Virus record (IMG/VR): IMGVR_UViG_3300041586_000099
Location: 1 to 46,071 of that record
Direction: 5' to 3' (one strand)
From: a virus
DNA: 46,071 nt
Numbering within the stretch: the first letter of the stretch is position 1; every line of letters starts with the position of its first letter. Of the stretch, positions 1 through 46,071 are shown piece by piece. The notes under the pieces are model-generated. The model searched no databases. It worked only from the letters and a program-made list of their open reading frames with translations, and was not told the origin of the DNA. Both the position numbers and the translations under genes were made by a program.

Positions 1-217
1 CAACGGGAGCGACCGGCGCAACGGGAGCGGCTGCCGGTGTGCCATTTGGCACGTCCGGGGCGGGGGGTGTGCCACTTGGCAGGAACGGGACGATCGGCGC
101 GACAGGAGCGACCGGCGCAACGGGAGCGACCGGCGCAACGGGAGCGGCTGCCGGTGTGCCATTTGGCACGTCCGGGGCGGGGGGTGTGCCACTTGGCAGG
201 AACGGGACGATCGGCGG
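1..217. repeat. Tandem repeat of ~117 bp, also forming the terminal redundancy of the window
   Basis: Two copies of a Pro/Ala/Val-coding unit start 117 bp apart (the CCATTTGG word recurs at about 42 and 159). Positions 1-99 are identical to 45972-46070, and 91-217 are identical to 45945-46071. All copies are multiples of three and in frame, so copy number can change without breaking the protein. The number of copies in the real molecule may be under- or over-represented here. Confidence 0.85.
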
Positions 218-1615
218 CGCAGGCGCGGGAGGCGCTGGCGGTTGCGCCGGGGAGTTGGTTGCCGCTTGGGGGCTGCGCAGGGTTTCCGCGAGAAGCTGAC
301 CCGCCGTCTGGGGCGCACCCATGGCAACACCGCCGAGGGTTTCGGCCATGACTTCGCCGGGGCTGATCGTGCCGTCCACTGAAAACTGCGCCAGACCTTC
401 GCCTGCGCCTTCGCCTACACCTTCAACGGTCGCGCCTGCGGCCACCGCGCCTGCACGCGCCGCGCGCGACCCGCCGACGGCGGACTGGACCATGCGGCCT
501 GCGATGCCTGCCGAGAGGGCGTCAATCGCAAAGATCACGCCGCCGCGCTGCGCGCCGTCGGCATACGCTTGCCGCAACGGGCCTGCGTTCGCCGTCATGA
601 AGGCTTCGACCGCCGCCGGGTCGGACGTGTCCACCCCGGCTTCGCCCAATGCGGACGTGATTTCCTGCGACGCATAGCTGGCCGTTTCGGTCGCGCCGCC
701 TGCGACGCCTGAGAAAAGGCCCGCACCAAGGGGTCCAGCAAGAAACTGGCCTACCACGGTCGCGCCGAGGGCAGGGATTTGTGACGGGCCGCTGCGTGCC
801 ACGACGGTCCGGGTCACGCCGCCGGGGTCTTGCATTAGGGCGGAAAACCCTTCCCCGAAAGTCTCTGCCTCGAACATCGCCTGCGCGGAGGGGTTCAGGG
901 GGATGCTTTGGGTTTCCGCGTCGCGGCCCATCATCCGGGGGATGCGGGTTCCGACGATCCGGGACGTGAGTTCGTCCGCGCGCTCTTGCCCGCGTGCGTC
1001 ACGCGAAGCGGCTTCCGGGCTGTCTTGGAAGTTCTCCCAGAACGCGCGCTGCGTCAGCTGGTCGTCCAAGATCGGCTGGAGCATTGCGGCTTCGGCGGGG
1101 GACGTCGCGTTCTGCATGGCGGCTTCGGTCTCTGCGATGGCTTGGTTCAGCGCAGGAAGAACACGTTGGGCTTCTTCCCCAGAACCCGAGTTCACGTTCG
1201 CCCGGACTTGGTCGAACCCAAGGCCAGCCGCGTCCCCGGCGTTCAACGCCTGCAATACCCCGGCGCGGAGGTCTCCCCAGAGGGTCGAATTGTCTTGCAC
1301 AGGTGCGACGGGTGCGCGCGGCGGGGCCACCGCGTTGCCGCTCATGTCGTGCAGCATTTCAAGGTTCGCGCTCATGGGGACGCCGGGGGCTTGCCGGGCG
1401 GGCGCGGGAGCGGCTTGGGGGGCCGTCCACTGTGCGCCGTCCCAGACTTGGCCTGCGGCGTCGCCGTCGAGAAGAACCGCCCCGGGGGGCAGTTGGGTGA
1501 CGCCTTGGGGCGCAGGGACGGGGGACGCCCATTGCGTGCCGTCCCAGACTTGGCCTGCGGCCTCCCCGTCCAGAAGAACCGCGCCGGGGGGAAGTTGGGA
1601 AAACACTTGGGTCAT
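1..1615 (-). CDS. Giant internal virion protein, N-terminal part (continues at the right end of the window)
   Basis: This is the first ~540 codons of a gene whose remainder lies at 40798-46071. The ATG at 1613-1615 begins MTQVFSQLPPGAVLLDG. Two similar ~30-residue copies follow (PGAVLLDG.AAGQVWDG.QW), then an Ala-rich helical stretch, then Pro/Ala/Val repeats such as [18 protein letters not shown] that run off the window edge without a stop. The codon phase at the edge matches the right-end frame once the shared repeat is superimposed. The gene is last in the late operon, 20 bp after the M15 peptidase. By position and size it corresponds to the T7 gp16-type internal or ejection protein. I see no strong Shine-Dalgarno sequence; translation may be coupled to the upstream gene. 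Confidence 0.75.
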   Translation of the reverse strand, partial: MTQVFSQLPPGAVLLDGEAAGQVWDGTQWASPVPAPQGVTQLPPGAVLLDGDAAGQVWDGAQWTAPQAAPAPARQAPGVPMSANLEMLHDMSGNAVAPPRAPVAPVQDNSTLWGDLRAGVLQALNAGDAAGLGFDQVRANVNSGSGEEAQRVLPALNQAIAETEAAMQNATSPAEAAMLQPILDDQLTQRAFWENFQDSPEAASRDARGQERADELTSRIVGTRIPRMMGRDAETQSIPLNPSAQAMFEAETFGEGFSALMQDPGGVTRTVVARSGPSQIPALGATVVGQFLAGPLGAGLFSGVAGGATETASYASQEITSALGEAGVDTSDPAAVEAFMTANAGPLRQAYADGAQRGGVIFAIDALSAGIAGRMVQSAVGGSRAARAGAVAAGATVEGVGEGAGEGLAQFSVDGTISPGEVMAETLGGVAMGAPQTAGQLLAETLRSPQAATNSPAQPPAPPAPAPPIVPFLPSGTPPAPDVPNGTPAAAPVAPVAPVAPVAPVAPIVPFLPSGTPPAPDVPNGTPAAAPVAPVAPV

Positions 1616-1634
1616 GGGATGATCCGTTGTTGGT

Positions 1635-2363
1635 TCACAGGACGCGCTGCGGACGTAATTTCGTTTGGAGGGCTGCTTCTGCCATCTGCATTTCAGAGAG
1701 AATACCGCCGAGGCCGGTGGCTTCGTTGTTGAACATAGCGGCCCGGTCTGCGTTCGACGGGCCTTGGGGTGCGACCGGCGCGGACGCATAGGCGTCTTGG
1801 GGCGCGGGCCGTCCGCCGCCGGTCATAGCCGCGATCAAGGCGTCGCGCTCCAAGTCCACGTCCGCGTCCGCGCCGAGGGCCATGTCGCCGCCGAGCGCGC
1901 CAGTGAGCGCGTCCGAGAAAGACGGAGCGCCGCCGTTTGGTGGGCGCTGCACACGTCCGCCGCTGGCGTCCATGGGTTCGATGTGCCAGTTCTCCCAATC
2001 CATCGGGAAGTGCAGGCCGTAGTTCCCGGCGTTCGCGTGGAACCACTCGCGCGAAGCGTCATTCTGCCATGACATGTCCACGGCGAGACCGTGGCCGTGG
2101 TTCGATTGTCCGGGAGGGGCCACCCACCGGCGGGCCGCTGCTTCCGAGCCGTAGCGCGCAATGGCAGACTGAAAGAGTTGGGCCTGAATTTCGGGCGACC
2201 GATAGGCGGACGTGATAAGCGCCCCGCCTTGAAGTTCGGCAGGCATGTCTTGCAGCATCGCGGCAATCGCGCCGCGAAACTCCGGGTTAAGCCCGGTCAG
2301 GGCGTCCGGACGGGTGCCGCCGCCGGAAAGAAAGCGCCCCCAAAAGTCGTCATTCGCGTCCAA
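1635..2363 (-). CDS. Virion-associated M15 (VanY-like) peptidoglycan peptidase
   Basis: A 242-aa protein starting at TTG (2361-2363). The zinc peptidase M15 signature is complete: SAYRSPEIQ near residues 52-60, SNHGHGLAVD at 87-96 (SxHxxGxAxD) and ENWH at 124-127. The family cleaves peptide cross-bridges of peptidoglycan. Its place among the internal virion genes, well away from the lysis cassette, suggests that it locally opens the wall during DNA injection rather than lysing the host. The C-terminal ~110 residues are Ala/Gly-rich and probably form a structural or anchoring segment. It is distinct from the second M15 enzyme at 15184-15846. Confidence 0.85.
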   Translation of the reverse strand: MDANDDFWGRFLSGGGTRPDALTGLNPEFRGAIAAMLQDMPAELQGGALITSAYRSPEIQAQLFQSAIARYGSEAAARRWVAPPGQSNHGHGLAVDMSWQNDASREWFHANAGNYGLHFPMDWENWHIEPMDASGGRVQRPPNGGAPSFSDALTGALGGDMALGADADVDLERDALIAAMTGGGRPAPQDAYASAPVAPQGPSNADRAAMFNNEATGLGGILSEMQMAEAALQTKLRPQRVL

Positions 2364-2366
2364 GGC

Positions 2367-3452
2367 TCAACCGCCCCCGGGAGCGGCGACCCACGACGTC
2401 CCGTCAAAGACCACGACGGTGCCGTCGGCCAGTTGGGCGCGCGTGCCGGGTGGGGTCTGCGGCGCGGCGGGTGCAGCGGTGGGCGCGGCGACGGGCGCAG
2501 GCCCGCCGCGCGCTGGCGCGACGGGGACCGTCAACCGACCATTGCGTCCGCCGGGGATCATCCCGTTGGTGTCTACGCCGTCGTAGACTTCTTCGGTGGC
2601 GAGACCGCCGAGGATTTCCGCAATGGCTGCCGAGGCGTTGCCGTTGTTCCGGGCGAAGGCTTCTTCCAGCTGCGGGCGGACCGACTGCCAGCCCATAGGG
2701 TCGAGTTCCGTCCCCGCTGGCATTTGCCCCGTGAGAACGTCCATGAACCGCGCGAAAAGCTGGTTGCCTTCGTTGATAGCGACCGGGGCAGGACTTTCAC
2801 GTTCGGTCAAAAGCCGCTCCATTGTGGCGGCGTTGTCGGCGTCATTGTTCGCGCCGGACTGAATGTTGTCGTCTTCGTTCATCCGGTAAGCGTTGAAGTT
2901 GGTGCTGGTATTGTTCAGGCCCGACTGGATATTGTTGGCGGCATTGTTCGCGCCGGACTGGATATTGTCCGCGTCGTTCATGCCCGCTGCATTGGCCAAG
3001 GCGTTCCCCGCGCCCGTGGGCGTGTCCCCAAAACCGTTGACGACGCCCGTGCCGAGAAGAATGTTCGAGAAGTCATTGGGCGAGGCAAAGTTCGGGTTCA
3101 CGAACGTGGCGCTGCCCGTCATGTTCTGCGGGTCAAGACCCGCTTGCGCCGCCGCTGCCGCAAGGGCCGCGCGACCCTCTTGCGTGGACATGTCCAGCCC
3201 GGTCAGCGCCGCCGCGAACGCCTCCAGCCCCGACATGCGGCCTTGGATTTGGGACGCTTCGGTGTTGCGAAGGCCAGCGGTCGCGTCGAAGCTGCGTCCT
3301 TGTGCAGCTTCGGAAAGCGCCTGCGCGTCGATCAGTCCGCCGCGCCGACGGTTCAGGTCCGCCTCAATCATGGCGGACGGGTCCGGGTTAAGCGCACGGG
3401 ACAGGGCTGCGAAGCCTGCCGCGATCTGTGGGTTTTCAATGCTGCCAGCCAT
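2367..3452 (-). CDS. Internal virion protein with NIQSGANN repeats, function unknown
   Basis: A 361-aa protein. The ATG at 3450-3452 is preceded by AAGG with a 7-nt gap. It lies between two internal-virion-type genes and ends 3 bp before the M15 peptidase start, so it is in the same operon. It is Ala/Asn-rich and mostly helical. The middle carries three near-copies of DNIQSG(A/L)NN (about 2830-2980), and the C-terminus ends in LADGTVVVFDGTSWVAAP, which resembles the repeats at the start of the giant protein. No enzyme motif was found. A virion or ejection component is the best reading, from context only. Confidence 0.6.
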   Translation of the reverse strand: MAGSIENPQIAAGFAALSRALNPDPSAMIEADLNRRRGGLIDAQALSEAAQGRSFDATAGLRNTEASQIQGRMSGLEAFAAALTGLDMSTQEGRAALAAAAAQAGLDPQNMTGSATFVNPNFASPNDFSNILLGTGVVNGFGDTPTGAGNALANAAGMNDADNIQSGANNAANNIQSGLNNTSTNFNAYRMNEDDNIQSGANNDADNAATMERLLTERESPAPVAINEGNQLFARFMDVLTGQMPAGTELDPMGWQSVRPQLEEAFARNNGNASAAIAEILGGLATEEVYDGVDTNGMIPGGRNGRLTVPVAPARGGPAPVAAPTAAPAAPQTPPGTRAQLADGTVVVFDGTSWVAAPGGG

Positions 3453-3461
3453 GTTACTGCC

Positions 3462-4160
3462 TTACCGGACGGGACGCGGCACGGGCCGCATGGGAGAGGT
3501 TACGCCTGTGCCGAACAGACCGCCGAGTCTGCCGCCCTTGCCGAAGGCTCCGCCGCCCGCAAGGGAGAGACCGCCGGAGAGCAAGTCTAGGAAAGTGCTG
3601 TCAGGCGCGCGGACCGTCGCCGCCGGGATTTGCTGTTCTTGCTCCGCCACTCCGAGAGAGCCGCGACGCAGGCCCCCGAGGGTGGACATGAAGTCACCCG
3701 CCCCGGCAAAAGTCTCCGCACGTCCACGTCCGGCATTGCCGAAACCGGAGAGCGCCGCCAACGCTTTGATGCGCTCACGGCTGCTGGCGGCTTCGGTTGC
3801 TGCCCGGCGGTTCACGTCCTCTTGCACCGCGCTTGAGGCTTTCGCCTGTCCGGGGAGCATACCTTCGGGGGCCAGCGCGCGGGGGCGCGCGTCAAGCATG
3901 TTGGTGAACTCCGCCGCCGCGCCCTCTTGGGCCGTGTCGAAGTTCTCACGGGACATGGTGTCCATGGTGCTGGAGAAACTGCCCTCTGCTTCCGTCTGGA
4001 AGTCAGCTTGCCGGGCGCGCTCTGTTTCCCGGGCGTTCTGCGACATTTGGAACGCCTTCGTGTTCTGGGCGTTCACGGCGTTGACGTGTTGGGACTGTTG
4101 CCGGGCTTGAAGTCCGCCGACCCCCATCGAAGCTACCGCCATGGAAATTGGATCACACAT
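3462..4160 (-). CDS. Putative internal virion protein (T7 gp14-like by position)
   Basis: A 232-aa protein. The ATG at 4158-4160 is preceded by GAGG 9 nt upstream. It begins MCDPISMAVASMGVGG, a Cys-2 start followed by a short hydrophobic stretch, then about 130 residues rich in Gln, Ala, Glu and Arg that look helical or coiled-coil, then a Gly-rich tail (LSLAGGGAFGKGGRLGG). Small proteins with a short N-terminal hydrophobic patch and a helical body are typical of the gp14 position in T7-like ejection complexes. The assignment is from context and composition, not sequence identity. Confidence 0.55.
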   Translation of the reverse strand: MCDPISMAVASMGVGGLQARQQSQHVNAVNAQNTKAFQMSQNARETERARQADFQTEAEGSFSSTMDTMSRENFDTAQEGAAAEFTNMLDARPRALAPEGMLPGQAKASSAVQEDVNRRAATEAASSRERIKALAALSGFGNAGRGRAETFAGAGDFMSTLGGLRRGSLGVAEQEQQIPAATVRAPDSTFLDLLSGGLSLAGGGAFGKGGRLGGLFGTGVTSPMRPVPRPVR

Positions 4161-4163
4161 TTA

Positions 4164-4811
4164 TCAAGCCCTCGAACCAATGACGCGCGTGTTGCTGCGC
4201 GGGGCGGAGCCGGTGGGGCTGCCTCCAAAGTAAGCGTCCAGAACTTGGCTGCGCTGCCGTTGCTCCACAAAGTTCCCGACCCCGGTGGCTGCGCCTTGGA
4301 AGACTGCGGGGAGTGGGTTGAAGCGGGGTTGCTGCTCAAACAGGACGCGCGATCGGGACGTGGCTTCGTTGGCCGAGCGTTGCGCGTCCCCGGTGGCGTT
4401 CAGGAGCGACGTCAGGCTGGACTTCTCATTCGCCACACGTCCGCGAAGGTCGCCGGTCTGGCCCTCTGCGTCGTTCAGGAGCGAGGCCAGATTGTCCGTG
4501 TAAGCGGACGTGAGGTCCGCGCGCTTCTGTCCGGCCATAGACGAGTTCAACGTCCCGGCCCGAGTGAGGGCGAACGTCAGTTCGTCCTGCGCGTCCCCGA
4601 ACTGGTCGTCCAGTTGGGGCTGCTGATAGTCCATGATGTTGTCGCGGAAGCCGTTAAAGAAGTCGTCCCCGAAACCCTCAAAGGTCCGGTCAATGTCCGC
4701 CGTCCCGGTGCGGATGCGTCCCGCGCGCGCTTCTTCGTCCTGCCGCGCGCGGGCGCTGTCCGCAAGCATCTGGTTCTGGATTGTGTTGTCTACTTTGGGG
4801 CTGCCGCACAT
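4164..4811 (-). CDS. Putative internal virion protein, helical
   Basis: A 215-aa protein starting MCGSPKVDNTIQNQM, again with Cys at position 2 like its downstream neighbour. It is mostly helical and polar, with many Asp, Gln, Arg and Ala, and no membrane segment. It ends 3 bp before the next start, so translation is tightly coupled. The shared MCxxP start suggests that the pair arose by duplication or acts at the same site. I do not recognise a named family; internal virion or tail-adaptor protein is inferred from gene order. Confidence 0.5.
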   Translation of the reverse strand: MCGSPKVDNTIQNQMLADSARARQDEEARAGRIRTGTADIDRTFEGFGDDFFNGFRDNIMDYQQPQLDDQFGDAQDELTFALTRAGTLNSSMAGQKRADLTSAYTDNLASLLNDAEGQTGDLRGRVANEKSSLTSLLNATGDAQRSANEATSRSRVLFEQQPRFNPLPAVFQGAATGVGNFVEQRQRSQVLDAYFGGSPTGSAPRSNTRVIGSRA

Positions 4812-4845
4812 GAAGGGGAACGTCCGTCAAGGGAGGGCTGCTTGA

Positions 4846-5376
4846 TCAGGGGCGCGGCCTGATCTGACTTCTGGTCGTTGCAGCTTTTGCAGTTTCTCGC
4901 GTCCACACATATAAGACAAAGGTTTCGCCGTTTCTGCCGTATTTGTCCAGAACATTTTCCGGCTTTGCGCCCACGGCTTCCAGCCACCGCCGCGCGTCGG
5001 TGTGGGTTGCCAGCGCGGCGGCGTCCGCGCGGTGCGCCCCTGCCCGAAGCAGAGCCGGGATCATGAACCGGCGGACGTGCCGCGTCAGCGTCAGCGCGAC
5101 CTTGGGCCAGTCGTCCGTCCCGAAAGCCCACATGGACCAGACGCCGGGCCAGCGGGGCATGGCCCCAATGGCGGCGACCGGGACGCCGTCCAGATAAACG
5201 CCCCACTGGAAAGACCCGGTCTGTGCGATGCTGGAGGCAAACGCTTCTGGATCGTCCCCGAAACGGGTGGCAAAAAGTTCTTCTTTGTCGCGGGGCCGGA
5301 GGTTCCGAGTGATGTGGGTCAGGTCCGCCACGGACGGCTGGACCCGAAGTTCGACGCGCGGACGTGGAGTTTTCAA
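4846..5376 (-). CDS. GNAT-like protein (T7 gp13 / DUF2833-like position)
   Basis: A 176-aa protein. TTG start at 5374-5376 overlapping the stop of the upstream gene (TTGA), with GGAG 7 nt before it. It begins with an Arg-rich strand, has a WGVYLDGVPVAAIGAMP segment typical of the central strands of GNAT folds, and a later helix-strand (ARRWLEAVGAKPENVLDKYG) like the C-terminal acetyl-CoA-fold half. In T7-like phages the gene between nozzle and internal core proteins (gp13) belongs to the GNAT-like DUF2833 family. Fold and order agree; whether it binds acetyl-CoA cannot be seen. Confidence 0.6.
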   Translation of the reverse strand: MKTPRPRVELRVQPSVADLTHITRNLRPRDKEELFATRFGDDPEAFASSIAQTGSFQWGVYLDGVPVAAIGAMPRWPGVWSMWAFGTDDWPKVALTLTRHVRRFMIPALLRAGAHRADAAALATHTDARRWLEAVGAKPENVLDKYGRNGETFVLYVWTRETAKAATTRSQIRPRP

Positions 5377-6827
5377 GAAGCGTCTCCGTCTTCAAAGTGA
5401 ATGGCCATGTTGGCAATCCCTGCGGGGCCGGTGCCGATGGACGTCAGGCGCAAGGCCAAGTGGGTGGACATGAACTCGACCGGGATGCGGGCCTGCGTCC
5501 ACGTCGGCTTCGTGATCCGGGCAATTTCAATCCACTTGGGTTCCGGAGAGAGCGGGTCCGGGTTTACTTCCACGATCCACTCGCCTTGGACAGTCGCGTC
5601 GATGCCGCGCCAGTCTTTGGTCGTGGCCGGGCGTCCGGCGTCCAGAAACGGCGTCTCGACCACGACGGACGTGGCGTCGAACAGTTCGACGGACGTGCCG
5701 AAAGGGACGTTCGGATCGAACGGGTTTCCGGCGTCGGCGGGGGGCAGGCCGTAGAGAAGGATTTCCTCCCCCACGCGCAAGACCACGCGGCTGTGGGCTG
5801 TCGTGATGTAGTCCACCGAAGACCCGACTTCCAAGAGCGACCACGCCGAGATATTGGAGTTCGGGAACGTGGACAGTGCAAACACTTCACCGCCCCACAC
5901 AAGCCAGAACCGGCCTGTCAGCGGGTCCACCACGGCAGCAATCCGTTCCGCCAGCGCGGGCGTCAGCAACTCCCGGCGCGTCCGGATCAGGGCGTCCACC
6001 GGGGAGCCTATGTCGTTGACTGCCGCCGCCGTGGAGACGTCGCGCGCGCGTAGGGACCGGATGCCTGTGTCGGACAGGAACAAGACGTCGCCATTCCCGT
6101 AGCGGGCGACCGCGTGGGGGGCGACAAGCCCGACGTTCCCGAGGACTTGGAGAAGCTGGTTCTGGTTGGGGTCCGCGTCCATGGCCCAAACTTGAATGTT
6201 CGTCCGGGCGAACAGTGCAAGGCTGCCGTAGTATTGCTCCGCGCCCACCAATGCCGTCCCGGCGCTGTCTTCCGCCGTGACGTCGATAATCCCGTGACCC
6301 GCCCCAGACGTCCAGAGGGTCGCGTTTTTGATTGCCGAGAAACGGACGTTCGGGCCGTCAATGGCGTAGAGTTTCTGTTTGTGCGCCGCGACGTAGTTCC
6401 CGGACACGGTGTCGGTGACTTGCACGCCGTCGTAGAAGTGCCGTGTCGAAAAAACGCCGTTGCCGTCCACAAACCGGGCCACGACATAGATGCCGCCGGT
6501 AAAAGTCTGCGCGTCCATCACCCGGTCCAGTATGAGGCTGCCGATCGTAGGGACTAGCTGCTGGTAGGACACGAAAGAGGGGAGCGGCGTCACGTTGACC
6601 GGGTCGGCCAAGCCAAAAACGAAAAGCTGGCCGTTCAGAAACGCCAGCCCGGACGTGAGATTTGGGGGGAGTGCGCCGACCAGAGAAAAAGTCTGCCGCT
6701 TCTCGATTTCCCCGCCTGCCGTGATGAAGCCGTTCCGCAACATGCGGAGCGATCCGGGGGGTGCAGACACGGGGGATTTCCGGAGGTCGATCCCGGCGGA
6801 GAAGTCGTCCAGAATAACGTAGGGCAT
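5373..6827 (-). CDS. Tail nozzle / packaged-DNA stabilisation protein
   Basis: A 484-aa protein. The ATG at 6825-6827 is preceded by GGAGA. It is rich in beta strands with repeated blade-like segments (GLAFLNGQLFVFG, GGIYVVARFVDGNG, GDVLFLSDTGIRSL, GRFWLVWGGEVFAL), consistent with a propeller-like nozzle of the P22 gp10 or T7 gp12 type that closes the portal and starts the short tail. Size and position, immediately after the adaptor gene, fit this role. Its stop overlaps the next start. No catalytic residues are evident. Confidence 0.65.
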   Translation of the reverse strand: MPYVILDDFSAGIDLRKSPVSAPPGSLRMLRNGFITAGGEIEKRQTFSLVGALPPNLTSGLAFLNGQLFVFGLADPVNVTPLPSFVSYQQLVPTIGSLILDRVMDAQTFTGGIYVVARFVDGNGVFSTRHFYDGVQVTDTVSGNYVAAHKQKLYAIDGPNVRFSAIKNATLWTSGAGHGIIDVTAEDSAGTALVGAEQYYGSLALFARTNIQVWAMDADPNQNQLLQVLGNVGLVAPHAVARYGNGDVLFLSDTGIRSLRARDVSTAAAVNDIGSPVDALIRTRRELLTPALAERIAAVVDPLTGRFWLVWGGEVFALSTFPNSNISAWSLLEVGSSVDYITTAHSRVVLRVGEEILLYGLPPADAGNPFDPNVPFGTSVELFDATSVVVETPFLDAGRPATTKDWRGIDATVQGEWIVEVNPDPLSPEPKWIEIARITKPTWTQARIPVEFMSTHLALRLTSIGTGPAGIANMAIHFEDGDAS

Positions 6828-6830
6828 GGC

Positions 6831-7553
6831 TTATTCTCCGGGGAGGCGGAAACGTCGTCCCGTGCCGCGCGCCTGTGCAACGCCGGGGACCATGGACAGG
6901 GTGCGGTTGTCCGACGACTGCATGGTGGCCTTGAGGTTCGAGTAGCGGTCTGCGGCAAGCTGGAGTTTCAGCCCTGCGTCTTCGGCTTTCTGCGCCGCGA
7001 GGATTTCAGCGGCAGCCATGAGAACGATCAGCGGCCCGTCGATCAGAGACGCATGGGTCTCCACGTCCGTCAGCGGCGGCAGACGTCGCTTGCCGACGAA
7101 CCGCAAGCTGGTGGGCCGGGCCGGGATCGGCCAGACTTCAAACATGCGAAACTCGGGGTCTTCTTCCGCCGGGGAAAGGTAAGGTCGCCAGCGGACCACG
7201 TCCGGGGCGGTTTCGTTGGCGTCGCTGTCGATGTGGTTCAGCTGTTCTTCGTCAATGCCGTAACCGATAACCCGCCACGTCTCCGGGGTGGCCGTCGCCC
7301 GGGCGAAGACTTTCGACAAGGAATTGTGCGAGAGGTTTGCCGGGATGCTGGCGAAACGCTGGCCCGCGTCCAACAGAACAGAACCGTTTTCCCGCAACAG
7401 GGGCCAGTCCCAATCGTCGTAAAGCGTTTCCTGCGTCCGGGCGAGAAGTGAGACGTGGCGTCCGAGCAAGTGGGTTCCGTGCGCCGCGTCCGCGCTCAAC
7501 CGGGCTTCGTGCCGGAGAAGGGTAAGCATTTCAGCAAGGGTCATGCGGCGCAC
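6831..7553 (-). CDS. Head-tail adaptor protein (T7 gp11-like)
   Basis: A 240-aa protein. GTG start at 7551-7553 preceded by GAGG 8 nt upstream; an ATG three codons later is an alternative. The N-terminal half is helical (LAEMLTLLRHEARLS...HVSLLARTQETLYDDWDW) and a tryptophan-rich middle follows, a layout seen in dodecameric adaptors that bind the portal. It is adjacent to and coupled with the nozzle gene (3-bp gap), the usual order in podoviruses. Family placement rests on this pattern and gene order. Confidence 0.6.
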   Translation of the reverse strand: MRRMTLAEMLTLLRHEARLSADAAHGTHLLGRHVSLLARTQETLYDDWDWPLLRENGSVLLDAGQRFASIPANLSHNSLSKVFARATATPETWRVIGYGIDEEQLNHIDSDANETAPDVVRWRPYLSPAEEDPEFRMFEVWPIPARPTSLRFVGKRRLPPLTDVETHASLIDGPLIVLMAAAEILAAQKAEDAGLKLQLAADRYSNLKATMQSSDNRTLSMVPGVAQARGTGRRFRLPGE

Positions 7554-7565
7554 GGGATCAGCCTC

Positions 7566-8033
7566 TTATTCGGACGGCAGTTGGTCGAGCGCCGGGAGAG
7601 CGGCGGTTTCGACCACGGGGGCAGGGGCGTCGGACTTGGCGGCTTCGGCCTTGGTGGCCTTCTTGCTGGCCCGGGGGGCGCGGGTCATGGCCGCGACACG
7701 GGCAACTTCGCCAGCGGTGACTTCGTCCAAGGTCGGGAAGCTGTCGTCAAAGACCGGGAGAGGGAAGGTGTTGCCCATGGGTGGGAACACGGCGCGGACA
7801 ACTTTGTCCCCATAGAGGCCCGCCAGCCGCGAAAATTCATCTTCGGCAGAGCGTTCGTCCGTCTCACCGATGGAGACCAGATCATAGACGTGTTCCGGAC
7901 CCCCGTGGATGGCTTGAAGGATGGCCACTTCCGGGAGGGTCACGGGATCATCTGTGCCGCGATAGGCGGTGTTGTCCCGTGCGGCCCCGAGGTTGATGAT
8001 GCAAGACAGGAGTTGGAATTTGGACTTGGACAA
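7566..8033 (-). CDS. Conserved protein downstream of the capsid gene, function unknown
   Basis: A 155-aa protein. TTG start at 8031-8033 preceded by AAGGAG with a 6-nt gap; longer upstream reading is rejected because it crosses a stable hairpin at 8065-8093. Residues 1-100 look globular (FQLLSCIINLGAARDNTAYRG, EVAILQAIHGGPEHVYDLVS); the last ~50 are Ala/Lys/Pro-rich and probably disordered. Position between major capsid and adaptor genes suggests a head-completion or capsid-binding role. No family recognised. Confidence 0.6.
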   Translation of the reverse strand: MSKSKFQLLSCIINLGAARDNTAYRGTDDPVTLPEVAILQAIHGGPEHVYDLVSIGETDERSAEDEFSRLAGLYGDKVVRAVFPPMGNTFPLPVFDDSFPTLDEVTAGEVARVAAMTRAPRASKKATKAEAAKSDAPAPVVETAALPALDQLPSE

Positions 8034-8064
8034 GGGGTTCTCCTTGGTAAGGGAAGGGCTTTGC

Positions 8065-8093
8065 GCGTCCGCTCCCTGTGGGGGAGCGGACGC
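8065..8093 (-). terminator. Strong GC hairpin between capsid gene and the 155-aa gene
   Basis: Perfect 12-bp stem (8065-8076 with 8082-8093) and a 5-nt loop. There is no U-tract in the minus direction, so it is more likely an attenuator, processing site or 3'-end stabiliser of the capsid mRNA than a full terminator. Confidence 0.6.
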
Positions 8094-8107
8094 TGTCAGT
8101 GTGCCAA

Positions 8108-9202
8108 TCAGGCGACGTCGTAGACGCCTGCGGAGTTCAGCTGGTGCGCGACCAGTTGGCCGGTGGACGTAACCGAGCGGTAAAGCACGAACTTGTCCAC
8201 GGGGCGGGCCGGGTTGTGGGTCCGCCGCCAATCGCCCTGCATCTTCATGATGTAGATGTGGCGGCCGTCGAAGATGTAGGCGCGCTTGGTGAACCCCAGA
8301 TCGTCCAGCGTCGGGTCGTAGTGGACCTTTACGCCGTCGAACAGGATGCCACCCATTGCGCCGTCTTGCGACCCACGGAAGCCAGTCTGCGTGTAGGAAC
8401 CCGCAGCACGGATTTCCGCTTCATAGGCCGCGATCCAGTCCGATCCTGCAAAGATCATGTCCGGACGCCCGCCATACCGACGCAGCTGGCGGAACTCGCT
8501 TTGCAGCGTGGCGATCAGGGTGCCGGACGCGATCACGCCGCCGCCATGCGCCGCGAGGGCCGGGGTGGCCGCGACTTTGATACCGAAGGCCGCAGTCCGC
8601 GCACGGTTCCGCATGAAGGCGTTTGCAGCCAACGCGCGGTTTCTGCCGCCGACGGTGCCGATGGACGGGTCAGCCACGATGAAGTGGCGGATGCCGTGCA
8701 GCGCCTTCGCGTCGCCGGTGCCGTCGCCCCAGAGCAAGCCGTTCAGCGAACGGGCATACCGCTCCCCGAAGTCTTCGGTCTTGTCGTTCCACATGTTGAT
8801 CAGAACCGTCTTGTCACGTCCGGCGTTGTCGGACGTAGCACCCATTTCGTTCGTCACGACGATGCCGTCGCGCTTGAGTTCCGAGTGGGTCACGGTCAAG
8901 CCGATGTGATGCTCACGCCAGAGGTAGGACAGGCGTTCGCCGTTCGACGGGTTGTAAAACTCGACGGTGTCGTCGTAGTCGAAGCCCTTGAGGCTGTCAT
9001 TCACGCCGCCTGCGCCGTAGGCCCCTTTGATGGCCACGGAGATTGCGTCCTTGCCGCCGGGGAACATCTTGGCTTTGGCGCTGTCCAGCGCGGCAACCAT
9101 CGGACGCTCTTGCAGCGTTTGCGGGAAAGCGGTGCCACGGTTCAGGTAGAAGTCCAACGCCGAGTTGGCGATGTAGTCAATTTGCGCTTGGGTAATGGGC
9201 AT
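8108..9202 (-). CDS. Major capsid protein
   Basis: A 364-aa protein. The ATG at 9200-9202 is preceded by AAAAGG 8 nt upstream. Length, mixed alpha/beta composition and the order portal, scaffold, this gene, adaptor support major capsid. Segments such as QTLQERPMVAALDSAKAKMF near the N-terminus, LSYLWREHHIGLTVTHSELK, and GGRPDMIFAGSDWIAAYEAE with later beta-rich text resemble HK97-fold capsid proteins: N-arm, E-loop region, P-domain helix. The gene is bracketed by two stable hairpins (8065-8093 and 10459-10488), suggesting that its transcript or the scaffold-capsid segment is individually controlled. Confidence 0.8.
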   Translation of the reverse strand: MPITQAQIDYIANSALDFYLNRGTAFPQTLQERPMVAALDSAKAKMFPGGKDAISVAIKGAYGAGGVNDSLKGFDYDDTVEFYNPSNGERLSYLWREHHIGLTVTHSELKRDGIVVTNEMGATSDNAGRDKTVLINMWNDKTEDFGERYARSLNGLLWGDGTGDAKALHGIRHFIVADPSIGTVGGRNRALAANAFMRNRARTAAFGIKVAATPALAAHGGGVIASGTLIATLQSEFRQLRRYGGRPDMIFAGSDWIAAYEAEIRAAGSYTQTGFRGSQDGAMGGILFDGVKVHYDPTLDDLGFTKRAYIFDGRHIYIMKMQGDWRRTHNPARPVDKFVLYRSVTSTGQLVAHQLNSAGVYDVA

Positions 9203-9226
9203 GGTCTTGGCCTTTTATGGTCGGGG

Positions 9227-10357
9227 TCAGCCTGCGAATTTCAGGCCCGCCGTGATCACGTCTTCCAAAGACTGTGGCGCGGGGTTGACCCCAGATTGCG
9301 TGGAGGCCGCAGACGCAGAAGGCGAAGGACGTGTCGCTGGACGTGCGGCAGGCCGGAGAAGCGTGGAGGCTTCCCGATATGCGTCGTCGGCATAACGGGT
9401 GGCCTCTTGCGGGGTCTTCGGCAGGCCACGTTCAGCCACAAGGGCTTGCGTGATCCGGGTCATAACAGCCTGTTTCTGGACAAATTCCGGGTCCGACGCT
9501 ACCTTCGCCACGGTCCAGTCCCGTATGGCTGCACTGATGCCGCCTTGGGTTGTGGCCTGCGCCCGAGAGCGCGTGTCCGCTTCCTGTCCCTGTGCAATAC
9601 GATCCGCGCGCGCCGTGGCCATTTCCGCCTGACGGCGGCTCATGGCGACTTGGTTTGCGGCCTGTTCCGTCATTTCCCCGTTGTCCACTTGCGGTTGCAA
9701 GTCGGAGGGGACCGACAATCCCAGAGCCTCACGCGCGACCACCACAAAGGGTTCGATCGTGGCGAGAAACTGCTTCAATCGGGCAGGGTCGCCGGACTTC
9801 AAGTCCGCGCCTGCTTGGAACAGGGTGGCCACTTCCGCGTCGTCCAGATCATTTCGCGTCATGAACGAACGAACAGCTTGGTAGCCGTCCGCCATTGGCT
9901 TGAGGGTTGTGGCCTCACGTCGGGCGGTATTGCGTTGCGAAAGAAGCTGCTTGACCCGTTTCTGTGCGCCGGGGCGCAGGGCAGCAAGTTCTTCTTCGGA
10001 CGGGTCTTCTCCGGCGTCAGTGACGTCGGCGTCCGCAGGATCGACCGGGGTTTTGGTTGGGTCGGTGTTGGTTTTTGCTTCGTCGTCCGCGCCGGGGGCA
10101 GGCGTGTCTTCCGTGGCGTCCTCTTGTGCGACGGCGGCTGGCGCTGTCGGAAGGGCGGTCCCGTCGAAGGCTAAAGCGATTGCTTCTTCCATCGACTGCG
10201 GTTGACTGGTTTGGGCGGACGTGGTGTCGCTGGCCGATGGCGACGCAAGCGCGGCAGGGGTATCGTTCGGGGTTTCCGACGGACCGGACGTCGCGTCCGG
10301 GGTGACTGGCGGGGTCACGTTGGTGTCGGTCTGAACGCCGGGGACTTTTTCAGTCAT
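9227..10357 (-). CDS. Capsid scaffolding protein
   Basis: A 376-aa protein directly before the major capsid gene. The N-terminal ~140 residues are Pro/Thr/Ser/Asp-rich and disordered. A charged helical body follows (EEELAALRPGAQKRVKQLL, RQAEMATARADRIAQGQEAD), then a short C-terminal tail (PQSLEDVITAGLKFAG) suitable for capsid binding. This composition and position are typical of podoviral scaffolds that are ejected before or during packaging. No protease motif was seen. The start has no obvious Shine-Dalgarno sequence. Confidence 0.75.
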   Translation of the reverse strand: MTEKVPGVQTDTNVTPPVTPDATSGPSETPNDTPAALASPSASDTTSAQTSQPQSMEEAIALAFDGTALPTAPAAVAQEDATEDTPAPGADDEAKTNTDPTKTPVDPADADVTDAGEDPSEEELAALRPGAQKRVKQLLSQRNTARREATTLKPMADGYQAVRSFMTRNDLDDAEVATLFQAGADLKSGDPARLKQFLATIEPFVVVAREALGLSVPSDLQPQVDNGEMTEQAANQVAMSRRQAEMATARADRIAQGQEADTRSRAQATTQGGISAAIRDWTVAKVASDPEFVQKQAVMTRITQALVAERGLPKTPQEATRYADDAYREASTLLRPAARPATRPSPSASAASTQSGVNPAPQSLEDVITAGLKFAG

Positions 10358-10458
10358 GTTTTGGCATGCCCGTGGTTGTTGCTTTGTCTGGAACCTACCG
10401 CGCTACAAAACACCCACAACAGAAAAACCCCGGACGCCGGACGTAAAGTCCAGAAAGG

Positions 10459-10488
10459 CTGACGCCCGCGTCAGAACACGGGCGTCAG
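10459..10488 (-). terminator. Hairpin between portal and scaffold genes
   Basis: Perfect 10-bp stem (10459-10468 with 10479-10488) and 10-nt loop in the 143-bp gap between portal stop and scaffold start. Downstream in the minus direction it reads CCTTTCTGG, only a weak U-tract. Likely an attenuator or RNA-processing site separating low-level packaging genes from scaffold and capsid. The rest of the gap shows no convincing promoter. Confidence 0.55.
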
Positions 10489-10500
10489 TTGTCTAAGCTG

Positions 10501-12720
10501 TCAGATACCGCCTGCGCCGGGGGTCGGCGCAGGCATGCTTTCCTGCGGCGGACGTGGAGCCGCGTTCACTTGCGGGGGCCGCGTCGAAGGCGCGTTGTTG
10601 CCGCCTTGCCCGCCTTGGGCGCGGGGGTCAGACTGCGGGCCAGCGGGGCCTGCGCCGCCGGGCATGCCGCCGCCGGGGCCGTTCATCTGCTGGATGGACG
10701 GCGCTCCGGGCAGGAAGGCGTCGTGCAAGTCCAGCCGATCGTCCATCCGCCGGAGAAGTTCCCTTGCCAGAAACTCCGGGTTGATCTTCGGCAGCTGCAT
10801 TAGCATCGGGAACGCCGTTTGCGCCGCTTGGAGTTCGGCGGCACGGTTCGGACGTCCGGTCGAAGCTGCTTCCACGTCCAGAAAGATTTCCCGAGACACT
10901 TCGCTGGCCGAAAGCGTGGGCCAGACCGCGCCGGGGCCGACAAGTTCCTTGACCTTTTCCGGGGACGCTTCGGCCAGGAGGATTTGGCCAGCCGCGCGCG
11001 CGATTTCCGTCAGAAATTCGTCAAGGTCGTCCACGGTGCTGGAGACGTCCGAGTTGCGGGAACCCTCTGCGATGGCCGCTTCGGTCGCCGTGGAGCCAGA
11101 CGTGCCGCCGAGGTTGGCTTCGTTCTGCCCGAGGGTGCGCAGATAATCCTCAAAGACCGGGGACGTGTCATAAAGGTTCGGGTCCACTCCGGGGTGCGGC
11201 AGCGGATCAAGAACTTCACTGATTTTCATGCCTTGGTCGAGTGCCTGCAACTCTATGACTTCAAAGGGCTGGCGGTTCTGCAACTTTTCCTTGTCGAGTT
11301 CCGTCAGGACGCCCTTGCGCGCGACCATCTGTGGACGCGACGCCCGGCGGTGTTCGCGCAAGCCCTGCCGGGCCACGTTCAGGTCGAGTTGCATGTCGCG
11401 CATGAGCCGGACGTCCGAGAACGGGAAGATCGTGTTGTCGTCGCAAACTTCGTTCACGGCAAAGACGAACCACGGGTAGAACCCATCCAGCGCCACGTCC
11501 GGCGCGCCCGGTTCCACCAGATAGTCGGGGTATCCGTCACACACGACATAGACCAGTCCGTCTTCCTTGGAGTAGATTTCCCAAACGCAATGGAACGTGT
11601 GGTCTTCGTGCGTGTTCGCGCCGCTGTCGGTCGGTCGAAACTCCAAGTGGTTGCCGCGTGTGTAGGCCCGAGGCGTGACTTGTTCGCCGTGGCTGTTCAC
11701 CGAAGCGCCGACGTCTTTCTGGTAAACGCGCTTGATCTGGTCCGTCGTCAGGTAAAATTCTTCCGCGACCCAATCGCAGCCGACAAAACCGCGCAACTGG
11801 CGGCAGCCGGTGGACGGGATCAACGCCGTGCTGTCCGGGTAGCTGATCGTCAGACCTTCCCGCACGATGATCTGGTCGGTGGCTTGGGCCTCCGCAAGTT
11901 CCTGCACCATGATCTGGAGCGTGTCTGCGTCCGGGTGATCTTCCAAGATTTCGCCGTCGGCGCGGTCCGCCGCGATTTGCTCCACACGGGCAATCCGAGC
12001 GGCCAAGTCCGCGACGTGGAGTTCGACTTCCGGGGGCAGTTCCATGACGCGGAGATAGCCAAGTTTGGCGTAGCCCACGCCGGTCGTCAGTGCGCGACGG
12101 ACTACCGCCTTCATCTGGACCTTGAAGTTCAACGGCTGTTCCGAGATTTCATGCTCAAACAAAAGTTCGAGCGTCTTGGCGACCCGGTCGAGTTGGACGT
12201 TCTGCGCCCGGACCGAGGCTTCGTCCGCGACGATCGCCTGCGCCCCTTGGACCATCTGCATAAGTTCAATGGGCGGGGCCATGCCCATGGCGCTGGCGTC
12301 TTGAACCATCTGCATCATGGCATTGGCTTGTTCCAGCGCAACCTGCGTTCCGTCCCATACCGTATTCAGCAAGCGGGCCTTGCGACGGGCCACGATCCGG
12401 GGGTTCTTACCGTAAAGAGAAGCCGTCCGTTGGCGAATGTGCCGCAGGGTGATGTTGGCGACGTAGCGCATTTCGACCGGGTCCACCACCGAAGGGCTGT
12501 GGTTGGGCCATTGCTTGCCTGCCGCGAAGCGCATGTCTTCCACCATTCGGAGGAAAGCGTTCGCCGTCCAATACTCGCGGGCGCGGCGTGCGCGGTCCTG
12601 CCAGCGCGTGACGGCTTGTTCCCGCGCCGGGGCCGGGCGTGGAGGCTCCCGGGACATGACCGGCTCTTGCGCGGCGAAGGCGTCGGTCTCGGGGGGATAG
12701 TTGCCGTTCTGGTCGGGCAT
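10501..12720 (-). CDS. Portal protein
   Basis: A 739-aa protein. The ATG at 12718-12720 is preceded by AAGGAG with a 7-nt gap and lies just after the terminase stop. The size suits large podoviral portals (P22 portal is 725 aa). Visible traits: N-terminal helical region with FAAGKQWPNH and RQRTASLYGKNPRIVARR, a long charged coiled region (residues ~210-270), the aromatic-rich core (YPWFVFAVNEV, DLNVARQGLREHRRASRP), and a low-complexity Gly/Pro/Gln C-terminus. It forms the dodecameric DNA channel and packaging-motor dock. Adjacent terminase and scaffold support this. Confidence 0.8.
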   Translation of the reverse strand: MPDQNGNYPPETDAFAAQEPVMSREPPRPAPAREQAVTRWQDRARRAREYWTANAFLRMVEDMRFAAGKQWPNHSPSVVDPVEMRYVANITLRHIRQRTASLYGKNPRIVARRKARLLNTVWDGTQVALEQANAMMQMVQDASAMGMAPPIELMQMVQGAQAIVADEASVRAQNVQLDRVAKTLELLFEHEISEQPLNFKVQMKAVVRRALTTGVGYAKLGYLRVMELPPEVELHVADLAARIARVEQIAADRADGEILEDHPDADTLQIMVQELAEAQATDQIIVREGLTISYPDSTALIPSTGCRQLRGFVGCDWVAEEFYLTTDQIKRVYQKDVGASVNSHGEQVTPRAYTRGNHLEFRPTDSGANTHEDHTFHCVWEIYSKEDGLVYVVCDGYPDYLVEPGAPDVALDGFYPWFVFAVNEVCDDNTIFPFSDVRLMRDMQLDLNVARQGLREHRRASRPQMVARKGVLTELDKEKLQNRQPFEVIELQALDQGMKISEVLDPLPHPGVDPNLYDTSPVFEDYLRTLGQNEANLGGTSGSTATEAAIAEGSRNSDVSSTVDDLDEFLTEIARAAGQILLAEASPEKVKELVGPGAVWPTLSASEVSREIFLDVEAASTGRPNRAAELQAAQTAFPMLMQLPKINPEFLARELLRRMDDRLDLHDAFLPGAPSIQQMNGPGGGMPGGAGPAGPQSDPRAQGGQGGNNAPSTRPPQVNAAPRPPQESMPAPTPGAGGI

Positions 12721-12731
12721 TGGTTTTCTCC

Positions 12732-14306
12732 TTACCACGTCCCCACGTCGGCATCACGGCGGTTTGCCGCCTTGCCTGCGCGAAGATCATGGAACATGCG
12801 GCGAAACGTGCCGGGCTGGCCTGTTTCAGTGTTGGCGGGGGCGGGGGACGCGGACACGAGTTGGGTCAGACCCATCCCGATATAAGCCAAGGCGTCCACA
12901 AAATCGTCGTGCGCGCCGTGGGGGAACTTCAAGATTTCGTCTTTCGCTTCGGGCCACCACGTCGCAAAGCTAGGGAAGTGAACGCGGCCCATGGCCATGC
13001 GGCCTTGGATCGACTGCGCGCGGGTCTGCTTGTCCGCGACCGGGGTGACTTCGTTGATGGCGACATAGACGCCTTCTTCGTGCATCCGTTGGCGCAGGAA
13101 GGGGCCGATCGCACGGGAAATATGCCCGCGCTCCGCCCACCAGAACAACGGCTGGCGTTCACGCATGATCTGGAGCATGGCTTCCACCACGACGTCCGCA
13201 GACGCTTGCCGCCAGAACAGGTCCGGCATGACGTAAATGTCGCCGTCCTCTGCCAGCCCCACGGTCAGAAGCACCGTCTTGTCCCGGCCTTGGCGGGTCG
13301 AAACGGCATGGTCCGAGGCAGTATAGAACCGCATGTTCTTCGGCATTTCGTCTTGCTTGTAGGTTTTCAGCCAGTCCAGATGGAAGAACGTCCCGGTCGC
13401 GGCGGTCGGGCGACCTTGGTAGAGCGCCTGAAAACCACGCGGGTCGCGGCGGCGCTGATCCTCAAGAAACTTCGCGCTGAACCGTTCGGGCCAAAGCGGT
13501 TCGCCCACCTTGCGGTGCAGCGGGTCCGGGTCGAGAGCGATGGCCGGGAGGTCCACCACGTCCCACTGTTTGGCTTCGTCCGGGTTGTAGAACGGATTTC
13601 GAGGATCGGTCAGACGTCCGACCAGATCATCTTCGTGCCAGCGCGTCTGGATCAGCAAAATCCAAGCGTCGTCCTCCATCAGACGGGTGGCCATGACTTG
13701 GGTGAACCACTCCCAAAGCTGATCGCGGATCAGGGCGCTGTCGGCTTCGCGCCGGTCCTTGATCGGGTCGTCAATCACAAGGCCGTGGCCACCGCGTCCA
13801 GTGATCGACCCGCCACGCCCGACGAACGAAAGCTGCCCCCCTTGGACAGTCTCCAGACGTTGGGCGGACGTGGACCCGTCCCTTAGCACATGCTCCGGGA
13901 ACGCCAGCTGGTGTTCGTGCGACTGTATGATGCTTCGCACCGCGCGCCCGACGTCGCCGGAATAGACTTCGTTGTAAGTCCCGAAGATCAGGGACTTTTC
14001 CGGGAAAAGCCCGGAGACGTATGGGATAAACCGCTTGGACGCCAGTTCGGTTTTGCCGTGGCGCGGAGGCGCGTTCAAGATCAGGCGTTTGGGGTCGCCG
14101 GGGCCACCGCGCGCCAAGGCTTCGAGTTTGCGTCCGATGTGTTCGTGGTGGCGACCTGTGTGGTAGCGCGTCCGGGGGTTGCTGGCCGGGTCTTTTGCGT
14201 CCGGCATGGTAAACCGGGTGTAGTCCATCAAGGACGCGGACGCGGCGGACGCGGCAAGAAGGCGCTCCAGCATGTCGCGGCGGTGTGTGTCTCGGGCCAA
14301 AATCAC
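12732..14306 (-). CDS. terL: Terminase large subunit
   Basis: A 524-aa packaging motor. GTG start at 14304-14306 overlapping the preceding stop (GTGA). The ATPase domain shows Walker A APPRHGKT at residues 79-86 and Walker B LVIDDP at 176-181. The nuclease half contains acidic residues in TASDHAVSTRQGRD and the C-terminal HDDFVDALAY at about 466-475, the Asp-rich motif of the RNase H-like nuclease. The family pumps DNA into the prohead through the portal and cuts concatemers. Headful or cos specificity cannot be decided from this sequence alone, although a circularly permuted assembly would suit headful packaging. Confidence 0.93.
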   Translation of the reverse strand: MILARDTHRRDMLERLLAASAASASLMDYTRFTMPDAKDPASNPRTRYHTGRHHEHIGRKLEALARGGPGDPKRLILNAPPRHGKTELASKRFIPYVSGLFPEKSLIFGTYNEVYSGDVGRAVRSIIQSHEHQLAFPEHVLRDGSTSAQRLETVQGGQLSFVGRGGSITGRGGHGLVIDDPIKDRREADSALIRDQLWEWFTQVMATRLMEDDAWILLIQTRWHEDDLVGRLTDPRNPFYNPDEAKQWDVVDLPAIALDPDPLHRKVGEPLWPERFSAKFLEDQRRRDPRGFQALYQGRPTAATGTFFHLDWLKTYKQDEMPKNMRFYTASDHAVSTRQGRDKTVLLTVGLAEDGDIYVMPDLFWRQASADVVVEAMLQIMRERQPLFWWAERGHISRAIGPFLRQRMHEEGVYVAINEVTPVADKQTRAQSIQGRMAMGRVHFPSFATWWPEAKDEILKFPHGAHDDFVDALAYIGMGLTQLVSASPAPANTETGQPGTFRRMFHDLRAGKAANRRDADVGTW

Positions 14307-14596
14307 GGACGCACACCCGACGGGTTGGTGTTGTTGTTGCGCAGGACCGCCACGTCCGCTTGCAGCTGCGTCAGGACGCGGGTGAGTTCGATCTGACGGG
14401 CCACGTCTGCGTCCCGGACGACGCCGTTGGCGACGACGAGTTCTGTGATAACCACTTCGAGCCGGTCAATCCGTTGCGTGTTGGCGCTCACGGTGGTGAC
14501 TTGCGTAACCCATCCAGCGACGACGACGCAGAAGATGGACGTGAACGTGAGAATGTGGCCGAGGTTGATTGACATGTCGAGACGAACGGGAGGCAT
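14303..14596 (-). CDS. Small membrane protein of the lysis cassette (holin candidate)
   Basis: A 97-aa protein. The ATG at 14594-14596 has a very good GGAGG 9 nt upstream; a TTG two codons earlier overlaps the Rz1 stop but is too close to that site. One membrane segment (LGHILTFTSIFCVVVAGWV, residues ~11-29) is followed by a 60-residue heptad-like helix (IDRLEVVITELVVANG...LTQLQADVAVLRNN). A single-TM, coiled-coil protein next to spanins and endolysin could be a holin or antiholin. No other holin candidate was seen, so this is the best one, but the family is not certain. Confidence 0.55.
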   Translation of the reverse strand: MPPVRLDMSINLGHILTFTSIFCVVVAGWVTQVTTVSANTQRIDRLEVVITELVVANGVVRDADVARQIELTRVLTQLQADVAVLRNNNTNPSGVRP

Positions 14597-14598
14597 GG

Positions 14599-14892
14599 TC
14601 AAAACCCTCCGGCGCGAAGCGCGTCATAAGCCGCCGTGCAAGCGCCAGTGACAGCGTTACGTCGAGCGATGGCGCGGTCGAGACGAGCAAGGACCGCAAA
14701 TGCATCATCGCCCGGGCGCGCCACGTCCGCCGAGCGGGGCGTGGCTTCGCCGCACCGGGGGTCTTGTTCGGGGAGAACCAGTGACGGCGCGCTGGCGTCA
14801 ACGCGCAGGGGTGTCCCAGAGGCTCCGCAGGCGGTCAAGGTCAGCAGGAGTAAGAGCGCAAGACCGCCCTTCGAAAAAACGGTCCAATTCAT
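14599..14892 (-). CDS. Outer-membrane spanin lipoprotein (Rz1-like)
   Basis: A 97-aa protein beginning MNWTVFSKGG, with a hydrophobic signal and lipobox LTLTACGAS whose Cys would be lipidated at about residue 22. The start lies inside the preceding gene (overlap 14798-14892), the classic overlapping Rz/Rz1 arrangement. The mature part has extra Cys residues and a short helix. Role: outer-membrane half of the spanin bridge that fuses the membranes after wall degradation. It is longer than lambda Rz1. Confidence 0.75.
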   Translation of the reverse strand: MNWTVFSKGGLALLLLLTLTACGASGTPLRVDASAPSLVLPEQDPRCGEATPRSADVARPGDDAFAVLARLDRAIARRNAVTGACTAAYDALRAGGF

Positions 14893-15187
14893 GGCGGGCG
14901 AGTTCCTGTTCAAAGACGTTTTGCGCGGCGGCGAAGCGCGTCTCTATTTCGGCCAAGGCGTCGCGGCGGTCGGTTTCAAGTTCTCGGATTTGGAGCCGCA
15001 GACGGGTTTCCCGTTCCCGAAGCGACGTGTTGATTTCGTGTGTGACTTCCACGCGGGTCTGGGCTTCCACGTTGCGGACGATCAAGACGTGGGCCACGCC
15101 TGCCGAGCCGAGGGCGAGAACCGCCCCGAGCAAGAACGCAGGGACGACGCGCGCAAAGCTGGCGAGTTTTGCGAAAAGCCTGATCAT
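14798..15187 (-). CDS. Inner-membrane spanin (Rz-like)
   Basis: A 129-aa protein with an N-terminal membrane anchor (VVPAFLLGAVLALGSAGVAH, residues ~14-33), a long periplasmic coiled-coil (ETRLRLQIRELETDRRDALA) and a short C-terminal domain. This is the i-spanin architecture. The Rz1-like gene starts within its 3' part in another frame, and its own start overlaps the endolysin stop (ATGA). The adjacent endolysin and lipoprotein confirm the lysis role. Confidence 0.8.
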   Translation of the reverse strand: MIRLFAKLASFARVVPAFLLGAVLALGSAGVAHVLIVRNVEAQTRVEVTHEINTSLRERETRLRLQIRELETDRRDALAEIETRFAAAQNVFEQELARHELDRFFEGRSCALTPADLDRLRSLWDTPAR

Positions 15188-15846
15188 TTGCGGCGCACCA
15201 ACGTCCAGACCGCGAGGCCGACGAGCAAGGCCGCGAACGCGAACCGGACAAAGTCCCCGGACGTGAAGTCCGCCGAGCGGGCGTTCAGGAGTTCAACCAC
15301 TTGGGGCAGGACAGGTTCGACCGTGGCGACCGCCGCCGTGGTCGAGGCTGCCGCTTTCACGACGGCGTTCTGCGTGTCGTGCTGCGCTTCGGTAACTTCG
15401 GTGGTGCGAGGGGACGCCGCAGACACTCCCCCGTTGGTGGCGGGGTGGGTGGCCCACGGCAGCTGCCAGTGCGGGCCGTCTTTGAAGCTGCGCCAGTCGC
15501 CACCCCATTCAATGGCCACGCCTTCGGCAAGGGCAGCCGCTTTCACGATCGGGGCGAGTTGGTGATAGAGGGGCCAATGATACATGTCCTTGGCGTCCAC
15601 GTCCCCGTCGCCGTCCGCGTCAAAGTATGGGGCGAAGTCTACGGCGTGGCCGGTCAGGTGGCGGCTGTTCATGGTCTGGGACGCGCCGCGCGCAACCAGA
15701 TCGTGCTGCCGGGCCACGGTGCGGATGCCTTCGGTCACGCGGAAGCGGAACGGCGAGGTCCGGGCTGCCCGCAGAACCACACGGCGCAAGTCCGGGTGGA
15801 TCGTGGACAGGATCAGGAGGTCGCGTTCGGTGAGTTGGAAGGACAT
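15184..15846 (-). CDS. M15-family endolysin with EF-hand-like loop and C-terminal membrane anchor
   Basis: A 220-aa protein from the ATG at 15844-15846; a GTG three codons upstream is possible and neither has a clear Shine-Dalgarno sequence. M15 zinc motifs: SRHLTGHAVD at 61-70, EWGGDW at 113-118 and DGPHW at 123-127. Between them lies DADGDGDVDAKD (76-87), a calcium-binding EF-hand-like loop, as known for the calcium-dependent T5 endolysin, an L-alanoyl-D-glutamate peptidase. A hydrophobic C-terminal helix (FAFAALLVGLAVWTL) ends in RRK. Residues ~135-198 are a Thr/Ala/Val-rich linker. It probably cleaves peptidoglycan peptides at lysis; membrane tethering is inferred. Confidence 0.85.
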   Translation of the reverse strand: MSFQLTERDLLILSTIHPDLRRVVLRAARTSPFRFRVTEGIRTVARQHDLVARGASQTMNSRHLTGHAVDFAPYFDADGDGDVDAKDMYHWPLYHQLAPIVKAAALAEGVAIEWGGDWRSFKDGPHWQLPWATHPATNGGVSAASPRTTEVTEAQHDTQNAVVKAAASTTAAVATVEPVLPQVVELLNARSADFTSGDFVRFAFAALLVGLAVWTLVRRK

Positions 15847-15930
15847 ATTTTTCACTTTGTCGGGTTTGGGTGTTGTCTGTCACCCAAATACCGCAAAGCG
15901 CGCGGCTTTGACAAGTGAATTTGCCGGGTC

Positions 15931-16224
15931 TTAGGTTTGGTCCGGGGAAACGCGAAGGTCCGGGTTGGCCCGGACGCGGGCGTTCTGGATACTGACTTGG
16001 TCTTGGGACCGACCGAGTTCGACATCCCACCAAGCCCGGCAATGGCCTTCCTCCCCGGTCAGCGCGGAGAAGAACCAGTCTATTCTTCGCTCCAGCGAGA
16101 CCATGCCGTCCCGGTGCGCCCGTGCCGACAGGGAAATATCGGCGTCCCCTTTGAAAAACAGGACGTTCAGAAGGCGCGAAAAACAGGAAAGGGCTTCCCT
16201 TGCGCGGGAGTGGGGTCGCTTCAT
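15931..16224 (-). CDS. Small conserved protein next to the lysis genes
   Basis: A 97-aa protein. The ATG overlaps the stop of the upstream gene (ATGA). Distinct features: LLNVLFFKGDADISLSARAHRDG, then LERRIDWFF and EGHCRAWWDVE. The S(A)RA...GHC...W pattern resembles short uncharacterised proteins I associate with phage lysis regions, but I cannot name a Pfam family with certainty. No signal peptide and no membrane helix. About 85 bp of apparently featureless DNA separates it from the endolysin. Confidence 0.6.
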   Translation of the reverse strand: MKRPHSRAREALSCFSRLLNVLFFKGDADISLSARAHRDGMVSLERRIDWFFSALTGEEGHCRAWWDVELGRSQDQVSIQNARVRANPDLRVSPDQT

Positions 16225-16706
16225 GTCAGGGAAACCCCGAAGAAGACGTCCATTTCTTCTGGAGACACACCCATCGCCGCCATGAGCATGGGGATCAGCC
16301 GGTCAGTCCGGCCAATGTTCTCTTGCTTGCGGATCGCCATGCGGAGGGAGAGGCGTTCAGTGGCCGGGATAAGACCCGCCGCGATGGCCCCGTCCACCAC
16401 GTCCGTAGCAAACTGCGGGACGGCTGCCCCCGCGTCCCATTCTTCGGCCTCTTGTTCGGTGATCCAGCCCTTTGCAGCGGCCCCTATAGCGAAGGCCGCA
16501 CGGGTCATGGTTGTGGCTGCACGGGCGCTTTCAATGTCTGCATAGCGCGGGACGGGGGGTGGGGCCTTGAAGGCGCTGCCTTCGTAAAGCCAGCCGGGGC
16601 CTTCGTTTGTGACTGTTGGCCAGTCTTCTGCCCAGCCCGGTACGTTGTCAGGATCGACTTCGATCACATTTGCGATAACGCCGTTCTGAATGTCTGCTTT
16701 TTTCAT
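16221..16706 (-). CDS. Tail-fibre-associated or assembly protein
   Basis: A 161-aa protein directly downstream of the collagen-like fibre (12-bp gap). It starts MKKADIQNGVIANVIEVDPDN, then a Trp-rich stretch (GWAEDWPTVTNEGPGWLYEG) and a helical C-terminal domain (FAIGAAAKGWITEQEAEEW, RLSLRMAIRKQENIGRTDRL). The N-terminal pattern (I.NG.V.N.I.V) followed by a small strand domain recurs in phage proteins encoded after tail fibres and often annotated as fibre assembly proteins. The role is inferred from this and position. Confidence 0.55.
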   Translation of the reverse strand: MKKADIQNGVIANVIEVDPDNVPGWAEDWPTVTNEGPGWLYEGSAFKAPPPVPRYADIESARAATTMTRAAFAIGAAAKGWITEQEAEEWDAGAAVPQFATDVVDGAIAAGLIPATERLSLRMAIRKQENIGRTDRLIPMLMAAMGVSPEEMDVFFGVSLT

Positions 16707-16718
16707 CGGTTGGTCCTC

Positions 16719-18479
16719 TTAAATTGAAACGCGAACTTCGCCGCGCCCGCCCGCCGAACTGCGCCCACCGCCACCGCCGGGGATGGCCCCTGCCTCGCCG
16801 CCTTTTCCTCCGTCGCCTCCGAAAAGACTCTTTCCACCCGTCATCGGGTAAGTAGTCGCGCTGGGGTGCATACTCGCGCCGCCGCCGCCGCCATAAATAG
16901 CGGCGCCGCCATTATGATCGCCGTAACCGCCACCGCCTCCGCCCCATGGTGTTTTTGTGGGTGAGGGTGTTGGGAGTGAATAAAAAGTTGATACACCATT
17001 GCCGCCGCCGATTAAGCCGCCTGTGGGCGAACTCCCTGCCCCTATTTCGCCGCCCCCTCCCCCAGACCGCACTCCAACGTAGGAGCTTGGATGTGTAGAA
17101 GCGCCACCACCACCAAAAGCGGTCATCAGTGTTCCAAAGGTTGAGTGTCCGCCCACGGCGGCAGCCGCGCCCGTGGCCCCGCCTGCCCCCACGGTTACGG
17201 TCTCGGTTGCGCCTAGATCGCCTGCGCGGAAAGTGTAAGTGGCGTATGCCGCACCACCACCCCCCGCACCGACAGTTCCAGTCATACCGCCACCGCCGCC
17301 GCCCCACATTTCAACAGTAACGGGCGTGTCGTCTGATAAGCCTGCGGGCTTTGTCCAAGTGCCAGATGTCGTGAAAATTTGTGAGTCTCGGACTGCGCGC
17401 GGCGCGTTTGCGGGGGTCAGGAGTTTGTCGTTCAAGAGGCCAGCTGCGGCTTCCGCCGGGGTCGCCACGAAGGTGGCGAGTTGCGCGAAAGTGGTCGGGC
17501 CTGTGGGGCCTGTCGCGCCTTGGGGTCCAGCTGCGCCCGGCGCGCCGGTGTTGCCGGTGTTGCCGGTTGGGCCTTCGGGGCCTTGGGGGCCAGCTGCGCC
17601 GGTCGCGCCCGTGGCCCCCTGCCAAGCCCCCAAGGACGTATAGGACGCCGGGTCGTTCGTGGTTCCCGTGATCTGGTAGACGTCGCCGTCGTCCGAGAAG
17701 AACAGGTTGTTGACGTGGTTGCCCGACGCTGCATAGGCCCCCGGCGTGACGCCGTAGGCCACGCCACGTCCGTCGCCACCGGGTGCGCCTACGCCGCCTT
17801 GCGGTCCGGTCGCGCCAACGCCGCCTTGCGTTCCCGTCGCGCCTGTCGCGCCTTGCGGACCGAGGGGGCCTTGGATGCCTTGAGAACCTTGCGCGCCTGC
17901 GGGGCCTTGTATGCCGTCGGGGCCGCGTCCGAAGTTCACGCCAAGGGACCAGTCGGCCAAGGTGTTGGAGAGTTTCCAGAAGATAACCCCGGTCTGTGTG
18001 TTCACAAACGAGAAGCCCATGGGTTCTGCGTCGTAAGCCGCGCGGTCGGACGTGATGCCCGCCGCGTCCGGAGTGAACGACTGCCCGGTGGGGCCTTCGG
18101 GGCCTTGGGGGCCTTGCGGGCCAGTGGGGCCTGCGCCTCCCGCGCCGCCCGCCACGCCTTGGGGTCCGAGGGGGCCAGTGGGTCCGCCGGGGCCTTGCGC
18201 ACCTGTGGGTCCGAGAGGGCCTTGTTCCCCGGGCAAGCCGGTCGGGCCTTGGTTGCCCGCCGCGCCTTGGAGGCTAGTCAGGTCGATCGCGGCAGGTTTG
18301 ATGCGTCCGTCGTCAGCGATTGCCTGCCGGACGAAGTCGATCGTCCGGGAGACCGCGAGGTTCGTCTTGTCCAGTTCCGCGTCCACGCTGCCGCCGGGGA
18401 GGGGCGCGTTCGGTTGCGTCTGGGAGTGCTGCGCAAAAGACTTGGCGCGTTGCGGTTTCTGGGGGACGGGTTCGGCCAC
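16719..18479 (-). CDS. Collagen-like tail fibre with glycine-rich tip
   Basis: About 586 aa from a GTG at 18477-18479, preceded by AGGGG 7 nt upstream; a TTG two codons earlier is possible. The N-terminal ~75 residues may attach to the virion. Long Gly-X-Y collagen-like runs follow (GPQGPQGPEGPTGQ, GATGTQGGVGATGPQG), interrupted by a small domain (FVNTQTGVIFWKLSN) and by QITGTTNDPASYTSLGAW. The C-terminal ~200 residues are Gly-rich (GGGGGGMTGTVGAGGGG, GGGGGYGDHNGG), as in receptor-binding tips built of polyglycine helices. The tip DNA (about 16840-17290) uses more A/T-ending codons than the rest, suggesting separate acquisition. Likely trimeric host-recognition fibre. Confidence 0.8.
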   Translation of the reverse strand: MAEPVPQKPQRAKSFAQHSQTQPNAPLPGGSVDAELDKTNLAVSRTIDFVRQAIADDGRIKPAAIDLTSLQGAAGNQGPTGLPGEQGPLGPTGAQGPGGPTGPLGPQGVAGGAGGAGPTGPQGPQGPEGPTGQSFTPDAAGITSDRAAYDAEPMGFSFVNTQTGVIFWKLSNTLADWSLGVNFGRGPDGIQGPAGAQGSQGIQGPLGPQGATGATGTQGGVGATGPQGGVGAPGGDGRGVAYGVTPGAYAASGNHVNNLFFSDDGDVYQITGTTNDPASYTSLGAWQGATGATGAAGPQGPEGPTGNTGNTGAPGAAGPQGATGPTGPTTFAQLATFVATPAEAAAGLLNDKLLTPANAPRAVRDSQIFTTSGTWTKPAGLSDDTPVTVEMWGGGGGGMTGTVGAGGGGAAYATYTFRAGDLGATETVTVGAGGATGAAAAVGGHSTFGTLMTAFGGGGASTHPSSYVGVRSGGGGGEIGAGSSPTGGLIGGGNGVSTFYSLPTPSPTKTPWGGGGGGYGDHNGGAAIYGGGGGASMHPSATTYPMTGGKSLFGGDGGKGGEAGAIPGGGGGRSSAGGRGEVRVSI

Positions 18480-18913
18480 GGGCAAGCCCCTGTTGTTGGG
18501 TGCGGGTTTGTCCTATTTGTATGGTTCTCAAGTCCGGCAGACAAGACAAAGTTCCCTATCCGGAAACCCCGTTCTGTCGTCTGACAAGGCTGTCACAAAG
18601 GTCCGGAGTGCCAAATTTTATGGGGGTGGGGGATAATACAAATCACGGGCCGCGCCGGGGCAGGCCGGGGGGTCGGGTCCGGGGTCCGGGGACGTGGTGC
18701 GCGGACGTGCGGACGCTGACCGCCGGACGTGGACGCGGTGGCCAGCTGGCGGGCCAGCTGCCGGGCCATCCCGTCAGGGTTTCACAGTCCAGCGTGGCCA
18801 TCAGCGGGCCGGGATCGGGTCAGGTTCGGGCTGCATCCCCTGTGCAAGGGAATGTCGCGGCCTTGTTTCATTGGAGATTGTGCCTGCGGTGCGCTGCGAT
18901 TGCTGCGCAGGGG
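18480..18913. promoter_or_regulatory. Noncoding gap upstream of the tail fibre; likely late control region
   Basis: 434 bp without a convincing gene. It holds a dyad TGACA-N4-TGTCA at 18582-18595, the word TTCCCTATCCG (18552-18562), also found in the repressor/Cro intergenic region at about 29629-29639, three GGACGTG words at 18690, 18703 and 18725, and a 10-bp palindrome GCCAGCTGGC followed by a second GGCCAGCTG. A promoter reading leftward into the fibre and lysis genes is expected here, but I cannot assign -35/-10 boxes confidently. Confidence 0.45.
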
Positions 18914-19303
18914 TCAATCCTCTGCCGCTAGAGCCGCCTCAATCTCTGCCCGCGTCATGCCCCGCACGTCACGCCGGGTTGACGGGTCCGCCACCCGGTC
19001 GCGGCCAAGTAACTGGACCATTTCAGCCAACGTCCGGGCCGCTTGAGCCTTCGCCGCGGCCGGGGCGGCGGCGTCCAGCATGATCAGGCGCAGGGTGCGC
19101 CGGACTAGGTCCGCGTCCGATAGTTCCATTAAAGCAATGCCTTGCGCGTCCGGGTCCGGGTTCATGCTGGCCGGGTCTGGCATGTTACAATGGCCACCGT
19201 CTGACAAATCACCGTGCGGGAATTTTGGGGCGGTCTGTTTGGCGGACGTGGCGCGCCGCGTCCGGGGTTTCGCGGGGGAAATCGTCCGGGGGTTTGTGGG
19301 CAT
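18914..19303 (-). CDS. Putative terminase small subunit
   Basis: A 129-aa protein. The ATG at 19301-19303 is preceded by AAAGGA about 10 nt upstream. The N-terminal ~50 residues are basic and Pro/Thr-rich (possible DNA-binding tail); the C-terminal half is helical (LSDADLVRRTLRLIMLD, AAKAQAARTLAEMVQLLGRD, TRAEIEAALA). Small helical proteins of this kind at the head of late operons often are TerS, which recognises pac/cos DNA and regulates TerL. It is separated from TerL by the fibre and lysis genes, which is unusual, so the assignment is moderate. A transcription regulator is the alternative. Confidence 0.5.
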   Translation of the reverse strand: MPTNPRTISPAKPRTRRATSAKQTAPKFPHGDLSDGGHCNMPDPASMNPDPDAQGIALMELSDADLVRRTLRLIMLDAAAPAAAKAQAARTLAEMVQLLGRDRVADPSTRRDVRGMTRAEIEAALAAED

Positions 19304-19413
19304 GGCTGGCGGTTCCTTTGGGCGGACGTGGCGCGCCGGGGGATGATCCGCAGGCATGCAAACGCCGCGCCCATGATCAGGGCGCGGCGCAGGGTTGTCC
19401 AGTCTGGGGGGCT

Positions 19414-21600
19414 TTAGCGGCCTAGCAGCAGGGTTTCCAGCAGATCGGGCAGGCGGGTCATATCGCTCCCGATGGACAGGGCGCGCTTCTCACCGAACAG
19501 GCCGACAACGGCGGGCGTATCCAATCCGATGCCGTAATGCTCCACGCCCATGCGTGCCTGCATCCTCATTTCCGCGTGCAGGTGGTGATAGGCGTCGCAC
19601 GTCTCACCGTCACAAAGCCAGATGCAAACGCGCCGCGACACTCGCCGGGATGCCAGCAGCGCGCCCGCATATTGCATCTCCGACAGCATAGGGGTGCCGC
19701 CCCATGATCCGGTCGCGCCGTAGGTCTTGATCACGTCCCCGTCGCGCGTGCGGTCTCCAAAACGCTTGAGCGGTGCCACTGATCCGCTTTCAGACGGGAA
19801 ACGGGTTGCGGCGTTCTCCACCCCGGCACGGTCAAGCGCAGGCAGTAGGGCGTCCAGCATCGCAAGGACAACCTGCCACCGACTGCCTTGCCGCGTGCCG
19901 ACAGCGGCCCCGGTTCCCATGCTGCCGGATCCATCCAGCATCAGCAGCACGGCACAGCGCAGGCCGGGCGTGATCGTGCGCCGGGTGAAGACGTCCGGCG
20001 CGCCGATAGACGCCCGGGTGGTCGCGCGGCGGTCAAGCCGCCCCGCCTGCAAGCGCCGGGCTTGGGTAATACTTTCCTCCGACCGCAGACCGCGCCGCAG
20101 GGCGTCCGCTAGGCGGCGGTGCGGAATTTCATCGCGCAGGCGTTGGGTCCGCTCCCTATATTCATCCTCAATCTGTCCATCCGCCGGGGTGGTGGACAGG
20201 AGAAAGCCGCGCGCCGCGTCCGGGGTCAGGGCTTTGGCTGGCGTGCAGCTAAAACCCATCAGATCAGTGTTTTCCGCGCCCGCTGGCATTGCGGCCTCTG
20301 CCATGGCGGCGCGCCGTTCGTCTGCCGTGGCCATGTCGCCAAGGTCCACCGCGTCCGCGCCGCCTTCGCCTGCCGTGCCACCGCCGGACGTTCCCTCGCC
20401 TTCGCCTTCGCCTTCCGCGCCGCCTGCGTCGCCTGCGTCGCCTGCGTCGCCTGCGTCGCCTGCGTCGCCTTCGCCTTTCGCGCCGCCTGCATCGCCTTCG
20501 CCGTCTTGGTCTTGGCCTTCGCCTTCGCCTTCGCCGTCTTGGCCTTCGCCTGCATCGCCTTCGCCTGCATCGCCTTCGCCTTCGCCTTCGCCGTCTTGGC
20601 CTTCGCCTGCATCGCCTTCGCCTGCATCGCCTTCGCCTGCATCGCCTTCGCCTGCATCGCCTTCGCCGTCTTGGCCTTCGCCGTCTTGGCCTTCATCCTG
20701 TGGCTTGGGTTCGGGTTCGGGTTCGGCCTTGGGTGCAGGTTTCGCCGCGTCCGCTGCCTCCAACGCCTCCAACGCCTCCAACAGATGCAAAACTAGGATC
20801 AGCCGCGCAGACCGGGCCGGGCCTGCCTGCCTCTGCGTCTGGGTCTGGGCGTTGCGTTGCAATTCATCTAGCACAGTGTCCGTCAACGTCCGGACGCGGG
20901 GGTCGATCAGCGCGGCCACCTTGGGGTGGTGCGCCGCCATGCCGGGGGCTTCTTGTTGGCCGTGGCGGTTCAGGCTGGCCATGGCGTAAACGACAGATTG
21001 TTCCACTAGGCCACGCCGCTGGACCTGATCAAACCCGGACGCCGGAAACAGTTGATCGTTCAGATACCCAAGGGCGTCGGACGCTCCGGCCAAGAACTTG
21101 CCCGGCGTCGTGGCGTAGGTCTCAATGTAGAAATCCTCAAAAGACTGTGCGAAGCGGTGCAAGACTTGGGCGCGCTGCGAACGGGCATGATATCCCATGT
21201 TCGGCACTTGGCCGGACGGGCAAGACAGGACAGCGTGGCGCAAAAGTGCTTCCGATTGGTCCACGTTGGACAGTAGGACGTGCAGCGTCTCATGGATCAC
21301 AAGACCCAACAGGTGGCGGGCGTAGTCCGCACTCACCAGTGTGTCGGGCGCGATAGTCGGCAGGCCGATGGTGAAATATGACAGAAACGGGTCGTTGGCC
21401 GTGCGCCGTTGCAAGAGGTGGTAAACACTGGCGGTGTGTCCGCCTTCCATGTTCACCCGGATTGCGTTCTCCGCCAAGGGCATGCCCTCGGCGGCGGCGA
21501 TAGCGCGGATGGTCTGGGCGGTGGCCTCTACGAATGTTTTGTAAGGCAGTCTGCCGCTGAAAGCGTAAATGCTTTGTGCGGTCATGGTATCAAGGGCCAT
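19414..21600 (-). CDS. Metallopeptidase-VWA protein (DUF2201/CobT-like), partner of the MoxR ATPase
   Basis: A 728-aa protein. The ATG at 21598-21600 has AAGGA 7 nt upstream. The N-terminal ~270 residues contain HETLH (103-107), an HExxH zincin motif in a helix, with a Glu-rich FEDFYIE downstream as possible third ligand. This resembles the putative metallopeptidase domain that accompanies VWA-like DUF2201 proteins. An acidic repeat linker follows (GEGDA units, coded by 20397-20695). The C-terminal VWA domain starts near residue 545 and has a complete MIDAS: DGSGS 556-560, Thr in GGTP (~636) and Asp in LCDGE (~664). MoxR ATPases work with such VWA partners as remodelling machines; CobS/CobT is one example. 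The substrate is unknown here. Confidence 0.8.
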   Translation of the reverse strand: MALDTMTAQSIYAFSGRLPYKTFVEATAQTIRAIAAAEGMPLAENAIRVNMEGGHTASVYHLLQRRTANDPFLSYFTIGLPTIAPDTLVSADYARHLLGLVIHETLHVLLSNVDQSEALLRHAVLSCPSGQVPNMGYHARSQRAQVLHRFAQSFEDFYIETYATTPGKFLAGASDALGYLNDQLFPASGFDQVQRRGLVEQSVVYAMASLNRHGQQEAPGMAAHHPKVAALIDPRVRTLTDTVLDELQRNAQTQTQRQAGPARSARLILVLHLLEALEALEAADAAKPAPKAEPEPEPKPQDEGQDGEGQDGEGDAGEGDAGEGDAGEGDAGEGQDGEGEGEGDAGEGDAGEGQDGEGEGEGQDQDGEGDAGGAKGEGDAGDAGDAGDAGDAGGAEGEGEGEGTSGGGTAGEGGADAVDLGDMATADERRAAMAEAAMPAGAENTDLMGFSCTPAKALTPDAARGFLLSTTPADGQIEDEYRERTQRLRDEIPHRRLADALRRGLRSEESITQARRLQAGRLDRRATTRASIGAPDVFTRRTITPGLRCAVLLMLDGSGSMGTGAAVGTRQGSRWQVVLAMLDALLPALDRAGVENAATRFPSESGSVAPLKRFGDRTRDGDVIKTYGATGSWGGTPMLSEMQYAGALLASRRVSRRVCIWLCDGETCDAYHHLHAEMRMQARMGVEHYGIGLDTPAVVGLFGEKRALSIGSDMTRLPDLLETLLLGR
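20397..20695 (-). repeat. Acidic tandem repeat tract inside the VWA gene
   Basis: Repeated 15-, 18- and 27-bp units coding GEGDA, GQDGE and similar segments, about 100 residues, nearly all Gly, Glu, Asp, Ala and Gln. All unit lengths are multiples of three. CobT proteins also carry an acidic linker at this place. The tract generates long spurious antisense frames, which should be ignored. Confidence 0.85.
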
Positions 21601-21645
21601 GGGGTTTTCCTTCATCACGTCCGGCGCGGGATTGCGCCACCCCCT

Positions 21646-21674
21646 TCCTACGGTTTCTCTGACGGGGTTGTCAA
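21646..21674 (-). promoter_or_regulatory. Candidate promoter of the VWA gene
   Basis: Minus strand TTGACA (21674-21669), 17-nt spacer, GTAGGA at 21651-21646. The -35 context TCGCTTGACA is the same as at the promoter upstream of 38522. It lies downstream of the terminator at 21690-21723 and about 45 bp before the VWA start. The -10 box is weak. Confidence 0.45.
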
Positions 21675-21689
21675 GCGACTGGCCACGCA

Positions 21690-21723
21690 AACAAGACAAA
21701 ACCCCGGACGCGGGGTCCGGGGT
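21690..21723 (-). terminator. Rho-independent terminator between MoxR/small peptide and the VWA gene
   Basis: Stem ACCCCGGA / TCCGGGGT (21701-21708 and 21716-21723) with a 7-nt loop. In the minus direction it is followed by TTTTGTCTTGTTT. It would stop or attenuate read-through from the ATPase gene, so the VWA gene probably relies partly on its own promoter. Confidence 0.65.
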
Positions 21724-21759
21724 TCTGGGTTCTGGGGTCTGGGGTCTGGGGTCTGGGGC
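21716..21759. repeat. Heptameric minisatellite TCTGGGG
   Basis: Four or more tandem TCTGGGG units with degenerate TTCTGGG units alongside, in the untranslated gap between the 36-aa gene stop and the VWA promoter. G-runs every 7 nt on the plus strand could form a G-quadruplex. Confidence 0.7.
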
Positions 21760-21760
21760 G

Positions 21761-21871
21761 TTACCAGCCTGCCCGATATGCAAGGGCCACGATCGCCACG
21801 CCTGCCGCCCACATGGCCACCGCGTGCAATACGTCCGGGGCCAAGGTCGCCACCGCGTCCGCCAGCATCAT
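21761..21871 (-). CDS. 36-aa membrane peptide between the MoxR and VWA genes
   Basis: The ATG at 21869-21871 overlaps the stop of the ATPase gene (ATGA), giving coupled translation; a second ATG follows immediately. The product is MMLADAVATLAPDVLHA followed by a hydrophobic segment VAMWAAGVAIVALAYRAG and a final Trp, so one membrane span and almost nothing else. It might anchor the ATPase/VWA complex to the membrane. The tiny size means chance cannot be excluded, but overlap, composition and location favour a real gene. Confidence 0.5.
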   Translation of the reverse strand: MMLADAVATLAPDVLHAVAMWAAGVAIVALAYRAGW

Positions 21872-23463
21872 TTGGACGCCTGCAAGGCTTTGGTGGTCCC
21901 GTCTGCCAGCCAAAGTTGGCGCAGGGGTTCCCGGTCGTCAAAGGGCGCGCCTTCCAAAACCGCAAACTGGAAAGCCGCCGTTGGGTGAACGCCTGCGACA
22001 AGGGCTTGCGCCACCGCCATGAGACGTCGCAGACCTACGCCATGCGATACCTTGCCCGCGTCCGCGTCCGCACGGGTCAGGGCTGCAAACTTGGACAGGG
22101 CCAGCGCCTTGGCCTCCGGAACCCCGGTGCGGTTCACCAAAACGCGGGCCTCCACATCGGGCGCGAGATATTTGAAGGGCAGGAAAACCGCGAAACGGTC
22201 AAGAAATCCCCGGTTCAAACGCCGGGTCGCTTCATATTGGCCAGTTTCGTCTCCGGTGCCGTTGGTGTTATCGGCCAAGATGAATAGGACGTCAGGCGCG
22301 ACCGCCACCCGTTCCCCGGTCTCTGCGATGTAAAGCGCGCGCTCCCCATCCAAAACCGCCTGAAACACCAGCAGCGCGCCGGGGCGTGCCACCGATGGTT
22401 CGTCTACCAGTATGACCGCGCCGGGGCGGCGGATTGCGGCGGTCAACTGCCCATCTTGCCATTTGACGCCTTTGGCCGCGTCCGGGACGGTCATGCCTAC
22501 CAGCGTTGCGGCCTCTGTCTGATCATCGCAAGAAATCCGGACAAAAGCGCGGCCCCATCGCGCGGCCACCTGTTTGGCAAATTCTGTTTTCCCGGTGCCT
22601 GCGGGTCCGGTCAAAAAGATATTGCCGCCACCGCCTAGCAGCGCCAGCCCGACGCCACCGACAGCGGGCCAGATGTAGTGTGGATCAACGCGGGGGGCGG
22701 TCTGATCATCATACGCTTCCAAAGCCATGAAGGACGCGGTGGCCACGTTGGCAGGGAAATCCAACCCGGCTTTCTTGGCCGTGCGGCGTCCTTTGGGGTG
22801 TGGCGTCTGGACGCCTGCGCCGATGCCTGCGCCGGGGGTGGTCGTGATGTAAACCGGGGCGGGGGGTGTCAGGGCGCGCCGGGCAAGATCGGTGATTGCG
22901 CTCTTAAAACCGTCAAAATCGCCATGCCCTAGAAATCCGGTAACGCCTTTCACGGCGTCGTCGATTTTTCCGTCCAGCGGGTCCACGTCCTCTGCCTCTG
23001 GGGCGTCCTCTGCCTCTGGGGCGTCGTCTGCCTCTGGGGCGTCGTCTGCCTCTGGGGCGTCGTCTGCCTCTGCATCGACCGTGGCGTAGGCGTCCGCTGC
23101 GGCATGTAGCAGTCGGGCATGCGCCACCTGCGCAGGTGCCGTTCCCGTCAGGCCGGGGGTGGTCGGTGCAGGAAGTGCTTGGCTGTTGATCAAGACCGCC
23201 GCGAGGCCAGCGCCGCCAAGGTGCAGTCCGTGCGCTTGGACGTCCAGCGCAACAAGCGCGTTTGCGCCTGTGTAAGATTGGCTGACCTGCGCCAGTATCA
23301 GAACTTCGTCCGGCGTCGGGATATCTAGTGAAAGCAACGCTGCCGCTTGGACTAGGTCCGCGTTGGTCATGTTCGACACTGTGGTCTGCGTTGGTGCGTT
23401 CGGGTGCCTGCGCACGCGGCTGCGCAGGATTGAGCGGGCGTCATTTGACAGAGTGTTAGCCAT
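21868..23463 (-). CDS. MoxR/CobS-like AAA+ ATPase
   Basis: A 531-aa protein. The ATG at 23461-23463 has AAAGGA about 8 nt upstream. Residues ~1-130 are helical and Ala-rich, 130-160 a repeated acidic linker (EADDAP units), then the AAA+ domain: Walker A GPAGTGKT 286-293, Walker B ILVDEP 351-356, sensor 1 region FILADNTNGTGD and an arginine-rich RRLNRGFLDRF, as in AAA_5/MoxR and cobaltochelatase CobS. The fold forms a ring that remodels targets presented by a VWA partner, here encoded directly downstream. No cobalamin gene is nearby, so chelatase activity is not implied. Confidence 0.85.
   Translation of the reverse strand: MANTLSNDARSILRSRVRRHPNAPTQTTVSNMTNADLVQAAALLSLDIPTPDEVLILAQVSQSYTGANALVALDVQAHGLHLGGAGLAAVLINSQALPAPTTPGLTGTAPAQVAHARLLHAAADAYATVDAEADDAPEADDAPEADDAPEAEDAPEAEDVDPLDGKIDDAVKGVTGFLGHGDFDGFKSAITDLARRALTPPAPVYITTTPGAGIGAGVQTPHPKGRRTAKKAGLDFPANVATASFMALEAYDDQTAPRVDPHYIWPAVGGVGLALLGGGGNIFLTGPAGTGKTEFAKQVAARWGRAFVRISCDDQTEAATLVGMTVPDAAKGVKWQDGQLTAAIRRPGAVILVDEPSVARPGALLVFQAVLDGERALYIAETGERVAVAPDVLFILADNTNGTGDETGQYEATRRLNRGFLDRFAVFLPFKYLAPDVEARVLVNRTGVPEAKALALSKFAALTRADADAGKVSHGVGLRRLMAVAQALVAGVHPTAAFQFAVLEGAPFDDREPLRQLWLADGTTKALQASK
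22986..23067 (-). repeat. 18-bp tandem repeat in the ATPase gene
   Basis: About five in-frame copies of an 18-bp unit (core CTGCCTCTGGGGCGT) coding for EADDAP/EAEDAP. It produces the acidic linker between the N-terminal and AAA+ domains. Not a CRISPR array: there are no spacers. Confidence 0.85.
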
Positions 23464-23520
23464 GGCGGTTTTCCTTTGGGTTGGGTTGCGGCGTCCGGAA
23501 ACGTCCGGGCCTTGGCCAAG

Positions 23521-23549
23521 GTTTACGGGACATCTGACGTGTGTGTCAA
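23521..23549 (-). promoter_or_regulatory. Candidate promoter of the MoxR ATPase gene
   Basis: Minus strand TTGACA (23549-23544), 17-nt spacer, GTAAAC (23526-23521), about 60 bp before the ATPase ATG. This is one of the best promoter matches in the window. Confidence 0.55.
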
Positions 23550-23855
23550 CAGACAAAACGACAAAAGACGCAAACCGGGCCGGGGCGGAGTTTCGCTGGC
23601 GGGGGGTCTGGAGACGCGGGACGGGTCCGGGGTGCCTTCCCCCCTATGCTGGACGTGAGACGCCCGCCCTGCCCCCTGCCAGCGACGCCACGGACGCGGC
23701 GGCGCGGGGGGCGACCCGGAGAGGGCGATACAACCCGCCGAAACAACCCGCCGACCAAACCCGCCGAGGACAAACACCAACACGCTGGATCAGGCGCGGC
23801 GGTTTCGCTATCCTGCAAAACCAACACAACCCGCCAGAACAGGGAAGCCGGAACC
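23550..23855. promoter_or_regulatory. Divergent control region with phased AACCCGCCGA repeats
   Basis: No gene seen. Three exact AACCCGCCGA copies at 23731, 23744 and 23757 are spaced exactly 13 bp; a fourth partial copy (AACCCGCCA) lies at 23828, just before the 216-aa gene. The strand is AC-rich and purine-poor around them. Such direct repeats look like regulator binding sites controlling the divergent genes, possibly for the 216-aa protein itself. Confidence 0.45.
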
Positions 23856-24506
23856 ATGCCTAGCAAACCGCCACGCACTTTCGCGGATCAGATCGCAGAA
23901 CTCCAATCAGGCCGCTATCAGGACATTGGGGCCAAGCCTGTGAAGACGCCGCGCAAACTCATAACCCGTCCCGCATGGGCGGCACGCAAACGGATCGTGG
24001 GTGGACGCGCCACGGAGGAAGTCAGATTGGCCACGCTTGAGAGGGTCCGGGGCGATACGCTGATCCACAAGCAGCGCAAGTGCGCCAAGCCGGGCGGATG
24101 CAAACAACCCGCCGTGAGAGATTGCGACTTCTGCGTCCACCACGGCGGACGCAGCTTGGTGCTTGCCCGTCGTATGAGCGACCCGTCGTGGCGTCCCGGA
24201 AAATACGCGGCCATGCGTGTCGTGCTGTCCCGCGCCGTCTCGGAAGGCACGTTGCCCCCGGAGCTGTCCCAAAACCCGACCTTCCGGGAAATCCTGCAAC
24301 TGGCTTGCTTCCAGAACTCTGCGCCGAAAGGGATGCCGGACCAACGCGGCCACCCGGAGCGGACCGCGTTCTTCTCCCGGCGGAAACAAGCGCGGATCGC
24401 GCTCAACGAATTGCTTGTCGGATGGGCGGCAATCCAAGACGGGGACTTCGGACCTTGGACGCGCGCGCTACAGAACGCCCGGAACATGGGGCTGATCCAC
24501 TTCTAG
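23856..24506 (+). CDS. 216-aa protein with Cys/His cluster (HGG motif), function unknown
   Basis: ATG at 23856. The N-terminal ~60 residues are basic. Then KCAKPGGCKQPAVRDCDFC and VHHGGRS form a Cys4/His2 cluster (residues ~75-100) reminiscent of phage proteins with C-x-x-HGG motifs, which likely bind zinc. The C-terminal half is helical and basic (PGKYAAMRVVLSRAVSEG, FFSRRKQARIALNELLVGW). It is divergent from the MoxR gene and the last gene before the putative origin, so it could be a DNA-binding protein for that region. That role is inference; no family name is assigned. Confidence 0.6.
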   Translation: MPSKPPRTFADQIAELQSGRYQDIGAKPVKTPRKLITRPAWAARKRIVGGRATEEVRLATLERVRGDTLIHKQRKCAKPGGCKQPAVRDCDFCVHHGGRSLVLARRMSDPSWRPGKYAAMRVVLSRAVSEGTLPPELSQNPTFREILQLACFQNSAPKGMPDQRGHPERTAFFSRRKQARIALNELLVGWAAIQDGDFGPWTRALQNARNMGLIHF

Positions 24507-25043
24507 CAGGTTCTACCCGGTTATAGCGGGGCCGCCGGGCAGCCGCCGAGAGGGTCAAAAGCTGTCCCGCAGCGAAACCCTGCAAAATCAAACACTTGAC
24601 CAAAACTAAGGTCTGTCCCGCAGCTGTCCCGCAAGAATTTTCGCTCTGCTGGACAGATAAGCCGCTGATAACAAATCAGAAAACCCGTTCTGTCCCGTGT
24701 CCCGCTATAGCATTGTCTAATATCTTATTTAATACTCAAATCTTACTCATTACTCTATACCCACATATACATAAGGGTCTAGATTTTGGTGGCCGACGGG
24801 ACAAAACGACCTTATCCGGCTGATAACAAACGAAATAAGTTGTCCCGCAGCGACCAAAACCCTGCGGGACAAGGCCCTAGTGCTGGCCATTACCACTTTT
24901 TTGCGGGACAAACTTCTGACAATGGTTGTCAAACCCTCCGGACGTGGCTCCGGACGTGCCCCGGACGTGGCCCGGACGTGGCCCGGACGTGGCGCTCCGC
25001 CGTCGGTTTTGTAGGTTTTGAACTCCACTCCCGAACCTCGAAA
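24507..25043. other. Candidate replication origin: TGTCCCGC iterons and AT-rich island
   Basis: Noncoding. TGTCCCGC/T occurs in direct orientation at 24563, 24614, 24625, 24691, 24698 and 24841, and inverted at 24796, 24864 and 24903: nine copies in ~350 bp. Most are followed by AG or AA. GCTGATAACAAA is repeated at 24664 and 24819. Between them (24706-24790) lies an AT-rich stretch that stands out in this GC-rich sequence. A dyad TGACA-N5-TGTCA is at 24917-24931. The adjacent gene is the primase-helicase. Iterons, an unwinding element and an initiator-type gene together suggest an origin; a multi-operator control region is the alternative. Confidence 0.55.
24938..24995. repeat. Helically phased GGACGTG array
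   Basis: Five GGACGTG words start at 24940, 24952, 24963, 24974 and 24985, spaced 12, 11, 11 and 11 bp, about one helical turn each. The last three units are exact CCCGGACGTGG copies. It lies at the edge of the iteron region. The same word is very common across the whole window. Confidence 0.8.
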
Positions 25044-25078
25044 CACGAAAAAACCCGCCGGAAATCCCCCGGCGGGTT
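25044..25078 (-). terminator. Rho-independent terminator of the primase-helicase gene
   Basis: Perfect 10-bp stem (25052-25061 with 25069-25078), 7-nt loop, followed on the minus strand by TTTTTT. It sits 55 bp after the primase-helicase stop and ends the minus-strand integrase/primase side before the origin-like region. Confidence 0.85.
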
Positions 25079-25132
25079 CTCTGACCTCGCGTTTCTGGCC
25101 CGATCAGGGGTCAGGTGGACCCGTCTCGGGGG

Positions 25133-27676
25133 TCAGGTGGACCCGTCACCGATCCCCAAGTTTCCGACGGCGGCGTCAATAATAGCCTGCGCCTCGGCCA
25201 AGGCCCGGTTCACTTGATCGCCACTCCCAAGCGCCTCGGCGGCAAGCCGTTCCTTGTCGCCCATAGCCGGACCGAACCAGACCATGTGGCGCTCTTTCCC
25301 GGCGCGGCCACGCTTCCCCGGCTTGCACCCCGCATAGTCGATCCCGCTCCGGCAGGACCGGGTGCTGGACCTGACCGCCACGTTCTTCGGCGCGCGGTTC
25401 TGCACCAAAGCCTCCACTTCGGTCAGTGTGAAATAAAGCCGGTTTGCCATGAGGCCCCCGGCCTCGAACTGATCAGCGACCCAACCCGCGACCTCGGACA
25501 TGTTCTCGCGCAGCATTTGGCGCTTGCTGTCCCCAAAATTCGGCGCGGGTGCGAACGGATTGAAGTGCGTTATGTCCCGGGACGCCAGAAATTCATGGAT
25601 GCGCTCCAACTCGGGCAAGTCCTTCAAGGCGGCTCCGATGCGCTGGTAGAACGCAGGCGGGGCCGGGACCGCAGGGGAGATATAAGGGACGAACCGGCGG
25701 TCGTCCGGCTCCATACCGGCCAAGGCGTCCCAATTATTCGTGGACGCCACGAAGTTTGCCGTCGGCTCGAAAGAGTAGGGCTTCATAAACTTCTCGTTCA
25801 GCCGGACGCGACCCGCCGTCGCCCCGGTCCAGTCCTTTATGAGGTTGTAGGTCTGCGCTCCGATCGTCAGGCGCAACTCGCTCAAGACCACCACCTGCGC
25901 CCGCAAGAACTCATTGAACTGTCCCTCAAGGGCCAACCGCCCCGCCCGCAGGACGTTCTGGCTGCCCAGAATTGTGAACAGCGGCTCGAAGATCACGTCC
26001 TTGCCGATGCCCTGCCCCCCAACCAACGTCAGGATGCAGGACGTCCGCGCTCCCGGATGCTGGACAAAAAACGCATAGACGTCCAACCAGAACTCCCGGG
26101 CGTCCTTGTCCGGCAGGACGTGGTCCACCACCTCGAACCACGCCAGCGGCAGACCAACCCGCCGCCCGATCGACCCCGGTTTCCACAGGTTCACATGCGG
26201 CCTGAACTCGTCGTCGCTGGCGGCACGCGCCAACACCACCGCCGCCCGGACGCCGGGCTTGTAGGTCAGGCCGACCGCATGACGCAACCGCCCGTCGTTC
26301 ATGAAGACGTTGGCCGCACGCTTCAACCCGGTCTGGCCCACAGGAAACACCGCCAAGACGGCCTCGGCCCGGTCGAATTGGTCGTGGGTCAAGAGCGACC
26401 GCGTCACGGTGTCGAAGAAAGCGTTTTGCTCGCCCACATAGACATACCGCTCCGACAGTTGCAGCATGGCCCCCACGGACGCTTCTTCTCGCACCACGGC
26501 GTTGCCCGCCACGGTCAAGGCCAGCTTCTCCGCGTCGCGGGTGACAGCGTCGGCGTCGGCACCATCGAACGTGACGCCATGAAACTCGAACCCGGCCCGT
26601 GCCATGAACTCGGACGCCGTGGACGGCTCCCCCGGCGCAAGCGACCCGATCGCGCGTCGCGCGTCCTGTTGTTCGTCGTAGGTGGCTTCCATCATGGCCC
26701 GGAAGTCCACCGATCGCAGCCCTTGGCAGGACGCATGGTGGCATTGTGCCAGTCCGTTACCCAAGAACGCGAAGCCGGTGTCAGCGTTCGCGCTGTGCAT
26801 GCCGATGTTCGGACACAAGGCGTCCACCACTCCGCTCCGCGTCCCCGTCGGGTTCATGCCAACCGCCATGGCCAGCTGAATAAGAGGCTCCGGATTGTTC
26901 AGGTCAGCGACCCGCTGCAAGTTTCCTGCGGCTCCAGTCCCGGCCCGCAACTCGGCGGACGTGAGGCCCCCCAAAGGCATGTCGGCGTCCCGCCAATCAG
27001 CGCGGCCCAACAGCGAAACCCCAATGTCGTTCAAGTCCACTTTCTCGCCACGCCGCCAAGCCGTCAGCCGGACCTCCGGCGACATGCCCACCGCGTTCCG
27101 ATATTTGGGCTTTGAATTCCAGCCGCCGGGCATGCGGATATATCGCGTGGCGTCCATGACGTCGTCGGTGAGGCCCATCTGCGGCAGCCACGCCCGGATC
27201 AGGGCCATGTCCAAGACCCGCTCCGGGGTCCGCCCGTCCCCTGACAAAGACCAACCCCACGTCTCGTTTCCGGGGGACGTCTCGATCTGGAACGTCGGCA
27301 GCGGCATGCCCAACGCAAACAGGGCGTCCCACTTCGCCCGGTCCACCTTGGTCCCGATATCGTCCACGATCAAGATGCCCTGCGAAGCGATGTTTCCCAA
27401 CGTCCGGCGGTCTGCCCCCGGCACCATCTGGCCGATGCAGAAATACAGGTCCAAGTTTTTCGGGGTGTCGAACCGTCGGGTCAGGTGCGACAGTCCCGCG
27501 CGACCGTGCCAAGAGGGAGAGCCTTCAATGTCCGCAAAACCCGTGGTCCAAACGTCGGGGGTGCTGTTCGCAGAAAACACGTCTTCCAGAAAAGCGCGCA
27601 TGCCGTCCCAAGTGTCGATGGATCGGGGCAGGGTTCCGGGTTTCGCGGGCGTGCCGACGAAAGGGGTTTGGTCCAT
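25133..27676 (-). CDS. Primase-helicase (RepB-type primase plus SF3/DUF5906-like helicase)
   Basis: An 847-aa protein. The ATG at 27674-27676 has AAGGA 9 nt upstream. N-terminal primase/primpol region: ILIVDDIGTK at ~101-110 (Asp pair as in RepB-like and archaeo-eukaryotic primases) and RMPGGWNSKPKY at ~181-192. A Cys/His cluster (C288, H294, C312, H313, H314, C317) looks like a zinc-binding stem. The C-terminal helicase: Walker A GGQGIGKD 553-560, an acidic segment VVVLSEL, sensor ASTNN and EPDDRRF (Arg finger-like), as in phage DUF5906/NrS-1-type enzymes. It would prime and unwind at the phage origin, which may lie just downstream. Confidence 0.85.
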   Translation of the reverse strand: MDQTPFVGTPAKPGTLPRSIDTWDGMRAFLEDVFSANSTPDVWTTGFADIEGSPSWHGRAGLSHLTRRFDTPKNLDLYFCIGQMVPGADRRTLGNIASQGILIVDDIGTKVDRAKWDALFALGMPLPTFQIETSPGNETWGWSLSGDGRTPERVLDMALIRAWLPQMGLTDDVMDATRYIRMPGGWNSKPKYRNAVGMSPEVRLTAWRRGEKVDLNDIGVSLLGRADWRDADMPLGGLTSAELRAGTGAAGNLQRVADLNNPEPLIQLAMAVGMNPTGTRSGVVDALCPNIGMHSANADTGFAFLGNGLAQCHHASCQGLRSVDFRAMMEATYDEQQDARRAIGSLAPGEPSTASEFMARAGFEFHGVTFDGADADAVTRDAEKLALTVAGNAVVREEASVGAMLQLSERYVYVGEQNAFFDTVTRSLLTHDQFDRAEAVLAVFPVGQTGLKRAANVFMNDGRLRHAVGLTYKPGVRAAVVLARAASDDEFRPHVNLWKPGSIGRRVGLPLAWFEVVDHVLPDKDAREFWLDVYAFFVQHPGARTSCILTLVGGQGIGKDVIFEPLFTILGSQNVLRAGRLALEGQFNEFLRAQVVVLSELRLTIGAQTYNLIKDWTGATAGRVRLNEKFMKPYSFEPTANFVASTNNWDALAGMEPDDRRFVPYISPAVPAPPAFYQRIGAALKDLPELERIHEFLASRDITHFNPFAPAPNFGDSKRQMLRENMSEVAGWVADQFEAGGLMANRLYFTLTEVEALVQNRAPKNVAVRSSTRSCRSGIDYAGCKPGKRGRAGKERHMVWFGPAMGDKERLAAEALGSGDQVNRALAEAQAIIDAAVGNLGIGDGST

Positions 27677-27762
27677 GAGGAAGTCCTTGTTTTGTAGGGT
27701 TTTTCTATTGAAGTGTGCGTGGCCGGCAAGTATTGCGGCCCCACAAAATAACCAAAACAGAC

Positions 27763-27791
27763 ACAGGGCGCAGAAGAAACCCGCGCCCTGT
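27763..27791 (-). terminator. Hairpin after the integrase gene
   Basis: 9-bp stem ACAGGGCGC / GCGCCCTGT with an 11-nt loop in the 122-bp gap between the integrase stop and the primase-helicase start. T-rich tracts flank both sides (plus strand TTTGTTTGTC; minus strand GTCTGTTTTGG). Probably a terminator, perhaps bidirectional. Confidence 0.55.
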
Positions 27792-27798
27792 TTGTTTG

Positions 27799-28866
27799 TC
27801 AAGGCCCGGCGCGGCGTCCTGCCCCTGCGGCGCGGCGCAGATAGTCTGGCGAAAACATGGCGTAGTGGCGCTCGACCACCGCGACCGTGTCGCCCATGAA
27901 GGCGGCGACCTCACCCAGAGGCACGCCCGACATGACCCGCAACGTGGCCCACGTCCGGCGCAGATCGTGAATGTGCAACCAGTCGAAGCCCAACTCCGCC
28001 CGGAACGCCGTGAACGCGAACCGCAAAGACCCGTCGTGGCCCAAGACCAACCCATCAAGAGGCTGGCCCGCCTCGGCCCACACCTGTTCAAGCACTTCGC
28101 AAAGTTCTTCGGACATGGGCAACATGACCCGCCGTTTTTTGGTGACGGTCATTTTTGGGTCGCGCAGATCGACCATCTTTCTGACAAAGTCCACCCGGTC
28201 CCACGTCAGGCCAAGCACCGCGCTCATGCGCCCCGCAGTTTCCAACGCCAGACAGACGAACAACCCCACCCGGCGCACGCTGTCCGACAGTGACTTGTCC
28301 AAGGCGCGGTCCCGCGCAGCCGTCCAGAACAACGCCTCTTGGTCGCGGTCAAGGTAGCCTTGGCGCGCCGCGCCGTCCGGCGGCAGATCGAAGTGCGGCA
28401 GAGACCCCACCGGAATGATCCGCGTCCGCTCGGCCCACTTCAAGGCCGCGCGCAGCGCACCCAACTCCCGCCGGACGGTTCCCGTCGCTATCCCCAACCC
28501 CGTGCGCTTGCGCCTATAAAAGACGACATGCTCTGGCGACAGGTCCGCCACGAAAATCCCGCCAAGACCTTTGAGCGGGGCTTGCAAACTGTTCGCCTGC
28601 GACTTGCCCTGCCCGTTCAGCCCGATCTTGTCGTCCAGATACTTGGCAATCACGTCTCCCACTGACAGGCTCACCGCCGCCCGGCCCAAGGTGTTCATGG
28701 CGTGCAGCCAATTCAGCCGCGCGGTCTCCGCGACATGGCGATCTTTTGTGCGGCACGAATAAGATCGGGTGCGGGCGCGGCTCCCCGTCCCGGCGTCCCG
28801 CTCCGTCCATCTGACTTCCCAATTCCCCGAACGGTTCTGTTCAAGTCTGGTTTCATGCAAGTCCAT
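27799..28866 (-). CDS. int: Tyrosine-type integrase
   Basis: A 355-aa site-specific recombinase. The ATG at 28864-28866 has a good GGAG 7 nt upstream, lying inside the preceding reading frame. The N-terminal arm-binding region begins LHETRLEQNRSGNWEVRW; the core-binding domain covers ~65-165. Catalytic residues: Arg in ETAGRMSAVLGLTW (~215), Lys in VTKKRRVML, HDLRR (His-x-x-Arg) and the nucleophile Tyr in VVERHYAMF. All are present, so it should be active. It integrates and excises the genome at att sites, which I could not identify. It makes this a temperate phage. Confidence 0.92.
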   Translation of the reverse strand: MDLHETRLEQNRSGNWEVRWTERDAGTGSRARTRSYSCRTKDRHVAETARLNWLHAMNTLGRAAVSLSVGDVIAKYLDDKIGLNGQGKSQANSLQAPLKGLGGIFVADLSPEHVVFYRRKRTGLGIATGTVRRELGALRAALKWAERTRIIPVGSLPHFDLPPDGAARQGYLDRDQEALFWTAARDRALDKSLSDSVRRVGLFVCLALETAGRMSAVLGLTWDRVDFVRKMVDLRDPKMTVTKKRRVMLPMSEELCEVLEQVWAEAGQPLDGLVLGHDGSLRFAFTAFRAELGFDWLHIHDLRRTWATLRVMSGVPLGEVAAFMGDTVAVVERHYAMFSPDYLRRAAGAGRRAGP

Positions 28867-29081
28867 GTTTTCGCTCCATCAATAAACGCCAGAAGGTCCG
28901 GCTTGGTGATCTTGACTGGTCGCCCCGGCAGATACTTGAGAAACCCCGCCGCGCGCCAACGCGCCACGGTCCGGGGCGTAGTCCGCAGCAAGTCCGCGAC
29001 CTCGGCCTGTGTCAGGACGTCCGGACAGTCTTTGAACATTTCGGGGGGCGAACTGCCCCACCCGTTACGGTGCAGTCCCAT
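28713..29081 (-). CDS. Excisionase-like HTH protein overlapping the integrase gene
   Basis: A 122-aa reading frame from the ATG at 29079-29081 (ATG at 29037-29039 possible). The core VLTQAEVADLLRTTPRTVARWRAAGF, then PVKITKPDLLAFIDG, is a winged-helix MerR/HTH_17 excisionase or regulator domain. It should end functionally near FIDGAKTW, but the frame continues 50 codons into the integrase gene (28713-28866), in the frame one nucleotide away. The overlap is unusually long for neighbouring phage genes. Likely RDF/Xis or integrase regulator. Confidence 0.7.
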   Translation of the reverse strand: MGLHRNGWGSSPPEMFKDCPDVLTQAEVADLLRTTPRTVARWRAAGFLKYLPGRPVKITKPDLLAFIDGAKTWTCMKPDLNRTVRGIGKSDGRSGTPGRGAAPAPDLIRAAQKIAMSRRPRG

Positions 29082-29526
29082 GTTTGTGGCTTTGTTCGGA
29101 CAGGAGAACCATCACTTGCGCGGCAGCCGCCATGGACACGACCATGTCCACTTGCAGCCGGGCGATATTCGGCTGGCCCTCAAGCGCCGTCAGCCGGTAG
29201 ACCGGAGACGTGTCCGCGTGCGCCCGCTCGGCCACAAGGTCCGGGGCCAGCTGGTCAACAGCCAACCCAAGCACGCGCGCCAGTGCCTCAAGGTTCTCGC
29301 GGGTCGGGGCCGATTTGCCCTTCTCGTATGCGGACACGCGGTCCCGGCTTTTGGCCACGGTGTAACCCCGCGCGTCTTCGACCGTCCCCCAGACGCTCCG
29401 TGCCAAGTCGCTTTGTGACAGGCCCATCGCCCGGCGGGCTTGGTAAAGTCTCGAAGGAAAAGTTCCGGTAAGATCAACTGGTTTTGCGCCCGGTCCCCAC
29501 GGGGCGTTTCTGTTTTCGGCAGCCAT
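29065..29526 (-). CDS. CI-like repressor with XRE helix-turn-helix
   Basis: A 153-aa protein. The ATG at 29524-29526 is preceded by AAGGAATAACATC. HTH region: LYQARRAMGLSQSDLARSV, an insertion GTVEDARGYTVAKSRD, then RVSAYEKGKSAPTRENLEAL. The ~60-residue tail (YRLTALEGQPNIARLQVDMVV) may be for dimerisation; there is no LexA/S24 peptidase motif, so it is probably not RecA-cleaved. It is divergent from the Cro-like gene across a perfect 22-bp inverted repeat and is the likely lysogeny master regulator. Confidence 0.75.
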   Translation of the reverse strand: MAAENRNAPWGPGAKPVDLTGTFPSRLYQARRAMGLSQSDLARSVWGTVEDARGYTVAKSRDRVSAYEKGKSAPTRENLEALARVLGLAVDQLAPDLVAERAHADTSPVYRLTALEGQPNIARLQVDMVVSMAAAAQVMVLLSEQSHKHGTAP

Positions 29527-29557
29527 GATGTTATTCCTTTCAATAACTAACACTCCA

Positions 29558-29586
29558 CATGTTGGTTCATTTGACTGTTCTGTCAA
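29558..29586 (-). promoter_or_regulatory. Promoter of the repressor gene with overlapping dyad
   Basis: Minus strand TTGACA (29586-29581), 17-nt spacer, AACATG (29563-29558), ~30 bp before the repressor start. The -35 box is embedded in TTGACTGTTCTGTCAA (29571-29586), an imperfect dyad related to TTGACAGAACTGTCAA upstream of 38522. A bound regulator would cover the -35 box. Confidence 0.5.
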
Positions 29587-29599
29587 GTCCTACACAACC

Positions 29600-29676
29600 G
29601 ACGCAGCTTATAGGTCTGGCAGGAAAACTTCCCTATCCGACTAGATATTGCGGTTGCCAGACCTATAAGCTGCGTC
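29600..29676. promoter_or_regulatory. Immunity operator: perfect 22-bp inverted repeat with divergent promoters
   Basis: 29600-29621 is the exact reverse complement of 29655-29676, with a 33-bp spacer containing TTCCCTATCCG. Each arm contains CAGACCTATAAGCTGCGTC in outward orientation. On the plus strand TTGCCA-N17-ATATTG (29654-29682) overlaps the right arm and reads toward the Cro-like gene. This is the expected layout of a pair of repressor operators controlling the lysogenic/lytic switch. Confidence 0.65.
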
Positions 29677-29765
29677 ATATTGTCGGTTTCGTCAGATAGT
29701 TATTTCAACACAATGCGCGACAAAAGGCGACGAACCGACACAATCAACTGAAAAGAGGCAGCACA

Positions 29766-30047
29766 ATGGCCCAGAACCCCGAAGCTACAGGCCCGCAACA
29801 AGTCCACTGGCGCGACAAGGCCATCATCGCCGCCGCCGGAAGCAATCCCGAAGCCATCCGCGCCTTGCTGGACCGGAACAGCCATCCCGCGCCCTCGGAC
29901 GCCGCCCTCTATCAGTGGAAGTCTCGCGGCGCGATCCCGAACCATTGGCGTCCGGCGCTGATCCACGCCCTCCTGGTCGAAAAGCGCGTCTCGGTCGATC
30001 AACTGTTCTGCCGCGCTCCGTTGCGCGCGCACGTCCCCGCCGCATGA
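29766..30047 (+). CDS. Cro-like transcriptional regulator
   Basis: A 93-aa protein, first gene of the plus-strand early operon. AAGAGGCAGCACA precedes the ATG. The HTH-like stretch AALYQWKSRGAIPNHWRPALI matches the pattern of Cro/YdaS-type phage regulators (recognition helix followed by RGxIP and a tryptophan). It lies across the operator from the CI-like gene, so it probably represses the repressor promoter to favour lytic growth. Its stop overlaps the next start (ATGA). Confidence 0.7.
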   Translation: MAQNPEATGPQQVHWRDKAIIAAAGSNPEAIRALLDRNSHPAPSDAALYQWKSRGAIPNHWRPALIHALLVEKRVSVDQLFCRAPLRAHVPAA

Positions 30048-30568
30048 CCGCGTCCGGCAGCTTCACCATTTTGGGGGTGGACCCCGGGCTGTCGGGCGCG
30101 CTGGCCTTGCTCCAAGTCAACCCCAACGGGGTCTTGCGCCTGCTGTCGGTGGCCGACATGCCACTGGTCGCGGTCAAGAAGTCCACCAAGACCCAAAACG
30201 AAATCAACCTGCCCCTGCTGTCCGTGCTGGTCGCGCCGCCCATGGCCGAACTCCCGGCGCGTGCCGTGATCGAACTTGTCCACGCCATGCCGGGACAGGG
30301 TGTCGTGTCGATGTTTCGTTTCGGGCAGGCCCTTGGCGCGGTCAGTGGCGTGTGCGCCGCCCTCGGGATACCCACCACGTTCATGCCCCCACGGGAGTGG
30401 CAGCGCGCGGTGCGCCACACCGGACGTGCGGACAAGAGTGCATCGCGTCTTTTGGCCTCGGAACTGTATCCAGAAAAAGCCCATCTTTTCAGTAGGGTAA
30501 AGGACGACGGGCGCGCAGAGGCCGTTTTAATTGCGACCGCAGCGGCAAAACTCATTTTTCACGCTTGA
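30044..30568 (+). CDS. RuvC-like Holliday junction resolvase
   Basis: A 174-aa protein. The ATG overlaps the stop of the Cro-like gene. ILGVDPGLSGALALL at 9-23 contains the first catalytic Asp (D13), AVIELVHAMPGQG the Glu (E77), and KDDGRAEAVLIA the C-terminal Asp pair (D154/D155). This is the RNase H-fold RuvC active site. It would resolve branched recombination or replication intermediates before packaging. Length is close to bacterial RuvC (~173 aa). Confidence 0.85.
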   Translation: MTASGSFTILGVDPGLSGALALLQVNPNGVLRLLSVADMPLVAVKKSTKTQNEINLPLLSVLVAPPMAELPARAVIELVHAMPGQGVVSMFRFGQALGAVSGVCAALGIPTTFMPPREWQRAVRHTGRADKSASRLLASELYPEKAHLFSRVKDDGRAEAVLIATAAAKLIFHA

Positions 30569-30637
30569 CCGGAATAGTCGTTGTGTGGTTTGTCTGGGTT
30601 GTCAGAAGGCACAACCCTCAAAACCGAAGGAAACCCG

Positions 30638-31288
30638 GTGAGTGATTTTGAATTTAACGAACTCGGCCCCAACACCAAAGTGACCACGTCCGCCATTCTT
30701 GGCCGGGCATTTGCACAGCTGGAAGGGCTGGACGACTTGCTTGTGCATCTGCGCAAAGGTCTGCCGACCCCCATGACGAACGCGCTGGACGCGCACCGTC
30801 GTGCGGACAAACAAGCCGCCAAAACCCACGAAAGAGAAGAACAAATCTTGGGCCGGGGCTACCTGAACATTCTTACGGCCACCCTCCAAGCCTATTCGGC
30901 GGAATACAAATCTCTTGCGCTGGACTTGCTCCGCGACTTCGAGACGTTCGAGGCCAAAGCCGAGAAGACGCCCGACGGTGTCATGACCCGCATCGCCGCA
31001 GAGAACGCCGTCCGTGGCGTCTTGCAGGGTTTGACCGACGCGACGTTGTTTAACATGGCCATGGCCGCACGCATCCACATGCAGAGCGCATACACCTATG
31101 ACGTGGAACTGCGCGTCCCGCGCGAAGGAAGCTGGCCGATGCCCCCCGAAATCACCGACTTGGTCGGGTTCATCTGCCACGTCTCTTTTGAAAACGTCAC
31201 CCCCGGGCCTCGCGCAGAGCAGTTCTTGCCCCCGAAGGCAGCCAAAACCACGTCCGACGCCTTGGGCTTTCTGTCCCGGTTGCACTGA
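30638..31288 (+). CDS. Early-operon protein of unknown function, 216 aa
   Basis: GTG start at 30638 with GAAGGA 6 nt upstream; an in-frame start further up lacks a site. No family recognised. The N-terminal ~110 residues are helical (AILGRAFAQLEGLDDLLVHL, ADKQAAKTHEREEQILGRGY), the rest mixed (AARIHMQSAYTYDVELRVP; DLVGFICHVSFENVTPGP). No Cys cluster, signal or nucleotide-binding loop. It precedes a helicase gene in the operon and may be a replication accessory protein. Confidence 0.6.
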   Translation: MSDFEFNELGPNTKVTTSAILGRAFAQLEGLDDLLVHLRKGLPTPMTNALDAHRRADKQAAKTHEREEQILGRGYLNILTATLQAYSAEYKSLALDLLRDFETFEAKAEKTPDGVMTRIAAENAVRGVLQGLTDATLFNMAMAARIHMQSAYTYDVELRVPREGSWPMPPEITDLVGFICHVSFENVTPGPRAEQFLPPKAAKTTSDALGFLSRLH

Positions 31289-31339
31289 CCCCCGAACCCC
31301 ACGCCCGAACCTCCCCAACAAATAAGACAGGACACGAAA

Positions 31340-32719
31340 TTGGACGTCGCTCTCCCATTCCAGCGTGAAGGTATTCACTTTCTCCAGACCCGCACCCGTG
31401 CGTTGTTGGCGGATGATGCTGGTTTGGGCAAGAGCATGCAGATGATCGGCGCGGCGGACGCGGCAGGGTGCGAACGCATCCTCGTCCTGCCCCCGACGAT
31501 CGGGCGCGTTTCGTGGAAACTGCAATTCGGAGCGTGGGACAAGTCCGCACGTCCAGTCTGGGTTTTCCCGGGCGAGACGTGCGGACTGATACCTGACGGC
31601 CCGCTGGCCATGATCGTGACACTGGACTGGCTGTCTGATCGCCGCCGCACGAAAACCCTGTTGCGCGCCATGTCCACCGCGCAGCCCTTCGACGCCGCCT
31701 TCATAGACGAAGCCCACAACCTCAAGAACCCGAAGGCCAACCGCACCAAGGCGGTCTACGGTCCCAAGCTGGACCTTGTCGGTGGCGTGCTGGCGGACGT
31801 GGCGACCATCTACGCCGCGACGGCCACGTTCACGCCGCTGAACGCCGGGGAAATCTACTCGCACCTTCGTGCGCTTTTCCCGCAAATCCTGCTGGACCTG
31901 TTTCAAAACCAGATGCCAAGCCACCAGACTTTTGTGGAGCGGTTCTGCATGGTCGAAGCGACCTCCTATGGTGACGTGATCCGGGGCAACAACCCGGCGA
32001 CCATTCCCGATCTGCGCCACGCGCTGGAGCCGGTCCTCATTCTCCGGACCAAGGAAGCCGTCCTGCCGCAACTCCCGACCCTGCGGACCTCGCGCTTGCC
32101 GCTGGACGTGGCCGACGCGGACATGCAGCGCCTCGCCCGCGAAACCGCTGACCTCTCGGACGACGATTTTCTGGCGGCAGTCGCGCTGGCCTATGGATCA
32201 GACACCGCCTATTCCACGCGCCGCCGCGCCATGGGCGTCCTGAAAGCCAAGGCCGCGCTGCCGTGGATCATCGACTATCTGGAGAACGACCCGACGCGCA
32301 AGCTGATCGTGTTCGCTCACCACCGGGAAGTGATCCAGACCCTTTGCACGGAACTTTCTCGCTACGAACCCGTCACGATCCACGGCGGCACCCGGGCAGA
32401 CGACGACGCTTTTAGCGTGAAGTGTTTCCAGAACCGCGCCCAAACGCGCGTCTTCATCGGCCAGAACCGGGCAGCCAACACCGCCGTGACGCTCACGGCA
32501 GCGGACCACGTCCTGCTTCTGGAGCCGGACCCGTCCCCGTCGCAGAACTACCAAGCGTTGAGCCGGGCGCATCGCATCGGCCAAGCGTCCAGCGTCCACG
32601 GCCTGTTTGCATACGGCACAGGCAACCCGATCGAAGCCCGCATGGTCTCCATTATCCGCCGCCGGGCCACAGACAACCAAGAACTGTTCGGGGTCGAAAC
32701 CCCCGGCGCTCACATTTAG
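31340..32719 (+). CDS. SNF2-type (SF2) helicase
   Basis: A 459-aa protein from a TTG at 31340 with AGGACACGAAA before it. Motif I DDAGLGKS (25-32), motif II DEAH (123-126), the Thr-rich IYAATATFTPL equivalent to motif III, and motif VI QALSRAHRIGQ (405-415) are complete. SMARCAL1-like small SNF2 helicases of this kind are commonly encoded in phage replication modules beside DUF2800, DUF2815 and family A polymerase genes, as here. Likely role: strand remodelling or annealing at forks. Confidence 0.88.
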   Translation: MDVALPFQREGIHFLQTRTRALLADDAGLGKSMQMIGAADAAGCERILVLPPTIGRVSWKLQFGAWDKSARPVWVFPGETCGLIPDGPLAMIVTLDWLSDRRRTKTLLRAMSTAQPFDAAFIDEAHNLKNPKANRTKAVYGPKLDLVGGVLADVATIYAATATFTPLNAGEIYSHLRALFPQILLDLFQNQMPSHQTFVERFCMVEATSYGDVIRGNNPATIPDLRHALEPVLILRTKEAVLPQLPTLRTSRLPLDVADADMQRLARETADLSDDDFLAAVALAYGSDTAYSTRRRAMGVLKAKAALPWIIDYLENDPTRKLIVFAHHREVIQTLCTELSRYEPVTIHGGTRADDDAFSVKCFQNRAQTRVFIGQNRAANTAVTLTAADHVLLLEPDPSPSQNYQALSRAHRIGQASSVHGLFAYGTGNPIEARMVSIIRRRATDNQELFGVETPGAHI

Positions 32720-32728
32720 GGAACTGAC

Positions 32729-33322
32729 ATGACGAAGCCCACTCCTACTGCCGCGTTCACCGCCCACACGCTGACCTTAGAGTTGGCCGCCCACAGCCTT
32801 GGTGACCTCTTGGACAGCCTCGCGGTCCTGCGGCAAAAACTCCCCGAAGGTTTCACCCTGTTGGTGAACAGCTACGTCCGGACGCCCGCCAAGGACGCGG
32901 CAGCTTATTCGGTCCAGTGCGACGTCTTGACGGGTGCGACCGGACCGCAAGGCCCGGCAGGCAACACTGGCCCTATGGGACTGCCGGGGACCAACGCCCG
33001 CCCCTATGACAACCGCGACCAACCCGCAACCGAACCCTATCTCGACCCTGAACCCGAAACCCCCGCCCCCAAACCCTATCTCGCGCCTGAACCCGCAGTC
33101 GTTTCCGGCTTGGTCAAGGAAATGACCCCGGACGAAGCCCGCGAAACCGCCATCCGCGAAATCCAAGCCCACTTCGCGCAGCATCCCACTTGCTTCGGAG
33201 AAATCCAAACCATGCAGAAGAAGTATGGTGTGAAGATGTTTGCCGACGTCCCGGACGGGAAGGCGCACGCCCTCTTGGCGGACGTCCGGCTTGTCGTCGG
33301 CGGCGTTGGATTGGACGCCTGA
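32729..33322 (+). CDS. Replication-region protein with a collagen-like insert, function unknown
   Basis: A 197-aa protein. The ATG is preceded by AGGGAACTGAC. Residues 1-67 look globular (TLTLELAAHSLGDLLDSL). Then GATGPQGPAGNTGPMGLPG (collagen Gly-X-Y), a Pro/Glu/Tyr linker with repeats PYLDPEPE / PYLAPEPA, and a compact C-terminal domain (MTPDEARETAIREIQAHFAQ...IQTMQKKYGVKMFADVPDG). The collagen-like section resembles the tail fibre and is unexpected in a replication gene. Cellular role unknown. Confidence 0.6.
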   Translation: MTKPTPTAAFTAHTLTLELAAHSLGDLLDSLAVLRQKLPEGFTLLVNSYVRTPAKDAAAYSVQCDVLTGATGPQGPAGNTGPMGLPGTNARPYDNRDQPATEPYLDPEPETPAPKPYLAPEPAVVSGLVKEMTPDEARETAIREIQAHFAQHPTCFGEIQTMQKKYGVKMFADVPDGKAHALLADVRLVVGGVGLDA

Positions 33323-33325
33323 TCC

Positions 33326-34648
33326 ATGCCCCCAAGCACCCACTCCAGTTTTTCGGCTTCATCTTCCGCTAGGCTTCTGGCCTGCCCCGGATCGTATGAA
33401 CTGGCCCGCCGGGCAGACGACGGCCAACGTAGGTCTTCTGTCTACTCGGCGGAGGGGACGTTGGCCCACGCCATGGCGGAGGCAAGTATTCAGACTGGAC
33501 GTGACCCTTATACGTTCGTCGGGCAGACGCTCTCGGCGGACGGTTTCGCCTACGACGTGGACGACGAATTTGCAGAGGCGGTGGACACCTATGTGTCTTT
33601 CGTCTCGTCCCTGCGGGCGCTTGGCTACATCGTCGTTCTCGAACGTCGGGTAAACCCCCAAGTCCATTGGGCCGGGCTGACCCCGCAACAGATCGAACTG
33701 TTCGGCACCGCCGACTGTATCGCCTACCACCCCGGGTCCAGATCGCTACTGGTTGGAGACCTGAAATTCGGGCGCGGCGTCGCGGTCGAAGCCGGGGGCA
33801 ATACGCAGTTGCGCTACTACGGCGCAGGCGCAGCCCACGAAGACGTCCTGCGTCCGCTCTGTAGGGAAGCAGGCGTCGCCTACAACGGCGTCCAGACCGT
33901 GGACTTGGTGATCATCCAGCCACGCGCCATCCACCGCGACGGCCCCGTCCGGCACGATCACACCACCATGGCCGAACTGCGGACGTGGGCGCGGACGGTC
34001 CTCTATGACGGCGTCGCGGCAGCCCTCGCGGACAACGGCGTGACCCTTTCGGCTGGTTCTCATTGTCGGTTTTGTCCTGCACTTGTGGCCTGCGAAAAAC
34101 CCAAAGAGGTCGCTCTCGAAGTGGCGATAGCGGCCTTCGCCAACGCCACGCCAGAGAACGTGCCAATGGACCTACTCCCGGCGGAGCCTGCCAAGGGCGA
34201 CCCGAACGTCCCCGAGGCACTGGCACTCTCGGACGACGAACTGGCGGCGCTTCTGGACAAGATCACGGTCATGGAAGCATGGGTCCGCGCCATCCAGCGC
34301 GAAGCACATGCCCGGGCGGACGCCGGACGTGCGATAACGGGCTGGAAGCTGGTCAACAAGCGCGCCCTGCGGGCATGGGGGGCCGACGACGACGCGGAGG
34401 TCATGGACGCCATGGCCCGCGCCGGGCTGAACGAAGACGAATACTCCAAACTCAAACCCTTCACGCCTGCACAAGTCGAGCGGCGCGTGGGGGCCAAAGT
34501 CTACGCCGCCGCCGTCGCGCCTCACGTCGTGAAGCGGTCCAGCGGCACCACACTGGCGTCCGAGGGAGACCCCCGGAACCGGATCGCGGCCACACGCAGC
34601 GCGCAAGAAGCCTTCGGGCTGGCGGCGCTTGGCGTCTCTAATCCTTGA
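33326..34648 (+). CDS. DUF2800 Cas4/RecB-like nuclease
   Basis: A 440-aa protein. PD-(D/E)XK nuclease signatures in order: ACPGSYELARR (~19-29), EGTLAH (43-48), GTADC (127-131), GDLKFGRG (144-151, catalytic Asp and Lys), QLRYY (161-165), and a CRFC...C cluster near residues 249-258 like the Cas4 Fe-S region. The C-terminal ~150 residues are helical. DUF2800 proteins sit immediately before DUF2815 SSB in phage replication modules and probably trim DNA ends for recombination. Confidence 0.85.
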   Translation: MPPSTHSSFSASSSARLLACPGSYELARRADDGQRRSSVYSAEGTLAHAMAEASIQTGRDPYTFVGQTLSADGFAYDVDDEFAEAVDTYVSFVSSLRALGYIVVLERRVNPQVHWAGLTPQQIELFGTADCIAYHPGSRSLLVGDLKFGRGVAVEAGGNTQLRYYGAGAAHEDVLRPLCREAGVAYNGVQTVDLVIIQPRAIHRDGPVRHDHTTMAELRTWARTVLYDGVAAALADNGVTLSAGSHCRFCPALVACEKPKEVALEVAIAAFANATPENVPMDLLPAEPAKGDPNVPEALALSDDELAALLDKITVMEAWVRAIQREAHARADAGRAITGWKLVNKRALRAWGADDDAEVMDAMARAGLNEDEYSKLKPFTPAQVERRVGAKVYAAAVAPHVVKRSSGTTLASEGDPRNRIAATRSAQEAFGLAALGVSNP

Positions 34649-34677
34649 AATCCACCACCGACAAGCAGGAGAATACC

Positions 34678-35307
34678 TTGTCTCAAAACGCACTGACCCC
34701 CATCGGGATACTCTACTTCCCCGCCCTGTTCACCGCCAAAGGCAACAGGCAGAACCCGGCCCAAGAGCATCGGTTCAGCACCGTTCTCTTGTTCGATGAA
34801 CTGGCCACCCAGACGACGGCCTACAAGGACATGAAGCTGGCTGCCTTGGCCGCAGTCGCCGCCAAGTGGGGCGACGCCAAGGCGGCGGACGTGCCGTTCC
34901 TCAAGTCGTTGCGCATGCCCTTCCGCCCCGCTGACGAAAAGCAATATGGCGGTTTCGAGGACGGCAAAATCTTCATCAGCCCGTGGCGGTCCGGCAAGGA
35001 CGGCGCGCCCGGCGTGGTCGATCTGCGCGGCACGGTTATCTCCGTCCCCTCGGACGTGTGGGGTGGCCAGCTGGCACGCGCCACGGTCCGGGCGTTCGCC
35101 TACGACAACAACGGGAACAAGGGCGTCAGCTTCATTCTGGAACACGTCCAACTCGTGAAGGCCGACATGCCTCGCCGCGACGGCCAGCAGTCCGCGTCCG
35201 AAGCGTTCGGGTCCGCCGGGGGTATCGACGCGGCGCAGGCCGCAGCCTTGGGCATCGGAGTCACGCCGACCACAAGCCACGACGACAGCGACGATCTGCC
35301 CTTCTAA
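34678..35307 (+). CDS. DUF2815-type single-stranded DNA-binding protein
   Basis: A 209-aa protein. TTG start at 34678 with AGGAG 7 nt upstream; an earlier in-frame TTG overlapping the previous stop lacks such a site. OB-fold-like text: IGILYFPALFTAKGNRQ, FSTVLLFDE, KIFISPWRSG, GTVISVPSDVWGGQLARATV, ending in the acidic tail DDSDDLPF, typical for SSB protein-protein contacts. It follows the DUF2800 nuclease, the usual pairing. It coats ssDNA for the phage polymerase and recombination steps. Confidence 0.83.
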   Translation: MSQNALTPIGILYFPALFTAKGNRQNPAQEHRFSTVLLFDELATQTTAYKDMKLAALAAVAAKWGDAKAADVPFLKSLRMPFRPADEKQYGGFEDGKIFISPWRSGKDGAPGVVDLRGTVISVPSDVWGGQLARATVRAFAYDNNGNKGVSFILEHVQLVKADMPRRDGQQSASEAFGSAGGIDAAQAAALGIGVTPTTSHDDSDDLPF

Positions 35308-35317
35308 GGGCTTCTGC

Positions 35318-35354
35318 ACGGCGGACGCCGCTTGTCCGCCGTGTAGGTTTTGCA
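35318..35354 (+). terminator. Hairpin/attenuator after the SSB gene
   Basis: Perfect 9-bp stem (35318-35326 with 35334-35342), 7-nt loop, then GTAGGTTTTGCAGGTTTTT. It lies within the early operon, 11 bp after the SSB stop, so it likely reduces read-through to the polymerase genes and stabilises the SSB message. Confidence 0.6.
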
Positions 35355-35384
35355 GGTTTTTACCCTACGAAAAAGGCGAACAGC

Positions 35385-35639
35385 ATGCCCCGCACGTCCT
35401 CCAGCCGCACCGACGAACGCGCCAGCGCGGAGCGCCTTGCCAAAGCAATCCGCCTCCATTGGGCGGCACTCGGGCATGAGATTACGGCCACCGTGATCCA
35501 AGGGGCTTACAACGGCGACATAAAAGCAATGTCTTTCCTCATAAAAACAAACCTTATCAACGGCTTACCGCCTGCGTTGGCGCATGCCCCCGAGAACAAA
35601 GAGCAAGGAGCCTCGCATGGACACCCTACCCCCCTCTGA
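35385..35639 (+). CDS. Small early protein, 84 aa
   Basis: ATG at 35385 preceded by AAAAAGGCGAACAGC. The product is basic and helical: ERASAERLAKAIRLHWAALGH, TATVIQGAYNGDIKAMSFLIKTNLIN. Its 3' end overlaps the next gene by 23 bp. No family recognised; small DNA- or RNA-binding protein possible from charge only. Confidence 0.55.
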   Translation: MPRTSSSRTDERASAERLAKAIRLHWAALGHEITATVIQGAYNGDIKAMSFLIKTNLINGLPPALAHAPENKEQGASHGHPTPL

Positions 35640-35985
35640 CCTGATCGAAGGGACCAAGCTGGACACGGGCAAACCCCGCATGGACCTTCTCCCCCCGGAG
35701 TTTCTGTTCGCCACGGCGCAAGTCCTGACGTTCGGCGCGGCGAAATACGCCGACCGGAATTGGGAGAAGGGTATCAAGTTCGGGCGCGTCTTCGCGGCCC
35801 TCATGCGCCATCTATGGGCTTGGTGGGGCGGCGGTGTGCCGACGAACACGTCCTTCCTGTTCGGGGACTTGGACACCGAAACGTCCTACTCGCACCTGTG
35901 GCACGCCTCCTGTTGCCTTGCGTTTCTCGTGACCTACGAAGCCCGGGGCATGCGCGAGTTTGACGATCGGGCGGGCAAGCCATGA
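35617..35985 (+). CDS. dATP/dGTP diphosphohydrolase-like protein (DUF5664 type)
   Basis: A 122-aa protein. The ATG at 35617 has AAGGAG 6 nt upstream. The pattern KPRMDLLPPEFLF, LTFGAAKYADRNWEKG, ALMRHLWAWWGG and YSHLWHASCCLAFLV is that of the all-alpha DUF5664/dATP-dGTP diphosphohydrolase N-terminal family, distantly related to MazG-type pyrophosphohydrolases. Candidate metal ligands are Glu and His residues in the helices. It probably adjusts purine dNTP pools. Encoded two genes before the polymerase. Confidence 0.75.
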   Translation: MDTLPPSDLIEGTKLDTGKPRMDLLPPEFLFATAQVLTFGAAKYADRNWEKGIKFGRVFAALMRHLWAWWGGGVPTNTSFLFGDLDTETSYSHLWHASCCLAFLVTYEARGMREFDDRAGKP

Positions 35986-36344
35986 CCGACACCCCCAAAG
36001 CCTACGTCCAGCCAAACTTGGTCTTGTCAGCCCACGTCCGGCGGCGCTTCAAACTGCGCGCCAACCTGCCGCCCCGCGCGGCGGAGCGCGCCTGCCGTCT
36101 GGCGCTGGAGAAAGGTCTTCATCTGCGGGAGTTGCCGTCGTTCATGCAGCGGAACCTTGCCGGAGCGTTCTTGCGCCACGGCCACAAGGCCCCGCTGGAC
36201 GTGCAGTTTGTGAAGGTCTTCCGGGGTCTGGCGTTCATCTTCTCCATCAAACCCTCCGGGGACTTGTGGGCGATAACCGTCCTCCCCGGATATGAACTGC
36301 CGTCCGACAACGGGGTGATCTACAACGGGCCGGTCTACTCATGA
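35982..36344 (+). CDS. Early protein of unknown function, 120 aa
   Basis: ATG overlaps the preceding stop (ATGA), and its own stop overlaps the polymerase start, so it is translated as part of a tight trio. Sequence: basic helix (LSAHVRRRFKLRANLPPRA) then beta-rich half (VQFVKVFRGLAFIFSIKP, DLWAITVLPGYELPSDNGV). The C-terminal half could be a small RelE-like or SH3-like fold, but no catalytic pattern is secure. Function unknown. Confidence 0.6.
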   Translation: MTDTPKAYVQPNLVLSAHVRRRFKLRANLPPRAAERACRLALEKGLHLRELPSFMQRNLAGAFLRHGHKAPLDVQFVKVFRGLAFIFSIKPSGDLWAITVLPGYELPSDNGVIYNGPVYS

Positions 36345-38425
36345 CCCCGGACGTTGGCGCGAAGCCGGACTGCTTGAGCCTCGATTTCGAGACCGCCAGC
36401 ACCGTGGACCTGCGCCGGACGGGGGCTGCGGTTTACGCCCGGCACCCGTCCACCATGGTTCTCTGCATGGGTTATCGCTTCCCCGGACAGGCCACCAAAA
36501 TCTGGCGGATCGGGCAGCCGTTCCCACAAGAGGTCTGGGACCACGTTGCGAAGCGCAGGCCCGTCCGCGCGTGGAACGCCGGGTTCGAGTTGGAAATCTG
36601 GAACCACACCTTGGAGCGCCAGCTGCGTCCCCACGCGACCCCTCACCAAAGGTTGCGTCCGTTCCCTGAACTGATGATCCAACAGACCTATGACACCATG
36701 GCCGAAGCGGCCTACTACGGCTTGCCGCTGTCACTGGACATGGCCGCGTCCGCTGCGCGCGTGAACGTGAAGAAAGACAAAGAGGGCCACGCCCTCATGT
36801 TGCGCATGTGCCGCCCCCGGAAGACCCACAAGGATGGGACGACGGAGTGGTGGCACGCGAACGATCCGGACAAGTTCGACCGGCTCTGTCTCTACTGCAT
36901 CGGGGACGTGGACGCGGAGTGCGCCATAGGCGACGTCCTCCCGGTCGTCCCCCTCAAAGAGCGCCGCCTCTGGATCGAAGACAGGTTCATCAATGGCCGG
37001 GGCATCGGCGTCGATCTGAACTTGGTCGCCCGTCTGGGGGACTTGGCCATCGCCGCCGTGGGTCTCCTGAACACAGAAGTGAAAGCCCTGACCCGCGGCG
37101 CGGTCCCCACGGTCACGTCCACGGCAGCCCTCTTGGTGTTCGTCCAAAGCCAAGGCTACCCCGAAGACAACCTGCGGAAAGACACGATCGTGAACCGGCT
37201 TGAACATGCGGACTGCGTCGGCGTCGAGCGCGCCGTGTTGCTGGCCCGGCAGGCCGGGGCGCGCACGTCCGCCGCCAAGCTGAAAACCATGGTCAGCGCC
37301 GCGCTGCATGACCGCGCCGGGGGCCACGTCGCGTCCATCCAAGGCATGCTCCAGTATTATGGCGCGTTCCGGACAGGCCGTTGGGCCGGGCGGCTGGTCC
37401 AGTTGCAGAACCTTCCGCGCCCGGTCCTCAAGTCGAAGCAGGTTCAGGCTGCCGTGGATATCATTCTGAACTGGACCCACGACGCCAAGCTGCTGGCGGA
37501 GACGCTGGAACTTCTCTTTGGCGTCAGCGCCATGGAAGTCGTGGCGTCGCTCTTGCGGTCCTGCCTCTGCGCCCGGGCGGGCAAGACGCTGGTGGTCGCG
37601 GACAAGTCCCAGATCGAAGCCCGCGTCCTGCCGTGGCTGGCCGGGCAGGAAGACGTCTTGGAAGCGTTCCGGGTCGGGTCTGATGTGTATGTTCAGGCGG
37701 CGGCTGGCATCTTCCTGCGCACGTTCCCCGACGGGCATATCTACGACAAGGACGATATCCCCGACGACGAACGCCAGATCGGCAAGGTGGCCATCTTGGC
37801 TTTGGGTTTCGGTGGCGGCGTCGGCGCGTTCCAGACCATGGCTGCGGGCTACGGCGTCAAGATCGCGGACGCGGACGCGGACCGGATCAAGGTGGCGTGG
37901 CGTGACAAGAACCCCCGGATCGTGGCGTTCTGGGGCGAACTCGACCGCGCCCTGCGGACCGTGCTGCGTGACCCTTCGCAAGTCGTGAAAGTCGGGGCCT
38001 TCCTGCAAGTGGCCAAGTGGGGCGCGCATGTGATCATCGGCCTGCCCTCCAAGCGGGCGCTGGTCTACCGAGACGCGCGCATGATCCCGTCCAATGACCG
38101 CCCGGGGCAGGACGAAATCAGCTACATGGGTCTGAACCAATACACCAACAAATGGGAGCGCGTCCGGACCTACGGCGGCAAGCTGGCGGAGAACGTCACG
38201 CAAGCCGCCGCCCGCGACTGCATGGCCGAAGTGATCCTCCAAGCCGAAGACGCGATGATCGAAGTCCTGCTGACCGTCCACGACGAACTGATCACCGAAG
38301 CCCCTGACGGGGGCGGACAAGCCCAACTCGACACCCTTCTGGGCTTCATGTCCGTGCCGCCGTCATGGGCCAAGGGCTTGCCCGTAAAAGGGGCCGGGTG
38401 GCACGGGCAGCGATACCGCAAATGA
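36341..38425 (+). CDS. Family A DNA polymerase with 3'-5' exonuclease domain
   Basis: A 694-aa protein. Exonuclease motifs: DFET 15-18 (I), AWNAGFE 77-83 (II), YCIGDVD 185-191 (III). Polymerase: motif A ADKSQIEARVL 419-429 (canonical DYSQIELR has Tyr and Leu where this has Lys and Ala), motif B RQIGKVAILALGFGG 477-491, motif C VHDE 646-649. No 5'-nuclease domain. A compact phage replicase, translationally coupled to its neighbour. The gene order with SSB, nuclease and SNF2 helicase is a known replication module. Flanking nucleotidase genes recall DpoZ-type polymerases, but purZ is absent. Confidence 0.92.
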   Translation: MTPDVGAKPDCLSLDFETASTVDLRRTGAAVYARHPSTMVLCMGYRFPGQATKIWRIGQPFPQEVWDHVAKRRPVRAWNAGFELEIWNHTLERQLRPHATPHQRLRPFPELMIQQTYDTMAEAAYYGLPLSLDMAASAARVNVKKDKEGHALMLRMCRPRKTHKDGTTEWWHANDPDKFDRLCLYCIGDVDAECAIGDVLPVVPLKERRLWIEDRFINGRGIGVDLNLVARLGDLAIAAVGLLNTEVKALTRGAVPTVTSTAALLVFVQSQGYPEDNLRKDTIVNRLEHADCVGVERAVLLARQAGARTSAAKLKTMVSAALHDRAGGHVASIQGMLQYYGAFRTGRWAGRLVQLQNLPRPVLKSKQVQAAVDIILNWTHDAKLLAETLELLFGVSAMEVVASLLRSCLCARAGKTLVVADKSQIEARVLPWLAGQEDVLEAFRVGSDVYVQAAAGIFLRTFPDGHIYDKDDIPDDERQIGKVAILALGFGGGVGAFQTMAAGYGVKIADADADRIKVAWRDKNPRIVAFWGELDRALRTVLRDPSQVVKVGAFLQVAKWGAHVIIGLPSKRALVYRDARMIPSNDRPGQDEISYMGLNQYTNKWERVRTYGGKLAENVTQAAARDCMAEVILQAEDAMIEVLLTVHDELITEAPDGGGQAQLDTLLGFMSVPPSWAKGLPVKGAGWHGQRYRK

Positions 38426-38480
38426 TTTGCATGTTTCGGTTGTTTTGTCGCTTGACAGAACTGTCAAACAAAAGCAGGGT
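38418..38480 (+). promoter_or_regulatory. Promoter/operator upstream of the HD-nucleotidase gene
   Basis: TTGACA (38452-38457), 17-nt spacer, CAGGGT (38475-38480). The -35 box is part of the perfect dyad TTGACAGAACTGTCAA (38452-38467). A second palindrome, GCAAATGATTTGC (38418-38430), covers the polymerase stop codon. This gives the downstream small-gene cluster its own regulated promoter within the long operon. Confidence 0.55.
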
Positions 38481-38521
38481 GTTTCTGTGAACAACCACCA
38501 CCCCGCCCCAGAGGAATTGAA

Positions 38522-39166
38522 ATGAACTGGATGCAAACCCGAGACGGAAAAAAGTGGAGCCTTCTTGCGCCGCGCACGTCGGACGTGGACTTCCTTGAAA
38601 TTGCCCATGCGCTGGCGAATATCCCGCGCTTTCTGGGCCACACGTCCCAACCGATCAGCGTCGCGGAGCATTGCGTCCGCGTTCACGATTGGTTGGTCCA
38701 GCGGAACCACCCGGCCCCCATCTGTCTTCTGGGGCTTCTTCATGACGCCCACGAAGCGTTCATCGGGGATATCACCACCCCTGTGAAAACCGCCCTGATC
38801 TGCCTTGCCGAAGAAAGCACGGTCGCGCGCGGCGGCGACTTGGTTCGTGGCATCCTGAAAGACTTGGCTGCCCGGCAAGACGACGTGATCTTCGCCGCCG
38901 TGGGTCTCCGGACCATGATGCGGCGTGATAAAATCGACTGGAACTTGGCCAAGGCGCTGGTGAAGGAAGCGGACAAGGCGGCGCTTCTGGCCGAGCGGGA
39001 CGCCACCATGGTCAAGTCCCCCGAGCCGTGGGTTGGTTACGAAGTGGCGGACGTGGGCGGCATCAAAGTCCAGTGTTGGTCGCCCGCCGAAGCCTACTTC
39101 GAGTTTCTTTCCCGACTGGCCCCCTTCATCCATGAGGACGACGAACATGTCACTGCCGCAGAGTAA
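38522..39166 (+). CDS. HD-domain 5'-deoxynucleotidase / dNTP hydrolase (YfbR/DatZ-like)
   Basis: A 214-aa protein. The ATG at 38522 has GAGGAATTGAA upstream. HD signature: H50 in ISVAEHCVRVHDW, H74-D75 in GLLHDAHEAFIGDI, and a C-terminal Asp in VKEADKAALL. These metal-binding residues define YfbR-type nucleotidases and DatZ, the dATP triphosphohydrolase of diaminopurine phages. Likely dephosphorylates dNTPs or dNMPs; the exact substrate cannot be told. Located right after the polymerase under a separate promoter. Confidence 0.82.
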   Translation: MNWMQTRDGKKWSLLAPRTSDVDFLEIAHALANIPRFLGHTSQPISVAEHCVRVHDWLVQRNHPAPICLLGLLHDAHEAFIGDITTPVKTALICLAEESTVARGGDLVRGILKDLAARQDDVIFAAVGLRTMMRRDKIDWNLAKALVKEADKAALLAERDATMVKSPEPWVGYEVADVGGIKVQCWSPAEAYFEFLSRLAPFIHEDDEHVTAAE

Positions 39167-39227
39167 CCCCGCCTGCGCATGGCTATGCGCAATCCTCGAA
39201 TTGATGATATCGGAGTGTGACGAATGA
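39147..39227 (+). CDS. Possible 26-aa peptide
   Basis: ATG at 39147 with GAGG 9 nt before; product MSLPQSNPACAWLCAILELM plus ISECDE. Overlaps the HD gene end by 20 bp and its stop overlaps the next start (ATGA). Hydrophobic, with three Cys. Supported only by start context and coupling, so weak. Confidence 0.35.
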   Translation: MSLPQSNPACAWLCAILELMISECDE

Positions 39228-39379
39228 TCACCGACGACGTGTGGCGCGCGCTGATCATGTGGCCCGAGCCAGTGGAAATGGGAACCTACCTGACGCCCGA
39301 GGCGTGCGTGGACGCGGCAACCTACTTCGCAACGCTGGTGGACGTGCTGGTCCTGTGCTTCAAGGTCGTGGCGTCATGA
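39224..39379 (+). CDS. Small protein, 51 aa, function unknown
   Basis: ATG at 39224 with GGAG 8 nt upstream. Product starts MITDDVWRALIMWPEPVEMG and ends in a hydrophobic helix (FATLVDVLVLCFKVVAS). Stop overlaps the next ATG (ATGA). Possibly membrane-associated. Unknown. Confidence 0.5.
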   Translation: MITDDVWRALIMWPEPVEMGTYLTPEACVDAATYFATLVDVLVLCFKVVAS

Positions 39380-39642
39380 GCGCGCGCAAAGCCCCCCGGC
39401 GCGTGAGCGCACGCATATCCTCCGAAGCCCTCGTCTTCCGCATGTGGAGGGAGGCCACGTCCGTGAATTGGGACTGCACCGTCGCGGACCTTGCGGCGGT
39501 GGCCAACTGCTCCCACACCTATGCGTGGAAAATCGCCAAAAAACGGGGGTGGCGCTTGCGGCCCTCTGACCCATTCCCCCACCGCTTCCGACCCCCGGCG
39601 GCGGTGGACCGACAACTTCACTCGAACCTTGAAAGGAACTGA
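39376..39642 (+). CDS. Small basic HTH-like protein, 88 aa
   Basis: ATG at 39376 overlapping the previous stop. Basic N-terminus (RKAPRRVSARIS), then TVADLAAVANCSHTYAWKIA followed by KKRGWRLRP, resembling a helix-turn-helix recognition pattern. Might be a late or operon regulator. No family name assigned. Confidence 0.55.
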   Translation: MSARKAPRRVSARISSEALVFRMWREATSVNWDCTVADLAAVANCSHTYAWKIAKKRGWRLRPSDPFPHRFRPPAAVDRQLHSNLERN

Positions 39643-39645
39643 CCC

Positions 39646-39846
39646 ATGGCCCTCATGCTCTGTTTTGCCTTCCTCTACGCCGGGACGCGCGTAATGCGGT
39701 CCGCGTTTGCGAGACGCCCTTCGTCCGTCAAGCGCCGCGTCCCGTGGAAGCTGATCGCTTGGGACACCGCCAAGTTCGCCTTGGTCTATCTGGTCGTGAC
39801 GGAACTTCTAAAACTGGCGTTCTTCTACATCTGGTCCGCAGGCTGA
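39646..39846 (+). CDS. Small membrane protein, 66 aa
   Basis: ATG at 39646 with AAAGGAACTGACC upstream. Two hydrophobic helices: LMLCFAFLYAGTRVM (~3-17) and KFALVYLVVTELLKLAFFYIW (~43-63), joined by a basic loop (RRPSSVKRRVPWK), predicting a hairpin with cytoplasmic loop. Function unknown; superinfection exclusion or membrane modification are possibilities only. Confidence 0.6.
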   Translation: MALMLCFAFLYAGTRVMRSAFARRPSSVKRRVPWKLIAWDTAKFALVYLVVTELLKLAFFYIWSAG

Positions 39847-39850
39847 CCCC

Positions 39851-40195
39851 ATGTTTGATATGACCCGGCCCTGCAAGACTTGCCCCTTCCGGACCGATCG
39901 GCCCGCGTTCGGGTTCCACCCCGATCGCCTTGCCGAAATCCTCACGGCGGACGCCTTTCAGTGCCACGCCACCGTGGACTATGACGCTTGGGAAGACGGG
40001 GGCGACAAGGCCGGGGCGAAGCCCCAACAGTGCGCCGGACGTATCGCCATGCTCCACCGCGAAGGGGTCGCGGACCAGATCACCCAAGTCGCCATGCGCC
40101 TCCTTGGCTATGACCCCGGCAAGATCAAAAACGACAACGTCTATCCGTCACGCGCGGCCTGCGCGGACGCCAACCAGAAGGAATGTGGACGATGA
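39851..40195 (+). CDS. DUF6283-like Cys-rich protein
   Basis: A 114-aa protein. The PCKTCPFRTDRPAFGF start, FQCHATVDYD and QQCAGRIAMLHREG are the hallmark Cys/His positions of the DUF6283 family, likely zinc or Fe-S binding, found in many actinobacterial and proteobacterial phages. C-terminal extra Cys (AACADANQKEC). Function unknown. Its stop overlaps the next start (ATGA). Confidence 0.7.
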   Translation: MFDMTRPCKTCPFRTDRPAFGFHPDRLAEILTADAFQCHATVDYDAWEDGGDKAGAKPQQCAGRIAMLHREGVADQITQVAMRLLGYDPGKIKNDNVYPSRAACADANQKECGR

Positions 40196-40461
40196 ACGTA
40201 GTAGACTTATTCCCCGTGCCGCCGGTCTCCGGTCCCCCCGAACCCGAGTTGCCGACGGCGAGCCTCACCGAACACCAACGGTCCGTGCTGAAATATATTT
40301 GCCGCCAGCCCGCCATGCGCGACGGCTGGCGGCAAATGCAAGATACGGTTTTCGAGGTCATGTTGGAATACCTGCGCCCGGACCTGACCGAACTGGACCA
40401 CGTCGAAAAGCGCGTCCGGCTGACCCCGGACGGGCTGATCGTGGCGAGGTATTTGCTATGA
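40192..40461 (+). CDS. Last gene of the early operon, 89 aa, probable winged-helix protein
   Basis: ATG overlaps the DUF6283 stop. Sequence: Pro-rich start, then LTEHQRSVLKYICRQPAMRD, TVFEVMLEYLRPDLTEL and KRVRLTPDGLIVARYLL, which has a winged-helix-like layout (three helices then a strand with RLTxxG). Its codons contain a perfect 14-bp inverted repeat (40297-40337). Perhaps a DNA-binding regulator; not identified by family. Confidence 0.55.
   Translation: MNVVDLFPVPPVSGPPEPELPTASLTEHQRSVLKYICRQPAMRDGWRQMQDTVFEVMLEYLRPDLTELDHVEKRVRLTPDGLIVARYLL
40297..40337 (+). other. Perfect 14-bp hairpin inside a coding region
   Basis: ATTTGCCGCCAGCC (40297-40310) and GGCTGGCGGCAAAT (40324-40337) flank a 13-nt loop. 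It codes KYICRQPAMRDGWRQMQD. Perfect stems of this length within a gene are not expected from codon use; it could be an RNA control element or protein site. Confidence 0.75.
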
Positions 40462-40797
40462 CCAATCGACGTGTGCAGCATGCGCCGCGTTGCTGCACAA
40501 CGTGACCTAGCCGGACAAAAATGCAGCATCGCGGCGCGCTTTTGTCGGCCTACAACAACAAAGCCCCCACGTCCGGGGGCTTTTTTCTTTGCTATGCTGT
40601 GTAGGTTTTGGCGTCTTTGGCGGTTTAGCGTTCCCTTCGTTGGGGGGTGAACGTCGCGGCGCGGCCCCACCTTTCGCCATCTAAGTGTCTGATTTTGCTC
40701 AAAGAACTACGATCACGCTTTTCGTTTTTGTCGGTTGGTGTGCTGCATCGCGGCACAGGCTCCGGACGTGGCCTTCTCCCACGCCCAGAGTATGCCG
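40462..40797. other. Convergent intergenic region with dyads and terminator
   Basis: No credible gene. Contains a dyad GTGCAGCA / TGCTGCAC (40473-40498), a related direct word ATGCAGCATCGCGG at ~40521, an ACAAAA/TTTTGT stem around it, the terminator 40561-40586, a TGTAGGTTTTG word at 40600-40610 and another GCATCGCGGC near 40745. The remaining ~190 bp to the giant gene stop show nothing clear. Confidence 0.5.
40561..40586 (+). terminator. Rho-independent terminator of the early operon
   Basis: Stem AAGCCCCC / GGGGGCTT (40561-40568, 40575-40582), 6-nt loop, followed by a T-run (TTTTTTC, 40581-40587). It ends the plus-strand operon about 100 bp after its last gene. The minus side has only GGGGGCTTTGTTGTTG, so it could partly stop the giant gene transcript too. 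Confidence 0.88.
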
Positions 40798-43700
40798 TCA
40801 ACGTGGGGCGTCTACGAACGCATCTGCGAAGCCCGCCGCCGCCGAACCGGAGTTGCCCGAGACCAACGCCAGATAGCGCGCGCCGCTGGTGATCGGACCT
40901 GATCCCGGCACGGCGGACGCCGCCACCGTGATCAGCGGCCCGGCCAGAAGACGGTAAGCCGACTTGAGCGCGGTGTGTTCCGCGCCCGTCGTGTTCGGGC
41001 TGTTCCGCAGGCCGATGCCCGGGCCGTTGTCCCACAGTTCCGCCGCAGGCAGACCTTTGATGATGTTCTGGATATTGGACGCGACATAGGTAAGTCCCGC
41101 GCCCGACGGCAGAGCGGTCAAGTCCCGCTCATAACGAAGTCCAGTCAAGCTGTTCAGCAAGATATCCGCCGGGCCGAACACGCCGGTCCGGGATAAGCCA
41201 AGCCCCATCAACCACCCTGCGAGGTCGCCTTCTTCTTCCTTTTCATCGAACCGCTCCCGGTTGAAGATCAGTTCCCGGACGTAGGACACAAGGGTCTGCG
41301 CCACGAACGATATGGCGAAACCGCCAATCAGGTGAGGCGCGGTGTTCAGCAAGGCGTCCGCCGTGGCCTGCACCCGACCGGCCCCGTGCTTGCGCGAAAG
41401 GTCATAGGTCCGGATGCCCCGGTTCACGGTGGCGATGTGGATATTCCGCATGAACGTGTAGAGGAACGACGTCAGGGAATACGCCACCCGTCCCCATGCC
41501 GTGGCGGACAAGAGAGGCTTGTCCGCGCGCCGGGGGTTCTGGATGGTCTGGTCCACGAAACGGGCGATCACGTCCGCATAGAGAGCGCCCGCCGGGGTGT
41601 CCAAGTCCGCCGGGGAAGGGATGCCCTTGCGGCCACCCATCCACGTCGTGAAGGCTGCCATTTGGTCGTCCGAGACGCCGAGGTCGCGCATGTAGTCCGA
41701 GAGGATATCCTTCTTCTTGTCGCTGACGTTCGGGTCGTTGATCCGCCGTGACAGGTCTTGCAACCAATACGTCCCCCCGGCCAGCGCCGCGCGGCGCTGC
41801 GCGTTGGTGAGTTGGGTCAGGAAGTTGGCCCGGAAGAACCGCGCCAGCAGGACGTTCCCGGCCACGACGGAACCGAAGTCCCCGGACAGACGGTTCAAGA
41901 GGCCAATGTCGTGCAGCGGGGAAGAAACCACGCCCACCATTTCCGCGATCAAAGCCAGTTCTTGGGTGGACTTCGCCGCGCGCCGAGCCTCCATCATGTA
42001 GCGCCCGAACATTTTGGCGCTGTTCTTCACGTCCCCGGTCTTCATGAAGAAAGCCGCCGGTTCCGCGAACGACGTCCACGCCGCGCGCGGCAGGAGGGCC
42101 AGATAGGTGAACGTGTGTAAAGCGTTGGCCACCTTCTCCGCCACAACATGGCGGCCACGTCCGCCACGCCCCGTGACGTCCTCGATAAACGCCCGGAAGC
42201 GGTCAACGTCCCGGCCATCGGCCCCGGCGCGGACGGCTTCTGCGAACGCCATTTCCTTGAGGTTGTCGGTCCGGGGGTTGGCCAAGTCCCGGAGAATGGC
42301 CAGACGCCCCCCGATCGTGTCGGGGTTGTAGCGTCCCGGGTTCGAGAGGATTGCGTCCTTCACGGCGCTGCGCCGGAGGATACCCTCCAGACGGTCCACG
42401 CCGTTGGTCTGCCCGAAACGCTCCACATAGGCGGCGCGCGACGTGACGTTGTGAATGTAGGTCAGCGCGCCCATGATAGTGTCCGTGTCGTAGAAATCCG
42501 CCATGATCGTGTCGGCTTCTGGCGGCAGGCTCCGGACTTTCACAAAGCTGGTGTCCGGGCCGAGGCTGTCGAACGACGTGGCGGAGCCGATCGTGACCCG
42601 CTCTTTCCAGTCCGTCGCTGCGTTGTGCGCGTAGGGTTCGCGGACGGCGTCCGCCAGCGCGTTACGCGCATCCGCGATCAGGACCGGGTCGCCGTTCTTC
42701 ACGGCTTTGGCGAGGGCTTTCACTTCCCGGGCCAGTGGACGTTTGGCAGGCGGCGAGAGAGGCGCTGCCCGCGCGCCAATGCCCCGCGCCATGGTGGCCA
42801 GTTCCGGGTTCGACATGCTGTCCACGAAGCCGTCGAAGACAAGCCGGTAGAGTTCGGTCGCTTGGGCGACAAACTTCTCACCCTGTTCGTGGACGCGGCT
42901 TGGAACCATGACGCGCGGCAAATAACCCGTGTTCTCCACGAAGCCGATCTGGAGGCCCGCGTCCACGGCGGTGCGGTAGGCTGCCGTCATTTCCCGGCGC
43001 AGGGATGCCGCCACGGTCTTGAGCGCGGCGGTGGCCCCGGGAACGGACGTCTCCCCAAGCATCAACCGACGCAGGATCAGGTTGCGGCTGTCCGAGAGGC
43101 CGCGTCCGATATTGTTGAGGCTCATGCGTGCGCCGACCCCGGTTTCCTTCAAGTCAGGACGCAAGCCCACAGACTTGAGGACGTTCATCAGACGCGACGC
43201 CGCCGCCGAAGACCCACGGTCGCGGGCTTCCTCGAACGTGACGCCCTGCCCGCTCTTGGCGGTGCCGGGGTCGGTCATGATCCGGTTCATTATGAGGTCC
43301 ACGAAGGGCTGCGCGTTTTTCGGCTGGCGCGCCATGATCGGCTTCAAGAAGCCCCGGGCCGAATAGAAGAACGTGCGTGCCGCGTCCGCCGTGGCGCGCT
43401 GCGCCCGACGGACGTATTCCCGGGCGGTCTCGTTGGTTTCGGTCGTGATACCGGCGTTCATGGCCAGCGCGGACGTGGACGCACGCAAAGCCATCTTCGG
43501 GCTGGAGAACAACGTCTGGAGGGCGCTACCGAAACGGCGCATTTCTTGGGCCATCGCCCGCAGAAAAGTCGGGTCGCTGGATTGTGCTGCCCGGCGCGCG
43601 AGTTCTGTCGGGTTGAAAATGTCCACGTCTGCGGGCCGTTCGGCGGCGGGGTCCACGCCAAAGAAAGCCTGCGCTCCGATCTGGTCGAACAAGTCCGCCA

Positions 43701-46071
43701 TGGCTGCGAAAATCCGCATGCGTTCTTCGGCCTTGGGGTAGGTCATGGCGAGACGTCGATCGGCGTCCGAGAGATAGGCGTTGTCACCCTTGGCGATAAA
43801 CTCGACGGTGCCGCCAAGCGCCTCCACGACGTGGGCGATGTAAGCCTCAAAAGCCCGGGCCATCATTTCGTGAACAGAACCGTAATACCCTGCCGCGCTT
43901 GGGGAATAGTTCGTGCTGTCCCGGCGGTAGGCCGACGGTTCGATCTGTAGACGGCTGGTCCCTTCGGCCAGCTTTTCCAGCTGCGCGAGGGCGTCGGTCG
44001 CCACCTTCGTCGGCACGCCTTGCGCGTCCACGCTTTGCGCTTGGCGCTCAAGGTTCATCATGCGAAGGGCAAGGCCCGCTTCGTCGTAGAACATGTTATG
44101 GATCAGGCGGATCATGGCCCCCTGCACGCTGTCCGAGGGGTCCAGTCCGTCCGTCCGGGCGATTTGGGTCAGGAGGTCTTTGGCCGCGCCGGGGGTAAGC
44201 AAGTCCCCCAGATAGTGGTCAAGCGCGTGCGCCCATTCGTGGGCGAAAGAGTTCGACCGTCCGGGCATGGCGATGGTCCGTGTAGACGGGGAGTAAGAAC
44301 CGAGATAGCGCCCGAGGAAACGCTCAAGACGCAAGGTCAGGGTGCCGTTCAAAGACAGGGCGTTCGCCGGGAGTTGCAGGGCGTGCAGCATGAACTGGAC
44401 GTTGCGGTAGGCGTCAAGAAGCTGGTCCACGACGTCGAGACCCCGGAGACTTTCACGTCCCCCGGCGCGTTCGATCCGAAGGCCGAAGCGGTCGAGCATC
44501 AGCTTGGACAGGATTTCAATTTGGCGGGCCACCGGGAGAAGTCGTCCTTCGTCCGGGGACATGCCCGCGTCCCGGAAGGCTTGTTCGTAGATCGAACCAC
44601 CTTGGCTGAACGAAACGTCTTCCATGCCGGGGGTGAGGGTGCCGCTCCCCGATCTGGAGTTGTTGTCCTGCACGTCCGTGTCCACGTCCGTATCCACGTC
44701 CGTCTCGGTTTCCACGTCCGTCTCGGTTTCCACGTCCGTCTCGACTTCCGCGTCCGTGTCGTCCTCGAAGTTCGCTTGTGTGGCGTCGCTGAACCGAGCG
44801 GAGCGGCCCACAGAAGCCTGTGCTTGCCGGGGTTGTTGCGCCGGGGACATGCCGGTGCGGCCCTTGGCCATGTTCTTGCGCCACGTCCCGAAAGCGTCGG
44901 TTTCTTTGCCGTCAACATCTTGGCCCCGGAACAGGGGGATTTGGAACCGGGTCTTGGACGAACCTGTTTCCAGCTGGTAGTCCAGCTTCGGCATGCCGTC
45001 CTTCGGCTTGAGCCGCTGGCGCAGGCTGTCCGCGAGGGACTGCACCGCGTCCATATCGCGCTCAAACCGAGCGGCCACGTCCGCAGGCTTGAGGCTGTCG
45101 CCTTGGTTCTGGACGCGGAGGTCTTCGACCAGTGCATCCATTTCAGCCTGCGCGGCAGCCAGCGGGGAGCCTGCCTTCGCGCCGTAGCGTTGGGCTTCGG
45201 ACTTTTGGTTGGACATGGCCAGTGCGGTGGCCGCAGGCGTGGGGTCCGGCGTAGGCGCAGGGGCCGCTGCGACGGGCGCGGCCACTTCGGGTTCCGGCGT
45301 GACCGGGGCGGCTACCACAGGTTCCACTTGCCGCGTTCCCGGATATTGGTTGTAGAAAGCATTTATAGCTTGGCGCTTTGTCACCTCTATGTCCGTGCCG
45401 TCCTTGTGCTGGATGGCGACGCCCTGAAAGCCGTCGCGGTCGGAATTGTCACGCGCGGCACCCACCGCATAGACAAGATTGACCTCGCCTTGGCCAAGAT
45501 CGGACCGCCTTAGCACGATCTGGGGCTTTTTGCTTTTTGGAGAAGGGATATCAATGTCGGCATTGGCATTGCGGAACTCGAACGACGGAAGCACGCTTGC
45601 CTCGTCAATCCATGACACATCGCCGTAGCCTTCGGCGCGAAGGCCGTCCCGCGTCCCAAATACAACGTAGCCCGTTGGTTCGGGAGCGTCCGGGGTGGCC
45701 GCGACGGGCGCGGCGGGGGTCACAGTAGCGGCAGGCGTGGCTTCCACGTCCGGGGCCACAGGAGCGACCGGCGCGGGGGTCACGTCCACCGGCGGGGCCG
45801 TCTCCACGTCGGGAGCGATCGGCGCGACAGGAGCGACCGGCGCAACGGGAGCGACCGGCGCAACGGGAGCGGCTGCCGGTGTGCCATTTGGCACGTCCGG
45901 CGCGGGGGTCACGTCCACCGGCGGGGCCGTCTCCACGTCGGGAGCGATCGGCGCGACAGGAGCGACCGGCGCAACGGGAGCGACCGGCGCAACGGGAGCG
46001 GCTGCCGGTGTGCCATTTGGCACGTCCGGGGCGGGGGGTGTGCCACTTGGCAGGAACGGGACGATCGGCGG
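40798..46071 (-). CDS. Giant internal virion / polyvalent protein, main C-terminal part
   Basis: Continuation of the gene at 1-1615: ~1,757 codons, giving ~2,224-2,262 aa in total depending on repeat copies. It has Pro/Ala/Val repeats, then a globular segment ([31 protein letters not shown]), a helical region, an acidic Asp/Val/Glu/Thr run (44670-44765), then a zincin motif [14 protein letters not shown] (HEWAH at 44227-44241), like LPD1-type domains of large phage polyvalent proteins. The rest is mostly helical, with a hydrophobic section near the C-terminus ([19 protein letters not shown]). By position and size it is a gp16-like ejection protein, probably delivered into the host, with peptidase potential. 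Confidence 0.75.
45770..46034 (-). repeat. Two near-identical 129-bp in-frame repeats
   Basis: The unit (43 codons, containing [20 protein letters not shown] followed by APV triplets) recurs with exact 129-bp offset (CGTCCGG words at 45894 and 46023). It joins the 117-bp repeat family of the left end, together one long low-complexity linker in the giant protein. Confidence 0.85.

Follow-up and report, generated by a model that had tools for sequence, protein, structure and literature searches.

In the PICIs of both Gram-positive and Gram-negative bacteria, the replication origin lies immediately 3' of rep and always comprises two iteron sets flanking an AT-rich region (PMC6092414). These origins are functional, the pri-rep-ori segment of an E. 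coli PICI maintaining a plasmid (PMC6092414), and their plan has been described in the literature as found in "no other known bacterial replicon". It is through the C-terminal domain that SaPI Rep recognizes its iterons, and its homologue in SCCmec, the D5-type helicase Cch2, binds short direct repeats situated directly downstream of the gene encoding it (PMC7581432). Satellite phage P4 alpha fuses a primase, a helicase and a C-terminal origin-binding domain that reads short iterons (PMC4234260, and in part general knowledge). The crenarchaeal plasmid pRN1 and phage BIP-1 combine an AEP primase, an SF3 helicase and a winged helix, with the origin just downstream of the gene, in pRN1 as a stem-loop (PMC4234260). 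Here we describe a candidate origin built on the PICI plan in a complete phage.

The stretch of DNA analysed (henceforth the window) is a 46,071-bp record of an uncultured virus, a tailed phage that is probably temperate. Among its products are a terminase large subunit, portal, major head protein, exonuclease and family-A-type DNA polymerase, together with a tyrosine integrase (27799-28866), an HTH regulator (29065-29586), a RuvC-like resolvase and an SNF2 helicase. A first-pass annotation had proposed an iteron-type origin around an AT-rich section at a convergent gene boundary next to a primase-helicase. Indeed, the section falls between the stop codons of a 216-aa protein gene (+) and the 847-aa primase-helicase gene (-), immediately 3' of the latter, but the gap comprises 626 non-coding bases and reaches position 25132 rather than ending at 25043 as originally given (Table 1). 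All nine annotated copies of TGTCCCG(C/T), six direct and three inverted, are present within a span of 348 bp, and the array begins 222 bp past the stop codon of the primase-helicase gene. Dinucleotide-preserving shuffling of the gap (2000 rounds) yielded 0.13 copies of TGTCCCG on average and two at most, and no 7-mer reached nine copies. The annotation had also named an equal frequency of the word across the genome as the outcome that would speak against an origin; against nine heptamers in the gap we found 11 scattered occurrences in the rest of the 46 kb, and the proposal withstood this check. With the coding tandem repeats of a CobT-like gene set aside, this is the strongest 7-mer cluster of the window.

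Table 1. Features of the proposed origin and its flanking genes, in window coordinates
Feature	Position	Strand	Remarks
216-aa Cys/His (CxxHGG) protein	23856..24506	+	Conserved neighbour only in L110
Convergent intergenic gap with proposed origin	24507..25132	.	Delimited by the stop codons of both flanking genes (23856-24506, +; 25133-27676, -)
Primase-distal iteron block, five TGTCCCG	24563..24705	+	Copies at 24563, 24614, 24625, 24691, 24698; one-mismatch reverse copy (TGTCCAGC, -) at 24648
GCTGATAACAAA, first copy	24664..24675	+	Left of AT island
AT island, proposed duplex-melting site	24706..24790	.	72% A+T; also ranks first as 60-bp window
Primase-proximal iteron block	24796..24910	-	Copies at 24796 (-), 24841 (+, flipped), 24864 (-), 24903 (-)
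GCTGATAACAAA, second copy	24819..24830	+	Right of AT island
Inverted iteron pair TTGTCCCGCAG/CTGCGGGACAA	24840..24872	.	11-nt loop, hairpin-capable
Five CCGGACGTG repeats	24936..24993	+	11-12 bp spacing, between iterons and primase gene
AACCCGCCGG/CCGGCGGGTT hairpin	25052..25078	.	Inverted repeat I8, between convergent genes
Primase-helicase, 847 aa, proposed initiator	25133..27676	-	RepB'-like primase, SF3 helicase (DUF5906/VapE-like), C-terminal winged helix

The AT-rich section, described beforehand as unique, has the highest A+T content of any 85 bp in the window, the runner-up reaching 61%, and the window's most A+T-rich 60 bp separate four iteron copies from the other five. Viewed from the primase side, the sites are oriented + + - + / AT island / - - - - -. 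The second repeat listed by the annotation, GCTGATAACAAA, occurs exactly twice in the gap and flanks the AT island. The CCGGACGTG repeats form another phased array, and two 22-bp tandem copies of TCAGGGGTCAGGTGGACCCGTC (25104-25147) lie across the 3' end of the primase-helicase gene. We take the AACCCGCCGG/CCGGCGGGTT hairpin to be the probable transcription terminator of the convergent genes; a scan for consensus terminators did not list it. The gap holds one IHF-like match, at 24586. A DnaA-assisted origin of the type seen in Rep_3/RepA iteron plasmids was rejected, since the gap has no DnaA box (TTWTNCACA) and the neighbouring gene encodes a primase-helicase.

The primase-helicase carries a RepB_primase domain (Pfam, 1.4e-7) and a DUF5906/VapE-like SF3 helicase. 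A profile built from 28 relatives matched the NrS-1 primase in the PDB (1e-31) and the SaPI PriRep1 chain 7pds, named 'similar to D. nodosus vapE' (6.8e-5). At the structural level, the predicted model aligned with the C-terminal region of NrS-1 (Z 25.9, 366 residues, 5.6 A) and with the SaPI5 primase-helicase (7om0, Z 19.1, 320 residues, 4.3 A; 7ola, Z 18.7), while its N-terminus matched RepB' (3h20, Z 11.3) and also the S-2L PrimPol. The primase domain thus resembles that of the RSF1010 oriV system (RepB', RepA, RepC). Unlike the window, RSF1010 uses separate helicase and iteron-binding proteins. When modelled alone, the last 130 residues were predicted to fold as beta-helix-helix-helix-wing with a core pLDDT above 90, and the best structural matches of this domain were mostly winged-helix proteins, each of them weak (Z 5-7). 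These matches are general to winged helices, and none points specifically to a known origin-binding domain; the P4 alpha domain is absent from the matches listed, which excludes nothing. The TGTCCCG iterons are most likely bound by the primase-helicase itself, as suggested by the predicted winged helix and by the same layout at related loci, both of which favour it over the 216-aa protein.

How closely does this locus follow the satellite replicons? Every sequence-level feature of PICI-type origins that we tested was found in the window, including the location immediately 3' of the initiator/helicase gene and a related helicase with a SaPI-Rep-like fold. As in SaPIbov1, SaPI5 and EcCICFT073, two iteron sets surround an AT-rich region directly 3' of the primase/initiator-helicase gene. 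By contrast, the iteron word differs, the protein is 12% identical in the aligned region, and the genome is of a complete phage type with terminase, portal, capsid and its own polymerase; with virion genes of its own, the element cannot be classed as a PICI satellite. The other described systems differ as well: Cch2 has only three 5-nt iterons and a separate primase protein, the P4 primase is of the TOPRIM type whereas that of the window is RepB'/AEP-type, and pRN1, although it shares the domain order, has a 100-bp origin stem-loop without iterons. Taking all the evidence together, including the relatives described below, we estimate at about 0.83 the probability that a complete tailed phage has its replication origin in this gap, built on the SaPI/PICI plan. 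The comparison also supports a more specific origin type than was first proposed, in which an AT island lies between two oppositely oriented iteron sets and the whole adjoins the 3' end of the gene for a putatively self-loading SF3 primase-helicase.

Loci of related primase-helicases strongly favour the annotation's reading of an iteron-type origin beside this gene, which is the best one. Single-protein queries for close relatives of the 216-aa protein, the primase and the CobS protein returned none, and an alignment query found relatives in viral contigs and none in bacterial genomes. L110, the closest relative, carries a primase with 39% identity to that of the window and shares its gene order, with the integrase upstream and the homologue of the 216-aa protein convergent. 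In its homologous gap the AT island occupies the same place and the word is a different one, CCTA(A/G), with seven copies in 265 bp out of 17 in 10.4 kb. When one near-copy (CCTTA) is counted too, the sites run + + - + + + / island / - -. Further relatives carry TGTGCAG (L111, L112, L115 and L170), TGTCACA (L153), GTGTGAC (L173), TGCTGTG (L128) or GTGTTCA (L137). Where sites flank the island on both sides, most loci have a distal block oriented against the majority of the proximal one: all distal sites are so oriented in the window, L110, L111, L112, L115, L153, L173 and L189, and most of these eight also have a single flipped copy inside the proximal block.

We then asked how general the pattern is. 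In a non-redundant set of 36 SF3 loci, the A+T-richest 60 bp fell into the first 400 bp past the 3' end of the gene in 16, against an expectation of 1.8, and into the matching 5' flank in none. Clustered 7-mers were found in 11 of 38 3' flanks. Among other windows the figure was 22 of 571 (Fisher p 9e-7), and among AT-rich ones 7 of 80 (p 0.006); the latter is the fairer control, because repeats are naturally placed in non-coding 3' flanks. These counts include the seed phage, and dropping one locus would not alter the picture. A statistical co-variation of iteron words with primases could not be demonstrated. Twelve named isolates with distant homologues did not serve as an independent replication: significant iterons were found in one, Curvibacter phage PCA1, where they are clear and accompanied by an AT island, and the A+T maximum of the locus lay in the 3' flank in two, so the pattern is not universal. 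The origin plan is common in some branches.

By terminase, the named phages that match best are Microcystis phage Mae-Yong1326-1 (55%), whose gene content and order are very similar to those of the window, and Rhizobium phage RHph_N65 (45%). Like the window, both have arrays of repeats in the gap that follows the primase-helicase gene at its 3' end, with about seven TTGCGCCAGTC-like copies in the former and 12 of GCGGAGA in the latter, but their helicase is of the AAA_25/RecA type, not SF3, and a marked AT island is lacking. Iteron-like arrays 3' of AAA_25-type primase-helicases in related phages map to L014:34931-35134 (GCGGAGA x12) and L015:5176-5385 (TTGCGCCAGTC x7). The position beside the primase-helicase is thus conserved despite an exchange of helicase type.

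These observations suggest how initiation might proceed. The winged helix of the primase-helicase would bind the TGTCCCG iterons, and the two oppositely oriented sets would seat two helicase hexamers face to face; opposed blocks are what two facing rings would need. ATP-driven remodelling may then melt the AT island, allowing the hexamers to load onto opposite strands, and the fused RepB'-like primase would supply the family-A polymerase of the phage with its first primers. An initiator that reads sites beside its own gene would let gene and origin move and diverge jointly, which may explain why the position is conserved while the word changes.

The identity of the binder bears on this scheme, as the first-pass annotation had offered the 216-aa Cys/His protein as an alternative. 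Its gene borders the gap directly, and in L110 the same convergent position is occupied by a homologue (29% identity over 140 aa, E 1e-10), yet none was found in the other iteron-bearing loci, which makes this protein an unlikely reader of the iterons; a host factor is unlikely too, since the word differs between relatives while the position is kept. That either of them is the initiator at a true origin here strikes us as improbable. The iterons might instead belong to a regulatory circuit or to the recombination site of the phage. As operators of the phage repressor (the HTH protein) or of another regulator, sites of 7-8 bp in both orientations would be quite suitable, and such a regulator is present, but we found no sigma-70-like promoter in the gap region, where both flanking genes end, and no TGTCCCG in the regulator's own promoter region (29587-29914); operators would also leave the AT island and the primase 3' ends in relatives unexplained, and we consider them hardly credible. 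In an attP region, the repeats would be arm-type sites and the AT island part of an AT-rich core used by the tyrosine integrase encoded nearby. Regions of this kind are often AT-rich with repeated arm sites. However, the integrase gene is 2.7 kb off, beyond the primase gene, no tRNA gene was found in the window, and L128 (a terminase-bearing record of 43 kb) and L125 (39 kb) keep the 3' AT island and repeats without a PF00589 match, although these records may be incomplete. We regard an attP as very unlikely.

GC skew provides the argument that the locus is a replication fork terminus or a partition site. The annotation had expected a cumulative minimum here; instead, the locus sits at the edge of the maximum plateau, and the cumulative skew peaks at the iteron locus both in the window and in Mae-Yong1326-1. 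With the usual leading-strand excess of G, a skew maximum marks the terminus, and the iteron locus would then be the terminus and the origin would lie near 40-41 kb. On the + strand, third-position skew starts out positive, flips to negative near 24 kb, stays so until 39 kb and flips again near 40 kb. Its sign is independent of the strand of the genes, whose direction alone therefore fails to account for it; the cumulative extremes of Mae-Yong1326-1, at 4.7 and 23.7 kb, correspond to the places of the two flips. We therefore do not count GC skew as support for an origin, its direction being opposite or uninformative. At the other extreme (40.2-40.8 kb), on the other hand, we found only two-copy repeats and ordinary hairpins and no iteron array, and an origin there was rejected on this ground. 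A terminus has no need of an AT island with inverted iteron sets beside an initiator-like gene, and no ParA/ParB-like partner of a partition site was seen in the part of the gene set that was scanned; either function seems scarcely plausible to us. The skew conflict would be accounted for by a C-rich leading strand or by late rolling-circle replication that sets the skew, or else by an origin near 40-41 kb.

If the gap is the predicted origin, the origin of an uncultured phage lineage is narrowed to a few hundred bases and its likely initiator named. This kind of origin is already known; what stands out here is the PICI plan in complete phages and the site geometry they share. A plan reported as peculiar to phage satellites would be extended to complete phages, which bears on the source of satellite replicons. 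We lean slightly towards the broader view that the SaPI/PICI plan is widespread as an origin type among ordinary tailed phages whose initiators are of the PrimPol-SF3-winged-helix kind, with one conserved geometry (a proximal block with a single flipped site, an AT island and an opposite distal block) and lineage-specific words. If so, an initiator's word can be read from the DNA 3' of its gene, and a practical rule for primase-SF3 helicases would be to search there for iteron sets in inverted orientation that flank the local A+T maximum.

TGTCCCG itself was rejected as a general virus motif: 94 virus stretches have paired copies, compared with 78 for a reversed-word control, and at least five copies within 500 bp occur in 25 versus 17, an excess too small for such a claim. 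Other phage contigs do contain four to seven copies (L086:6418-6531, L047:10871-11004, L020, L081, L021 and L108:8124-8271). Those of L086 sit within a gene resembling a winged-helix (O-like) replication initiator, and the flanks of the other contigs look alike; some spacings in these contigs, of 11 bp, are not multiples of three, suggesting selection at the DNA level, as for lambda's origin inside O.

Two proteins encoded next to the locus (19414-23556), a CobS-like AAA+ ATPase and a VWA protein of CobT type that contains a long DAGEGQ-type repeat, also occur as a pair in Mae-Yong1326-1. Between the start of the 216-aa gene and the divergent CobS-like gene lie AACCCGCC repeats at 23732, 23745, 23758 and 23828 (23732-23835), which are possibly operators. 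At the homologous place L110 has five copies of AACCCGC (about 7513-7625), so that the two phages have kept this word in common, which they have not done with the origin iterons.
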